Below, piece after piece: positions 1 to 64,000 of a stretch of 64,000 nucleotides of DNA. Under the pieces are notes generated by a model that was given only the letters and a program-made list of their open reading frames with translations, was not told where the DNA came from and searched no databases. The stretch covers positions 1,602,539 to 1,666,538 of the forward strand of contig NZ_LT615227.1 in assembly GCF_900096755.1 (NCBI RefSeq), read 5' to 3'. Positions within the stretch are counted from its first letter, which is position 1; each line of letters opens with the position of its first letter. The position numbers and the translations under genes are program-made. This DNA comes from Polynucleobacter necessarius. GTDB taxonomy: Bacteria > Pseudomonadota > Gammaproteobacteria > Burkholderiales > Burkholderiaceae.

Positions 1-28
1 AAAAAAAACCGCCATATAAAGCGGTTTT
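1..28 (-). terminator. rho-independent terminator of leuA
   Basis: Inverted repeat AAAACCGC (5-12) / GCGGTTTT (21-28) with an 8-base loop. On the minus strand it is followed by eight T residues (1-8). It lies about 40 bases after the leuA stop and would end the ilv-psd-pssA-leuA transcription unit. The window edge cuts any further context. Confidence 0.75.
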
Positions 29-66
29 GATTTAATTTCCCTTATAAATCAATAACTTAGCTATAT

Positions 67-1614
67 TTAAGGGGGCATTTGGGCATTTAACTTGGCCTGG
101 CTGGGATCGTGGAGCTTATTTAAGGCCGATAAATAGGCCTTGGCAGAAGCCGCAATGATGTCGGGGTCAGTACCAACGCCGTTCACAATGCGCCCACCTT
201 TGGTCAATCGAACAGTTACTTCACCCTGGGACTGAGTGCCTGAAGTAATTGCGTTTACGGAATACAGCAATTGCTCTGCCCCGCTTTTGGCAATACCTTC
301 AATTGCGTTCAAACTGGCATCAACCGGTCCATTACCCTCCGCTTCTGAGCTGATTTCTTTATCACCCATGCGGAAAGTCACGCGTGACTTAGGGCGCTCC
401 CCAGTTTCAGAATGCTGGCTTAATGAAATAAATTTGTAGTGCTCGCCCCCTTCAGCCACTGCTGAATCTGACATGATGGCAATGATGTCTTCGTCAAAAA
501 TTTCGGATTTTTGGTCAGCCAAAGCTTTAAAGCGTGTGAATGCCTCATTCAAGTCTGCTTCAACTTCAACAGTAATACCCAACTCCTGCAAGCGTTGCTT
601 AAAGACGTTGCGACCTGATAACTTTCCTAAGACTATCTTGTTTGCGGACCAACCCACATCTTCAGCGCGCATGATTTCATAGGTGTCGCGGTTCTTTAAG
701 ATGCCATCTTGGTGAATGCCAGAGGTGTGTGCAAATGCATTGGCGCCAACCACTGCCTTATTGGGCTGAACCACAAAGCCAGTGATTTGAGAAACCAATT
801 TAGACGCCGGGACAATTTGAGTGGCATCAATACCGCAGACCATATCAAAGTAATCTTTGCGCGTACGCAAGGCCATCACAATTTCTTCCAAGGCGGTATT
901 GCCTGCACGCTCACCCAAGCCATTAATGGTGCACTCAATTTGACGAGCGCCACCAATCTTCACGCCAGCTAACGAGTTAGCTACGGCCATACCTAAGTCG
1001 TTATGGCAATGTACAGACCATACGGCCTTATCTGAGTTTGGCACGCGAGTACGCAACGTCTTGATAAATTCACCGTATAACTCCGGGGTTGCATAACCAA
1101 CTGTATCGGGAATATTGATTGTGCTAGCGCCCTCGTTAATGACGGCCTCAACAACCCTGCACAAGAAATCCATCTCTGAGCGGTAACCATCTTCAGCAGA
1201 GAATTCAATATCAGAAGCAAAGTTGCGAGCAAAACGAATTGAGCGTTTGGCTTGCTCCAAGACCCCTTCTGGAGACATGCGCAATTTAACCGCCATATGC
1301 AATGGGCTCGTTGCCAAGAAGGCATGGATACGCTTGGCATTAGCAGTCTGTAAAGCATCGGCAGCGCGTGTGATGTCCTTGTCATTAGCTCTTGCCAGCG
1401 AACAAACAATAGAATCTTTTACCGCAGCAGCTACAGCTGAAATTGCCTGAAAGTCGCCTTCAGAGCTAGCTGCAAAGCCCGCTTCGATAACATCCACCTT
1501 TAAACGTTCAAGTTGACGTGCAATGCGTACTTTTTCGTCTTTGGTCATAGATGCACCTGGAGACTGCTCTCCATCACGCAAGGTGGTATCGAAAATAATT
1601 ACTTTGTCGCTCAT
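67..1614 (-). CDS. leuA: 2-isopropylmalate synthase
   Basis: First committed step of leucine synthesis: condenses acetyl-CoA with 2-oxoisovalerate in the cytoplasm. The N-terminal TIM barrel begins with [12 protein letters not shown] (about residues 9-20, metal and substrate binding) and has HCHNDLG near residue 205. The C-terminal third looks like the LeuA allosteric domain that binds leucine. Length, 515 aa, is normal for the family. I chose ATG 1614 over GTG 1617 because GGAGAG sits 7 bases before that ATG. The gene is intact and last in the ilvBHC-psd-pssA-leuA row. It is preceded by a Leu-rich leader ORF and terminator hairpin, so it is probably attenuated separately from the upstream genes. 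Confidence 0.97.
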
Positions 1615-1670
1615 CACTACTCTCCAATGTGGATACTTATTAAGTTACCGCTTTATTCAATCTCTAAAAC

Positions 1671-1756
1671 AAAAACCCCAGCAATTTGCTGGGGCTGGTA
1701 TGTGGTGGTTAATGGATTCTATTCAGTCTCATCAACTCAGGCCTTACCCGCCCCAA
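1671..1756 (-). promoter_or_regulatory. leuA attenuator: terminator and competing antiterminator
   Basis: On the minus strand CCCCAGCAA/TTGCTGGGG (plus 1676-1694) forms a stable hairpin followed by TTTTTGTTTT, a rho-independent terminator about 57 bases before leuA. A competing pairing is visible: minus-strand TTGGGGCGGGT (plus 1746-1756), at the 3' end of the leader ORF, can pair with ACCAGCCCCAG (plus 1689-1699), which holds the 5' arm of the terminator, with one mismatch and one G-U. A ribosome stalled on Leu codons would leave the antiterminator free. A ribosome reaching the leader stop would cover it. The structures are read by eye. The mechanism is inferred from the known leu/his/trp attenuators. 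Confidence 0.8.
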
Positions 1757-1814
1757 GCTTTAGGCTTAGCGCTAGCAGAAGAAGGCTAGAGAGAAGTGAG
1801 AAATTCACCAACAT
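1737..1814 (-). CDS. leuL: leucine-rich leader peptide of leuA (attenuation leader)
   Basis: A 25-codon ORF (ATG 1814, TGA 1737-1739) between pssA and leuA. Ten of 25 residues are leucine, including four consecutive Leu codons CTT CTT CTG CTA at codons 11-14, then Leu at 16, 18 and 20. It ends 43 bases before the terminator hairpin, and its last codons contain the antiterminator arm. This is the arrangement of a ribosome-mediated attenuator that senses charged tRNA-Leu. No clear Shine-Dalgarno is visible. A TATATT box (plus 1821-1826) ends 6 bases before the ATG, so the leader might be translated from a leaderless transcript. The peptide itself probably has no function beyond translation. Confidence 0.82.
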   Translation of the reverse strand: MLVNFSLLSSLLLLALSLKLGAGKA

Positions 1815-1842
1815 GGAATAAATATACCCGAAAAATAGCTAA

Positions 1843-2673
1843 TTAGCTAAAACGCCGGCCCCGGAGACGTTCCCAGGCCCAAATCACATAACCAGAAATC
1901 GAATACACCACAAACAAACCAAACAAGGTTAAGGGTGGATTAGAGGAAATCAGCACAAAGGTCAGGATCATGAGAACCATGACGCCAAAAGGCACTCGAT
2001 AGCGTACATCCAAGGCCTTACCGCTATAGAAGCGAGCATTGGAAACCATAGTCAGGCCGGCATATACCGCGATAAAGAAGGTAATCCAGGGAATCGCTGT
2101 GTCACGAACCGGAATCTTATTGTCATCGGCCAACCAAATGAAACCAGCCATCAAAGAGCCTGCCGCTGGGCTTGGTAAACCTTGGAAGAATTTCTTATCA
2201 ACAACGCCAGTGTTGACGTTAAAACGAGCTAAACGCAAGGCAGCGCCAGCGCAATAAGTAAAGGCGGCCAACCAGCCCCATTTACCCAAATCTTTTAAGG
2301 CCCACTCGTAAGCAACCAGAGCTGGTGCCACGCCAAATGACACCATGTCAGCCAAAGAGTCGTATTGCTCGCCAAAAGCACTTTGTGTATTAGTCATGCG
2401 CGCAACGCGACCATCCATACCATCCAGAACCAAGGAAGCAAAAATTGCAATGGCAGCAATCTCAAACTGATGGTTCATCGCATTGACAATAGCGAAGAAA
2501 CCACAGAACAATGCAGCGGTAGTAAATGCGTTTGGTAACAGATAGATGCCCTTGCTTCTTAAGCGGGGCTTTTGTGGGTGAAGCTCTTCTACCCAGTCAT
2601 CATCATTGCGATCAACGCGATGACGTGAAAGGCGACTGCGATCTAAACGGCCACGACGGCGAAATGTAGTCAA
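1843..2673 (-). CDS. pssA: CDP-diacylglycerol-serine O-phosphatidyltransferase
   Basis: Integral inner-membrane enzyme that makes phosphatidylserine from CDP-diacylglycerol and serine, the substrate of the Psd encoded just upstream. The CDP-alcohol phosphatidyltransferase signature starts at Asp84 (DGMDGRVAR, then G and two spaced Asp in GEQYDSLAD). About seven hydrophobic segments follow a basic, Arg-rich cytoplasmic N-terminus of about 40 residues. At 276 aa it fits the type II family of proteobacteria. It lies 31 bases after psd on the same strand, so the two are cotranscribed. A short palindrome overlaps its end (TAGCTAATTAGCTA around 1837-1850) with five T after it on the minus strand. 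It is at best a weak terminator. Confidence 0.95.
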   Translation of the reverse strand: MTTFRRRGRLDRSRLSRHRVDRNDDDWVEELHPQKPRLRSKGIYLLPNAFTTAALFCGFFAIVNAMNHQFEIAAIAIFASLVLDGMDGRVARMTNTQSAFGEQYDSLADMVSFGVAPALVAYEWALKDLGKWGWLAAFTYCAGAALRLARFNVNTGVVDKKFFQGLPSPAAGSLMAGFIWLADDNKIPVRDTAIPWITFFIAVYAGLTMVSNARFYSGKALDVRYRVPFGVMVLMILTFVLISSNPPLTLFGLFVVYSISGYVIWAWERLRGRRFS

Positions 2674-2704
2674 TGAATATCCCAGCAGCGAATAATATTT
2701 CGAA

Positions 2705-3352
2705 TCAATCTAAGCCAGGCACACGTGCCAAAGCGGTATTCGTTGCAAACACTTTATCACCAACACTAACCAAAGGCTCAGCAGTTAGGGGCAAATATAC
2801 GTCCACCCTTGAACCAAAACGAATAAATCCGTAGCGCTCACCTGCTTTGAGGCGGTCGCCAACGTGGATGTAGCAAAGAATGCGGCGGGCAATTAAGCCA
2901 GCCACTTGAACCAAGGTCACGGTTTGACCGTTAGCATCTATAACAACGGCGTTACGTTCATTCTCGGTAGATGCCTTGTCTAAATCCGCATTAACAAACT
3001 TGCCAGGGAAGTACTGCACCTCTTTAACCAAGCCATTCACTGCGCTGCGGTTCGAGTGCACATTAAAGACGTTCATGAATACGCTGATCTTGAGCGCTTC
3101 ACGACCAGCATACGGATCGTTGGCATTTTCAACCACAACAATTCGACCATCCGCTGGAGATAAAACCAAATCGCGGCCCAGAGCAGGAATACGCTGTGGA
3201 TCACGGAAGAACTGCAGAACAAAGATAAAGATGATCCAAAGAGGCCATGACCATGCAATGCCACCCAAATAGTGGACTAGCAAAGTCACCGCCCCCACTA
3301 GAGCTAAATGCGGCCAACCTTCTTTCGCAATAATGGGGTGTGGATACATCAT
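2705..3352 (-). CDS. psd: phosphatidylserine decarboxylase proenzyme (short form)
   Basis: Converts phosphatidylserine to phosphatidylethanolamine at the inner membrane. It is a self-cleaving pyruvoyl enzyme. The likely processing site is Gly180-Ser181 in [11 protein letters not shown]; Ser181 would become the pyruvoyl group of the small subunit of about 35 residues. One or two hydrophobic helices lie at residues 14-45. At 215 aa it is the compact form common in bacteria other than enterobacteria. It sits between ilvC and pssA, a common Burkholderiales order, and is intact. Confidence 0.95.
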
Positions 3353-3415
3353 CTTTGTTCTGAGCCTTTTTTTAATGAACTTCTATTAATTTGATGCGTA
3401 CTTCTGAGTACTTAC

Positions 3416-4474
<1,059 letters not shown>

Positions 4475-4485
4475 TTAATAAAAAA

Positions 4486-4977
4486 TTAAACCTTGAGGAT
4501 GCGTTCGCCACGACCAATTCCAGAGCCGCCCGAACGGACAGTTTCCAGAATCGATGCGCGATCGATCGAATCAATAAAGGCATCCAATTTGACACCATCA
4601 CCAGTTAACTCGATGGTGTAACTCTTGTCAGTCACATCAATGATGCGACCGCGGAAGATATCAGTAGTGCGCTTGAGTTCTTCACGTTCCTTGCCTACAG
4701 CCCGCACCTTAATCATCATGAGCTCGCGCTCAATGTGTAGGCCTTCGCTCAAATCAAACACTTTCACTACTTCAACCAAACGGTTTAAGTGCTTGGTAAT
4801 TTGCTCAATAACGTCATCAGACCCAAAGGTCACGATCGTCATGCGAGATAAAGAAGGATCTTCAGTAGGCGCAACACTCAAGGTGTCGATGTTGTAACCA
4901 CGAGCCGAGAAAAGACCTACTACGCGTGACAATGCACCCGGCTCGTTCTCAATGAGTACAGAAATAATATGTCGCAT
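4486..4977 (-). CDS. ilvH: acetolactate synthase small (regulatory) subunit
   Basis: Regulatory partner of the catalytic subunit encoded immediately upstream. It binds valine for feedback control. The N-terminal ACT domain begins MRHIISVLIENEPGALSR, followed by a C-terminal dimerisation domain. At 163 aa it has the standard length. Its start codon overlaps the last base of the ilvB stop (position 4977), indicating translational coupling, which suits equal subunit supply. Confidence 0.97.
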   Translation of the reverse strand: MRHIISVLIENEPGALSRVVGLFSARGYNIDTLSVAPTEDPSLSRMTIVTFGSDDVIEQITKHLNRLVEVVKVFDLSEGLHIERELMMIKVRAVGKEREELKRTTDIFRGRIIDVTDKSYTIELTGDGVKLDAFIDSIDRASILETVRSGGSGIGRGERILKV

Positions 4978-6764
4978 TAGAGATCCTCGCTACCCAAAAG
5001 CATTTCAGTAATACCCTTGCCCGCTTGAACCATTGGCCAAACGTTTTCTTCTGGGTCGGTCTGGAAATCCATGAATACGGTGCGATCCTTTAAGCGAATT
5101 GCTTCTTTAAGGGCGCCCTCAACATCAGATTTCTTTTCAATACGCATACCAACGTGACCATAGGCTTCAGCCAACTTCACAAAGTCTGGCAATGAATCCA
5201 TATAGGAGCTGGAATAACGCTTGTTATAGGTAAGTTCTTGCCACTGACGAACCATTCCAAGGTAACGGTTGTTCAATGACACGATTTTTACCGGTGTGTC
5301 GTATTGCTTACAAGTAGATAGCTCTTGAATACACATCTGAATAGAGCCTTCACCAGTAATAGTGAAAACATCTTTATCAGGGAAAGCCTTCTTGATGCCC
5401 ATGGCGTATGGCAAGCCAACGCCCATGGTGCCAAGACCACCAGAGTTAATCCAACGACGTGGTTTATCAAACTTGTAGAACTGTGCAGCCCACATTTGAT
5501 GCTGACCTACGTCAGAGCAAATGAAAGCATCACCGCCGGTGAGCTCCCACAACTTTTGAACAACGTACTGCGGCTTAACAATTTGAGAAGTTTCGTCGTA
5601 TTTCAGGCAATCTTTTTTGCGCCACTCATTAATCTGGTCCCACCAGGCGGCAACTTTATCGCCATTCTTGCGTGGGCCAGCAGCTTTGAGCTGAGCAGTC
5701 AGCTCTACCAAAACTTCTTTGAGATTACCTACGATTGGAACGTCTACCTTAACGCGTTTAGAAATAACGGAAGGATCAATATCAATGTGAATAATCTTGC
5801 GTGGATGACTTGCAAAGTGTGCAGTGTTTCCGATAACGCGATCATCAAAACGCGCGCCGATAGCAATCAAGACATCACTGTGTTGCATTGCCATATTGGC
5901 TTCATAGGTACCGTGCATACCGAGCATGCCCAAAAACTGTGGGCTTGTTCCTGGGAATCCACCTAAACCCATCAGGGTGTTAGTTACTGGATAGCCGAGC
6001 AAGTCTGCGAACTCTTTTAGCTCAGGCGCTGCATCAGACAAAATCACACCACCACCTGTATAGATGTATGGGCGCTCGGCCTCTTGCAATAAAGCAACTG
6101 CCTTACGAATCTGACCGCTATGACCCTTAACTACAGGGTTATAGGAACGCATTTCCAGAGTCTCTGGATAAACAAATGCGCCTTTGGCCGCAGATACGTC
6201 TTTAGGAATATCAATCAACACAGGACCAGGGCGACCTGTCTGTGCAATATGGAAAGCCTTCTTCAAAACCAATGGAAGATCTTTAACGTCTTTCACGAGG
6301 AAGTTGTGCTTTATAACTGGGCGTGTAATACCAACGGAATCTGCTTCTTGGAAGGCATCTTCACCAATAGCGTATGTTGGTACGTTGCCGCTGATGATCA
6401 CCATTGGAATGGAGTCTGTGCAAGCAGTCGCAATACCAGTAACGGCATTAGTTACACCGGGACCAGAGGTCACTAAGGCAACACCAACCTTACCGGTTGC
6501 GCGCGCATAGCCATCTGCAGCGTGAACTGCTGCTTGCTCATGGCGAACAAGAATATGTTCAAACTTGTCCTGCTTAAAAATTTCGTCATAGATAAAGAGA
6601 ACGGAGCCGCCTGGGTAACCCCAAACGAATTCAACACCCTCTTTGTGCAATGCATGCACGAGCATCTCTGCGCCAATCATTTCTGGAGGCGCTGCATCAT
6701 TATTTGTATTTATTGATTCTTTATTAGCTTTAGTAGCTAAAAATTCGGCGCTGCTTGTATTCAT
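4977..6764 (-). CDS. ilvB: acetolactate synthase large (catalytic) subunit
   Basis: TPP- and FAD-dependent condensation of pyruvate with pyruvate or 2-oxobutyrate. The N-terminal TPP-binding domain has the catalytic Glu in RHEQAAVHAADGYARATG (about residue 77). The C-terminal TPP/Mg motif starts GEGSIQM and ends SLNN. At 595 aa it carries a poorly conserved leader of about 28 residues before the conserved start. I kept ATG 6764 because AAGGAC lies at a suitable distance upstream. It is the first gene of the operon. It could equally be labelled ilvI. No amino-acid-rich leader ORF is visible in the upstream region. Confidence 0.97.
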   Translation of the reverse strand: MNTSSAEFLATKANKESINTNNDAAPPEMIGAEMLVHALHKEGVEFVWGYPGGSVLFIYDEIFKQDKFEHILVRHEQAAVHAADGYARATGKVGVALVTSGPGVTNAVTGIATACTDSIPMVIISGNVPTYAIGEDAFQEADSVGITRPVIKHNFLVKDVKDLPLVLKKAFHIAQTGRPGPVLIDIPKDVSAAKGAFVYPETLEMRSYNPVVKGHSGQIRKAVALLQEAERPYIYTGGGVILSDAAPELKEFADLLGYPVTNTLMGLGGFPGTSPQFLGMLGMHGTYEANMAMQHSDVLIAIGARFDDRVIGNTAHFASHPRKIIHIDIDPSVISKRVKVDVPIVGNLKEVLVELTAQLKAAGPRKNGDKVAAWWDQINEWRKKDCLKYDETSQIVKPQYVVQKLWELTGGDAFICSDVGQHQMWAAQFYKFDKPRRWINSGGLGTMGVGLPYAMGIKKAFPDKDVFTITGEGSIQMCIQELSTCKQYDTPVKIVSLNNRYLGMVRQWQELTYNKRYSSSYMDSLPDFVKLAEAYGHVGMRIEKKSDVEGALKEAIRLKDRTVFMDFQTDPEENVWPMVQAGKGITEMLLGSEDL

Positions 6765-6962
6765 TTTCTTTCGTCCTTTGCAATTTTCGGCAAAAAATTG
6801 TTTGGTCTGTTCTGTCTCCTGCTTATGGCCTGAGTTCGAACGGCGCTGCTACCGGAAAAAACCACTTCACTTCTTGAGTGAGATTCTAGGTAGTAAGCCC
6901 TATATTCTATAGCAGTCCCCTAAAATGAATGAATTCTTACCGATTCAGGTCTAATCCATTGC
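6765..6962 (-). promoter_or_regulatory. divergent ilvB / sigma-factor promoter region
   Basis: A 198-base gap between divergent genes. On the minus strand TATAGAAT (plus about 6904-6911) is a good -10 candidate for the ilv operon, about 140 bases before ilvB. The long leader holds an imperfect hairpin TCACT/AGTGA (plus about 6868-6882), with six T residues about five bases downstream, and a second hairpin CAATTTT/AAAATTG close to the start. No leader ORF rich in Ile, Val or Leu was found, so translation-coupled attenuation is not supported here. The first hairpin could be a weak intrinsic pause or terminator. The sigma gene promoter must share this gap. Confidence 0.4.
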
Positions 6963-7535
6963 ATGGCATCAGCCCAAGAATTATCTGACTTTTTGAGTAG
7001 TGTCGAGCAGCGCGCTTTTAAGCAGGCTGTCTACGCCGTGCGTGATGATGACGCCGCGCTCGATATTGTTCAGGATGCCATGATTAAATTGGCCGAAAAA
7101 TATGGGGACAGACCCGCCGCTGAGCTCCCACCAGTGTTCACCAGAATTCTCCAGAATCGTATTCATGACTGGTTTAGACGCCAGAAAGTCCGAAATACCT
7201 GGGTCACCCTGTTTTCAAATATGGGTAAAAAAGCCGATGAAAACGATGATTTTGACCCCCTGGAGTCACTTTCAGCCCCTGACGATAGTGAAATTCACCA
7301 AGATGATGGGGCTCAAAAACTAGAACAAAGCCAGCTTTTACAGGCTTTGGAGTCAGAAATATCTAAATTACCTGTACGTCAACGAGAAGCCTTCCTGAGG
7401 CGTTATTGGGATGAGCTAAGCATTACGGAAACCGCTAAAGCCATGAGTTGTAGTGAAGGAAGTGTAAAAACTCATTGTTCTAGAGCCACCCAAACCCTAG
7501 CTAAAGCATTGAAATTAAAAGGAATTACGCTGTGA
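6963..7535 (+). CDS. ECF-type RNA polymerase sigma factor
   Basis: Alternative sigma factor of 190 aa. Region 2 covers about residues 10-75 (core binding and -10 recognition, with DIVQDAMIKLAEKYG and IHDWFRRQK). An acidic linker follows, rich in Asp and Glu. Region 4 HTH is at about 135-182 (LPVRQREAFLRRYWDELSI, then CSEGSVKTHCSRA). It is the first gene of a tight plus-strand operon. It overlaps the next gene by four bases (GTGA), and that next gene is a single-TM protein, the usual position of an anti-sigma factor. Regulon unknown. Intact. Confidence 0.9.
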   Translation: MASAQELSDFLSSVEQRAFKQAVYAVRDDDAALDIVQDAMIKLAEKYGDRPAAELPPVFTRILQNRIHDWFRRQKVRNTWVTLFSNMGKKADENDDFDPLESLSAPDDSEIHQDDGAQKLEQSQLLQALESEISKLPVRQREAFLRRYWDELSITETAKAMSCSEGSVKTHCSRATQTLAKALKLKGITL

Positions 7536-7993
7536 AAGACTTTGATAAGCAACCAACCGACGTCCAGGCCGATCAATTTGGCCGGACCAGTGCCGCCCTG
7601 CTTTCTCAAGGCGCTCACAAGCTGCCGGCAAATATTAAAGATCGACTTCATGCGGCTCGCATGAAAGCCCTCTCTGTCAGAAAGCCTGAAAAAGCCCTGG
7701 TTCGCAAACCAATTTTTGCAGGATCTAGCGGCACTTGGACTTCTGGCTCTAATGGCGTTTGGGATACCGTTGGTTGGGTAGCCCCATTAGTGGTTTTGGT
7801 TTTTGGCCTTATTGGCATCGCTCAGTGGCAAGATGATTCCCGTATTAACGATATCGCTGAAGTGGATGCGGCATTGTTATCAGATGACGTTCCACCAGAT
7901 GCCTATGCTGATAGCGGATTTATGGCCTTCCTAAAAAATGGTCCTCTATCCGATTCTGGCGATAGCGCTACCGACTCTGCGCTCAGTAAGTAA
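7532..7993 (+). CDS. DUF3619 family membrane protein, putative anti-sigma factor
   Basis: 153 aa, GTG start overlapping the sigma-gene stop (GTGA). Residues 1-80 are polar and cytoplasmic in character. One TM helix lies at about 84-101 (GWVAPLVVLVFGLIGIAQW), and an acidic C-terminus would lie outside. Order and topology match the DUF3619 genes found behind this sigma factor in Burkholderiales. An anti-sigma role is inferred from coupling and topology only. There is no zinc-binding anti-sigma motif. The downstream gene starts 20 bases after its stop. Confidence 0.8.
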   Translation: MKDFDKQPTDVQADQFGRTSAALLSQGAHKLPANIKDRLHAARMKALSVRKPEKALVRKPIFAGSSGTWTSGSNGVWDTVGWVAPLVVLVFGLIGIAQWQDDSRINDIAEVDAALLSDDVPPDAYADSGFMAFLKNGPLSDSGDSATDSALSK

Positions 7994-8012
7994 TTCTTTC
8001 GACCTTCGCCGA

Positions 8013-8630
8013 ATGCTTGCGCAAAAACATACATACAAAGCAAGTTTATTGGTGCTACTTGCTACGGCATGTTTTGCAATCAATATTTCTTCAGCTCTTG
8101 GACAGACATCGCCGCCGCACGGCAAAGCTACCGCCATTCCTGAAAAGAAACCGGATGGCACATGGGATAGCCTAAAGCCCGCTCAGCAAAAGATTCTTGC
8201 TCCACTTGAGGATGATTGGGACTACATGCTCCCAGATAGCCGCAAGAAGTGGATGCAGGTTGCCAATATTTATCCCAAGATGAGTGCTCAAGATCAAGAG
8301 CGTCTGCAGTCAAGAATGACTGGCTGGTCAAACCTTTCGCAAAAAGAACGTCGCATTGCCCGTGAAAATTATTTAAGCAGTCTCAAGTTCCCGGCCGAGA
8401 AAAAGGCTGAAGCTTGGAGTGCCTACCAAAAGCTCAGCGATGAGCAAAAAAAGAAGTTGGCCGAAACTGAAGCAAAGAAAAGGCCTAGCGCTACAAATGC
8501 TCCAACCCTTCAGCAGCATCCCATATCTTCAAAAGCGACCTTACCGCCAGCTGCAGCAACCGTACCAAGCCCACCAGCACCTGCCGAGAGCTCAGATTCT
8601 ACTGCTGAATCTGGCTCTAGCAGCAATTAA
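8013..8630 (+). CDS. DUF3106 family secreted protein
   Basis: The reading frame is open from 7938, but I place the start at ATG 8013 because the product then begins with a clean signal peptide (MLAQKHTYKASLLVLLATAC, cut near residues 30-32). The earlier start would overlap the DUF3619 gene by 56 bases. The mature part (about residues 45-150) has short Trp-, Gln- and Lys-rich helices (DDWDYMLPDSRKKWMQVA), typical of DUF3106. It ends in a Pro/Ala/Ser-rich, probably disordered tail. Periplasmic location is likely. Biochemical role unknown. It belongs to the sigma operon. Confidence 0.8.
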   Translation: MLAQKHTYKASLLVLLATACFAINISSALGQTSPPHGKATAIPEKKPDGTWDSLKPAQQKILAPLEDDWDYMLPDSRKKWMQVANIYPKMSAQDQERLQSRMTGWSNLSQKERRIARENYLSSLKFPAEKKAEAWSAYQKLSDEQKKKLAETEAKKRPSATNAPTLQQHPISSKATLPPAAATVPSPPAPAESSDSTAESGSSSN

Positions 8631-8656
8631 TTTACCCTTCAAATAAAAGCAGATTC

Positions 8657-9193
8657 ATGACGCCTGCTGAATTAGACATTCTGCCTTCACCTCAATTTTG
8701 GCGACGCGTTTCTTGCTCGCTCTACGAACAATTGGTTTTGTTGGGCGTGATCGCCCTTACTTTCTTAGTACCCAACCTGGCCCTAGGAATTTTATTTGGC
8801 ATCTCCCTGCCGAGCTGGCTTACCTTTATTTATCTCTACGCAGTACTAGGCATTTATTTTGTTTGGTATTGGACTAAATCTGGACAAACATTGGCAATGC
8901 AAACTTGGCGTGTACGTCTTATCGGTAAAAATGGGTACACAGTCAATCGTCGCCAAGCTATTTGGCGCTATGTATATGGCTCACTTTGGATTGCTCCCTG
9001 CGTTTTATTGCAATGGGCTTTTCATTTAGAAAAGTGGCAAATTATTGAAATGCTGTTTACGGTGGCATTGTTTTTTTGGCCACTGAGTATTTACCTTGAT
9101 CGCACAGCACCTCTGTTGCGTCAGAGCCTTGCAGACCGATTGGCCGGCACCCGCCTCGTAGAACTCCCTAAGAACCTAGTAACTCTCTCTTAA
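8657..9193 (+). CDS. RDD family membrane protein
   Basis: 178 aa with an RDD domain. The conserved Arg lies in the first helix region (FWRRVSCSLYEQLVLLGVIA). Further TM segments are near residues 45-75, 110-125 and 135-150, and the conserved Asp is in the last third (LADRLAGTRLV). It is the fourth gene of the sigma operon, 26 bases after DUF3106. The function of RDD proteins is mostly unknown; some have been linked to ion exchange. Its last 18 bases overlap tail-to-tail with the decayed permease on the other strand. Confidence 0.85.
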   Translation: MTPAELDILPSPQFWRRVSCSLYEQLVLLGVIALTFLVPNLALGILFGISLPSWLTFIYLYAVLGIYFVWYWTKSGQTLAMQTWRVRLIGKNGYTVNRRQAIWRYVYGSLWIAPCVLLQWAFHLEKWQIIEMLFTVALFFWPLSIYLDRTAPLLRQSLADRLAGTRLVELPKNLVTLS

Positions 9194-10828
9194 GCATTCG
9201 ACTGCAGTAGCACTCTGAATTCTTTTCTGGGATCGATATCCAGCTGCTAGACTTGCAGCAACGCCAAAGAGCACACCCATCATCAAGGCTTGGCCAAAAG
9301 CATTGAACTCAATTTCCATGACGTAACGCCCTAGCAGCCAAGCAGCTAGCCCTGACGCTAAGCCTGCCAGCACACCCGATATCAAGTCCACGACTAGCAG
9401 TTCAAAGCGAGAGATACTTGCCAGCACAGCTCGTGAAGCACCAACCGCTTTTAGCAATGCAGCATTTCGATAGCGCTGATCTTGAGTTGCCATCATAGCT
9501 GCCATCAGAACCAAGATTGCGGCTGATAGGGTTAGACCAAACAATAGGCCCAAGGCGGCAGATAATTTATTCAGCACATCCTGTATTTGGCCCAAAGAAG
9601 CAGAAACATCCACCACCGTTAAGTTTGGATAGTCCTGGCTAAGTTGAAAATCCAAAGAGCCCACGCTTGGAGCTTGATAGCAGGAAGTGATCCACGATTG
9701 CGGCAACGAGCTCAGTTGAGCAGGCGGCATGATGACAAAGAAATTCACTCGCATTGAGCCCCAATCCAATTTACGCAATGAAGTAATGGGTGCAGTGATC
9801 GATTCGCCTGCCACCTCAAAAGTTAGCGTATCGCCCAGCTTGAGCTTCAAGGTTTTGGCGATTCCCGTTTCCATGGAAATTTGCGGTGCATCACCCTTAA
9901 TCCACTCACCAGCAAGCAGGCGATTACCCGCTGGCAATTGATCCGTATAGGAGAGATTGAATTCTCTATCCACTAGACGGCGGGCATTGTCTTCGGCAAA
10001 ATCGTTTGGCAAAACGTCACGCTCATTAATGGCGGTAAGGCGGCCGCGAACCATGGGATAAAAAGTAGGCGTTGATACTCCAGCATCCACCCTCTAGAGT
10101 CTTCAAGATTTTCTGCTTTTGATCACCTTGGACATTAATCATGAAGCGATTGGGGCTATCAACAGGAATACTTCCTTGCCAGGTACTCAACAAGTCCTGA
10201 CGCAACAACAAAATGATCACCAAAGCCATCAAAGCAATTCCTAAGGCTGTAATTTGCATGACGGCATAACCGGATTGCCTAGCTTGAGCAATGATGGCAA
10301 AGTTACTAGTACGCCAACGTGAAAGCAACAACAAACAAACCCAAGCAGTAGATGCAAATAGGACTATGGCCCCACTAAAACTTAAACCAGTCCAAAGTGC
10401 CAACCTCCAGTCACGAGCAGCAATGCCAATTAATGCCGCACAGGTAATAAAAGCCATTAATACCAACCAAGCTTTTGCAGTTTGAAAAGAGGCGAATTCC
10501 TTACGAATAAGGCGGATCGGCGAAACCTTAATTAAACCCAATAAAGAAGGTCCTGCAAAGCCTAGCAACAGAGTCCATGCAAAGAGAACGCTCCACAATG
10601 CAGGCGCAGGTGAAATGATTGGTAAATTCGCAATCAGTAATCCGCCTAAGAGCACTATCAATAGATGTTGGACTAAGTAGCCCAATAGCAATCTAAAGAT
10701 GGCCGATATCAGATCATCCGACCCAGCTAGAAGAAGTCGATAAGTCGCCCTTACTTCCCAATCCAATTAAACCTGTAGCCGGCAAATCTTCTAAGGACAT
10801 CATTGCGCGTGGGGCAAAGTTCATAAAA
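9176..10828 (-). pseudogene. FtsX-type ABC transporter permease (YbbP-like), 5'-deleted and frameshifted
   Basis: C-terminal part of a large MacB/FtsX-type permease. One frame (9176-10090) has the periplasmic core and three final TM helices, ending AVECLRESY. An upstream frame (10026-10766) has four or more TM helices. A shorter third frame (to about 10828) reads MNFAPRAMMSLEDLPATGLI, a segment typical of the periplasmic domain before the second membrane block. The frames join at about 10075-10090 and about 10750-10765, so there are at least two indels. Roughly the first third of the gene is missing and the frame runs straight into an mlaF-like start. The intact protein would help extract or move lipids or lipoproteins across the inner membrane. 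Confidence 0.82.
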
Positions 10829-10958
10829 TCACAAAGATCTCGCCGTTATTCACTGTGAAGTTGAGATCCTTCATCAGTACATTGGATCCATACCCTACGG
10901 TAAGATTTTTTACATCAATGGCGCATGTGCTTGCTGGAGTGGTAACTGGTGTATTCAT
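10821..10958 (-). pseudogene. mlaF-like ABC ATPase, N-terminal remnant
   Basis: ATG 10958 overlaps the stop of the mlaE-like gene (TGATG), as in intact mlaE-mlaF pairs. Forty-five codons remain, including the typical ABC start (AIDVKNLTVGYGSNVLMKDL and NNGEIFVIL). The reading stops exactly where the Walker A motif should follow. The next bases belong to the FtsX-type permease. This is a deletion junction at about 10821-10828 that removed most of mlaF, the start of the permease gene and whatever lay between. No ATP-binding residues remain. Confidence 0.85.
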
Positions 10959-12131
10959 CAGAAACCCGTCTTGTAGGAAATAACGGCGAAGATGCCGTCA
11001 ACAATCACAATCATCACAATACTGCTAACCACAGCACGGGTTGCAGAGATACCTACGGCAGCTGCCCCGGTTCCTGTCTGCATACCCCTCAAGCATCCCA
11101 TCGCCGAAACAACGACACCAAACATCGTCGCCTTTACTAAACCGGAAAGCACGTCTTCCACATCAACCGCACTAATCATGCCGTTGTAAAAGTTAATAAA
11201 TGGAATGCCATAAATTAACATCGTTAGCATCGATGCGATAACGCTCACGATGTCTGCAAAAAGAGTTAAGATGGGCGCAACCAAAATGCCGGCCAACACC
11301 CTTGGCACCACCAAGAATCGAATCGGACTAAGGCCGCCGGGTTACCAAGGCATCCACTTCGCTGTTGACTGTCATCGTGCCAATTTCTGCAGCAAACGCA
11401 GCGGATGAACGGTCAGCCAATAAGATGGCGGTGATTAAAGGGCCCATCTCACGAACAATCCCAAGTGCTGCCAGGGGGCCTACAAAGGTGGTTGCCCCAA
11501 ACTGCTTCATGCCAATAGCCGCCTGAAAGGACAGAATCACACCGATCAAAAAGGAAACCAAACCAATGATTGGTAAGGCTGCAATCCCCGCCTCTACTGC
11601 GGCATTCACAAAATCACCCCAACGCACTTGTTTAATGTGACGAATAGACCAAACTAAGTCTGCTGCTAGATGCCCCGTAAATGTGATTAAGCCTTTGGCA
11701 TCATCTAATAGATTTTGCGTAGCCATACCAGCGCTGACCACAAAACTTCTTTTGGGCTTTTCTACTGGAGCCGGGAATAAATTTGCAATCGGATCAAATT
11801 CTTTAAGCAATGGCTGATAGCGAGTATCAAGGCCCTGCACTTCAAATTTAGCGCCAGCCTTTTGCTGCGCCTCCTGAACGCCGATCAAGAATGCAATGCC
11901 GGCACCATCTAAAGAAGCAACTTGAGATGCATCAAAAACTAATGATTTACTTTTTGGGTCGCCTTGCTTTAACCAGGCATCTTGCGATTCACGAATGTGA
12001 GACCACGTGCCACCCAATGAATAGACATTTACGGTCCCGCTCAGAGTCACTTTTGCAGTCGCGTTGTCTGGCTGGGACCAAACCGCAACCGGGGACTCTG
12101 AAACAGGGGAAATGGCTGTAGAAATACTCAT
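10958..12131 (-). pseudogene. STAS-MlaE lipid transport permease, frameshifted
   Basis: The first frame starts at ATG 12131. It has a STAS-like domain of about 110 residues (KSKSLVFDASQVASLDGAG), then an MlaE permease domain with TM helices, up to NSEVDALVT. The rest continues in another frame (10958-11314; LSPIRFLVVPRVLAGILVAP to the end DGIFAVISYKTGF). The shift is at about 11325-11338 and looks like one extra base in the CCCGGCGG stretch. The family moves phospholipid between outer and inner membrane together with an MlaF ATPase. Here that partner is also destroyed, so the transporter is almost certainly lost. Confidence 0.88.
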
Positions 12132-12181
12132 AGACAAACTATAAGGGCTCTGTGTGAAAGATATAAAAAACGCCAAAAAAG

Positions 12182-12210
12182 AAAAAGGGCCTAGTTTTTC
12201 AACTAGGCCC
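12182..12210 (-). terminator. rho-independent terminator behind tRNA-Arg
   Basis: Perfect 10-bp stem GGGCCTAGTT (12187-12196) / AACTAGGCCC (12201-12210) with a 4-base loop. On the minus strand it is followed by TTTTTCTTTTTT. It lies 10 bases after the tRNA 3' end and separates it from the mlaE-like pseudogene. Confidence 0.9.
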
Positions 12211-12219
12211 TGTATGAGA

Positions 12220-12296
12220 TGGTGCGGCTGGCAGGAATTGAACCCACGACCCCTTGGTTCGTAGCCAAGTACTCTATCCAGCTGAGCTACAGCCGC
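12220..12296 (-). tRNA. tRNA-Arg (anticodon ACG)
   Basis: 77 bases including encoded CCA (plus 12220-12222). The acceptor stem GCGGCTG (plus 12290-12296 read in reverse) pairs with CAGCCGC. The anticodon arm CTTGG-CTACGAA-CCAAG gives anticodon ACG, read as ICG. The T-arm carries GGTTCAATTC. All arms pair, so it appears functional. Confidence 0.97.
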
Positions 12297-12314
12297 AACA
12301 GTCATAATTATGCC

Positions 12315-12820
12315 ATGGAAGAGAAGAACTACATCACACCCGCTGGTCACGAACGCATCAAAAGTGAGCTCCTACAGCTCCTAAACCTTGATCGGCCCGA
12401 GGTTGTAAAGGTGGCTCACTGGGCAGCCAGCAACGGCGACCCGACCGCTCTAAAAATGGCGACTATATCTATGGAAAAAAGCGCCTTCGGGAGATAGATC
12501 GGCGGATTCGCTTCCTCAATAAACGCCTGGAATTTGCTGTGGTTGTCGATAATTCAGCCCGAAAATCCGGGGGATCTGATGCCGACCAGGTCTTCTTTGG
12601 CGCTACCGTCACCTACACCCCGCTGGACGGCCCAGAGAGCGGAAAAGAGACCAGCATCACTATTGTTGGCGTGGATGAAGTGGATCTCGACAAAGGACAT
12701 GTCAGTTGGGTATCACCCATTACCAAGGCATTGATCAAAGCAAGAATTGGTGACTGCGTATTTATCCAAACGCCAACCGGCCCTTGTGAAATTGAAATCC
12801 TAGACGTTCAATATCTGTAG
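12315..12820 (+). pseudogene. greB: transcription elongation factor GreB, frameshifted
   Basis: GreB rescues backtracked RNA polymerase by stimulating transcript cleavage. The first frame (ATG 12315) gives EKNYITPAGHERIKSELL to about codon 42. The second frame gives NGDYIYGKKRLREIDRRIRF through the C-terminal domain to the stop at 12820. The break is a tandem duplication CGACC CGACC (12437-12446). Removing one copy restores 167 codons, a normal length. In the restored frame the coiled-coil tip reads DRSKN where GreB proteins have DRSEN. The catalytic Glu is replaced by Lys (AAA at 12452-12454). The gene is therefore damaged in two independent ways. Confidence 0.92.
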
Positions 12821-12854
12821 GGTTTGCGTATTTTTAGCTTGATTTTAGTTTTTA

Positions 12855-15222
12855 CTAGGTAGCTCTAGTACGCGTAACGCGCATCACATCTGGATTGGTA
12901 CGCAGACTACGCATTACCTTAGAGAGATGCAAACGATCGTAGACCTGAATGGTAAATCGAATCGTGACTGAATCTTCTTTAAAACGGTCATCCATCGATA
13001 CATTCATGATGTTGGGGTCTGCCGAAGTGACGCTGCTAGCAACGCGTGCCAATACACCCTTACCCTGACGGGTATCGATTGCAAGATCCACCTCGAACTC
13101 GCGATTAACATCTTTGCCCCACTCGACCTCGACCCACTTGTCATTATCTTTAGAAAGCATGCGCAAAGCGATTGGGCAATCATTGGTGTGAACCTGCAGT
13201 CCCTCGCCCTTACCTAAATAGCCGATGATGTTGTCGCCAGGGATGGGATGACAGCAGCTCTGAAAGTGGATGGAGTTCCCTTCGCAGCCATCCACCAGAA
13301 TGGCTTGACGCTGATGGTGATTCATCTCCTGATTAGGCGCCACCCAGTCAGCCGCACCAAGGCGCATTTGCTCTGAGCCGCCCTCATCGTCAATCAAAAT
13401 CTTAAGACGAATTGCCAACTCTTGAGGCGAGTGACGACCTAAAGCAATATTGACGCAAGCTTCTTCGCGAGTTTTATCGCCCGTCCAGTGCATCAGCTTT
13501 TCCCAAATCTCTGGGGTCAATAGCGCCGCATCAACCCCTTGTTGGCGTAGGCCGTTGACCAAGAGTCTTTCGCCTAATTGGAGAGACTCTGAATAATGTT
13601 TTGTTTTTAATGAGTGGCGAATTGAGGCACGCGCTTTACCGGTGCGTACAAATGCTAACCAACCTGGATTCGGTTGTGAGCTAGCTGAGGTAATCACCTC
13701 AATAATGTCGCTGTTTTTTAGCTCACTGCGTAATGGCAACTGCAAGCCGTTAATTTTGACGGCGACACAGGTATTTCCGAGGTCACTATGAATGGAGTAA
13801 GCAAAGTCTAGAGCGGTAGCACCTCTTGGTAGAGCGCGAATTTGTCCAGTTGGCGTAAACACATATACCGCATCCGGGAACAAATCAATCTTCACATGCT
13901 CCAAGAACTCCTGAGAGTCGCCGCTACTATCCTGAATATCGATCAAAGATTGCAACCACTGATGAGCGCGGTTTTGCACCTCACTCATATCAGGAGAACC
14001 ATCCTTATAAGCCCAGTGAGCCGCTACACCCGCCTCCGCGACCGCATGCATATCGGTTGTACGGATTTGAAACTCCACAGGAACGCCAGAAGGCCCCAAC
14101 AAGGTGGTGTGCAATGACTGATAGCCATTGAGCTTAGGGATAGCAATGTAATCCTTAAACTTGCTTCCTAGAGCGCGATAGATAGCACTCATCAATACTG
14201 CCGACCGTTACACGGAATGCATATACATCAAGCACCTGAGAAAAACTGAGATGCTTATTGCGCATTTTGGTGTAAATGCTGAATAAGGTTTTTTCACGTC
14301 CGCGCAAATCAACATCGAGGTTGGCTTTTGCAAAAGCCATACGTGAGGCTTGCAAAATCTTTTCGACCATCTCCTTGCGATTGCCACGCGCCCGTTTAAC
14401 AGCGCTTTCGATAACCCGAAAACGCATGGGCATGGAATAGCGAAAGCTCAGATCTTGTAAGTCGCGATAAATAACGTTAAGGCCAAAACGATGGGCGATG
14501 GGTGCGTAGATCTCAATTGTTTCAGCAGCTACCCTACGGCGCTTGGCCATGGGTACGGCATCCAAGGTGCGCATATTGTGCGTGCGATCAGCCAGCTTGA
14601 CCAAAATAACCCGCACGTCACGGGCCATTGCCATAAACATCTTGCGAAAGCTCTCTGCTTGCGCCTCTGCATGACTCTGAAACTCTAATTTATCAAGCTT
14701 AGTAAGGCCCTCAACGAGCTCAGCGACCTTGGTGCCAAACTTCTCTACTAAATCGGCTTTGGTGCAGCCCGTATCTTCAATCACGTCATGCAGCAATGCA
14801 GCCATGATCGATGGTGCGTCAAGACGCCAGGTGGCGCAGAGCTCAGCCACGGCTACAGGGTGAGTAATGTAAGGCTCGCCACTATGGCGATACTGACCCA
14901 GATGTGCAGCATCTGAGAACTGAAAAGCTTTTTTAACTTGCGCAATTTCTTCTGGCTTGAGATAGCTCAGTTTAGAAATCAAACCTTCAATAGAAACAAC
15001 TTGATGTTTTAAGGGTGTGCTCGGAGCCGAAGTGGGGCCGAACAAATGACGACTCGATTGCGCCAATAAAGACGCAATGATCGATTTTTTACCGCCTTGA
15101 GTATCTGAGTCTGATGGAGAGTCCAACAGATCTGCCTGGAGGGTTCCAAGCGAGGCCTCGGTGGACGAGACCCCTCCTACTACTAATTCCGATGTTTTGG
15201 TTGTTCCTAAAGGGAGCTCCAC
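12855..15222 (-). pseudogene. spoT: RelA/SpoT bifunctional (p)ppGpp synthetase/hydrolase, split by deletion
   Basis: The first frame (14155-15222, 355 aa) has the HD hydrolase domain with HDVIEDT and the start of the synthetase domain, ending DECY plus eight foreign residues. The second frame (12855-14195) continues with GSKFKDYIAIPKLNGYQSLH, then TGS and ACT regions to the C-terminus. Between DECY and GSKF only 13 bases remain (14169-14181) where related proteins have about 14 residues. A deletion of about 29 bases with a frame change is the simplest cause. The gene follows rpoZ by 15 bases, the normal spoT position. A hydrolase-only product of 355 residues could still be made. Confidence 0.85.
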
Positions 15223-15237
15223 ACCGGAACTCCTAAA

Positions 15238-15441
15238 TTACAAAGGAACTTTGGTCAACATGTCACGGTCAGTCACGCCAGCTGCAACTTCACGTAAGGC
15301 AACTACAGTGGCTTTGTCTCTTGACTCAACGCGTGGAGAGTGACCTTGAACTAATTGGCGAGCGCGATAAGTCGCAGCCAAAACTAATTCAAAACGATTT
15401 GGGATGGTTTTAAGGCAATCTTCTACAGTAATACGGGCCAT
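15238..15441 (-). CDS. rpoZ: RNA polymerase omega subunit
   Basis: 67 aa, beginning [20 protein letters not shown], the usual start of omega. Omega binds the C-terminal part of beta-prime, assists RNA polymerase assembly and takes part in ppGpp binding in proteobacteria. It lies between gmk (44 bases upstream) and spoT (15 bases downstream), a widespread order. Intact, although its downstream partner spoT is disrupted. Confidence 0.96.
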
Positions 15442-15485
15442 GCGGAACTCACTTAATTTAGCTTCAATACCTATAGGATAACTGA

Positions 15486-16124
15486 TTAGACCCCGAGTCG
15501 CTTTAAAAGGGCTGGGTTTCTAGCCATACTGGGCCCTGAGCGCAGGCGGCTGGAGGCCAAAATATGCTTCAGGTCTACCAAGGCCTGATCAAAGGAGTCA
15601 TTTACCACGATGTAATCAGCCTCATGGGCATGCAATAACTCTACATGGGCAGCCGCCAATCGGCGCTGAATCGTCGCCTCATCATCCTGACCACGTTTGC
15701 GTAGGCGCTCTTCTAAAGCCTCAATAGATGGCGGGAAAATAAAGGTCCATTGCACCGCTGGAATAATTTTGCGTATTTGTTGTGCGCCCTGCCAATCGAT
15801 CTCCAACATGACATCGCTACCTGCTTGCATTTGAGATTCGATCCAAGGTTTTGAAGTGCCATAAAAATGGCCGTGCACTTCTGCCCACTCCAAAAAGTAC
15901 CCTTGATCTCTTTCGCTAATAAACTCTTCTTTGCTAGCAAAGCGATAGTCCTTGCCATCTACTTCACCTGGTCTTGGCGCACGTGTAGTAGTGGATAAAG
16001 AAAGTTTGAGTCCAGCATCATCTTTTAGCAATGCACTCACTAGCGAAGATTTGCCTGCACCAGAAGGCGCAACAATCATCAACATGCTGCCTTGGTATGA
16101 GGGGGTCGAGATGGGGCTGGTCAT
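15486..16124 (-). CDS. gmk: guanylate kinase
   Basis: Phosphorylates GMP to GDP with ATP in the cytoplasm. P-loop APSGAGKSS is at about residues 19-27. The GMP-binding region [15 protein letters not shown] follows, with conserved Tyr and Glu in VHGHFYGT. At 212 aa it is normal. The first 13 residues before the conserved core vary, so the start (ATG 16124) is likely but not certain. It is 16 bases after yicC. Confidence 0.96.
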
Positions 16125-16140
16125 TTGTAAATTGTACGGA

Positions 16141-17070
16141 TTACTCTAAGTTTTGAACTTGTTCGCGCATCTGCTCAATTAATAGCTTGAGCTCAAGCGC
16201 TGCTTGAGTGCACTCTTCAGAAACAGATTTAGAGCTTAAGGTGTTAGCTTCACGATTGAGCTCTTGCATCAAAAAGTCTAAGCGCTTGCCTACAGGGCCT
16301 TTGCCAGCCAGCGCAGTATCTACTGCCTGTAGGTGGGTTTTGAGGCGCGCAAATTCTTCGGCAACATCAATACGTACCGCATAGAGAACAACCTCTTGAC
16401 GAATGCGCTCCATCAGTTCTGCGCCAGATTTAGCCTGCTCTTGTGCAGCCAACGCTTCCGATAAGCGCTCAGTCAGCTTTTCTTGATACTGGGCTACATA
16501 AACCGGTACCTTGGGTTCAATCGTTTTAACGATCTCCCACATTTTGGTAGTGATATTGGTCAGAACGCCAACCAAGGCCTTGCCTTCTGCATGACGGCTT
16601 TCCATCAAAGCAGCCAAAGCAGCGCGACCGGCCTCTACCGTTGCGCTCATCCAGCCCTCTTCTTCGCCTCTAGGCTCGGATACAACACCAGGCCAACGCA
16701 ATACTTCTGCAATGCTGAGTTCTTGAGCCTTTGGAAAGGCATCCTGGGCCTTTTCTTGCAAGGTATAAAGTGCGTCTAAGCGGTCTTTATTAATTGCACC
16801 GAGGGCATGCGGATTACTCCTGGCGGCACCAGCAGCCCCGCTGTTTACGCGCCAAGCAGCCCGAAACTCAACTTTGCCGCGAGAAAGGCTTTGTGTAGCC
16901 ATCTCACGCAAGGCAGGCTCGGCCCCACGACACTCGTCCGGAAGACGAAAGCCCAAATCCAGAAAGCGGCTGTTAACAGCCCGACATTCCACCTGCAGAT
17001 CAGCAACTACGCCCGCTCCTAGGGAGACTTGGCGAGAAGCGCTGCCATAACCAGTCATGCTCGATATCAT
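16141..17070 (-). CDS. yicC: YicC/YloC family endoribonuclease
   Basis: 309 aa with the family start MISSMTGYG and the YicC N-terminal domain, then the DUF1732 C-terminal domain (GKRLDFLMQELNREANTLSS, typical of the family, and the end QMREQVQNLE). The E. coli homologue has been linked to RNA cleavage and stationary-phase survival. It is usually next to gmk, as here. It is divergent from rph, with a 77-base shared promoter gap. Confidence 0.93.
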   Translation of the reverse strand: MISSMTGYGSASRQVSLGAGVVADLQVECRAVNSRFLDLGFRLPDECRGAEPALREMATQSLSRGKVEFRAAWRVNSGAAGAARSNPHALGAINKDRLDALYTLQEKAQDAFPKAQELSIAEVLRWPGVVSEPRGEEEGWMSATVEAGRAALAALMESRHAEGKALVGVLTNITTKMWEIVKTIEPKVPVYVAQYQEKLTERLSEALAAQEQAKSGAELMERIRQEVVLYAVRIDVAEEFARLKTHLQAVDTALAGKGPVGKRLDFLMQELNREANTLSSKSVSEECTQAALELKLLIEQMREQVQNLE

Positions 17071-17147
17071 ATGGACATTGTAGATTCTTTATAGACGCAC
17101 AGACCGAATTTCAGACCAATTGCAGCCCACCCTTTAGGACTTGACCC

Positions 17148-17897
17148 ATGAGCACCCAAACCAGCCCCTCTACAGCCAATATCAGCCGTCCTAGCGGTCG
17201 TAAACCAAAAGACTTAAGACCAGTCACTATTTCCAGGGCTTTTACCAAACATGCTGAAGGTTCTGTACTAATCGCGTTTGGCGATACCAAGGTGCTTTGT
17301 ACGGCGAGTATTTTGGAAAGGGTTCCGCCACATAAAAAAGGCTCAGGTGAAGGTTGGGTTACCGCGGAGTACGGCATGCTCCCCCGCTCTACCCACACTC
17401 GCAGTGATCGCGAAGCAGCCCGCGGCAAACAATCTGGTCGCACACAAGAAATTCAGCGTCTCATTGGCCGCTCTATGCGCAGTGTTTTTGATCTGAAGAT
17501 ATTGGGTGAGCGCACCATTCATTTGGATTGTGACGTTTTGCAAGCAGACGGCGGCACTCGCACAGCCTCTATTACGGGCGCCTATGTTGCGGCAAGAGAT
17601 GCAGTGAATCAATTACTCAAAAGTGGCACCCTAAAACAAGATCCAATTATTGATAGCGTTGCAGCAATTTCTGTTGGCATCTATCAAGGCACCCCTGTAT
17701 TAGATTTAGACTATCCGGAAGACTCTTCTTGCGATACCGATATGAATGTCGTTATGACTGGCAAAGGCGGCATCATTGAAGTTCAAGGAACAGCAGAAGG
17801 CGCAGCCTTCTCTAGAGCAGAACTGAATGCCTTGATTGATCTTGCCGAACAAGGTATTCATGAATTGACCCAGTTACAAATTGACGCATTCAAATAA
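17148..17897 (+). CDS. rph: ribonuclease PH
   Basis: Phosphorolytic 3'-5' exonuclease that trims tRNA 3' ends. 249 aa. After a Ser/Thr-rich N-terminal extension of about 17 residues the conserved core starts [12 protein letters not shown]. Typical motifs are [18 protein letters not shown] and [13 protein letters not shown], with [19 protein letters not shown] for phosphate and RNA binding. First gene of a rph-rdgB-hemW run on the plus strand. Intact. Confidence 0.96.
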
Positions 17898-17909
17898 CCG
17901 ATTCTATTG

Positions 17910-18500
17910 ATGCAGAAAATTGTTCTCGCCTCCAACAATGCTGGCAAGCTGAAGGAATTTCAGGCGCTTTTAGCCCCACTGAATTTTCAGGTCATCACGC
18001 AAGGTGAATTAGACATTCCGTCAGCCGAAGAGCCTCATTTAACTTTTGTAGAAAATGCCTTAGCCAAAGCACGTCATGCTAGCTCTGCTAGTGGCTTGCC
18101 CGCTCTGGCAGATGACTCCGGTATCTGCGCGCATGCCTTAGACGGAAAGCCAGGCGTGTTCTCTGCACGATTTGCAGGCGAGCCTGCAAACGATGGCGCA
18201 AATAATCAAAAGCTTGTTTCAGACTTAAATGGCCAAGCAGATCGGGGTGCGCATTATGTATGCGCCCTCGTCTTTGTAACTAGTGCAAATGATCCTGAGC
18301 CACTGATTGTGCAAACGCGCTGGCATGGGCAAATCATTGCGGAGCCCAAAGGGTCGAATGGTTTTGGCTACGACCCGCACTTCTATATTCCTGAGTTCAA
18401 TCTCACTGCAGCCCAACTGGATCCTGCGCAAAAGAATCTCATTAGCCATCGCGGCCAAGCTTTGCGAGAGCTTATTGTGCAATTGAAGTCACGCACTTAA
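17910..18500 (+). CDS. rdgB: dITP/XTP pyrophosphatase (RdgB/HAM1)
   Basis: Removes non-canonical purine NTPs (ITP, dITP, XTP). 196 aa from ATG 17910. A TTG three bases earlier is also in frame but less likely. Motifs: ASNNAGKLKEF (residues 7-17), LADDSGICAHAL with the metal-binding Asp pair, and FGYDPHFYIP. It lies 12 bases after rph and 11 bases before hemW, so it is in one operon. Confidence 0.95.
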   Translation: MQKIVLASNNAGKLKEFQALLAPLNFQVITQGELDIPSAEEPHLTFVENALAKARHASSASGLPALADDSGICAHALDGKPGVFSARFAGEPANDGANNQKLVSDLNGQADRGAHYVCALVFVTSANDPEPLIVQTRWHGQIIAEPKGSNGFGYDPHFYIPEFNLTAAQLDPAQKNLISHRGQALRELIVQLKSRT

Positions 18501-18511
18501 AGATTCTGATC

Positions 18512-19699
18512 GTGATTAACAGTAGCCCCAATACAGTCTCGCTCACCGCGTTGCCGCCACTGGCCCTGTACATTCACTTCCCATGGTGTGAAAAGAAGTG
18601 TCCATATTGTGATTTCAATTCTCATCAAATTAAAGACGGAGTTGGTAAAGCGGGGTTTGATGAGCAGCGCTATATCAAAGCACTCATTACAGATTTAGAA
18701 ACTGAGCTGCCCAATATTTGGGGTCGGCATGTCCACAGTATTTTTATTGGCGGCGGTACACCAAGCCTACTTTCACCAGAGGGTATGGATGAATTACTTT
18801 CCGCCATTCGCGCCAGAGTGACTTTAGAGCCTGATGCTGAAATTACGATGGAGGCAAACCCAGGCTCTGTAGAGACAGACAAGCTTGCGGGCTTTGCAAA
18901 GGCAGGCATTAACCGAATCTCCTTGGGTATTCAGAGCTTTCAAGATGAACAACTTAAGGCGCTGGGTCGTATCCATAATGGCGCCGAAGCAAAACGTGCG
19001 ATTGATATTGCCTTAAAACACTTTAAGTCGGTGAATTTGGACTTGATGTACGGCTTACCCAATCAAACTCTTGAGGCCGCTAAAGCCGATATAGAAACTG
19101 CGCTCTCCTTCAATACTCCACACCTGTCTTTTTATAACCTCACACTAGAACCCAATACTTACTTTGCCAACTTCCCACCCAAGCTACCAAGTGATGATGA
19201 GATTGATGCCATCTTTGAGCAAAACTTAGCCTTACTTGAGAAAGCTGGGTACAAACGTTATGAAGTTTCAGCGTATGCCAAAAAAGATCAAGAGTGCAAA
19301 CACAATCTCAACTACTGGCGCTTCGGAGATTACATTGGCATTGGCGCAGGTGCGCATGGGAAGATTTCTTTCCCCGGAAAAATTACCCGCCAGGTGCGGG
19401 AGCGCCATCCAGAGAACTATATGCAGGCGATGGAAACTCAAGGCAATGCCTTAATAGAATCCAAAGAAATAAACGCACAAGATCTCCCCTTTGAGTTCAT
19501 GCTCAATACCTTGCGACTAACTGATGGTGTCGACACCCATACCTTTAGCGAGCGTACGGGCCTACCTTTAAACGTTATCAGCAAAGGGATTGCTGAAGCC
19601 AGTAAAAAGGGATTGCTGGATGAAAACCCCCTTAAATTAAAGGCAACTGATCAGGGTTTACGCTACCTCAATAATCTCCAAGAGATATTTCTCGGTTAA
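18512..19699 (+). CDS. hemW: radical SAM family heme chaperone HemW
   Basis: 395 aa, GTG start. The CX3CX2C cluster motif is in FPWCEKKCPYCDFNSH (about residues 24-39), followed by GGGTPS and the HemW C-terminal domain. The motif separates it from HemN, which has extra N-terminal features. HemW is thought to carry heme to respiratory enzymes rather than act as coproporphyrinogen oxidase. Annotation as HemN would be a common error. Intact, last gene of the rph-rdgB-hemW run. Confidence 0.93.
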   Translation: MINSSPNTVSLTALPPLALYIHFPWCEKKCPYCDFNSHQIKDGVGKAGFDEQRYIKALITDLETELPNIWGRHVHSIFIGGGTPSLLSPEGMDELLSAIRARVTLEPDAEITMEANPGSVETDKLAGFAKAGINRISLGIQSFQDEQLKALGRIHNGAEAKRAIDIALKHFKSVNLDLMYGLPNQTLEAAKADIETALSFNTPHLSFYNLTLEPNTYFANFPPKLPSDDEIDAIFEQNLALLEKAGYKRYEVSAYAKKDQECKHNLNYWRFGDYIGIGAGAHGKISFPGKITRQVRERHPENYMQAMETQGNALIESKEINAQDLPFEFMLNTLRLTDGVDTHTFSERTGLPLNVISKGIAEASKKGLLDENPLKLKATDQGLRYLNNLQEIFLG

Positions 19700-19744
19700 A
19701 GTAAACCGCTTAATAAATATAACAATCCGCCTCGGAGACAATTC

Positions 19745-20741
19745 ATGATTCATCACGATTTAAAGAGCCTTATCCGCTCTCGCCTATTGGTTTGCATCGC
19801 CTTAGCAATGAGCACCTTAACATTTTCGCAAGCCGCTATTGCTCAAGCAAACTGGCCCGATAAACCGATCAAACTCATCGTTGGCGGCTCCGACGCTATT
19901 GCACGCGTCATTGCAATCAACCTCTCTCAAATGTGGGGTCAACAAGTTGTTATTGATAATCGCGGCGGTGCAGCTGGAACGATTGCGGCTGATCTTGTAG
20001 CCAAATCTCCTGCCGATGGATACACGTTAGGCTTAGCTCACGTCAATGCAATGTCCATCCATTCCGGCCTTAGGACAAAAAATGTCCTATAACGCCAGCA
20101 CGGACTTTACACCCATCGTTCTATTGGGAATTACACCAAACATTCTGATTGCCAATGTCGATGCACCCGCTAAAAATGTAAAAGATCTCGTTGCCTACAT
20201 GAAACAGAACCCAGGCAAGGTGACTTTTGGCTCAGCCGGCAATGGCAGCACACAACACCTGGCCTATGAACTCTTTATGCATATGGCTGGTACACAGGCT
20301 TTACATATCCCTTACAAAGGTAGCAGTCCCGTATTAGTAGATCTGATGGCCGGTCACATTAACTACACCTTTGAAACCATGGGTGCAGCAACGCCCCATA
20401 TTCAAAGCGGCAAAGTTATTCCAATGGCACAAACTCGTACAAAACGCTCACCAGCTTACCCGAACGTGCCAACCATGGAGCAATTGGGTTATGTTGGTTT
20501 TGAAGCTACCGCTTGGTACGGCTTGATGGGTCCCGCAAAATTAGATCCAAAAATAGTGGACAAAATTAACGCTGACGTAAATACCGTTCTACGTAAACCT
20601 GAAATCCAAGCCAAATTGGCCGAGGTTAGCGCAGAAGACGGTGGCGGCACACCGGCAGCCTTTAGTAAGTTCATCACCAAAGATCGCAATCAGTGGGCGA
20701 AGTTGGCGAAGGATGCAAAACTCCAGGTGGCCCTCAATTAA
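19745..20741 (+). pseudogene. Bug/TctC family tripartite tricarboxylate receptor, frameshifted
   Basis: Periplasmic substrate-binding protein of the Bug family. The first frame has a signal peptide (SQAAIAQANWPDKPIKLIVG) and runs to NAMSIH. The second frame continues IPALGQKMSYNASTDFTPIV to the end (stop 20741). The shift is at about 20060 (CATTCCGG) and fits one inserted T. In the first frame the usual loop of the type FPPGGGSDA after LIVG is shortened to GGSDA, suggesting an additional small in-frame deletion at the ligand site. No TctAB membrane genes are nearby, which is normal for Bug proteins. Confidence 0.88.
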
Positions 20742-20771
20742 TTACTGAGCAGTTAATTCGTTGCACACAAT

Positions 20772-20799
20772 AAAAAAGGACTTCTTCAAGTCCTTTTTT
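20772..20799. terminator. bidirectional terminator between convergent genes
   Basis: Stem AAAAAAGGACTT / AAGTCCTTTTTT with loop CTTC (20784-20787). It has a T-run on either strand. It sits between the convergent Bug receptor and alkyl sulfatase pseudogenes. Confidence 0.9.
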
Positions 20800-20842
20800 A
20801 TTTCTTTCTTAACCTTCTCAATCAACCTTCCTATTCAAGCCC

Positions 20843-22748
20843 TTACTCTCCAGCAGTAATTGCCAATTCTTGGGCAGTAAATGGATCTTGTGGTTTTGTA
20901 TTGACCGGTTTTGGTATCTGCTTAGACTTAGTACCTGGCATTAACTCAAAGTCCGGCTTAAATACAGTGAGAGCACTCTTGAGTTGGTCAAAAGCTTTGC
21001 GATCACCATCAAACTTCGCCTTACCCTCAGCCTGCAATTGCTCAAAGGTTGTTTGACCGCCCATCACTCGCTCTAAATCACTGCGATGCCGAGTTATAGA
21101 TAGCGTTGGATTCTTGGCTTGCTGACCTTTAATATTGGTCAACGCAGAATTGCTCATCTCCACAATAAACTTTTCACCGTTATCCGGGGTAGATAAATTA
21201 ATTGTGAAGTTCATACCGGCAGCCTTCTTGCTATCCAAGCTGATTCCCAATGAATTGAGCCATAACTCCGTGTTCATCGCTTTAATCATGTCAGGGCCAT
21301 TTGATTTTGGCGATGCGCCTGTTGGCATACCGTGGCGTAGTTCATAGGCAGCACCCAAGAAGCTATTGCGCATACTGGGGCTTTCCTTTTGATAGCCAAT
21401 TTGCTCAAAGATATCTGCCAGTAAGTCTTTAGCGGCAGTATTGTCAGGTTGTGCGTAAACCAGCTTATTCACAATCTCCATTGCTTCGCGATACTTACCT
21501 TGCCTGTAAAGCTCTCTGCCTTTGGCGAGAATCTTTCCAGATCCACCCATCATCTCTACATATAAAGGGGCAGAATCTCTAGGCGATAGCGGCGCCAAGG
21601 TTGCAGGGTTTGCATCCCAATAGCCAAGATAACGGTTAATGACGGCGCGACTGTTGTGCTCTTCTAAGCCGTGATAGCTATGAGCCGCCCATTGCTTCTT
21701 GAGACTGTCTGGTTGCTTATAGACGTTCTGAATCTCATTAATCGTGACGCCATTCATTGTTAGCCAAATGCAAAACTTCGTTGTGTAAATGTGCATAACT
21801 ATCTCTTTGGGTGCGCATTACTTCCTGAATGCGCTCATTACCCCAGCGTGGCCAGCTATGTGACGCAAACATAACTTCACTTTGTGTGCCATAACGATAT
21901 AAAGCATTGTTGATGTTTTTAGACCAAGCGAGAGAGTCTCACACCAAGGCACCACGCAAGGTGTAGATATTGTGAATCGTCGCAGTAATGTTTTCAGCAG
22001 CCCAAAATGCTTTAAATTGCGGGAAATAGGTATTCATCTCCGCAGGCGCTTCTGTACCAGGCGTGTTCTGGAACTCCATCTCCACGCCATCGACGTTCAT
22101 AGTGTCGTATGGCTGAGTAATATAAACGTTAGGCTCGATTAAGCCTAGATTACCGGCCGCTGTATTTTTACCAATTGACTGGTCAACGTGACCAAATGGG
22201 CTGCGGGGTAATAAGACGCCATATTGAAAATACATGCGACGGGTCATGGCATTGCCAGCATATACATTCTCAGCCACGGCATGGTCCATAAAACCGATAG
22301 GCGCAATAACTTTGACTTTGCCACTTTTTACATCCGCCTCATCCACTACGCCTCGCACACCACCGAAGTGATCCCCATGTGAATGTGAATACACCACTGC
22401 AACCACTGGTCGCTCGCCTAATTTTTCATTTACAAGCTCAAGTGCTGCGCGAGCAGTTTCTTTAGCAGTCAATGGATCAAATACGATCCATCCAGAATTC
22501 GTTTTGATAAAGCTAATATTGGCCAAGTCAAAGCCGCGAACTTGATAGATCTTTCCTGGCACCACTTCATAAAGGCCATAGCCCATATTCAGAATAGCCT
22601 GACGTTGCAACGAAGGATGCACGCTATCAAAATCTTTGCCCTGCATTGCGCCTGGATCAGCGATAACACCGCCCCCACCAGCAGCCATCAAAAGCCCAGA
22701 AGAAAGCAATGAAGCTGCCAATGCAATTTGAGTAAGCCTGATATTCAT
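20843..22748 (-). pseudogene. SdsA-type alkyl sulfatase (metallo-beta-lactamase fold), multiply disrupted
   Basis: The N-terminal frame (21939-22748) has a signal peptide and the zinc motif YSHSHGDHFGG, ending at GALV. A TGA (probably from CGA) at 21938-21940 region, then an indel, moves reading to another frame encoding [21 protein letters not shown] 4-base insertion near AACAATGAATGG (about 21760) moves it again to the last frame (20843-21796), which holds the dimerisation helices and the SCP2-like C-terminal domain (GMNFTINLSTPDNGEKFIVE). The intact enzyme would release sulfate from long-chain alkyl sulfates in the periplasm. At least three lesions. Confidence 0.88.
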
Positions 22749-22852
22749 CTAAATATTCCTAAAAAAGTACTTAATACTTTGAATGATATGTTTGGATGCT
22801 TCAATGGCAATTAGCTTAAGAGCTAATAGATAGTTGCAACTGTAGATTAAAA

Positions 22853-24296
22853 CTAGATTGCTTTAGACGCAACAGGAAGTTGGATGATGAATCTTGCACC
22901 AGTTGGCAGATTGGGTTCGTAATGAATCGTTCCACCATGGCGCATGACGATGTGCTTGCATAACCAAAGCCCTAATAAACCCATGCCCTTCTTCTGACTA
23001 TCAGCTAAGAGTTCAAATAAATTGGCCTGAGCCTGCAAAGGAACACCGTCGCCATTATCAGCAATTCCACGCCGGACTCGGTGAAGCGCCCTTCAATCAC
23101 AATTTCTTTGGCGGCCTGCTTAGAGCTTGCTAAGGCCTGAATAGCGTTATTGAGTAAATTCAATAGCACTTGTTGAATCTCGCTACGATTTGTTTGCACA
23201 ACAAGGTTTGATGGAAGCAATTGCCTCACTTTTATTTGCTTTGAAACAATCTCCGGCCTTGCAATACTCAGCACGTCATTAATTAAAAGACTTAAATCGA
23301 CGTTAGCACTTTCAATGCGCTCGTCTGCAAAAACAGATCTTAGGGTGCGAATAATATTAGCCGCGCGTTGATTGTCGACAAGCAAGGTATTTAAGACCTC
23401 TTCCTGGAGCTTAGGGTCCATCTGACCATCGGCTAATTTCTTTTGTAAAAACTGGATATTTAAGCTGCTCGCCCCCAAGGGCTGATTTAACTCATGGGCA
23501 ATAGAAGCTGACAAAGCCCCGGTAGCCGCTGTCTTGTTGGCTTTTAACAATGAGTTGATGAGGTTTTCACGCTCTTGCAGTAGCGCCCTAATCTCTTGGT
23601 TCTCCGTTTTAGATTGAGCATTACTAACTGCTATACGCTCTGCCCAATAACCGCCGATGGCAATGTAGGGCAAAGCATTCTTGACCAGCTGCGTAATCGT
23701 AAAGAGAATCAATATCTGAGGGATTTGCTCTACTTCACGTATGGCCAGCGAGGAAATAATGAGAATTGCCAGACGCCCCATTGCAAAAAACAACTCTCCA
23801 GTGCTGGCGAATTGCAAATACAGCAATTGCCGCGATGGAGACTCTTTTCGTTTTGTCTTTAATTCAATAATTTACCAGGCATATAGGATGCTAGTAAGAA
23901 TGCACATAAATGCAGTGCGAATTTCAAAATTGGAATGAATACGTAACAATTCAAGAGTAATTGCAAAAAGGACTGCGGAAGCTATAAAAAAATAATGGTG
24001 ATCTTCTTAGAGATCTCTCGATTTAGAGACCTACAGAAGAGACCTTGCAAAATGGCGGCAATATAAAATAGCGAATTTGCAATAGTGAAATTAAATTCTG
24101 GTTTAGCAACGTCTGTAATAGTGACAATGCCCGCTCCAAAAATAATGAGCGCAAGAATGCTCGTTAACAGCGACCCCATCCAATAAGGGCTCGGCCTAAC
24201 GGATCCCTGGGAGCGGTAATAGTGATAAACACCCAGGAACAAGCCCGCCTGAATAATGGCCAGAATGAAAAAGTACAGGGCGTTCAAGATCTTCAT
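22853..24296 (-). pseudogene. membrane sensor histidine kinase, multiply frameshifted
   Basis: The N-terminal frame 23982-24296 encodes three to four TM helices. The middle frame 23005-23826 encodes further TM helices, a coiled linker, and the HisKA box ASIAHELNQPLGA with the phospho-acceptor His, then the N box LLNLLNNAIQAL. The last frame 22853-23038 encodes the G-box region (GLWLCKHIVMRHGG). Breaks are near 23830-23980 and 23035-23060. The architecture matches the kinase at 59471-60915, so they are likely paralogues. No response regulator is adjacent. Confidence 0.85.
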
Positions 24297-24336
24297 GGCT
24301 ATATCGTAACTCGACGGACATGATTAGCTAAAATTC

Positions 24337-25296
24337 ATGCCAATGCATTTTTATCTATCCCGACTTCTCTTTTCTTGCGCTGTGCTGATGGGCATCACCC
24401 TGGGAGAGGCTTATGCCCAATCTGCCCCCTACAACGCGGCAAATAACTACCTTAAGAAAAGAGCGGATGCCTTTATGACGATTACAGGCTATTCGTTGAC
24501 GCCTGATGTCACCACTGGATCGCTCTCTATACGCAATAACGGCGGCGATAACTCTGATTTGCAAATGATCTCTTTGGGTGGCGGTGACCGTATAAGCGCC
24601 AATTTCCCCCTTTACCTTGAGGGAACCATGACAATCAATCGATACAATCCAAACTTTAGTGATGGCATTGGGAATAGCTCGGTTACCGTTCCCGTCCACT
24701 GGAACAGCATCACTGGTACGGGTGGTATCGGCTGGGACTTCCCTATTACCAATGAATTGCGTTTTAGACCTATTGCCAACGTGATGCTAGGTCACTTAGA
24801 GAGCGATATATCAATTGCCTCACGAGTGATCCAAAATCGCACTGGCGTTGATATGCAATTTTTGAATGGTGGCCGCATGAACTCATATGGCCTTGGTGGT
24901 TCGGTCATGCTGGATTATGAAAACTACAAGCCTGATCAAGAAATTGATATTGAATTGCGCTACACCAATATTCCAGTGCAAACATTTGATTCATCTACAG
25001 CGGTTAAAGGATCCGCAGACTCTCAAAGTGCTGCAATCTGGGCTCGCAGTCGTGTTCCAACACCAATCACTCTTTTGGATCGGCCATTAAGAGCGGTGTT
25101 TGAATTAGCTCATACGGAATTTCTGGGGGATCTCCGTGGTGCACTAGGCTTTAATTCACTCTCATCTGTCGGCACTGGCATTGAGTTGGATCGAAGTGCA
25201 TCTGATCCGATATTTACTAGAATTCGCGTAGTGTTCCGCTACCAATTTGGTCAAAACGTACACGGCACCTCTATAGGTTTAGCCGCAAGCTTCTAA
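24337..25296 (+). CDS. outer-membrane beta-barrel protein of unknown function
   Basis: 319 aa with a signal peptide (cut after AYAQ, about residue 30). The mature part has alternating hydrophobic and polar residues, Gly/Asn-rich turns and a C-terminal Phe (TSIGLAASF), the mark of Bam-inserted barrels. I do not recognise a specific family. It resembles autotransporter-like or solitary barrel proteins. It starts 41 bases from the divergent histidine kinase pseudogene. It is the only protein gene between 19.7 and 31.2 kb without a visible lesion. ATG 24337 and ATG 24343 are both possible starts. Confidence 0.7.
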   Translation: MPMHFYLSRLLFSCAVLMGITLGEAYAQSAPYNAANNYLKKRADAFMTITGYSLTPDVTTGSLSIRNNGGDNSDLQMISLGGGDRISANFPLYLEGTMTINRYNPNFSDGIGNSSVTVPVHWNSITGTGGIGWDFPITNELRFRPIANVMLGHLESDISIASRVIQNRTGVDMQFLNGGRMNSYGLGGSVMLDYENYKPDQEIDIELRYTNIPVQTFDSSTAVKGSADSQSAAIWARSRVPTPITLLDRPLRAVFELAHTEFLGDLRGALGFNSLSSVGTGIELDRSASDPIFTRIRVVFRYQFGQNVHGTSIGLAASF

Positions 25297-25297
25297 T

Positions 25298-25319
25298 AAA
25301 AAACCACCCGAAGGTGGTT
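25298..25319 (-). terminator. terminator of the sulfatase/FGE gene row
   Basis: Hairpin AACCACC (25302-25308) / GGTGGTT (25313-25319) with loop CGAA. The T-run is on the minus strand (A-run 25298-25303). It ends the minus-strand row that begins with the sulfatases near 29.8 kb. A nearly identical hairpin ends tRNA-Ser at 29919-29936. Confidence 0.8.
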
Positions 25320-25331
25320 AGCAGAGCTTCA

Positions 25332-26454
25332 TCAGGCATAACCCATTTGCGGTAAGACGTCCTTTACCAAGCGAAATCCTAAATGCGACATTGGGCTATA
25401 AGGATCGGCGCCTCGCCGAGCGCTAGGACGATAAGACTGGCAGTAGTCTTCATTACATAAGAACGAGCCTCCACGCACTACACGTTTAGGCACATTAGCT
25501 GGAGCGGAGCGCTAGAGTCACCTGGTCCTTTTGGATCATTAATAACGCTATTGCCGAATTCTTTAGCCTGCATTGCAAAATAATCCTTGCGATACCAATC
25601 AGCAACCCATTGCCATGCATTGCCAGTCATATCAAACAGGCCATACCCATTCTGAGGATAGGTTCCAACCGCACTTGTACCAATAGACCAGCCTTTGGAC
25701 TCACTACCGGAAATGCCTGTTTTTTGACATCCCAAATATTGGCTGGCAATTTACCATCTTGCTCTAACTGATCGCCCCACACATACGTCGCTTGATTCAA
25801 TCCTCCGCGTCCTCCGCGCGCGGCAAATTCCCACTCAGCTTCAGTAGGTATACGCTTGCCCACCCACTTTGCATAAGCCAAGACATCTTCATAGCTCACC
25901 TGCACTACTGGGTGGTCACCCTTACCGTCGATATTGCTTTGGGGGCCGGTCGGATGGCGCCAATTCGCGCCCGGAACATATGCCCACCACTGCGAGTAGT
26001 CATTGAGATTAACCTTCGCTTTGGTGCCAACAAAAACCATTGCACCTGGAACAAAAACCGAGGCTGGCGGCTTAGGTGTACCAGGTGGCAACTGCACACG
26101 AATGGTTTCCCAATCCGGAACTTGCTCTGCCGTAGTTTTGTATTTAGTAGCTTTTACAAATTGTGCAAATTGGTCATTTGTGACATGGGTAGCGTCCATC
26201 CAAAATCCGGCCACCCTCACTTTATGCGTTGGTTTCTCATTGGCCTGCGCCTTCTGGTGATCGCTTCCCATCAGAAATTCACCGCCAGGAACCCAGGCCA
26301 TGCCTTTAGGTCCATTTGCCCCATCGCCCAAGATTATTTGCGGAGCTGCCTGTTGAGGTTTTGCAGAAAATGTATTCCAGGCTAAATATGCACCAATTGT
26401 GATTGCCGCTAGTAAAGCTGCATACAGGAAACGATAGTGAAATCTTTTCATCAA
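25332..26454 (-). pseudogene. formylglycine-generating enzyme (SUMF1 family), frameshifted
   Basis: The N-terminal frame (25627-26454) has a membrane anchor or signal segment (RFLYAALLAAITIGAYLAW) and the FGE start PGGEFLMGSD, up to WDVKKQAFPVV. A second frame (25478-25735) gives GYGLFDMTGNAWQWVADWY. A third, up to the stop at 25332, gives RGGSFLCNEDYCQSYRPSAR and HLGFRLV. Its C-x4-C matches the two catalytic cysteines of aerobic FGE. Shifts are at about 25695-25715 and about 25490-25505. The enzyme would convert the active-site Cys of the neighbouring sulfatases to formylglycine. The start ATG 26454 follows the upstream gene by one base, so the genes were an operon. Confidence 0.88.
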
Positions 26455-26455
26455 A

Positions 26456-27371
26456 TCACTTTCCTAGAGGAATGCTGACAGTTGCAATAGTCGCATAGTC
26501 TTCGACCCGATTTTGAGCCCAGAACTCTTTATAGGCCCGAACATTAATATAGGCCTGCTTGGCCCCAATATTAAACAGATATCCGATCTGTGGACCAACA
26601 GCAGACACGCGTGATTTAAAGGCGCCATCGTTATCTCCGCTGCCAGTATCTGCAGTTAATTGATAGTAAACATAACCCGCAATACCAACTTACCAGCTTT
26701 GAGATACAAATTGTGAAATAGACCAATCTAAGTGTGAGTCAATACCGTTTTTGTAATTGGTTTGATTGTTTTGCCAGTTATACGTCGCACCAAAGATGCC
26801 AGAAAACTCAAGGCCAGTGGTATTGTTTAAATAGGTATATCCATCGCCGCATGCCCGATACCGATACTAGATAAACTCGTTGGGCTATAGGTGCCAACGG
26901 GAATATCGCCAGTGATATAGGTTTTGAAATTGTTATTTCCCTTATTCCAGGTCAGGCTTGCTAGCGGATAAATATTGGTACTTCCGTTACTGGTATTCGA
27001 GCGATTCAATTGCGCATTTGGATTGGTAACACTAACTGATGCCGTTGTGGTGTTTGTACCAGGCCCCCAACCTAAACCAACATAAGGCTGGCCACCAAGC
27101 ACCTTTTCCTCTGCGACATATCCAAGCTGAATCAACATAAAAGATTCTCTTGCGCTCAATCCAGCATTCACACTTTGTCCGTGTTGGAATGTTTTGGATT
27201 TATCTGCGCTACCGCTATAGGAGTATGGCATTGCCACCAGAGACCAGCCAGTAGCCATAGGAACGGCCGCCATACTGGCGTATTGGCCTGAGCCATTATC
27301 GGCAATAGCGATAGCATTACGAGAAAAAAGGACTCGAACAATACATGTTGAGTCCTTTTGGGTTTATTCAT
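26456..27371 (-). pseudogene. MetA-pathway-type outer-membrane protein, frameshifted
   Basis: The N-terminal frame (27168-27371) begins with a signal peptide (SFFLVMLSLLPIMAQAN). The middle frame 26827-27273 gives GLSARESFMLIQLGYVAEEK to GIGHAAMDIPI. Later frames give YTYLNNTTGLEFSGIFGATY and EDYATIATVSIPLGK, ending at 26456. This looks like the Phenol_MetA_deg family of outer-membrane channels. There are at least three lesions: near 27250-27270, near 26830-26845, and an in-frame TAA at about 26690. It may have taken up sulfated substrates for the sulfatases encoded in the same row. That role is inferred only from context. Confidence 0.78.
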
Positions 27372-27408
27372 TCTATTTAATTCGTGAATTCAATTGAGGA
27401 TAAAACTT

Positions 27409-28971
27409 CTATTTTCCTAATGGCTGTGAAAAATTAGTCGCATTAGAAGGTGGCGGATTAGGGAATTTTTTAACAGACGCCAAATACTCCTGAACCACTT
27501 TAAAGATTGGCTCTGCAGTCCATCCGTAATGGGTCATTTGTAGATCTTCGTGTGGATCCATTTCAATATTGTAGAACTTTGGATAGTACATCGGTGCAGC
27601 ATTCGCATAGATACCGCCAACCATCTGTTGCCCAGTACCTGTTCGTGCCATGTCTTTGAAATAGTATCTCCACTGCTTCCAGCGCCCAGCCACTAAATCA
27701 GGACCAATAAAGGTAAGCAAAGATTCGCGATTGCCTGCGGTACTTTTTCCATTCAGCACATCTATCTGATTAACTCCATCAATGGCGCGATCTGACGGCA
27801 GCTTTGCACCCAGAATATTGGCAAAGGTCGGCATAAAGCCCATGGTTGAGAACATGGCATACGAAGTGCTTCCTGGTGCTATATGACCAGGCCAACGAAT
27901 AATGCAGAAGGTACACGAACAGCACCCTCAGTAGGCTCACCGAGATCGCCGCGAAACGGACCGTTCGATCCCATGTCTGGCGCGCCCAAGCCCAGACGAT
28001 CCCAATTCATAAAGTATTGGCCGGTGCCACCATTGTCAGACGCAAATACAAGAATAGTGTTGTCCTCTATATTCATTTCTTTGAGGGCATCCATTACCTG
28101 TCCAACGTGATAATCGCCTTCCATCATCTTGTCTCCATACTGACCAATGCGAGACTTTCCAGCAAACTGCTTTGATGGGAGGTTCGGTGAATGCCCCATT
28201 GAAAATGGGAGATAAAGGAAGAATGGTTTGCCAGCTGCATTTTGCTGCTTCATGAATGCAATCGACTTATCAGTGAGCTCATTGTCAATTTCTGCACGCA
28301 CTGCCAGCCATGGTGTATGGCTTCACATGTTCTAGCAGTCCATTTCCCTTTTGCTGATTTATCCACGGACCTTTGTCATAAAGAACTTTCTCAGGAGCAT
28401 TTCCAAACGAGTGTGTTTGCATTGCCATTTGCACATATGCAGCAGAATCCCAAGAGGTATCTGGAGGGATTCCATAGTACTGATCAAAGCCATGAGCACC
28501 TGGCAGGCTTTGAGGCGCACCTCCAAGATGCCACTTACCAAAGATAGCTGTCGCATAACCTGCATCCTTAAATAGCTGGCCCATTGTGTAGGCCTTACTA
28601 GAAAGAGTGTTGAGCGTCCCGGGCTCAGCAACGAGTGACAAACCATTGCGAATCGAGTATTGCCCAGTCATCAATGCAGCGCGTGATGGTGTGCAAGCAG
28701 GCTCAACCAAATATTGAGTGAGTCGCAATCCACTTTTAGCCAATTCATCTGCACGTGGTGTAGGCGCACCTCGTAACTCACCGCCTCCATAAGAACCCAG
28801 ATCCCCATATCCAACGTTATCCGCCAATATGAATACAACATTTGGTTTCTTTTGATTTGGGGTTGAAGTAGATTGGGCGAATGCAGCCGGCACAACCATC
28901 GTGGCAGACAAAACTCCAATAAGAATGCGTTTAAATAGCATTGCTGTTCTCTTCACTTTAAATTCAATCAT
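27409..28971 (-). pseudogene. Cys-type arylsulfatase, frameshifted
   Basis: Type I sulfatase in three frames. 28285-28971: signal peptide and the active-site motif VEPACTPSRAALMTGQY, whose Cys would be oxidised to formylglycine. 27879-28301: IEDNTILVFASDNGGTG with metal-binding Asp/Asn. 27409-27855: the C-terminal subdomain. Breaks are near 28290-28310 and near 27860-27895. All catalytic parts are still readable across frames, so the decay is recent. The gene overlaps the second sulfatase by 8 bases and forms a row with the outer-membrane protein and FGE. Confidence 0.9.
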
Positions 28972-29799
28972 TAATTAGAGATGCCTGCTTTTTAGGGTAG
29001 TCCTTAAAGTCCTCACCTACTTTGATATTGGGGTACTCTTTAATACTCTTCTCATAGCCATCAATCCATTTGAAATTCATGGCATAAACCCAACCTAGAG
29101 TCAGATCCGTGTACATAAGATTGTTATCTTCATGCGGATCGCTACTCAAGTCATAAATCATCGGAATCTGCGGCTTCACATAAGGCTTACCAATTGACTC
29201 AGGAGATTCTGCGTAGCGGAAGATCGTTTTATAGATTTTCCACTTAATCGACATCAACTCACCATCAATACCAAAGAATGGATATAAATCGCGGCCAGTC
29301 GTTTTACTCTTACCTAACATGAAATTCGAAGCATCCACGCCATCGATCGGTCTATCCTTTGGCACCAAATTGGATGAGCCGACCATGCCAGCGATTGTTG
29401 GCATCCAATCCACTGCAGCAAACATTTCCTCAGTAACGACGCCAGATGGAACATGACCCGGCCAACGAATCATTGCAGGCACGCGCATACTTCCTTCAAA
29501 CGGCGTGCTGAAAAAATTACCGCGAAATGGCCCATTAGTCGCCCCACCAACTTGAGGACTTGCACCGCCGCCAGCATTATCACTACTGAAAATGAAGATG
29601 GTGTTGTCTTCAACACCAGCATCCTTTACCGCCTGCATTACCTGTCCAACGCGATAATCCATCTCTGCAACTAAATCCGCAAAGAGACCGCCGCGAGCGG
29701 TAGACACTTTAAAGAAAAGTTTGGATTAGCCATTGGCAGCTCATGCATAAATGAAATGGACAATATTCCAATCAGGATTTTCTTCAAGAACATCGCCAT
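28964..29799 (-). pseudogene. second arylsulfatase, active-site domain deleted
   Basis: The start ATG 29799 gives MAMFLKKILIGILSIS, a signal peptide, and then directly FMHELPMANPNFSLK, which in sulfatases lies far downstream. About 200 residues, including the CxPSR catalytic motif, are missing (estimate by alignment to the sulfatase next door). A further indel near 29700 leads to the C-terminal frame (STARGGLFADLVAEMDYRVG, IFIFSSDNAGGG) ending at 28964. The deletion cannot be repaired by a single base change. No activity is possible. Confidence 0.88.
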
Positions 29800-29912
29800 C
29801 TCCACTTTGTAATGTTTTTATACTCAGCCCGCACCGCTTATCTGCAAGCTGCTTTGAGGCGCTTGATTTGCCTAAGCTAAGAAATCATACTGCAATCAAT
29901 AACGATAACCAA

Positions 29913-29936
29913 TAAAAAAACCACCCGCAGGTGGTT
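29913..29936 (-). terminator. terminator behind tRNA-Ser
   Basis: Stem AACCACC (29919-29925) / GGTGGTT (29930-29936), loop CGCA, with a run of seven T on the minus strand. It lies 10 bases from the tRNA 3' end and is nearly identical to the hairpin at 25302-25319. Confidence 0.85.
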
Positions 29937-29945
29937 AGTAGAATT

Positions 29946-30035
29946 TGGCGGAAGAGGTGAGATTCGAACTCACGGAGGACTTTCATCCTCGCCAGTTTTC
30001 AAGACTGGTGCATTCAACCGCTCTGCCACTCTTCC
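29946..30035 (-). tRNA. tRNA-Ser (anticodon TGA)
   Basis: 90 bases including encoded CCA (plus 29946-29948). Acceptor stem GGAAGAG / CTCTTCC. The anticodon arm CCAGT-CTTGAAA-ACTGG gives anticodon TGA. The long variable arm GAGGATGAAAGTCCTC is typical of serine tRNA. The T-arm carries GTTCGAATC. It appears functional. Confidence 0.97.
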
Positions 30036-30054
30036 ATTTCCACTCTTCCATTTC
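30027..30054. repeat. 14-bp tandem duplication at the tRNA-Ser 5' end
   Basis: CACTCTTCCATTTC occurs twice in direct succession (30027-30040 and 30041-30054). The first copy contains the first bases of tRNA-Ser. No integrase or phage gene is nearby, so slippage is more likely than an attachment site. Confidence 0.8.
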
Positions 30055-30082
30055 TTGAATCCGATTCGATTCAAGCCCTAGA

Positions 30083-31218
30083 TTATAAAGAACTTTTGAT
30101 TTGACCTTCTAAATACCTGGCTATGGCCAAGCTAGAAGTAAGCTCAGGGGACTCAAAGCCATATAGATTAAAGAGTCCATGCAAACCGTGTTCTTTGGGG
30201 GTGTCAAAACAGAAGTCTCCGGCCGGGGCATTGGGGGACGATTTTGGCCCTGACCCCTGAATAATCAGGTTGTAATGAGCCGTCTTTGAGGTCTGGCCAA
30301 TAGCGCCTGACTGCCTCATAAAAGCCTTCTCCCCGCTTTGGATCGACTGTGTAGTCAATCTGCCCTTCCGTCTCGATATCGAGCCACTCTACGTCGGGAC
30401 CAAACTTGGCCTGCCCTCCCATGTCCAATGTGAGGTGAACGCCTAGCCCGCCAGGCTCTGGGATCGGATAAATCAAATGTTTGAAGGGTGACTTACCAGA
30501 CAGAGAGAAATAGTTTCCTTTTGCAAAATAGGCTTTCGGAATTCGACCCTTTTCTAAGCCCCCAATTTTTTGAGCCACTGCAGGCGCACTCATACCTGCG
30601 CAATTAATCAGCAGCGTGGTTTGAATCTTCATACCATCGGGCCCGCCGATCTCTAGCTCAAATCCACCTTCTGCATTTGCGCCAATAGGCTTGGCGCTTA
30701 ATAAAGGAGATTGATAAGCAATCATGCCGCCTGCATCTTCAAAGCCACCCAGTAGTGACAACATGTAACCATGACTATCCACAATACCGGTTGAGGATGA
30801 CAGAATCGCTGCGCAGCACTGTAGATTAGGTTCAAGCGCCCTTGCCTCATCACCCGAAATCATTTTGATCTCAGGCACTCCATTGTTTTGCGCCTTATAA
30901 CAGAATGGCTTGCAGATCATCCATTTGAGTGGCATCACTAGCCACAATCAGTTTTCCATATGGTTGAGTAGCTACCTGGTGGCTACGGCAATATTCATAA
31001 AGGAGTCGATTGCCTGCGACACAGAGCTTGGCTTTGAGGGAGTCTTTGGGGTAATAAATACCCGCATGAATCACTTCGCTGTTTCGGGCGCTACTAATTG
31101 TGCCAAAGGCATTCTCACGCTCTAGCAAGATGGTTTCTCGACCCTGAAGCGCCATTTCGCGAGCGACAGCAAGCCCCACCACTCCGGCCCCAATCACTAC
31201 ACAGTCAATTTGCTCCAT
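30083..31218 (-). pseudogene. LhgO-like FAD-dependent oxidoreductase, frameshifted
   Basis: Resembles L-2-hydroxyglutarate dehydrogenase/oxidase of the DAO family. The first frame (30895-31218) starts [20 protein letters not shown], an FAD-binding Rossmann motif. The second frame (30204-30947) carries SGDEARALEPNLQC and LLINCAGMSAPAVA. A third frame to the stop at 30083 gives GDFCFDTPKEHGLHGLFNLY and the C-terminal FESPELTSSLAIARYL. Breaks are at about 30900-30945 and about 30215-30235. The reaction, oxidation of L-2-hydroxyglutarate to 2-oxoglutarate, is inferred from similarity. Loss is probably complete. Confidence 0.87.
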
Positions 31219-31351
31219 GAATTTGTCTCACTTATTTACCCACTATTGTCCAATTTTTATGGGTTTTTCATTCCTTGCCTGGAATATGCCGAAATCCTAT
31301 CATTTTCAGTGTTTTAGGGGTTTTTCCAGCCCTTCTTGATAAAATCTAGAA

Positions 31352-32854
31352 ATGTCTTCTAGACCCATGCAATCCCCAGACAATTTGCCCAATAGCGCGC
31401 ATACAGCTGTAGACGTAGTGCTGGACACTGCCTATCAAAATATCAATGACGCGCAGTGGAGCGATTTGTTTGCTGCCGCCAGAAAATCCAAGCTAGAAGA
31501 ATTCATTGCCGACATGTTTGCCGGCAAGCACATCAATTTAAGCGAAGATCGCCCGGCTCTGCACTCTGCGCTACGCAATCTTTCTAAAGCACCAGTTTTG
31601 CTCGACGGTAAAGATGTCATGCCTGCGGTAACCAAAGTCTGGCAGCGCATTGAAGCGCTCTGTAATAAATGGGTTGGCGTTACCGATGTCATTCATATTG
31701 GTATCGGCGGCTCTGATTTCGGACTACGCCTGGCTATCGAAGCTTTGGCACACGTTCCCGAGATTGAAAGCCGCGGTATGCAGATGCATTTTCTTGCCAA
31801 TATTGATACTGCTGAATTAGCGCGCATCCTAGATCGTGCACAACCCAATAGCACCCGTGCCATCATTGTTTCTAAGTCGTTCACCACCCTAGAAACCGCC
31901 ATGAATGCCAAGGCGGTCGTTGCCTGGCTTAAAAACAGTGGCTGCACCCAAGGTCAGATTGCGCGCTCTTTGTTTGCAGTGACAGCGAACGTTCCTGCCG
32001 CCAAAGAGTTTGGCGTTGAAGAGGATAACATCTTCCCATTCTGGGATTGGGTGGGTGGCCGTTATTCTGTATGGTCTGCAGTTGGCCTACCAATTGCTTT
32101 GCAATATGGCTTTAAAACTTTTGAAGATTTCCTAGCCGGCGCTCATGCCATGGATTTGCATTTTAAAAATGCCCCGCTTGAGCAAAACCTGCCGGTGATC
32201 ATGGCGCTTGCCCTACTGCACCAACAAGAAAAACGTGGCATCAAAGCTTATGCAGCCATTCCGTATGCGGATGCCTTAGATTGGTTTCCAAAGTGGCTGC
32301 AGCAGCTGGATATGGAAAGTAACGGCAAGAGCGTTGGTCGGGATGGTAAGCCAGTTAAGCATTCTTCACCAGTGGTATTTGGTAGCGCAGGAAGTAATGC
32401 GCAGCATTCTTATTTTCAGCTTTTCCACCAAGGCCCTGAAGTCATCCCCATTGACTTTATTGCTGTGCGCAAACCGATGAGTGATCGGCCTGAGGCCATG
32501 GCTCATCATCACATCCTGCTTTCCAATTGCCTGGCTCAAGCACAGGCTTTGGCACACGGCAAGTCAGCCGCCAACCCAAATGATGTTTACCCAGGTAATC
32601 GCCCAAGCAATCTCTTGTTCTTGCCTGAACTCAATGCGTTCTACCTCGGCGCCCTCTTAGCGCTATATGAAAATCGTGCAGCCACTCTTGGTGCACTGTG
32701 GAATATCAACAGTTTTGATCAACCCGGTGTTGAATACGGCAAAGTACTCGCTAAGCCGATTGAAAAAGCCTTAGTAGGCGGCTCAGATCAAATTAGCCCA
32801 ACAGATAGCATCGACGCAGTTACAGCGGCCCGCATTAATTTCTTAAATTCTTAG
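31352..32854 (+). CDS. pgi: glucose-6-phosphate isomerase
   Basis: 500 aa. Interconverts glucose-6-phosphate and fructose-6-phosphate. Motifs: HIGIGGSDFGLRLAIEAL, VSKSFTTLETAMNA, and the signature VGGRYSVWSAVGLP with the active-site region SNGKSVGRDGKPV. Slightly shorter than the E. coli enzyme, as in other Burkholderiales. Start ATG 31352. An in-frame ATG 15 bases later is also possible. It is 13 bases before the phosphohexomutase gene, so they form an operon for sugar-phosphate supply. Confidence 0.97.
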   Translation: MSSRPMQSPDNLPNSAHTAVDVVLDTAYQNINDAQWSDLFAAARKSKLEEFIADMFAGKHINLSEDRPALHSALRNLSKAPVLLDGKDVMPAVTKVWQRIEALCNKWVGVTDVIHIGIGGSDFGLRLAIEALAHVPEIESRGMQMHFLANIDTAELARILDRAQPNSTRAIIVSKSFTTLETAMNAKAVVAWLKNSGCTQGQIARSLFAVTANVPAAKEFGVEEDNIFPFWDWVGGRYSVWSAVGLPIALQYGFKTFEDFLAGAHAMDLHFKNAPLEQNLPVIMALALLHQQEKRGIKAYAAIPYADALDWFPKWLQQLDMESNGKSVGRDGKPVKHSSPVVFGSAGSNAQHSYFQLFHQGPEVIPIDFIAVRKPMSDRPEAMAHHHILLSNCLAQAQALAHGKSAANPNDVYPGNRPSNLLFLPELNAFYLGALLALYENRAATLGALWNINSFDQPGVEYGKVLAKPIEKALVGGSDQISPTDSIDAVTAARINFLNS

Positions 32855-32867
32855 TTAGAAGGTTTTC

Positions 32868-34253
32868 ATGCAACTGTCTCCATCTATTTTTAAAGCCTAT
32901 GACATTCGCGGCATCATCGATGAGACGCTAGATCCTTCTATTGCCAAGTTGATTGGCCAAGCATTTGGCACTGAAATGCGCGAGCTTGGCGAAACTGAGA
33001 TTGTCATTGGTCGCGATGGACGTTTGTCAGGCCCCAGCCTGATTGAAGCCTTAACTGAAGGCTTACTCTCTACAGGCATTAATGTTATTGACTTAGGCAT
33101 GGTTGCGACCCCTATGGTGTACTTTGGCGCGAACCAAGTACTTGATGGCAAGAAGCCTAAGTCAGGAATCATGATTACTGGTAGCCACAATCCGCCAAAC
33201 TACAACGGCTTCAAAATGGTTTTGGGTGGCGCAGCAATCTACGGCGATCAGATTCAGGCTTTACGTCAGCGCATTGAAGCCAAGAAATTTGCCACAGGTC
33301 AAGGTAGCCGCTCTACTTTTGACATCTTCCCGATGTATCTCAAGCATATTGTGGGAGACGTGAAGTTAGCTCGCCCTATGAAAATTGCTGTCGATTGCGG
33401 TAATGGTGTTGGCGGTGCATTTGCGGGTCAACTCTTTAGAGCCTTAGGTTGCGAAGTACAGGAACTATTCTGCGAGGTTGATGGCCATTTTCCGAATCAC
33501 CATCCAGATCCAGCCCATATTGAGAACCTGCAAGATCTCATCAAGAACCTACAGACTACCGATAATGAATTAGGCCTTGCTTTTGATGGTGATGCCGACC
33601 GTTTAGGCGTAGTCACTAAAGATGGTCAAGTGATTTTTCCTGATCGTCAAATGATGTTGTTTGCAAAAGATGTTCTCTCCAGAAATCCAGGCGGTCAGAT
33701 TATTTATGACGTCAAGTGCACCCGCAATCTCACTACCTATGTAAAACAACACGGCGGTGAACCGTTAATGTGGAAAACGGGTCACTCTTTAGTTAAAGCA
33801 AAGCTCAAAGAAACTGGCGCTCCTTTGGCCGGTGAAATGTCAGGCCATATCTTCTTTAAAGACCGCTGGTTTGGATTTGATGACGGCCTTTATACCGGCG
33901 CTCGTTTATTAGAGATCCTCTCCAAAGAGAAAGATCCCAATCAAACGCTCAATGATTTACCAAATGCGATCTGCACCCCTGAATTACAACTAGCCTGCGC
34001 TGAAGGTGAGCCTTTTGCTTTGCTAGAAACCATCAAAGCCAACGCCAAGTTCCCCACTTCTGAATCGATCAACACAATTGATGGTGTACGCGTGGAATAT
34101 GCCGATGGTTTTGGTTTGGCTAGACCATCCAATACAACTCCTGTAGTGGTCATGCGTTTTGAGGCTGATAGTGAAGCAGCGATTGCTCGTATTCAAGCAG
34201 AATTTAAAGCTGTATTGTTGGCTGCTAAGCCTGGTGCAAAGTTGCCGTTTTAA
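32868..34253 (+). CDS. manB: phosphomannomutase/phosphoglucomutase (AlgC/ManB family)
   Basis: 461 aa alpha-D-phosphohexomutase. The catalytic phosphoserine is in TGSHNPPNYNG (about residue 103), the metal-binding loop is DGDADR (about residue 240), and the sugar-binding region is GEMSGH. The length fits the bacterial PMM/PGM family. It links glucose-6-phosphate and mannose-6-phosphate to the 1-phosphates used for exopolysaccharide and LPS. It is downstream of pgi and followed by a strong terminator. The exact symbol (manB, algC or pgm) is a convention I cannot settle. Confidence 0.94.
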   Translation: MQLSPSIFKAYDIRGIIDETLDPSIAKLIGQAFGTEMRELGETEIVIGRDGRLSGPSLIEALTEGLLSTGINVIDLGMVATPMVYFGANQVLDGKKPKSGIMITGSHNPPNYNGFKMVLGGAAIYGDQIQALRQRIEAKKFATGQGSRSTFDIFPMYLKHIVGDVKLARPMKIAVDCGNGVGGAFAGQLFRALGCEVQELFCEVDGHFPNHHPDPAHIENLQDLIKNLQTTDNELGLAFDGDADRLGVVTKDGQVIFPDRQMMLFAKDVLSRNPGGQIIYDVKCTRNLTTYVKQHGGEPLMWKTGHSLVKAKLKETGAPLAGEMSGHIFFKDRWFGFDDGLYTGARLLEILSKEKDPNQTLNDLPNAICTPELQLACAEGEPFALLETIKANAKFPTSESINTIDGVRVEYADGFGLARPSNTTPVVVMRFEADSEAAIARIQAEFKAVLLAAKPGAKLPF

Positions 34254-34295
34254 ATCTTCTTAATCTAACGATGAAGGTTCGATCTGAGAGCCTCT

Positions 34296-34328
34296 AAATG
34301 CCCCTCTTTTTATTGAGGGGCATTTTTT
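34296..34328 (+). terminator. terminator of pgi-manB
   Basis: Stem AAATGCCCCTC (34296-34306) / GAGGGGCATTT (34315-34325) followed by TTTTTT on the plus strand. On the minus strand it has only three T residues, so it may only weakly end the converging adhesin gene. Confidence 0.92.
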
Positions 34329-34333
34329 ATTTC

Positions 34334-35428
34334 TTAGTTGTCACCGCAATTCATATCACCGTTGGAATCAACGGTACATACTGCATCCACGCCATCCTTG
34401 CTAACCAATGCATTTGCAGCAACCGATCTGCTACGCACAATCTCAGCCCTTACAGGAGCGCTGACAGAGACGGCTGCTATGAGGGCGCGCTCATTCGCCG
34501 TCATTTGCACTTGATCTGCGTGGAAGTCTATTACTTCCCTGAGTGAACCAGCATCCACAATTGAAGGTGTAAATGCAATGGATGGAGACGCTTGGTATGG
34601 CGCCTGATATGTCTCAGGAGCAACATACCCAAGAGCATTAGCCAAGGTTGGCGCAGACCATTGATTGGAAGCGCTACCGGTATTTGAATTATTTGCATAG
34701 TTGCTTGATCCATAGATAGCTAATGATGCAGAGTTACCGTTGTAAAGATTGAGCTGCACCTCACCGTTGCTTGTGTGGGTTGGCAGAATGAAGTTAACTG
34801 CCTGTGCAGCCACTGGATCCCAGACTGAGAATGTAACAACGCCACCGCTTGTAGCAGCAGAAGCCGTCATACTTGCCGCGCCGTAGATTTGACTTGAATA
34901 AGTAGCTGCACCACCAACAATGCTGATGCTGCCAACATACTGACTATTGCTACTTGCAGGCACGGCGCTGTGGTTTATGGCTGTTTGGCTGTTCACGCTA
35001 TAGAGTGGTGCAATAGCACCCACAGGCTCACCATACACAATGGCTGGCGGGCTGGATGCAGCCGAGGCAATTGAAGGTGCAATCGCAGCTACCAGTAAAG
35101 TATGCGTATTCACTATGACATCATTTACGGAACCATTAAAGACAACGCTAGGGTATTCAGAAATCAAGGTTCTGATGTACATTGGGTTTGTATTGAGGTA
35201 ATCAATCGAGCTCACTAAGGCGCCGCGCTGGTATTCAAAATACTCACGATAGCCGTTAAACAAGAAACCGAGTGTCCTTGGTTTATTCAAATAAGTAGCA
35301 TCACCAATGAATATGTTGCCAGTATATGTTTGTGATGTTGCAGTAAGGATATCTGCCAACACATATATCGATCTACCTGTAATCTCGATGGAATTAAGGC
35401 GTGCAATTAAGCCAATGCTGTCGCCCAA
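34334..35428 (-). pseudogene. TpsA fragment 17: C-terminal region
   Basis: 364 codons to the natural stop at 34334. It starts GDSIGLIARLNSIEITGRSI. It is Ala/Ser-rich in the middle and ends with DGVDAVCTVDSNGDMNCGDN, with two Cys eleven residues apart near the C-terminus. Two-partner adhesins sometimes use C-terminal Cys for anchoring at the TpsB pore. That role is only a possibility here. Confidence 0.75.
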
Positions 35429-35454
35429 TGTAACGGTCGTGGTACCTGCATCAA

Positions 35455-36720
35455 CTAATAACGATTGCGTCTTAGAGGCTGCCCGTCAACAGTGCCCAGC
35501 AAGCTGATATTGGCATTTTGGGTAGTTAGGCTAATAGTATTTGCGCCTGCCATGGAGGCGTTTAAACCAGCCGCAGTTGTAGCAAGCCTTAAGTCACCAT
35601 AAGACTGAGTGCCTGTAGTGGTGATGCTACTCAAGAGGGTCATAGAGCCCGTCGCATTAACGGCAACTAATGTCACGCCGCCGCTAGCCGTACCAAATAG
35701 ACCGCCGTTGGACTGGATATTGCCCGCAGCAATCGCATTATTTGACCCTGCAATTAACGTTGCACCTGAGTTGATGGTTGTGCCACCGGTAAATGAATTG
35801 TTTCCAGATAGGGTTACCGCACCGGTATTCATAATCGTGACACTACCAACACCACTAATTGGCATTGCTAGAGTTGCAGCGCTTGGCAGGTTAATCGCAA
35901 GATTGCCGTTATCTTCAACTGCAGATGTGATGGGCATACCTACCGCCGCATCGTAAACAACATTTTTCCCGACTGGGATGATGACATTTGCTACGTTAGG
36001 CGTCCCTACGCCAACCAAACCAACTGGTGATTGCGTTGGTACCGCGCCAACTATAGAAGTACCGGTAGTTGTCCAGCTCGCAGGATTAGACCAATTGCCT
36101 CCATTAGGGCCTGTATCGGTAACTGAATTGAGTTGCGTGATCTCACCGTTCGCGGGTCCATTACCACCGGCTCCAGCAACATAAACAGCACCACCAGATA
36201 CAACGTAGTTGGAGGCACTGGCACCAGCACCTGAGAAAGTAATGCCAACTGTATAACCCAAATTAGCACCTACGTTCTGAGTGCTGAAGGTACCCGTAGC
36301 CAAGGCACTCACATTATCGCCATTGAAAAATGCTCCAGGACTTGTCGTTAAGGCCAAACCAGTCATATATACAGAACCGTCATATGGTTTAGTAGTGCCG
36401 GTAATGCCAAGATCATTGAAGCTCAATACTTTAGGCGTTACATTAATCAAACCTAATACAGCAAGGCCATTGCCAAAATTAGCACCATTCAAACTGAGGC
36501 TATCAATCGCGACGCTATTTGCAGTTAGGACAGCCTTATTCACAATGAGATTTCCAGGTGTATACGTAATGTCGTAGTTACCTGCAAAACCACCCGATCC
36601 TACTGTTGAGCCTGCAGGATTGCTAATGAGAAGATTGCCGGCATAGCCCGTTGGATTAGCATTAATCAGTCCAGAAACTACTTGGCTATTGCCCCCCCGC
36701 TTGGCCTGTTTGTGAGGCAT
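35455..36720 (-). pseudogene. TpsA fragment 16: post-MBG region with a PATR unit
   Basis: 421 codons. Contains SGLINANPTGYAGNLLISNP, KPYDGSVYMTGLAL, and a PATR-like unit LSGNNSFTGGTTINSGATLI. It ends LGTVDGQPLRRNRY. A shift near 35465 leads to SLLVDAGTTTVTLGDSIGLI in fragment 17. Confidence 0.75.
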
Positions 36721-37645
36721 TACTCAAAATGACGGCGGTTGATACATAGTCACCATTTACTAGGCCTGTAGCCGTAAGGGCTGATTGTTGGGACAGCACC
36801 AATGGGGATCCATAGGTTGTAGTTTGATTACTTGCAGCAATTATTAAGTTTGCCTTCGTAATGCTGAGCACATCATCTGGAGCAGTAATGATGTAATTAG
36901 GATTGCTTGTAGCGGTTGCTGTAATTGGGTAGTTAGCTACGGGAGATGCTGAACCAGCCGTTCCATTAAAGGAGCGCGCTGTTGTTGTTAAAGATACCGG
37001 CGTGGAATCGCCATTGACCAATCCTTGACCAGCAATTGAATACGTAAGCACGGGTAAGGTGGATGCACCGTATACCATCGTTTTATTATCAATTGCAATT
37101 GTCAAAGCCCTAGGCGTAATAGTAATCTGTCCGGCCACATAACTAATGGTGTAATTGCCCAGACCCACTCCGGTAGCAGAACTTAGTGTTATTGCATAAG
37201 CCAAACCGTTATTTACTGATGCTGTAACAAGACCTCCTGTGCTACTGAGGTTGACGGAATTTACTACATCTCCATTCAACAAGCCAGAGCTTGTATAGCC
37301 GACAACAGCGGAAGCCACTACCCCACCGCTGTTATAAGTAACGCTATTAGTACTTGTAGCAAGATTGCCGTAGACCTTGCTATCGTTTGCAGCAGTAATA
37401 ACAAGTGGTGCAGGCGTAATCGTGACGTTCGCTGGAACATAACTAGCAATAGTGTAGTTTCCACTTGCCGCTACGTTTCCTTGACTAATGACATAGCTTG
37501 ATCCGACATTAGCGGTATTGGAGGCGTTTGTGGTGAGGCTACCGGCTAAGGTGGCAGATGTATCACCCCCAACTAAACCACTACTATAGGGTATAGGCCA
37601 AACTTGGAACTGCGGAACCGTAAACCATGGAAGCAGCTGTAGCAC
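36686..37645 (-). pseudogene. TpsA fragment 15: MBG units
   Basis: 319 codons. Contains NDSKVYGNLATSTNSVTYNS, NKTMVYGASTLPVLTYSIAG and NQTTTYGSPLVLSQQSALTA, three MBG-type domains in a row. It ends by shift near 36700 in a run of C (plus GCCCCCCCG). Confidence 0.75.
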
Positions 37646-38294
37646 GCACAGTTAACGGCGCTGGCGAAATGGTCACGCTGCCAAAAGTTGGGTTGATTAC
37701 GGTGTAGTTGGAAGCTAAACCTGTACCGTTCGCCAAAACGAGATTGTTCAGACTTTGCAGAGCCGCAGATCCCACATTCGGGTTGGTTAAAACGGCTCCA
37801 CCAGAAACAACCCCAAGAGTTTGACCCAAAATACCTGTAATAGTTAAACCAGATGCAGCCACTGCGGTGGAAGCGTCATAAACTTTTGCCGCTGAGATTG
37901 TGATTGACGCTGGAGTCACCGTAATATTGGCTGGCACACAGTTGGTCAATGCGTAGTCGCCGGAAACCGCCAAAGTTCCGCGGCTAATTAGGTAATTTGA
38001 ACCTACATTAGAAGAGCTTGTCGCTGTTGTGATGAGGCCACCACTGAAGTTTGCGGACGCATCACCGTTTACTAAGCCTGTATAGGTGTAGACCAAGCTT
38101 GGAGCGCTAGATCCATACACCATGGATGCTGCAGTAGCGCTTACTGTAATTGGCGCCGGCGTAACTGTCATTGCGCCATCAATATAAGTAATACTGTAGT
38201 TTGCAAGTCCACTTCCTAAAGCTGCACCTGGGGTAATGGTGTATGTGTTACCACCATTGACGCCAGCACTTGCTTGGCCACCGGAACTACTCAA
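37584..38294 (-). pseudogene. TpsA fragment 14: MBG units
   Basis: 236 codons. MBG-type motifs SMVYGSSAPSLVYTYTGLVN and one AKVYDAST unit. It shifts near 37610. Confidence 0.75.
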
Positions 38295-39951
38295 AGTAAC
38301 TGAGCCAATAGCATCGGCGGTTCCAGTAATGAGGCCTGAGACAACGTAGCCAGAAGATGCTGTAGAAGACCCTAAGATATTGTAGGTAACATTTACTGGT
38401 CGTAGTGGAGCTGCCGTATGCCTTACTATCGTTAGGGGCTGTAATCATTAATGGCGCCGGTGTAATTGTGACGCTTCCGAAGATTGGATTAAGCAAGGTG
38501 TAATTGGATGCCAATCCAGTGCCGTTAGCCAACACCAAATTACTAAAGCTTTGTAGCGCAGCAGCACCAACGTTTGGATTTGTCAAAATTGCGCTTCCAG
38601 AACTAGCACCAAGGGTTTGGCCAGCAACACCCACAATAACTAGACCAGATGCATTTACAGAAGTATTGCCGTCATAAACCTTAGATGCTGTCACCGTGAT
38701 AGGCGCCGGCGTAATATTGGCATGCTGACTCAGGGTTAAACCACTAATTGTGTAATTGGTATTGCTTAGCGTCAGGCTGCTGTTATCAAATGCAGCTGCA
38801 ATATTGTTTCCTACGTTAGCCTGAGTAAAGACAGCAGATGGGGTGCCGCTTACTGTGACCGAGTCGCCCAAAATAACGCCGATTAAGGTTGGCGTTCCGG
38901 AGAATGTGGCTGCCGTAGTTGCGTCATAGACTTTGTTATTAGCGCTGATGCCACTCACGGTTAATGGAGCTGGCGTGATAACACCGTTGGCACCCGTAAC
39001 CGCCCCACTAAAGGCATAGTTAGCTGCATCGGCACCACTTATAGCTAGACTATTGATGGTGTAGGACAAGCCAGTACCTGCATTAGCAGCGCCATAAACT
39101 CCTGACCCAATCAGACTAATTAAATCGCCTGATTTTGCATTACTTGCAATGAGAGCCGTGCCAGTAATTGCATTGGTTGCGTCATACACCTTCGAAGGAG
39201 CTGAATTTGCGACGTTTAAAGCCAATGGAGTAATTGAGATAGTTCCAGCTAGGCTCACCACTGGATAGCTAGTGGCATAGTTTGTGGAATACCCAGCATT
39301 AGTAACAACTGCTGTCGATGGCGTGAAGGTGTAATTGCCAACCTTTAAGAATCCACCCGCACTACTGTTTGCAGCAGTAAAGCTTGGAGGTGTCACGGTT
39401 AAGGTGTAGTTACCTTGGGCACTGCCAACTTTATCGTCCACAGCAATCCAAGTGTTAGCGGAAGCTCCTGGAGTAACGGCGAGATTTACGATGAATGGGG
39501 CCGAGCAGTCACTTCCAATCGTGCAATAGGATGCGGTCACTGGGATAGAAGCGGCAATATTACCCGCAGTCGAAGTGCCATATGCAGTAGAGGTATTGGT
39601 CACCGTCAACAGCAACTGACCTTGAGCAATGATCGTAAAGGTAGAAGTTACGGGGGTAATCGTGTAATTAGCTGCAGTAGCGCTTGGGGTCAAGGTATAG
39701 GTAGCGCCTGCAGTATTACCTGCGGGGCGTGTCACCACCGGATTAATCAGTACGTTAGGAGTATCACTACCCTTAAGACCTGACAAAGTATAGGTAAAGA
39801 CAGGATCAGCCTGTCCAATAAACTTCGCTGCCGCATTGGCAGACATTGTTAGGGTTGCTGGTGTAATAACCCCATTACCGCTTATAGAAAGTGGTAATGA
39901 ATAGCTTGATAAGTTTGTACTACCAGTAGCGATATAGTTCGAGTTACTCAA
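38287..39951 (-). pseudogene. TpsA fragment 13: YDG/MBG units
   Basis: 554 codons in the same frame as fragment 12, separated only by the nonsense codon. It contains SKVYDATNA, NKVYDATTAA and SKVYDGNTS, and LTVTNTSTAYGTSTAGNIAA. It ends by frameshift near 38390. Confidence 0.8.
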
Positions 39952-40026
39952 TGTTGTCGCTACCGTAGTAGCACCAGCTACGTCCGCACTGTTATAAATT
40001 GCGCTAGTTTGATTAATATATGCACC

Positions 40027-41823
40027 CTACCCTGTGGCAAATCCACTCAAAACATAACTTCCAGCGCTTCCACTACTACCCGCAGTTAAGTTAGCAGTAT
40101 TTGCGGCGTCATAAACCTTGGTTTGATTGGCGATTGATACCGTAATTGGGGCCGGCGTAATAGATACGCTGCCGGTACTCGCTGGCAAAACATAGTTGAT
40201 TGCTAAACCACCATTTGTACCGTTGGCAATTTGCAAACCGGATGTAGTAAGACTGCTTACACCGAGAACATTGGCACTATTAGCTGTTGCTGAGCCAGTC
40301 AGGACAACCGTTTGAGTACCAATGCCAGTACTTGATGAGATGGCGCTACCTGCAAAGGCTGTTGTGCCGTCATAAACCTTGGTTGCGGAAATTGCGAGCG
40401 TGATCGGAGTAATGACATAGGCATTATTAGCCGCATTTGCAAAAGTAATTGTGTAGTTGGAGTTACTACTGCTACCTGCAAGGCTATAGCTAGCGGCATT
40501 CTGAACATTAGCGTTAACAGCACCTCCAAAACTCATGCTGCCTGTTAAAGCTACAGGAACATTGACTACTGAATCTGAGTTTTTGTATCCAGACACTGTG
40601 TAGTTGATAATCGTTTGAGAATACGCCGCATTATCTAAAGCACTACTGTTATAGGCCGTTGAAACAGCGTTTGGTGCAATAGTAAGGGTGGCTTGCCCTA
40701 CGGTTAAGCTGCCTGGCACATAGGTAATGGCGTAGTTTGACAAGCCAGTGCCAACCGCAGCACTAGGAATAATGCCGGCACTATAGGTTCCCGCATTGGT
40801 AATTGCTGAAACTGTATTAGCGGAAGCATAGGACAAGGTGACTGAGCTAATGGCATCGCCGGCCGCCAAACCACTAGTTGTATATGCTGCTGTTCCCAAT
40901 GCATAAGCAGTACCGTAGGCAGCATTGCTTACGTCATTGGCAGTAATTGTTAAGGCTTTCGCATCAATCGTTGCTGTATTTTGCGTACTTCCTGATGTGC
41001 TGTTGTAGGCTTGAGTAATAGCGTAATTGCTTATAACTGCAGTACCGTTGCCGATGGTGATGGCTTTTACATAATTGCTGCCATTAGCTGCTACGGTAGC
41101 GTTATTAAAGACGGCACTGCTGATAGCGGTAATCGTTTCACCATTTACAAGACCTGTCACGGCGAAGGAAGTCGGAGTAACCGTCACACTAGCGCCATAT
41201 GTGGCAGTAACTACTACACCTAATGGTGCTGGCGTGATGTTGGCAGTTAAGCCAGTCGGTTGAGTTAAGGTGTAGTTGCTAGCAGCTGAACCACTAAGAG
41301 TATCTGCTGCAGTGACCGCCAAGTTATTGCCTACGTTTGCCTGGCTAAATGTACCAGTCTGTGTCAGGGTAAGATTGGCGCTATCGGTACTCACTACACC
41401 GTTTAATGTGCCGCCACTAAAGCTTGCTGTATTAGTACCGTCATAGGTTTTATTTGCCACGGTAGCGCCGCTGATTGTTAGGGCCGCTTTAGTAATGACG
41501 CCGTTTGTGCCAGTCACGCTAGCTGGGAATGAATAGTTTGCTGCATCAGCACCACCAAGAACAATAGCGCCGATGGTGTATGACAAGTTAGTACCAGCAT
41601 TAGCGCTTGCATATGTACCAGACCCAGTGATTGTCAGTTGATCGGCGGCCACAGCATTGCTTGCAGTCAAGGTCTTACCAGTAATCGCAGCGCTAGCGTC
41701 GTAGACCTTGGTTTGTGTTGGTGCATTAATACTCAACGCCAATGGAGTAATTGAAATCGTGCCTGGCACGACGAGTACTGGATAACCAGTCGCATAGTTT
41801 GCAGAGAAACCAGGATTGGTCAC
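40027..41823 (-). pseudogene. TpsA fragment 12: YDG/MBG units
   Basis: 598 codons with motifs TKVYDASAA, NKTYDGTNT, TKVYDGTTA and TKVYDAANT. It ends at TAG 40027-40029 within GFATG-stop-GAYINQ. The paralogous stretch near 42545 reads GFVSGQGAYINQ, so the stop is a CAG to TAG substitution. The following frame is the same. Confidence 0.8.
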
Positions 41824-42080
41824 TACGGTGGTTGATGGAGTAAATATGTATAGCTGCCTACGTTTAAGTAGCCACCAGAACTACTATTGGCCGCAGTCAA
41901 TGTTGGCGGTGTAATAGTCAGCGTGTAGTTGCCTTGAGTAGCGCCTGGCTTGGCATCCGTTGCAACCCATGTATTTACTGATGAGCCAGCCACCATGTTC
42001 AAGGTAATGATAGATGGCAGATAGAGAGCAATCTGCGCCAATCGTGCAATAGGATGCTGACACAGTTGCGGCAGAAGCAA
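41823..42080 (-). pseudogene. TpsA fragment 11: short linker frame
   Basis: 85 codons, containing VATDAKPGATQGNYTLTITP, also readable in fragment 13 as a paralogous copy. It ends at a shift near 41845 where GSYTY should continue into TPSTTVVTNPGFS of the next frame. Confidence 0.65.
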
Positions 42081-42456
42081 TATTGGCGGCTGTTAATGTG
42101 CCATACGCTCTTGATGCATTGGCAACGGTTATGAGTAGCTGACCTTGTGCCATGATCGTAAAGCTAGCTGTCACCGGGACAATGGTGTAGTTTGCCGCTG
42201 TTGCGCTAGGGGTTAATGTATAAGTAGCGCCCGCAACCTCACCCGCAGCCCGAGTAACGCTTGCATTACTTAATACGCTCGAGGTATCCGCACCCTTGAG
42301 CCCAGATAGTGAGTAGGTAAAACTCGGGTCAGACTGTCCATCGAATTTTGCTGAAGCATTGGCCGTCATCGTCAAGGTAGCTGGAGTGATTACCCCAGTA
42401 GCACTTACAGATGTTGGGTAATGCATAGTTAGATAGATTCGTATTACCAGTAGCAA
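41884..42456 (-). pseudogene. TpsA fragment 10: MBG unit
   Basis: Overlaps fragment 9 in another frame. Contains GVITPATLTMTANASAKFDG and TYSLSGLKGADTSSV, typical MBG-type folds. It shifts near 42030. Confidence 0.7.
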
Positions 42457-43555
42457 TAAAGTTGCTAGGGCTTAGTGAAGCTGTGACTGCTGTTGCGCTA
42501 GCAACGTTTGCGCTGTTATAGGTGGCATTGGCTTGATTAATATATGCGCCCTGCCCACTAACAAATCCAGTGAGAGTGTAACTACCAGCATTGCCACTAG
42601 TTCCAGCTGTTAAGCTAGCGGCATTGGTGCCGTCATATTCTTTAGTTTGAGATGCAATAGAAACCGTAATTGGTGCGGGTGTAATGTTGGCGGTAAATCC
42701 AGTTGGCTGAGTAAGCGTGTAGTTACCAGCTGCATTGTTGGTGAGTGCATCGGCAATAGTTACTGCAAGACCTGTACCTGCATTGGACTGACTGAAGCTT
42801 GCAGCCTCAGTTAACCCAACCGCATCCCCAGAAATAACCCCAACTAAGCTGCCTCCAGAAATTACGGCAGCTGATGTCGTGCCGTCATAAACCTTATTCG
42901 CAATCGAAGTTCCAGTCACCGTAAGTGCTTTAGGCGTGATATTTGCTGTAATGCCACTAGGTTGAGTCAAGGCGTAATTGCCCGCAGCGGTTCCAGTAAT
43001 ACTGTCATTCATGACAATAGCGATGGCATTACCTGCGTTAGCGGAGCTGAAAGTGGCTGATTTCGTGAATGTCACATTAGCTGCATCAGCGGCCACTAGA
43101 CCAACTAAGGTACCGGTTGTAGCAACCGCAGCAGTAGTTGCATCGTAGACTTTATTGCTAACAGTAATTCCGCTCACCGTTAACGATTTAGGCGTAATGC
43201 TAGCGCTGAGACCTGTTGGCTGAATAATGGAGTAATTGGTGGCTGATGCGCCGCTTAACGTGTCGACAGCAGTAACAGCAATTGAATTACCCACTGCGCT
43301 TTGAGCAAAGCTACCTGCCTGAGTGAGACTTACGACATCAGAACCAATTACACCAACCAACGAACCACCGGTAATCGTTGCAGCCGTCGTGCCATCATAG
43401 ACTTTATCGGCAACAACTGAGCCGCTACCTACAGTTAGCGCTTTTGCTGTAATGGTAGCAATGTTTTTAATGTTGCCAGCAGTCGCGTTGTAGGCAGAAT
43501 TAATACTGTAGTTGATGAGTGATGCGGTACCACCGCTGCTCACAATCGAGGTCAC
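42329..43555 (-). pseudogene. TpsA fragment 9: YDG repeat array
   Basis: 408 codons with four motifs (DKVYDGTTAAT, NKVYDATTAAV, NKVYDGTTSAA, TKEYDGTNAAS). The first two are 84 residues apart, giving a period of 252 bases. It ends in a shift near 42430. Confidence 0.8.
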
Positions 43556-43590
43556 GTAGTTGCTGCCGTTATTGGCTACGTTCGCATTGC

Positions 43591-45444
43591 TTACTGTGGC
43601 GCTGGAGTAACGATAGCTGTGATGCCGCTTGGCTGAACCAAGATGTAGTTTGCAGCCGATGCCCCAGTAATTGTGTCACTAATGATTACAGAGGCGGTAT
43701 TGCTAACATTAGCGCTAACCAGAACCGCTGACTGAACAAGCGTAACTTTACCGATATCAGCAGCCAACAAACCTACAAGCGAGCCGTTAGTGATCGTAAT
43801 TGTGGTTGTGCCGTCATATACCTTAGTAGTTGCAACCGTACCTGTAACTGTTAATACCCTCTGACTTGCAGCCGCCAAAGTTGCAATATTTTGGCCGATG
43901 CCTGAGGTAGCGCTATAGGCCGGAGCAAATGCATAGTTTGTCGCTAATGCGGTACCACCAGAAATCACCATGGCAGTCACAAAGTTACTGCCATTACTGC
44001 TAATACTTGAGCTGCTAACGGTCACACTGCTCAGACCGGTAATCGTTTGACCGTTAATCAAACCATTAATGGTGAATGAAATCGGGGTAATGTTATTAGT
44101 GCCGTTAGCTACACCTACAACCTGAATACCCAGCATTGCAGGGGTGATATTTGCAGTGATTCCAGTTGGCTGTACTAAGCGATAGTTACTTGCTGCCACA
44201 CCAGTAATCGAGTCATTCACAATAATAATGATGCCGTTACTGACGTTTGGTGAAGAGAAGCTGCCGGCCTGCACCAGGTTGACCTTACCAATATCGCCTG
44301 TAACCAGACCTATTAATCCGCCGCCAGTCAACGATGCATATGTGGTGCCATCATAGGTTTTGTGTGCAACTGTTCCATCACTCACGGTTAAGGTTTTAGG
44401 TGTAATTGCCGCAGTTACCCCGGTAGGCTGAACTAGAGTGTAGTTACCGGCAGATAAACCAGAAATACTGTCACTAACAATGACTGAAACTGCTGAACCC
44501 ACATTGACACTATTAAACGCCCCCGCCTGCTTTAGACTTACAACATCACCACCAACCACACCGGCTAAAGTACCGCCCCATACGTTTACACTGCTTGTCC
44601 CGTCATAAACCTTAGAATCTGCAAGAGTTCCGGTAACAGTAAGCGTCTTAGCTGATAACGTCACACTATTGAGGCTAGTGCCTGCTGTATTACTAGCCGC
44701 AGAAGTAAAGGCGTAATTTCTGGCAAGCGCTGTGCCGCCGCTAATCACGATTGAACGCACAAAATTACCTGCATTACCGGCGACATTGATGTTTGAAACG
44801 GTAGCACTAGAAATTCCAGTGATAGTTTCACCATTGACCAAGCCAGTCAACGTAAATGAAGTCGGGGTAACAGTGGTTGAACCGCTGTATAAAGCAGCTA
44901 ACGTGATACCTAATGGCGCTGGTGTGATATTGGCAATTACACCATTAGGTTGAGTCAATACATAGTTTGCGCTTGAACTACCGCTGATACTATCGGTAAT
45001 AGTGACCGCAATACCGGTTCCTGCATTTGCAGTAGTGCTACCGGCCTTAGTTAAAGTCACATTCGCTGCATCAGCACTCAGAACACCTACTAGGCTGCCA
45101 CCGGTAACTGTAGCGACTGTTGAGCCGTCATAAACCTTGTTTGCAACAGTAGTGCCAGTAACCGTTAGCACTTTTGGCGTGATATTTGCAGTCACATTAG
45201 CTGGTTGAGTCAGAATGTAATTGGATGCTGCGGGCCCACTCAAGCTATCGTTTATGGTTACCGTAATTGCATTACCAGCCTTACTTTGCGTAAAAGTGCC
45301 AGACTGAGTCAAATCTACGTTTGCTACATCTGCAGCAATAACGCCAACTAGCGTTCCACCAGAAATTGTTGCCGTGTTCGAACCATCATAAATTTTATTT
45401 GCCGCAACTACCGTACCGCTTAACAGTAAGTACCTTTTGTGCAA
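43591..45444 (-). pseudogene. TpsA fragment 8: YDG repeat array
   Basis: 617 codons with five YDG units (NKIYDGSN, NKVYDGST, SKVYDGTS, HKTYDGTT, TKVYDGTT), each followed by SLVGVL-like, NYxLxQPxGxTANITP segments. Between units 3 and 4 and after unit 5 lie MBG-like segments (FTLTGLVNGETITGIS). One extra A near 45425 separates it from fragment 7. Confidence 0.8.
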
Positions 45445-45509
45445 TATTGGCAGTGATTCCTGTTGGCTGAGTTAATACATAGTTACCGCTTGCTGATCCT
45501 GAAATGCTA

Positions 45510-48500
45510 TCAACCATTGCTAATGGCTACATTATTTGCTGCATTAGCAGAGACAAAAGTAGCGCTCTGAGCAAGGGTGACGTTAGCAATATCACTTACT
45601 GCAACACCAACCAATGAGCCGCCACTGACTGTCGCACTCTTCGTACCATCATAGATCTTAGGTGCGATAGTGATGCCAGTGACTGTTAATACTTTTGGAG
45701 TCAGCGTGACGGTATTTTGAGTATTGCTGCCGACAGTGCTATAGGCGGCAGTGATGGAATAGTTGCTAATTGATGCAGTACCACTGCCGATGGTGATTGC
45801 CGTAACATAGTTACTATTATTAGCCGCCACATTAATTGCATTAATCGTTGCCGAGTTAATGCCGCTAATAGTTTGACTGTTTACCAAGCCTGTCACCACA
45901 AAAGAAGTCGGCGTAACTGTTGTGGTGCCACTATAAATTGCATTAATAGTCACGCCTAAGGGTGCGGGTGTGATGCTAACTATATTAGTAGCAGCAGATT
46001 GAGTAGCATTAACGGGTAATCCACTAGCTAAGGTGTTGTTATAGCCTGCATTAATTAAATAATTTAGCGATGAGAAAGTATTGGTAACGGTTGCAGGAGT
46101 ATTTCCAGCGATGCCTGTCACATAAGTGCCAACGCCATTGGCACTTGATGCGCTTACTGTGACATTCGTAATCTTGTCCCAAGATGCCAAGCCTGTAGTT
46201 GTAATCGTGGCATTAGCGCTAGTAAATGTGCTAGTGCCGTTATATACACCTGACACTGATATACCCAATATTGCTGGAGTGACCGTATAGGTATGGCCTG
46301 CAGGCGTCACATTGACTATCGAACCGTCTGTAGACGATATGCTGGCAGCTGTCAGTAGCGTGGCAGATTGCACGGCATTGGCATTTGTACCATTGGCTGA
46401 AGTAGTTCCGCCTACTGTTGGGCTAAATACCAACGCAGACTTAATGTAAGCCAAAGATACAGTTGGCAACCCAAAGGTTGCCGTAATTGCGCCTGTATAA
46501 CTAATGGTTGAATTCGCCTGCAACCAAGCATTGGCAGAGGAAGAGTTATAACCCGTGCCATATACAGCTGAGTAATCAGCATTTAAAGTGGCATTTACTG
46601 TAACGGTATTAGAAATCTTTTGACGATAACTAATATAGTTCCCGCTAATGTAGCCGCTCGGTTTTACGGGTGTACCGCCAACAATCCCGTAAGCTAGATT
46701 CTTAGTTACATCTGCATTGGCACTAGTAATCCCTAAAGCGGTTGCAATTGCATCGCCTGTAGCGCTGCCAGGTAGCGCCATCGATACAGCAATCACACCG
46801 CCACCGCTATTGGATAAAGTGCCAACCGCTGTTACGTTGCCGCCACTAGTTGTGCCAGCGGCAATGCCTCTACCAGCAATAATGGTAATTCCATTAATAC
46901 CCGTATTTCTGACGCCAGTCAGATTTACGTTGCCGTAGGCATTTACTGTTACACCACTGGTAGAACCAGTGTTTTCAATTTGTGCACCAGCATTAATGCT
47001 GCCACCCGCACCATCAGCCATCAAATAAACGCCTGCGCCACCTGTAATCGTTGCTGAAGACGCTGTATAAATTCCGGTGGCTGTACTGAGCGTAGAGGTA
47101 CCCGTCATCCTCACCAGCCCAGCCGTCGTGCTACTTGCAGTCACAATGCTAGCCGCAGTGCTTCCATAGATACCGTAGGTAGTAGTAGACATACCCGTTA
47201 AGGTAATAGCATCGCCCGTTGATTTAATTGCAGCGGCATAATTAATGCCAGATGCGCCACTTGATAGACCTTTGATGTTGATATTTCCAATGGCATAGAT
47301 TGCGCCAGAAATAGTTGCTCCAGCTGAGGCCGTTGCTAAGGTGGATGCGTTTCCTGTAACAACGTATCCGCTGGCAGGTGTGCAAGCACTTGTTGCACAA
47401 CCGAAGCTGTTATCTATCAATACATAGCCGGGTAACGGTATTGCGCTTGTACCAATTGCACTCGTTGCAATAGCAGAGCCTGCCGATTTGGCAATAAAGT
47501 TAATAACAGTGCTGGCACTAGAAGTAAAAGATAAGGTTCCGCTAGTGATGTCCGAGGATTTATTGCCGCCAGTTGTGTCATAAATAACATTGGCAACTGG
47601 AGCACCCGTATTGGCCACCAACGCAATCGCACCGGTTTGATTGATTTTGCCGTTACTAATAAAGGTAATGCTTGAGCCCACTGCATTACCAGTAATAGCT
47701 CCAGCCTGATAAATGCCAGTATCTGTAGCATTCAAATTACTGCCGCCTGCAACAAGCGTCAAAGTATTCAGATACGCCGCATAAGATCCACCAACTTCCG
47801 AGCCATAGATAGTGATCGATTTAGCGCTAATACTATTGTTTGGTCCGAGAACAATTCCGCTACCTGTTGTAGTCGATATTCCCGTAATATTAATAGCCCC
47901 ATTATTGGCAGTGATTAAGGCAGTTAACCAATTGGTGCCATCATAATTCGTGACTGACCAAGCATTTGTAGCCGTACCAGCAACATTAATATTGCCTGTG
48001 CTAGATATTAAATTTGAGCCTATCAGCACCGCCCTACCGCCTGCACTAACACCATTAATAGTGATGTTGCTAGCGGCATAGATAGGATTACCTGCCGTTA
48101 CTGTAATTGCGTGACTCGACGTGACTAAGGTTGCCCAATTGGCTAGACTGCTATTCAAATAACCGCTGTATGGAGTACAGCCTGTGGTTGCGCAACCATA
48201 CGTATTATCAAGAATCACATAACCAGGCAAATTGATTGAAGCCGATCCAATTGTTCCTGGATTCAGAATTGCGCCTGAGGCTAGCTGAATATAGTTAATT
48301 GCAGAAGTTGATCCTGCAGGAATAGTTAAAGACCCTGCTGTAATGGTAGAGGCATTCAAGTTAATTGCCCCACCATTTAAGCCATCAGTATTCGAGGTGA
48401 TTAATACAGCGGCGCCAGTAGTGGTGATATTGCTTGAAACTTTAATTGTGTCGCTAGCATACAAGCTAACTACGCCAGTAGATCCAGTAGCTCCAGTGGT

Positions 48501-49103
48501 ATTTAGGGCATTGCTGATGACAATATTTCCACCGTAGATGGTGATTGGGCCTGCTACATTGGCAGCGGTTGAAACCGTAATGTTTGCCGCATTGCCCGAC
48601 TTGCCCAGTGTCAATGCGCTCAACTTAGTTACCGCGCTGAGAGACTCGTCAAATGTATAGGCGCTAGTGAAGCTTGTGCCATTAGGTTTAATAACTAAGC
48701 TACCAGGGCCTGCAAAGCTACTTGAAGTTAAGCTTGGTGCGTCATTCTGGAATATCAATGTACCGGCAGAAATCGTGGTTGCGCCTGTATAGGCATTCGT
48801 TGCTGTCAGAATTAAATCGCCAGCTCCAGATTTTGTGTAACCAAAATTTGTTCCAGAAATTGCGCCAGAAATGGTGAGTTGCGTACCAGCTACATTCACC
48901 GTGCTATTGGCACCCAGGGCAACCGTGCCACCTAAGCTAGAAGTTCCTGTACTGACCAATAATGTTCCGCCATTGAGCGTAGTCGCCTCAGCACCCACGC
49001 TTATATTTTGAAGGTCTAGCGTTGCGCCGCTGGCCACTGTTACTCCACCAGCAGTTGCCCCCAAGCCTGTTGCATGAACGACGGCCAAAATACCAGCGCT
49101 CAC
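45510..49103 (-). pseudogene. TpsA fragment 7: mixed repeats, first MBG/YDG units
   Basis: 1,197 codons, the longest fragment. It starts with PATR-like sequence. In the middle are two copies of a Cys-pair motif (YGCATTGCTPYSGY and FGCATSACTPASGY), so each has two Cys six residues apart, possibly a disulfide-closed loop. It ends with VTPTSFVVTGLVNSQTISGI and the first YDG motif (KIYDGTKSATVSGG). Confidence 0.78.
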
Positions 49104-49159
49104 TGTAGTTGCACCTGTATTAGCTCCCTACAAAATCATGGTGCCGACGCCCTGCTTAA

Positions 49160-52100
49160 TTAAGCCGGTATCTGTATAGAGATGGTTGGCTTATACAAAA
49201 TGCCGCTTACTGTCAAAGTAACGCCACTGGCAACATCAAAAATAGTCCCACTAGTTTGACTTAACAGAACCCCAATTGCGCTGATTGTTGAGTTCGCGGT
49301 CACGGTAACTTTACCGTCTAGGTTGTAAGTTCCGCACGCAAGCGCACAACCACCAGATACTAAGGATGTATTCCCATAAGCCAAGGTGCCACCATTTAGG
49401 GTAATCGTACCCATGTGGTAGCTATAACTTGAAGATGCGTTAGTTGTGAGGACTCCCCCTTGATCAATAATTAGATTGGAGCTTACTGAAGAACCTAAGA
49501 AAGCGTTATCGGCTGTCGTGGTCAACGTAATGGTGCCGCCATTTTTAATGCGCACTGTTTGTGTATTACCTAATCCAGTTTTAGCGCCATTTGATCCGCC
49601 AGACATGATTACTGGTTGGGAGACGTTCACCACACCTGTAAATGCTTGATCACCACTAATCGTGACTGCATTGGTACCAGTACTATTGAAATTGATAGCG
49701 CCGGTCGTACCACCAGCCGCAAGATTGGTAAATGTTTGCGCTGCAGAGCTATACCAATTAAATGCAGCTCCAGATGAAACAGTCAAGGCCTGAGCGTAAC
49801 TTGCGCTTGCACCTAAAGTTGCAGAGCTATTATCTTGCGCACCAATTTGCAAGGTACCTGAGCTGACAGTCGTTGTACTACCGTATGTATTGGCTGCAGT
49901 CAGAATGACTGTGCCGGTATTTGAAGTTGGGCTATTAATCGCTAATGCCCCACTTGCGCCGCTGAGAATGCCAGACAGGGTAAATGTATATGTCGATGGC
50001 GCATTAATTGTTGCCGCACCACTCATGGAAATGGGGTTGCTCAACGTTAACAAATCAGCATTTGCTTGCAAAATCGTAGAAGCGGCCATAGTTAATGGCT
50101 TGGAAGTGCTACCCAAAGCAGAAGAGTTACCCACTTTGAGCGTACCGCTATTCAAAGTAATGCTGGTATTGACGGTATTTGCTTGACTCAATACAAATAC
50201 ACCACCAGAACCAGCCAGCGTTAAGGTGTTGACGCTAATTGGCTTAGTTTGAGTGAGGGTTGCAGTTTCAGTAATCGATAAGCTGCCACCAGTAAATCCA
50301 TCAACACCAGACAAGGAGCCAATCTCAAGATTCGATGCAGTTTGATAACTTAAGCTGCCTGTACCAATACTGCCGGCGAGCACGCTAATTACAGAGTTTG
50401 CCCCTGTGAGCGAATAGCTTTGATTTGCAGTTCCCAACAATAAGCCATATGCCGTCATCACACCGCTGATATACGGGGCTTTAGCGTACAAGTTAATTTG
50501 ACCAGTTGTTGTATTAGCTGCAATTGCTCCGGTCCAGTAGACACCGTAAGTTGCAGCGAAAGCTGAATTCGCAGAATCAGCGACTGCACATATTGGCACA
50601 GGAATATTTGGCGTTCCGCCAGACATGGTACCGGCAGCATTAATTAAATAACCACTACCTGTTGATGCCGAAGTCATCTTAGAGCCCTGGAAAGTCACTG
50701 AGCCATTGCTAGCTGATACGCCTATCGCATTTGAGTAAATTCCGTAATCGGTAGTTGTGGCGCTCGAGGTATAGCCAGACAAAATCACATTTCCATTGCT
50801 TGAGGTGACTGGGCCAATACCGTAGTAAATGCCATAACCTGTTAATGCGTAGCCAATCATATTCACATCTGTTTTAGCCGTAACCGAACCAGACCAAGCA
50901 TCTTGATAAATTCCATATTTATTGCCTGCGCCTGAAATGGTTACTGAGCCCAGTGTGGCGGTAATCGCCATACGAATATAGGTAGCGGGCTGAGCAATGC
51001 AATTACTTAAGCCGTTCATGACGATATTTCCTGTATCAGAAATAACGCCACCACCCGAAGCGTTTGCCGCTGTTAAATAAAGGGCTATGCCTGGCATATT
51101 TACCGCATTCAGCGTCACATTGCCTTTGGCTTGCAATAAATCTGAACCGCTGTAAAGGGTAATACCCCCAGCATAATCAGATAATCCTGTGTTGTAGACG
51201 TAATATTGACTTGCATAACCAGTAATACTTAAGGCGCCGTTATAACTGCGAATCACTTGTGAACTACCCCAAAGAATCACGCCATGACCTTGCTGACTAG
51301 CTGTATTCAAACCTGCAGCTGCACCATTGGCGTAAATATTGATATCACCGTAGGCAATGATCTTGGTGCTATCCGCATCCATGCGCAAAGCTGCGCCGGC
51401 AATATTATTGGCGCCAGAAGTAGAATTAATTGTTATGCTGCCCCCCGCTGTTGGCGCGGTGGTACTGTTGCCCGCGACTAAACCGCCGCCGTAAATATAC
51501 ATACCATGGCCCGCCAACGCCGTTGCGGTGATGGCAATATTACCGGTTGTTGATTGCGTAAAGCGGCTGTCGTATTGGTAGAACGCCCATTGCGCACCAG
51601 TATTCGAGGCATTAATGGTGATATCACCAACAGCTTTTGTGGTGCCCGCACCAGCCAATTTAACGCCATGGTATCCACCCGTGGCACTGCCCGTAATCGA
51701 TATCGCGTTATTAGCAAAGAGCGAGCCTGCAGCCATTTCCAAACCTTGCTGGGTGCGTCCAGTCGCACTAATCGTAATAGAACCGCCGGTCGTTGGAACG
51801 GCTGCAAGGGATGTATCGGTCGTACTAGTGCTTGCCACGATGCTACCGCTCAAATACATTCCGTAGTCACCAACTGCAGTGATTGAAATATTGCCAGCAG
51901 TAGATTGCATAACACGGCTAGCACTGAAATCCAACCCCCATTGCCCACCGCTGGTGGAACTATTGATGGTGACGTTACCAACCGCTTTAAATGTGCCCGT
52001 ACCGTAAACATACGCACCTTGAAATGCTCCGGCACCACGAGCGGTGATACTCATCGCACCGAATGAAACCAGCGAGCCAGTATTCATCTGAAGACCATAT

Positions 52101-52558
52101 TGGCTGGCGCCCGTTGCATTAATTGTGAGCGTACCGCCATCAGTTGGCGTGGTGGTTGTTGGCGTAGTCGCAGCACTGCTTGCTGCTATACCGCCAGTAG
52201 TATTTGTATATAAACCTCCAGATGTGCCGCTAGAGGTAATTAAAATATTTCCACCCGTTGATTGAATCAACGCATCGTTGTACATAGTTAGACCCCAGTT
52301 CCCCAAGGTAGCGCTGATATTGATATCAGACGCAGAACGAATCTTAGCCCCCGTACCTTCCAGGATAAAGGCGTGATCACCGGTTCCTGTTGCGGTAATT
52401 GAAATTGCGCCATACGCTATCAATGATCCCGCATTGATATCCAACCCCTTGCCCGAGTTACCGGTAGCATTAATGGTTATCGTGCCACCCGCTGAAGGAG
52501 TTACGGTGTTATTACCCGCAACAAGACTGCCTGTTAAATAGAATCCAAAAGTACCCAC
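49160..52558 (-). pseudogene. TpsA fragment 6: repeats of about 115 residues, then PATR
   Basis: 1,132 codons. The first about 450 residues form four imperfect repeats, each with GGxITINATG, a GSL(I/V) segment, an AVGxVTINxS-like segment and QSTxGNI(S/A)IT. The second half holds PATR-like repeats (TLAGSGGVFVLSQANTVNTS). Start and end are set by frame breaks. A stop and frame change near 49105-49160 separates it from fragment 7. Confidence 0.78.
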
Positions 52559-52822
52559 CGCCGTTACAGAAATATTGCCACTCGTCGTCTGCAGCAGTCT
52601 ATTGTCCCGAATATAAACGCCGTAATTGCGGTTTGCGTTCTGACCATTGAAGTAATATCACCTGCTACAGAAATACTGCCTGTTCCGTATATTTCAACGC
52701 CATAGCGTGATGATCCGCCTGTGCCATTCATCGTCAGGGCACCCTTGATGTAATAGACGAAGTACCCTCTAATCGAACGCCGTCATATGAAGTGGTGGAA
52801 TTTGTCGTTCCGACGATCGAGA

Positions 52823-55327
52823 TCAAACCAGTACCCGCAACGATATTACTGTCCGCGATATACGGACGGCATTATAAGCACCCGTTGCAATGCCATTAAG
52901 GGTAATAGTTCCCGCACCCGAAGTTACTAGTGTATTTCCACTATTAAATACTTGGATTCCATCTCCATTGGTGCTTGATGTTGTATTCCCTAAGTCATAC
53001 ATTGCGATATTGCCACCGCCCGCATTAATCGAGCCACCAGTAGAAACCCAAACCCCCACTGCATTTGTGTTGCTATTTGCGTATCCGGCGATACATGAAT
53101 ATGAGGTAGCACATCCAGAAGTTGTGTCGTTCGTGCCGCCGCGAGTGGTGATATTCCCGCCATAGCTTGAGATTGCCGCAGTTAACTTATAGCCTCCTGC
53201 TCCGGTATTGTCGGTATTAGAGTAAAAATTAGTTGTAAGAGATTTACCTGCAGACCCTGAAATGGCGGCGCTAACAATAATGTCGCGGGATGCCATTAAC
53301 GTGAGAGTATTTGCATCGGTGTTATTGGTAATTGCACCGCTAATCGTGATGTCTTTATCCGCTGCGACTGACTTGAGTGTAGTTGTCCCACTCAAGCTAC
53401 TTGCATTTACTGTTAGCGACACGCTCGTATTTAAGATTGCCGCTGCATTAGTCAGAGTGAGAGAAGAAATACTATTGCTGGCATTAGTTGCATTAAGAGA
53501 AATACCGCTTGCCGTTAGCGTGTATGAACTTCCCGCTATAGCCCCACTTAAAGTAAGAGCACCAGCGCCCCCAATCGTGGTATTGGCAGAAAGAGTCAAG
53601 GCATTACTTATAGTGTTTCCTGAAGTATTGGCATACAAGGAGCCGCCATTTAGAGTCACCGTTCCGGATGACAAATTTGTACCGCTACTTCCACCAGTTG
53701 CAGTCGACAAGGTTCCTGCATTTACGCTTGTACCACCAGTGTATGTATTTGCGCCACCAAATACGATTGTGCCGGTATTCGTTGCATCGCCAACCGCTAA
53801 AGCCCCTGTGCCTGCGCCGCTAATAATTCCATTGAACGTCGCGGTAACCCCCGATGTAGCTGCAATTTGATTGCTTCCCAAACTTAGAGTTACTGAATTG
53901 GTCAAGGCATTGCCATCACCATTGGCGAGAAGGGTTCCACCGGCAATGGTTACCGCCCCGGTAGAAAGATTTGCTCCTGTAGTGCCACCGGTAGCGATTG
54001 ACAAAGTTCCAGATGAAACGGTTATACCGCCACTAAAAGTATTTAGGCCACTTAGCGTAAGTTTATTTGTGCCTTTTTTAGTAACCGTTCCTGAGCCACT
54101 TATTATTCCGGAATAAGTCAGTGTCGAGTCTTGATTGAAAGCAAGTTGTGTGTTATCAACTATTCCACCGGTATTGCTAATTCGTCCGGCTGAATTTAAC
54201 TCCAAAGAACCAGCGCTAATTGTGGTGGCGCCTGTATATGTGCTTACCCCAGTTAAGGAGAGTGATCCACCGCCAGATTTAGTAACAGTTGAAGTAGATC
54301 CAGAAATAATTCCACCGTAAGTATCATTACCCGAGAGGTTTAGCGTTAAAGTCTGTCCGTCAGCAATCGCAATGCTACCCACTCCAGTTAAAGTTGACGC
54401 CAATATCGAAATGCCGCCAGCGCCTGTAGTAGTCAATGATCCTGATAAAGCAATTGCACCGCCATAAATATTGATAGCCCCTGCTGAACTTACACTTGAA
54501 TTAATATTAATGTTGGTGATGTTGCCTGTATTACCAAACTTAAACCCTGACATGGTGTGATTAAAGTTGTATGTAAACCAACTGCTATATGGCGCATAAA
54601 GGAACGATGTGCTGGTTGATTGAATTGTTACTATCCCCGAGGTATCAAACTTAGGGCTGCCACCGGCCCAAGAGTAAGAATCTGAATTAATGGTGATGCC
54701 GCCTGGAGCGGTAAGAATAGGTGTGACCCCAGCAGAGGTGTATAAATTGGCGCCGCTACCATTATTAATCGTAATAGTAGAAGATGCACCACTAGTAGTG
54801 AGATTTGCGCCTAAATAAATTCCCGAGCCAATGAGAGAGATAGAACCAGCTACAGAGACGTTGCTACCTATAGTAATGTTAGAGGTGTTACCGGTTTTAC
54901 CAAATGTAAGCCCTCCTTCATTCCCACTGAAACTTAAATTTGATAATGTTTGTGCGCTACTAAAAGATGTTCCGTATGGCTGAATAGTTAACGAACCAGT
55001 TGTGTTGATTGCCGAGCCAGCCCCAAATGAGAAGTAGTCTGTCGTTAAGGTGACGTTTGCAGAAGAAGAGGTGACGCTTGAAGTCACGCCATTAATTGTT
55101 ACCGCCGAATAACTACCCAACTTGATTGTCCCGCTATTTGTAAGGCCACTGTTACCACCAGCACCCGTTAAATTAATTGGTCCATTTTTGGAGAGAATAT
55201 AGGCGGTGCCGTTTGAGGCACCGGTAAAAATTATCTGCCCACCAGCCGCAGTTGTATTGTTTCCAATGACTTCAATACCGCCGCCAGTTGTTGCGGTTGA
55301 CTGAATCAGATAGCTACCGCTTCTCAA
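52823..55327 (-). pseudogene. TpsA fragment 5: PATR-like repeats
   Basis: 834 codons. It contains several autotransporter-associated beta-strand repeats (VTKSGGGSLSLTGVSTYTGA, TLSGLNTFSGGITVSSGTL, and FGGANTYTGGTSVNAGTLST). These passenger repeats are shared between autotransporters and TpsA proteins. It ends near 52823. At least two more shifts lie in 52559-52823, because only short open stretches are readable there. Confidence 0.78.
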
Positions 55328-55550
55328 GGCAATAATGCCGCCGGAATATCCAGATTATGGGCTAGCATTTGACGTATAGCCTCGAACAATAACGTCACCA
55401 CCACTACTGAGAAGGTTTATAGAGGCGCCATTTAAGCCATCAGTTCCGCCCATTGCTCCAAACTGAACGCCAGCTTTATCATTAGTAAACCCATTCCATG
55501 CAAAGTTATCAGGAATACCGTCGTTTGCAACGCCGCCATATGCACCATTA

Positions 55551-55820
55551 TCAAAGCCGCCGGCTAAAACGATCTATCTTGCCACCTCTTGTGGAAATAT
55601 TTACACCAGCCGCAAGATAAATCCATCCACCGGTACCATTACCACCCTTTTGCTGCATGTCAGACCAAAGGATCACATCGAGCGCGCCGTTAGTTGATGT
55701 GATATTTCCATAAATCGAAATGGAACTATCGGCCTTAAGAGTTAGTCTTCTAGGGCCTGCGCCTGTATAAGCGATGGCGTTGTATACCGTAACCGCAGTC
55801 ACCATAACCGTCGTGACCAC
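55551..55820 (-). pseudogene. TpsA fragment 4
   Basis: 89 codons overlapping fragment 3 in another frame, with YGNITSTNGALDVILWSDMQ, a typical filament motif. A further shift near 55570 leads to a short frame (AGGFDNGAYGGVANDGIPDN) that stops at TAA near 55356. Confidence 0.7.
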
Positions 55821-57756
55821 CCCAATAAGTGCTAGTACTAATGCTAACGTTGCTGCTATTTAAATCACTAGCAATACGGCCTGCCGCCCCTCCATAGATT
55901 AAATAGTTGTACGGGTCGAGCAACCAATTACCAGCACTTCCATCAGCCGCTCTTGTATCAACAAATACATTGTCAGTATTAAGGGTGCCTGCAGATGTTT
56001 CTACATTACCGCCGCGACCATTGATTGCGCCACCTTTTGCGTAGATTGAGCCGTGCACCTCTGTGCGCGAGTTGTGATTCTTGATATCACTCCACAAAAC
56101 AACCTTACCGCCATCGCCATTGATCAATGCGCTTGCATCAATCACTGCACCTTGGTTCATCGTGACTATAGTTGATTGATATACGCCATTGCTGCCTTGC
56201 CAATCTCCGCCGATAAGCACAGTTCCACCACCAGTGTTGCCTGTTGAACTGATATTTGAATTGTTTTCTAGAGTGATGTTATTGGCGGTGATGAGTATGT
56301 TGCCGCCTTGTGTGGCGCCGATGGATTCGAGTGCGCCAGAGATGTTGGAACTGCCATTATTTGCGGAGGTTGTGATGCTTCCGCCACGACCAGTAGAGCC
56401 GTTCGTTTGAATGAGTGCGTTTTGTGTGTTGAGGTTGCCAGCATTGCTGACGATGGTGATGGAGCCACCATCAGTTAAACCATTGGCGCTGATCTGCGCT
56501 TGGTTGATTTGAATATCTTGATTTGATGTGAGCGTAATCGTGCCGCCCGGACCCGTACTTCCGTTGGTTTGCACTACTGCTGCGTTATCAATTGTTAATG
56601 TGTTTGCTGTAACAGCAAAAGAACCGCCCTGCCCATCATTACTGCTATTGGCTGCAACTGTTCCCGCTAAATAAACATCAGTACCGTTAATAGCAATTAC
56701 GCCGCCGGGGCCGTTGTTACCGTTAGCCTGGATCAGTGATCCACTTTGGGCGTTAAATTGCTGTGCTGATAAGGTGATATGGCCGCCAGTTGTGCCATTA
56801 GCCAAAATTTGGGCGGAGCTATAGATAGTTAAATCATTCGCCGCGATCAAACCAATGACATTGCTCTGATTATTTTGGTTATTTTGTGCGCTTGCATTTG
56901 CGTCATTGGCGGCAGTTGTTGAGTAAACAATATCCAATGCACTAGTTGCATTGTTTTGTGCCGTTAAGAACGTTGGCAAATCTTCTTTGCGAATGACGTT
57001 GCCGTTATACGTTACTGATGCGTTTGGTGTACTGGTGCTTGGTGTTGTTGTTGAACCAGCATTGAGTACACCGCTCACATATAAAGCTTGTGCCAACAAA
57101 CTGATTGCAGAGCTTAGTGGTGAACTGCTATTACTTGCATAAGTATTGATTGTGCCATTCGCATAAATGGTTTGCGCTTGCACGGTAACTTGATTAGCAG
57201 TGATGCTGGTACCAACGTTCAAGTAAGCAATTGAACTATTGATGATCACACTTAAATTTTGTCCGCTGATGTTTGCATTGAGATTAAAAATTCCAGGAGA
57301 AGTTAATGTCAATGTTGTTGGCGTGAGACCTTGCTTGAGAATGTTTGCACCACTTGCAATGGTGAGTGCCCCACTACCCGCTTGCGTACAGCCGCCAAGG
57401 CTTGGACAGACATTGCCATTCACTGCAATATTCACGTTGTTGTTTGCAAGTGCAAGTGAAATCACATTCGCTGCAGATGCATCAATGATGAGATCAATTG
57501 GATCTAAGAACCACAAACCAGATTTACCTTTTGCAGCGCTAGTATCTACTTTGAGTTTTGGTGCTACGTTAACTTGCCCTTTAGAACTTGTCTCAACAAA
57601 TCCACCGTTACCACCGAGTACGCCACCAATTGCTTTAAGTGTTCCAGCAACCGTCGTTTTAACTTGTGACCAAATTGCAATCGATCCCGCGTTACCGTTT
57701 TGTGTTGCGGAGACATCAATCACTGCGCCTGCTTTTACAGTCACTGTGTTTGCCAT
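55750..57756 (-). pseudogene. TpsA fragment 3: beta-helix repeat region
   Basis: 668 codons of right-handed beta-helix type sequence rich in Asn, Gly, Ser and Thr. It contains SGLWFLDPIDLIIDAS and, near its end, GNWLLDPYNYLIYGG, a segment that follows the TPS domain in many MBG-type adhesins. Repeated units of the form QTNGSTGPGGTITL occur about every 45 residues. It ends by frameshift at about 55800. Confidence 0.8.
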
Positions 57757-57881
57757 TTGTTTTGTGTTTGCTGCTTTTGTTGCATTGCTTGCAACGACTG
57801 CTTGATTTTGTTCTGCGGTATTAGCTGACGGTGCTTGTGCATTTTCTTGTGTGCCGCCAGAAACTGCTGTTGCAGCCAGAC

Positions 57882-58215
57882 CTACGTTAACTTGACCGCC
57901 ACCTGCTGTGCCGGTAGCGCTAGTAGTCGATTTTTTGGTGATCTTGATGTGTCATTTGCTACCAAGTTCACTTGACCGCCTGCTTTACCCTCTGCCGTGG
58001 TGTTTGCTTCTACGGTGCCGGCCTGGGTGACGGTATTGGCCACCAATTCAATGACGCCGCCGTTATTTACGGCTGAAGAAGCTGAAATACGGCCAGTATT
58101 CTTGACTACGGAGCTCATAAGCTGGTTAGCAGCCCCGGCAGCCAGGACAATTAAGCCGCCATCAGTCTCAACAACCCGTTTATTAGTAATTAAGGCCTTG
58201 TAGGCCGCTTTATCT
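57882..58215 (-). pseudogene. TpsA fragment 2: end of TPS domain
   Basis: Continues fragment 1 in another frame: SVDKAAYKALITNKRVVETD, then INNGGVIELVANTVTQAGTV. This is the usual C-terminal half of the TPS region. It ends near ANDTS, where one missing base (about 57945) shifts the frame. Confidence 0.75.
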
Positions 58216-58218
58216 ACG

Positions 58219-59193
58219 CTAACCCCCCACCAGAGTGCGATTTCCCTGGAAATTAAGGGTAATACGCTCGCCGGCAGCCATGACTACAGTGCCCTGGCCC
58301 ATGGTGGCTAGGACGTAGCCCTGGTTTTGGACCTCTGGAGCCAATAAAGCGATGTAGCCGTCGGCCACATTAGTGGAAATAGTGCCCTTATTGACGATTT
58401 TGCCGGTTCCATTGCCCTGATAGGTCGATTTGCCGTCCATGAAGTCCTTATCGGCAATATTCATGGTGGAAGCAACCACCCCAGCAGCGTTTACTACGGC
58501 ACCCCTGCCAAAAGTGACGCCATTTTCATTTACCAGGATGACTTGGCCGTTGGCGCGCATCGCTCCGTTGATAACAGATGCGCTAGGACCGGTTACGCGA
58601 TTGAGTGTGACTGCATTCGCGTTCGGTTGATTGAAATTAACCTGCGCGTTTTTGCCAACGTTAAAACTATCCCAGTTAATCACTGCACGTTGTGACGTCT
58701 GATTGACATTCATCGTTGCAGCAGTCGCAGATTGTGTTTGTGAAATTGTTGCGTTACCTGCAACAACTTTGCCACCAGTTGGAAGTGCATTTACCGCAAC
58801 TTGGGAAAATGCATTTGGCATCTGGAAAGCCAAAATTAAAGCTACCGAAATGCTCTTCGCTAAGGTGGTTTTTTTGAACGCGCTTTTGAGCGAATTTTGA
58901 ATCGCTTTTTTGCTCAAAATTTGTTGAATATTCTGTGCGCATTTTTTGCACAATTCAACACAATTTTTTATGGTGATTTTTTGGAATGTTGTTGCGCTGA
59001 AATTTTGCTGTAATTGAATTGAGAATTTCTTTGCAAAAATTTCTACCTTGCTAAATACATTTTTTGTATTAACAAAAATGATCTTACGTAATACGCTTGC
59101 ATCTACTGTATTGATCGCTGCGCGCAGCAGTTCGCAGCGCTTGCACAAGGCAGCGCTTAGGGTAGCGAGTTTTGCGGTAACAACTTGGATCAC
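58219..59193 (-). pseudogene. TpsA fragment 1: extended leader, signal peptide and TPS domain
   Basis: Open from GTG 59193, 324 codons. Residues 1-105 are basic and carry five Cys (two CxxC-like pairs). A signal helix follows at about 106-129 (SISVALILAFQMPNAFSQ). The TPS domain shows RAVINWDSFNVGKNAQVNF, then ANGQVILVNENGVTFGRGA, where most family members have NPNG. It ends TLVGG followed by TAG because of one extra G in a run of six (plus C-run at about 58226-58231). There is no good ribosome site and no ATG. An out-of-frame ATG near 59240 suggests the true 5' end may also be shifted. Confidence 0.8.
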
Positions 59194-59470
59194 TTCGATG
59201 TCTTTTGGTTCTAGTACGCGTTTACAGAGGAATATTCCATGCGCGATTGTAGAAATTTGAGGGTTTTTTCATAATGCACTTAGGTACATAAATGGGCTAA
59301 ATACACCCCCTGTTTTTGGCCGGAAATGGGCTATTTTTCGTATAGTGAATTTTTAGCGGGAATCAGGTCGTTTTTGGTGGTTAAACTGAACCCCATTAGC
59401 CGAGTTCCAAAACCCTCCAAAAAAAGTCCAATTTAGTTCTAATTTTTATCAATAGGTCCATTTAAAAAGC
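59194..59470. promoter_or_regulatory. divergent intergenic region between tpsA and the histidine kinase
   Basis: 277 bases, AT-rich, with no gene. A TATAGT box near 59340 on the plus strand could serve the kinase gene, with a weak TTGGCC at 19-base spacing. An ATG near 59240 on the minus strand opens only a 9-codon frame (MEYSSVNAY) and may be the relic of the original adhesin start. No other clear structure. Confidence 0.3.
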
Positions 59471-60915
59471 ATGCATCCAATCAATTCTTTAGCGATCACA
59501 TACCTGCTTTTTACACTCGTATCTAGCGGCATTATTTACGGTGCATTTAGAAAAAATTTAGGCAATTCTGCCAAGTATTTTTTGATTGCAGAACTCTTTA
59601 TGGCGATCACTTCTGTGATCATTTTTATGCAAAATCATTCGCCTGATTGGTATCGGAGTGAAACTCTTGCAGCTGGAAATTTCTTCTCCATTGGCTCCGA
59701 AATTGCAGTGCTTTTTAGCGTCCGATCTTTGGCCAAAAATGTCACCGTTCGACGCTATATTTTTTCGCTTTTTGCACTACTCATTTACGTATTTTTAATT
59801 GAAGTGATTCGCCATTACTTCGGTTCAAAAATCATCATTCTCATTCACAACACTGTGATTGCGAGCATCTCAATTTCGATTTTTATTACGTGTAAATTTA
59901 AGAGTGACGCATCACTTGCGAACAATCGTTTCATCAAATCATTTCGCTTTTTTGAAATGGGTTTAATCATTTTTTCTGTAGTGCGCGGCATAGGATATTT
60001 TGCAACCACAGTGATCGTTCCAAGAGACAATCCAAGCGCATTAGTGATCATCATGTTTACGCTTTATGTCACCATGAGCGTATTCCGTTACATGTCTTAT
60101 ATTGGTCTTCGAATTACCTGGGTTGACCCCAAAAATTGGTCAATAAATCCACTGAATCGGGACCTTGCTAAAGCCGTTGAGGAAAAAGACCATCTTTTAA
60201 GAGGGTTAATCGCCTCCAACCGGGTCATTGGCATTAGTGCACTGGCTAGCTCCCTCGCCCACCAATTAAGCCAGCCTTTAACCGCGATTTCTTTGCAGGC
60301 TGACCGGCTCTAGACGCGAGCTCGCTAAAACGTCCGATAACCCGGTTTTAATGAATTCCCTAGACGAAATCAGCACCCAATCCGGTAAGCTGGCTGAATT
60401 GGTTAAAAACCTGCGCCAACTCTTTAGCTCTCGTAACTATGAGTTTCATTCCTTTAGCCTGCATAAAGCCTGTCATGAAATCCTGGATATTGTGGAGCCC
60501 ACCCTCCAGTCCAAGAGAATCACCCTCACCCAGCGTATTGATACCGACCCCATGGTGCATGGTGATGCCATTCAGATTCAGCAGGTATTGATTAACGTCT
60601 TTAATAATGCAATTGACGCCATTGCTACCGACCCCGAAGGTCTTAATGGCCCTCGAGAGATAGTGCTGAGCATTGGCCAAAACGAACAGAATGCCGTTTT
60701 GCGGATTGAAGATAGTGGAACTGGTATTGAGCCATCCCTGCTACCCTCGATTTTTGAGCTCTATAAGACCACCAAGCAAGGCGGCCTTGGCGTTGGTCTC
60801 TTGGCTTAGCAAGACCATCATGGAACGCCACCATGGCAGCATTACAGCGGTCAATGGATCAAGCGGCGCCGTATTTGAGATTCAGATCCCTTTGGCTAAA
60901 GCCATCAGCGAATAA
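59471..60915 (+). pseudogene. 7-TM sensor histidine kinase, two frameshifts
   Basis: The first frame (59471-60313) has seven TM helices (residues about 8-230) and the HisKA box ALASSLAHQLSQPLTAIS with the phospho-acceptor His. A one-base insertion at about 60307 shifts to the second frame (SRRELAK, LINVFNNAIDAIATD, LRIEDSGTGIEPSLLPSIFE; ends GVGLLA at 60809). A second one-base insertion at about 60800 leads to the third frame (WLSKTIMERHHGSITAVNGS) ending 60915. All HATPase boxes are still readable, so the loss is recent or the indels are sequencing errors. It is followed by its likely partner regulator 11 bases later. Confidence 0.87.
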
Positions 60916-60926
60916 ACTACTGATTC

Positions 60927-61574
60927 ATGAAAAATTCTAGAATCATTATTGTTGAAGACGAATTGGCAGTCCGCCAAGGCTTAACGGATTGGCTGTCGCA
61001 GGAACACGAAGTCTCGGGCTTTGAATCAGCAGAAGCTTTTTTAGATGCCTTAAATGACTTTGAATTTGAGGATGGTCTGCCCACCTGCATTTTGTTGGAT
61101 TTTCAGATGCCAGGCATGACTGAGGTTGAACTGCAGTCCAACCTCAAAATGATGAATGTGCAGTGCCCCATCATCTTTATGAGTGGCAATGCTCAGCAAA
61201 GCGATGTGATTGATGCTTGGCGTGGTGGCGCTATTGATTTCCTGCTTAAGCCGTTTACAGGCGCACAGGTTGATCAATTATTAGAAAAGCTCTTTGCCAA
61301 AGCCGAGCAGATTGCTAGCGTCCAAGAGTCTGTCGTTCAAGAAAAATCATTGATTCAGATTCCGATTAGCCAACGCGAAGCAGAAGTTCTTGCCTTGCTT
61401 GGTAAAGGACATCGTCAAGCAGAAGTATCAGAAATGCTAGGCATTACCTTGCGCACTGTGAAGATGCATCGCGCTAGCCTGAAGAACAAATTAGGGCTCA
61501 ATACGATCGTAGAGTTAACTCGCTACTACGACGAACACATGCCTTCTATTCAATTTATTGCCAAAGGCAACTAA
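60927..61574 (+). CDS. two-component response regulator, FixJ/NarL type
   Basis: 215 aa, intact. The receiver domain has the acidic pair in IIIVEDELAVRQG, the phospho-acceptor Asp in CILLDFQMPGM (about residue 55), Ser in FMSGNA and Lys in DFLLKPFTG. The LuxR-type HTH is at about residues 150-205 (SQREAEVLALLGKGHRQAEV). It lies 11 bases after the broken kinase gene, within the two-partner secretion locus. It therefore probably controlled the adhesin or its transporter. Its sensor is disrupted, so it may be inactive, constitutive or served by another kinase. Confidence 0.93.
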   Translation: MKNSRIIIVEDELAVRQGLTDWLSQEHEVSGFESAEAFLDALNDFEFEDGLPTCILLDFQMPGMTEVELQSNLKMMNVQCPIIFMSGNAQQSDVIDAWRGGAIDFLLKPFTGAQVDQLLEKLFAKAEQIASVQESVVQEKSLIQIPISQREAEVLALLGKGHRQAEVSEMLGITLRTVKMHRASLKNKLGLNTIVELTRYYDEHMPSIQFIAKGN

Positions 61575-61588
61575 GCCTTTGGTCTTTT
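61561..61588 (+). terminator. terminator overlapping the response regulator stop
   Basis: Stem CCAAAGGC (61561-61568) / GCCTTTGG (61575-61582), loop AACTAA, then TCTTTT. The 5' arm is coding and the loop contains most of the TAA stop (61572-61574). It separates the regulator from the convergent tpsB, which ends 27 bases later. Confidence 0.82.
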
Positions 61589-61601
61589 GATATCACTTCT
61601 T

Positions 61602-63362
61602 TTAGAAGTTGTAGCTGCCAGTAATCCAGCCTCTTGGCTGAGTCGTGGTACCGTCGGTATTCACAGGTTGGCCGTAGAAGTTATATAACGGGTTTTGGCC
61701 GATCTTCCAGGCAACCATAGCTCCGAGGTTCCAACCCTCGTAATCCCACTTCACACCCAAACCTCCACCCATGAGTGAGTAGGTATTGTTGGCGTTTGTC
61801 TGACCTTGCCAGCCTGGGTACATAAATTTGTACTGCTGCACTACACCGGCGTCAAAGAAGGCGGATATGTTCAATTTAGGCTGTAACTCGTGACGCACTT
61901 CTACAGTGAAGAGTCCGCCTTGTGAGCCGCCTGATTGCGCTACTGGGTAGGCACGCACACCACATGGGCCACCAAGGTAAAACTGCTCAGCTGAGTTCAA
62001 GTTGGTTGAAGCGAATTGGCCTGACAACGCTGTGTATAGGGTTGTTGAGCCATCCTCAACCAACTGTTGATTGCGATTACCAGAAAAGGTGAGTTTGCTA
62101 AAGTTTGATGGCGTAATCAACTGATACACCACAGGATTGGAGTCTGGCACTGGATACATGCTGTAGTTTGAAATGCTGGTACCCAAGATATCTAGGTGGC
62201 CCAATACCGCAGTAACCGATCCGCTATTGACCGCACCATAACCAAAGCCATCCACAAAGTTTCCAGACATACCCGCTGAAACGTTGTTGATGTTGTAAGC
62301 ACTAATAATCGTTGAATTAGAAATCGTGTTTCTATTGTTGTAGCTCTTTACGTCATAGTTTAATGAGCCGTTTAAGTTGGCGCCCTGACTACGAATCAAG
62401 GGATACGCAGCGCTTAGGCCGGTTGTCCATGCATCGCCAGCACCACCGGTTGAGGCGTAGTTGCTGACGTTCTTATATTGCAAATAAGTGCCGGCCAAAC
62501 CCAGTCTTAAGCCATTCTCAGAGCCTGGCACCGAGATTGCGCCTTGCACGTACTGTGAACCTTCAGAGAAGATGCCATTGACTGAAGCGGAGTCACCGAT
62601 TCCCAAGGGACCATTTAAGTTCAGGGCAAATACACCTTGGTTGGCACCAGTAGTACGGCTTCCGTAGTTATTTGCCTCTACTCTGCCCTGCACTAAGTTT
62701 GGCTGCGTTAACTGAACGCGTACATTCGTTTCGCCATCCTTATCGCCTGGCTCTAACTGACTAGAAACCATAACACCTGGAGTTTCATTCAGAATCACAA
62801 TAGCGCGCTCAAGATTGTCCATATTGAGTGGATCGCCCTGAGGGTTGGCGTAAGTAATGTACTCGGCAGCGCGCTCTTTGCTAAAACGTGTTGGTCCTTG
62901 TGGATTTTCAACAACAACTTTTCCTAGCTTGGCTTCGGTAACTAAAATCTTCACAACGCCATCAGCGATTTTTTGCGGAGGCAAAATAGCTTGGACTGTG
63001 TAGCCCTTGCTGCGATATAAATTCTGAATCGCATCACACGCTCTTTGTAAATCATCAAAACTAACAGGCACTCCAACCCATGAGCGAATGGCTAACTGCA
63101 CTTCTGCCTCTGGAAGAATCTTGACGCCTTCAATGGCAAATGACTTCACTGTGAAGCGCAACTCACCTTCTTTGGGTTGCGTAGGCTGAATAGGGGCTGC
63201 CTTGCCGGGCTCTAGCAATGCTAGCGGTGAAGGCAAAGGAAGCTGTTGCTCCAAGCCCTGCTGCAACGCACCTGCGTCTACCTGGGCAGTTGAAAAAACA
63301 CCTATTGCCGCTAGAGCGAATAAGGATTTATGAAATTGCGTGAATGGTGTGCCGTGTTTCAA
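61602..63362 (-). CDS. TpsB/FhaC/ShlB-type outer-membrane transporter
   Basis: 586 aa, intact. Signal peptide (LFALAAIGVFSTAQVDAG), then POTRA domains at about residues 70-215 (VKSFAIEGVKILPEAEVQ, LPPQKIADGVVKILVTEAKL) and a 16-strand Omp85-type barrel to the C-terminal Phe. The conserved loop L6 motif reads GVRAY, a common variant of VRGY. The residue before it is Cys (GGPCGVRAY), where many relatives have an aromatic. It would secrete the TpsA adhesin encoded downstream on the same strand. The two genes are separated by the regulator pair on the other strand, unlike the usual tpsB-tpsA adjacency. Confidence 0.94.
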   Translation of the reverse strand: MKHGTPFTQFHKSLFALAAIGVFSTAQVDAGALQQGLEQQLPLPSPLALLEPGKAAPIQPTQPKEGELRFTVKSFAIEGVKILPEAEVQLAIRSWVGVPVSFDDLQRACDAIQNLYRSKGYTVQAILPPQKIADGVVKILVTEAKLGKVVVENPQGPTRFSKERAAEYITYANPQGDPLNMDNLERAIVILNETPGVMVSSQLEPGDKDGETNVRVQLTQPNLVQGRVEANNYGSRTTGANQGVFALNLNGPLGIGDSASVNGIFSEGSQYVQGAISVPGSENGLRLGLAGTYLQYKNVSNYASTGGAGDAWTTGLSAAYPLIRSQGANLNGSLNYDVKSYNNRNTISNSTIISAYNINNVSAGMSGNFVDGFGYGAVNSGSVTAVLGHLDILGTSISNYSMYPVPDSNPVVYQLITPSNFSKLTFSGNRNQQLVEDGSTTLYTALSGQFASTNLNSAEQFYLGGPCGVRAYPVAQSGGSQGGLFTVEVRHELQPKLNISAFFDAGVVQQYKFMYPGWQGQTNANNTYSLMGGGLGVKWDYEGWNLGAMVAWKIGQNPLYNFYGQPVNTDGTTTQPRGWITGSYNF

Positions 63363-63464
63363 AATGAATGGTCCAGTAAAAAGCTACATTGCGTTAAATC
63401 AAGCTAAGCGCTTGCTTGATAAATAATGCATAAATTATATTACGAATTAGGGTGGCTCCCATCA

Positions 63465-63490
63465 TTAGCCTGAGAGATTAGCCTGAGAGC
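63465..63490. repeat. 13-bp tandem repeat upstream of nadA and tpsB
   Basis: TTAGCCTGAGAGA (63465-63477) is followed directly by TTAGCCTGAGAGC (63478-63490). The pair is flanked by CATTAGC and GCTAATG, which can form a 7-bp stem around it. It lies in the 194-base divergent gap and could be a paired operator. No factor is recognised. Confidence 0.6.
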
Positions 63491-63556
63491 TAATGCTGAA
63501 TAGTTCAGAGTTAGGGAGTTTCAGGTGAAAATAGCCTCTCTCGTTTAAGATTTCTT

Positions 63557-64000
63557 ATGAATTCAACTGTCAGCACCCCGATTGCCTTTGACTACCCACA
63601 GCAAGATGCTGCCGGGGTAACTTGCACCGCCCAAGCTTGGGCTAAAGTTCCGCCCCACCTTGCCGCCCCTGAAAAAGCCGCTGTGATTGCTCGCATCAAA
63701 CAGTTATTAGTTGAAAAAGATGCGGCTTTGGTTGCCCACTACTACGTGGATGGTGATATTCAAGATTTAGCGCTAGAGACTGGTGGCTATGTTGCCGACT
63801 CATTAGAAATGGCTCGCTTTGGCAAAAATCATCCTGCCAAGAATTTAATTGTTGCTGGTGTTCGCTTTATGGGCGAATCTGCCAAGATCCTTAGCCCTGA
63901 GAAGCGCGTCTTCATGCCAGATTTAGACGCCACTTGTTCTTTAGATTTAGGCTGCGACGCTGCTGACTTTGCCAAATTTCGTGCGGCACATCCTGATCGT
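63557..64000 (+). CDS. nadA: quinolinate synthase (5' part)
   Basis: Open from ATG 63557 to the window edge, 148 codons, no lesion. Iron-sulfur enzyme that condenses iminoaspartate and dihydroxyacetone phosphate to quinolinate for NAD synthesis. Visible motifs: [14 protein letters not shown] (substrate-binding His and Tyr), [20 protein letters not shown], and [12 protein letters not shown] with the first cluster-ligand Cys. The remainder lies beyond the window. Confidence 0.95.

Follow-up and report, generated by a model that had tools for sequence, protein, structure and literature searches.

The leu leader of E. coli (leuL) encodes a leucine-rich peptide before leuA and forms protector, antiterminator and terminator helices. 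Leaders that begin at the very end of their RNA have also been described. In S. meliloti, the AUG of the leaderless attenuator leader trpL is the 5' end of the RNA (PMC7298713), and in Streptomyces lividans the leaderless Leu leaders LeuL1 and LeuL2 precede leuA and leuS (PMC8079986). The actinobacterial LEU element contains an ORF with a Leu run before leuA (PMC1262725), and LeuL of Campylobacter jejuni is a 28-amino acid leader before leuABCD with five Leu codons, all of them rare (PMC3847290). No description of a leuA attenuator in betaproteobacteria was found among the matches listed in the accessible parts of the open-access literature, and a 2004 study cited in PMC6123439 may cover part of this ground. 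The literature considered on attenuators also takes in PMC3766115, PMC3032703 and PMC5784534, and the word leucine is absent from the main text of PMC2965389.

In this report, we describe the region between pssA and leuA in a stretch of 64,000 nucleotides (the window, meaning the whole stretch of DNA that was analysed), whose nearest named relatives are Polynucleobacter (LeuA identity 98%). The leader ORF, its Leu run, the mutually exclusive pairings, the terminator and a conserved -10 box, drawn from the sequence and from comparison with relatives, lead us to conclude that leuA is very probably controlled by a ribosome-mediated leucine transcription attenuator. The features of the region are as follows.

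1843 to 2673, minus strand: pssA, the upstream gene; its stop (1845-1843) is 28 nt upstream of the leader ATG
1826 to 1821, minus strand: -10-like box TATATT, separated from the leader ATG by 6 nt (1820-1815)
1814 to 1737, minus strand: leader ORF, MLVNFSLLSSLLLLALSLKLGAGKA, 25 codons with 10 Leu; TGA stop at 1739-1737
1764 to 1772, minus strand: region 1, the 5' arm of the protector hairpin, within the Leu codons of the leader
1745 to 1758, minus strand: region 2, GCTTGGGGCGGGTA, within the last leader codons; it serves the protector as its 3' arm (1758-1750) and the antiterminator as its 5' arm
1706 to 1739, minus strand: spacer hairpin (1739-1729 with 1715-1706) between the leader stop and the terminator
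1687 to 1700, minus strand: region 3, the 3' arm of the antiterminator (1700-1688) and the 5' arm of the terminator (1696-1687)
1674 to 1683, minus strand: region 4, the 3' arm of the terminator
1666 to 1675, minus strand: U-rich tail of the terminator, TTTTTGTTTT
67 to 1614, minus strand: leuA, 2-isopropylmalate synthase, the controlled gene; ATG at 1614 and an in-frame GTG at 1617

Four consecutive Leu codons occupy positions 11-14 of the leader. This run stops about 5 codons before region 2, whose arm covers approximately codons 19.7 to 24 and ends about 2 codons before the stop. The intrinsic terminator (1696-1674) consists of 10 pairs and a 3-nt loop and folds at -16.9 kcal/mol (z -4.0), a stability equalled in 0 of 200 dinucleotide shuffles. 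In the antiterminator, 1758-1745 is paired with 1700-1688; the folding energy of the whole 71 nt from 1758 to 1688 is -26.8 kcal/mol (z -3.8), again with 0 of 200 shuffles as stable. The spacer hairpin has a folding energy of -6.5 kcal/mol (z -2.6), and the protector hairpin (1772-1764 with 1758-1750; -11.8 kcal/mol, z -2.3) completes the classical four-part attenuator. Three sequence features of this class, a Leu-rich ORF before leuA, an intrinsic terminator and a mutually exclusive antiterminator, are thus all present, the antiterminator being marginal in the window alone: when the leader end was shuffled with its dinucleotides kept, 12 of 200 sequences gave a duplex as good as that between the arm and the terminator, taken by itself. 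Conviction on this point comes from the comparison across the genus.

The gene order ilvB-ilvH-ilvC-psd-pssA-leuA was verified by NCBIfam models. These results bear out a first-pass annotation of the region, which had placed leuA last in a row ilvBHC-psd-pssA-leuA and had reported a 25-codon ORF with 10 Leu, four of them in a row, a terminator with a T-run, and an antiterminator arm at the end of the leader; folding of this stretch was a check that it had proposed. A branched-chain leader was not seen by eye in front of ilvB (6765-6970). At another locus (L278, G000:C1:1349400-1350150), leuC begins 18 nt past the preceding ORF, which we take to resemble citrate synthase; a leader would not fit in this space, so leuC is without a switch of the leuA type. 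Elsewhere in the window, 35458-59196 on the minus strand holds a series of long same-strand ORFs, with PATR, YDG or MBG_2 repeats in four of the five that were scanned. Such repeats are of a type seen in large surface or passenger proteins, and the row may be a single giant gene in pieces or several genes.

The start of the leader was analysed in 190 upstream sequences, of which 102 contain an ORF that satisfies the Leu part of the rule given below and was picked without a promoter condition; 71 of these ORFs have a single ATG. A -10-like box is located 6-10 nt 5' of the ATG in 61 of the 71, with just 2 boxes elsewhere within 60 nt. A Shine-Dalgarno-like motif precedes none of the 71 leaders; for leuA starts the figure is 53 of 71, and for random windows 3%. 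The leader start in the window has no such motif either. The -35 region of the window is weak, its best match agreeing at 3 of 6 positions. Where relatives have no strong terminator, 49 of their 54 distinct promoters carry TTG 17 nt upstream of the -10 box; at the same spacing it is found in 0 of 68 distinct Polynucleobacter promoters (4 at a spacing of 18) and in 1 of 27 from the Comamonadaceae group. Since the -35 element is weak in Polynucleobacter, the case for an own promoter and a leaderless start there rests on the -10 box and the missing Shine-Dalgarno. Because the box lies 6 nt before the ATG and no Shine-Dalgarno is present, the ribosome probably reads the leader on a leaderless mRNA that comes from leuA's own promoter, with the RNA start predicted at or next to 1814; leuA, though last in the row, would probably then have a promoter to itself.

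This arrangement bears on RNA that reads through from pssA, which the first-pass annotation had considered subject to the same switch. Such RNA would indeed meet the terminator, but its control by leucine is doubtful given the lack of a Shine-Dalgarno and the -10 box 6 nt upstream. A leader start of this kind is probably poorly used on a longer RNA, so that readthrough RNA would simply terminate, for the most part whatever the leucine level. If the leader is leaderless, the ribosome would meet it first on leuA's own RNA and the readthrough RNA would be insulated.

In the proposed switch, the RNA would begin at or next to the leader AUG and the ribosome would read it as a leaderless mRNA. When charged tRNA-Leu is scarce, the ribosome would stall in the Leu run (codons 11-16), leaving region 2 free to pair with region 3, and leuA would be transcribed. 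When leucine is ample, the ribosome would reach the stop codon and cover region 2; region 3 would then pair with region 4, and RNA polymerase would stop at 1675-1666. If the leader is not translated, the protector hairpin would hold region 2 and the terminator would prevail as well. With the usual ribosome footprint, a stall in the Leu run exposes region 2 and a ribosome at the stop hides it. A ribosome held further along, at Leu codon 18 or 20, would already mask some of region 2, so the early Leu codons must be the control codons.

The rare CUA codons matter in the leu leader of Salmonella, and CUA is read well only by tRNA-Leu(UAG). Five of the longest 10 of the 36 genomic tRNA matches are tRNA-Leu, and one of them has the anticodon UAG. 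CTA makes up 36.5% of the Leu codons in 14 Polynucleobacter leaders versus 5.2% in ORFs of at least 300 amino acids (15 loci), and 50% versus 1.5% in the Comamonadaceae group (26 loci); at least one CTA is present in all 40 of these leaders (14 Polynucleobacter and 26 from the Comamonadaceae group). The claim that CUA is rare in this genome itself was softened, as CTA accounts for 10.3% in the window-wide ORFs, a mechanical set that may include spurious ORFs; with this background the enrichment in the window leader taken singly is not significant (P 0.07).

Conservation was examined in 81 genomes drawn from the window's genus, of which 78 were read (75 together with the window, L082 and L083); G175, G176 and G222 were left out of the count for want of a match to an intact leuA 5' end. 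Each of the 78 genomes read has a Leu-rich leader, a -10 box and a terminator that reaches at least -9 kcal/mol. An RNAalifold consensus of 17 sequences recovered the protector and spacer hairpins together with the terminator and the outer part of the antiterminator. Over its 33 pairs, 98.6% of cells are paired and both sides have changed in 4 pairs; 0 of 500 shuffles match either the paired-cell or the double-change value, in a control that ignores kinship, and shifting the partners along the alignment abolishes the pairing. For the antiterminator, the arms were anchored on GGGG and CCCC, which gave 18 distinct arm triples from 93 sequences. The five positions outside the core form 63 standard pairs where permutation gives 54.6 on average, and 1 of 5000 permutations was as high as 63, kinship being ignored here too. 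At the first of these positions, 9 triples have C:G, 6 have U:A and 3 (L237, L258, L261) show a broken pair, and the second is usually unpaired (paired in 2 of 18).

The end of the leader peptide, LGAGKA, is well kept across the genus. Of the 41 distinct leaders with an LGAGxx end, all use GGG for the first Gly of the arm and 40 use GGT for the second. One Polynucleobacter leader (L206) ends LGRVRPELMR instead, as though frameshifted within the arm, and retains the terminator. The duplex formed by a locus's own arm is equalled in at most 10 of 200 shuffles at 17 of 43 terminator-type loci, which outside Polynucleobacter include only L060 and L071; most Comamonadaceae arms are individually non-significant against shuffles. 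Swapping arms between lineages proved weak as proof of co-evolution because every arm is GC-rich (Comamonadaceae leader arms score -11.9 when paired within their own group and -10.8 when paired with Polynucleobacter). The alignment of relatives that the first-pass annotation had suggested thus turned up compensatory changes and conserved Leu codons, and both the ORF and the two pairings, whose loss in relatives would have spoken against its reading, are kept. Its main claim, that leuA has its own charged-tRNA-Leu switch, is supported by this comparison. The Rfam search that it had also suggested matched no leader family to the window attenuator: in window positions 1-12000, Leu_leader (RF00512) gave no match (cmscan, E up to 5), the sole listing being a chance sR20, and in 18 relatives it gave none at E up to 1, where the five matches of any family were all below their gathering scores. 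At L263, Phe_leader scores 28.7 bits (gathering 55, E 0.29) at 222-358, over a Polynucleobacter leuA attenuator.

The wider spread of such leaders was assessed by a fixed rule that requires an ORF of 12-50 codons with an ATG or GTG start, at least 4 Leu including a run of at least 3, within 420 nt of leuA, and a TANNNT box with at least 4 of 6 matches 5-11 nt before the start. Besides the window, 45 of 80 named loci and 53 of 110 upstreams from across the order satisfied the rule, against 0 of 191 reverse complements and 0-1 of 191 sequences in each of ten shuffled sets. The 110 order-wide upstreams are the best 110 of 146 genomes with a LeuA match (150 drawn), with L081 being the window itself, and their positives cover 27 of the 51 families drawn (hand count). 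Among the loci that the rule misses are a truncated contig, copies of leuA that stand in other contexts, and leaders caught by a relaxed rule alone, which is positive in 58 of 80 named loci but also in 4-12 of 191 shuffled sequences. The idea that such leaders are restricted to this order was rejected: in a class-wide sample of 114 genomes, from which 28 loci were fetched and 3 removed for lack of a match to the leuA start motif, 11 of the 25 readable loci from other orders have an ORF satisfying the Leu rule, with a -10 box nearby in 5 of those 11.

Of 99 leaders (the window and its duplicate L081 both counted), 53 have a terminator behind them that reaches at least -9 kcal/mol, versus a mean of 8.75 in dinucleotide shuffles, and many order-wide Leu leaders are without a U-tract terminator. 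With a cut of -14 for a strong terminator, 54 loci are without and 44 are with one. Leaders at the loci without (L112-L187 and others) often end LLLRxAR, and their promoter reads TTG-17-TATA(T/G)T. All 54 of these loci have a hairpin of 4 or more pairs behind the Leu run, which is weak evidence since the same holds for 32.3 of 54 when shuffled. The first 20 nt past their leader stop contain 46% C and 8% G. Masking of the leuA Shine-Dalgarno by this post-stop tract was unsupported (mean z +0.44 in the 54 loci and +0.52 in the 44). These relatives are possible candidates for Rho-dependent attenuators.

Several other explanations of the locus were weighed. The attenuator could be real and yet not leaderless, with an RNA that comes from the ilv promoter or from a start within pssA and a leader start codon that is used internally. 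The weak -35 of the predicted promoter in the genus and the end of pssA just 28 nt upstream would suit this, and we regard it as unlikely in view of the box that 61 of 71 leaders have 6-10 nt ahead of their ATG, the motif-free starts of all 71 and the TTG conserved in 49 of 54 promoters of relatives without a strong terminator. It is far harder to accept that the structure is merely the terminator of pssA with a Leu-rich ORF next to it by chance. The terminator does sit 3' of pssA, and membrane-type sequence yields Leu-rich ORFs, but the leader is present in 78 of the 81 genus genomes drawn (3 not read), the rule finds next to nothing in reverse complements and shuffles, and the pairing between leader and terminator covaries; conservation and covariation rule such a coincidence out for practical purposes.

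Control might also be exerted by translation or by Rho and not by the intrinsic terminator, as the C-rich, G-poor stretch after the stop in the 54 relatives without a strong terminator could suggest. This is very improbable for the window, since a terminator is found in every Polynucleobacter genome read and pairing between the post-stop tract and the leuA Shine-Dalgarno is no better than shuffled. The terminated leader RNA or its peptide could conceivably have an extra role in trans, like rnTrpL and peTrpL of S. meliloti (PMC7298713), and the well-conserved LGAGKA end would fit a functional peptide. The RNA arm accounts for that end, with its Gly fixed as GGG, and peptide ends are wholly different between lineages, so we consider such a role quite improbable.

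The attenuator of leuA thus remains the preferred reading for the window. We tentatively suggest, with more doubt than confidence, that the leaderless leuA Leu leader is an old betaproteobacterial element, found also in some other lineages of the class, which often has a GC hairpin behind the Leu run and a C-rich, G-poor post-stop stretch in place of a strong U-tract terminator, perhaps acting with Rho, and that the form with an intrinsic terminator was later re-engineered in Polynucleobacter and Comamonadaceae. If this is true, the termination mechanism changed beneath a conserved leader. The terminator-less relatives allow intrinsic attenuation to be compared in nature with a possibly Rho-dependent form that has the same leader. 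For betaproteobacteria, including freshwater Polynucleobacter, the locus would provide a defined site at which leucine controls leuA, and no Rfam family matches it.

The mechanism is a textbook one and leaderless leaders are known elsewhere; for the wide distribution of a probably leaderless leuA leader, no description was found among the matches listed in the open-access literature. The locus resembles leuL of E. coli and Salmonella (Leu_leader), where a leader peptide and three helices precede leuA, as summarised in PMC6123439. It differs from these in the missing leader Shine-Dalgarno, in the -10 box 6 nt from the ATG and in that leuA stands apart from leuC. In C. jejuni LeuL, the Leu codons are C-terminal and relatives were predicted via a ribosome binding site (PMC3847290). 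The defining marks of the LEU element are a pseudoknot and a Leu run that pairs with the leuA Shine-Dalgarno (PMC1262725), whereas an intrinsic terminator and an antiterminator are found here, Shine-Dalgarno pairing having been checked for the post-stop tract only. The leuA leader of S. lividans is without a typical Rho-independent terminator (PMC8079986), while that of the window has a strong one. S. meliloti trpL (PMC7298713) responds to tryptophan, precedes trpE(G) and belongs to an alphaproteobacterium, unlike the locus described here, whose leader would be leaderless in the same way if its predicted start is right. The position of the box and the absent Shine-Dalgarno fit the leaderless attenuator leaders of the S. 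meliloti trpL and Streptomyces LeuL type.
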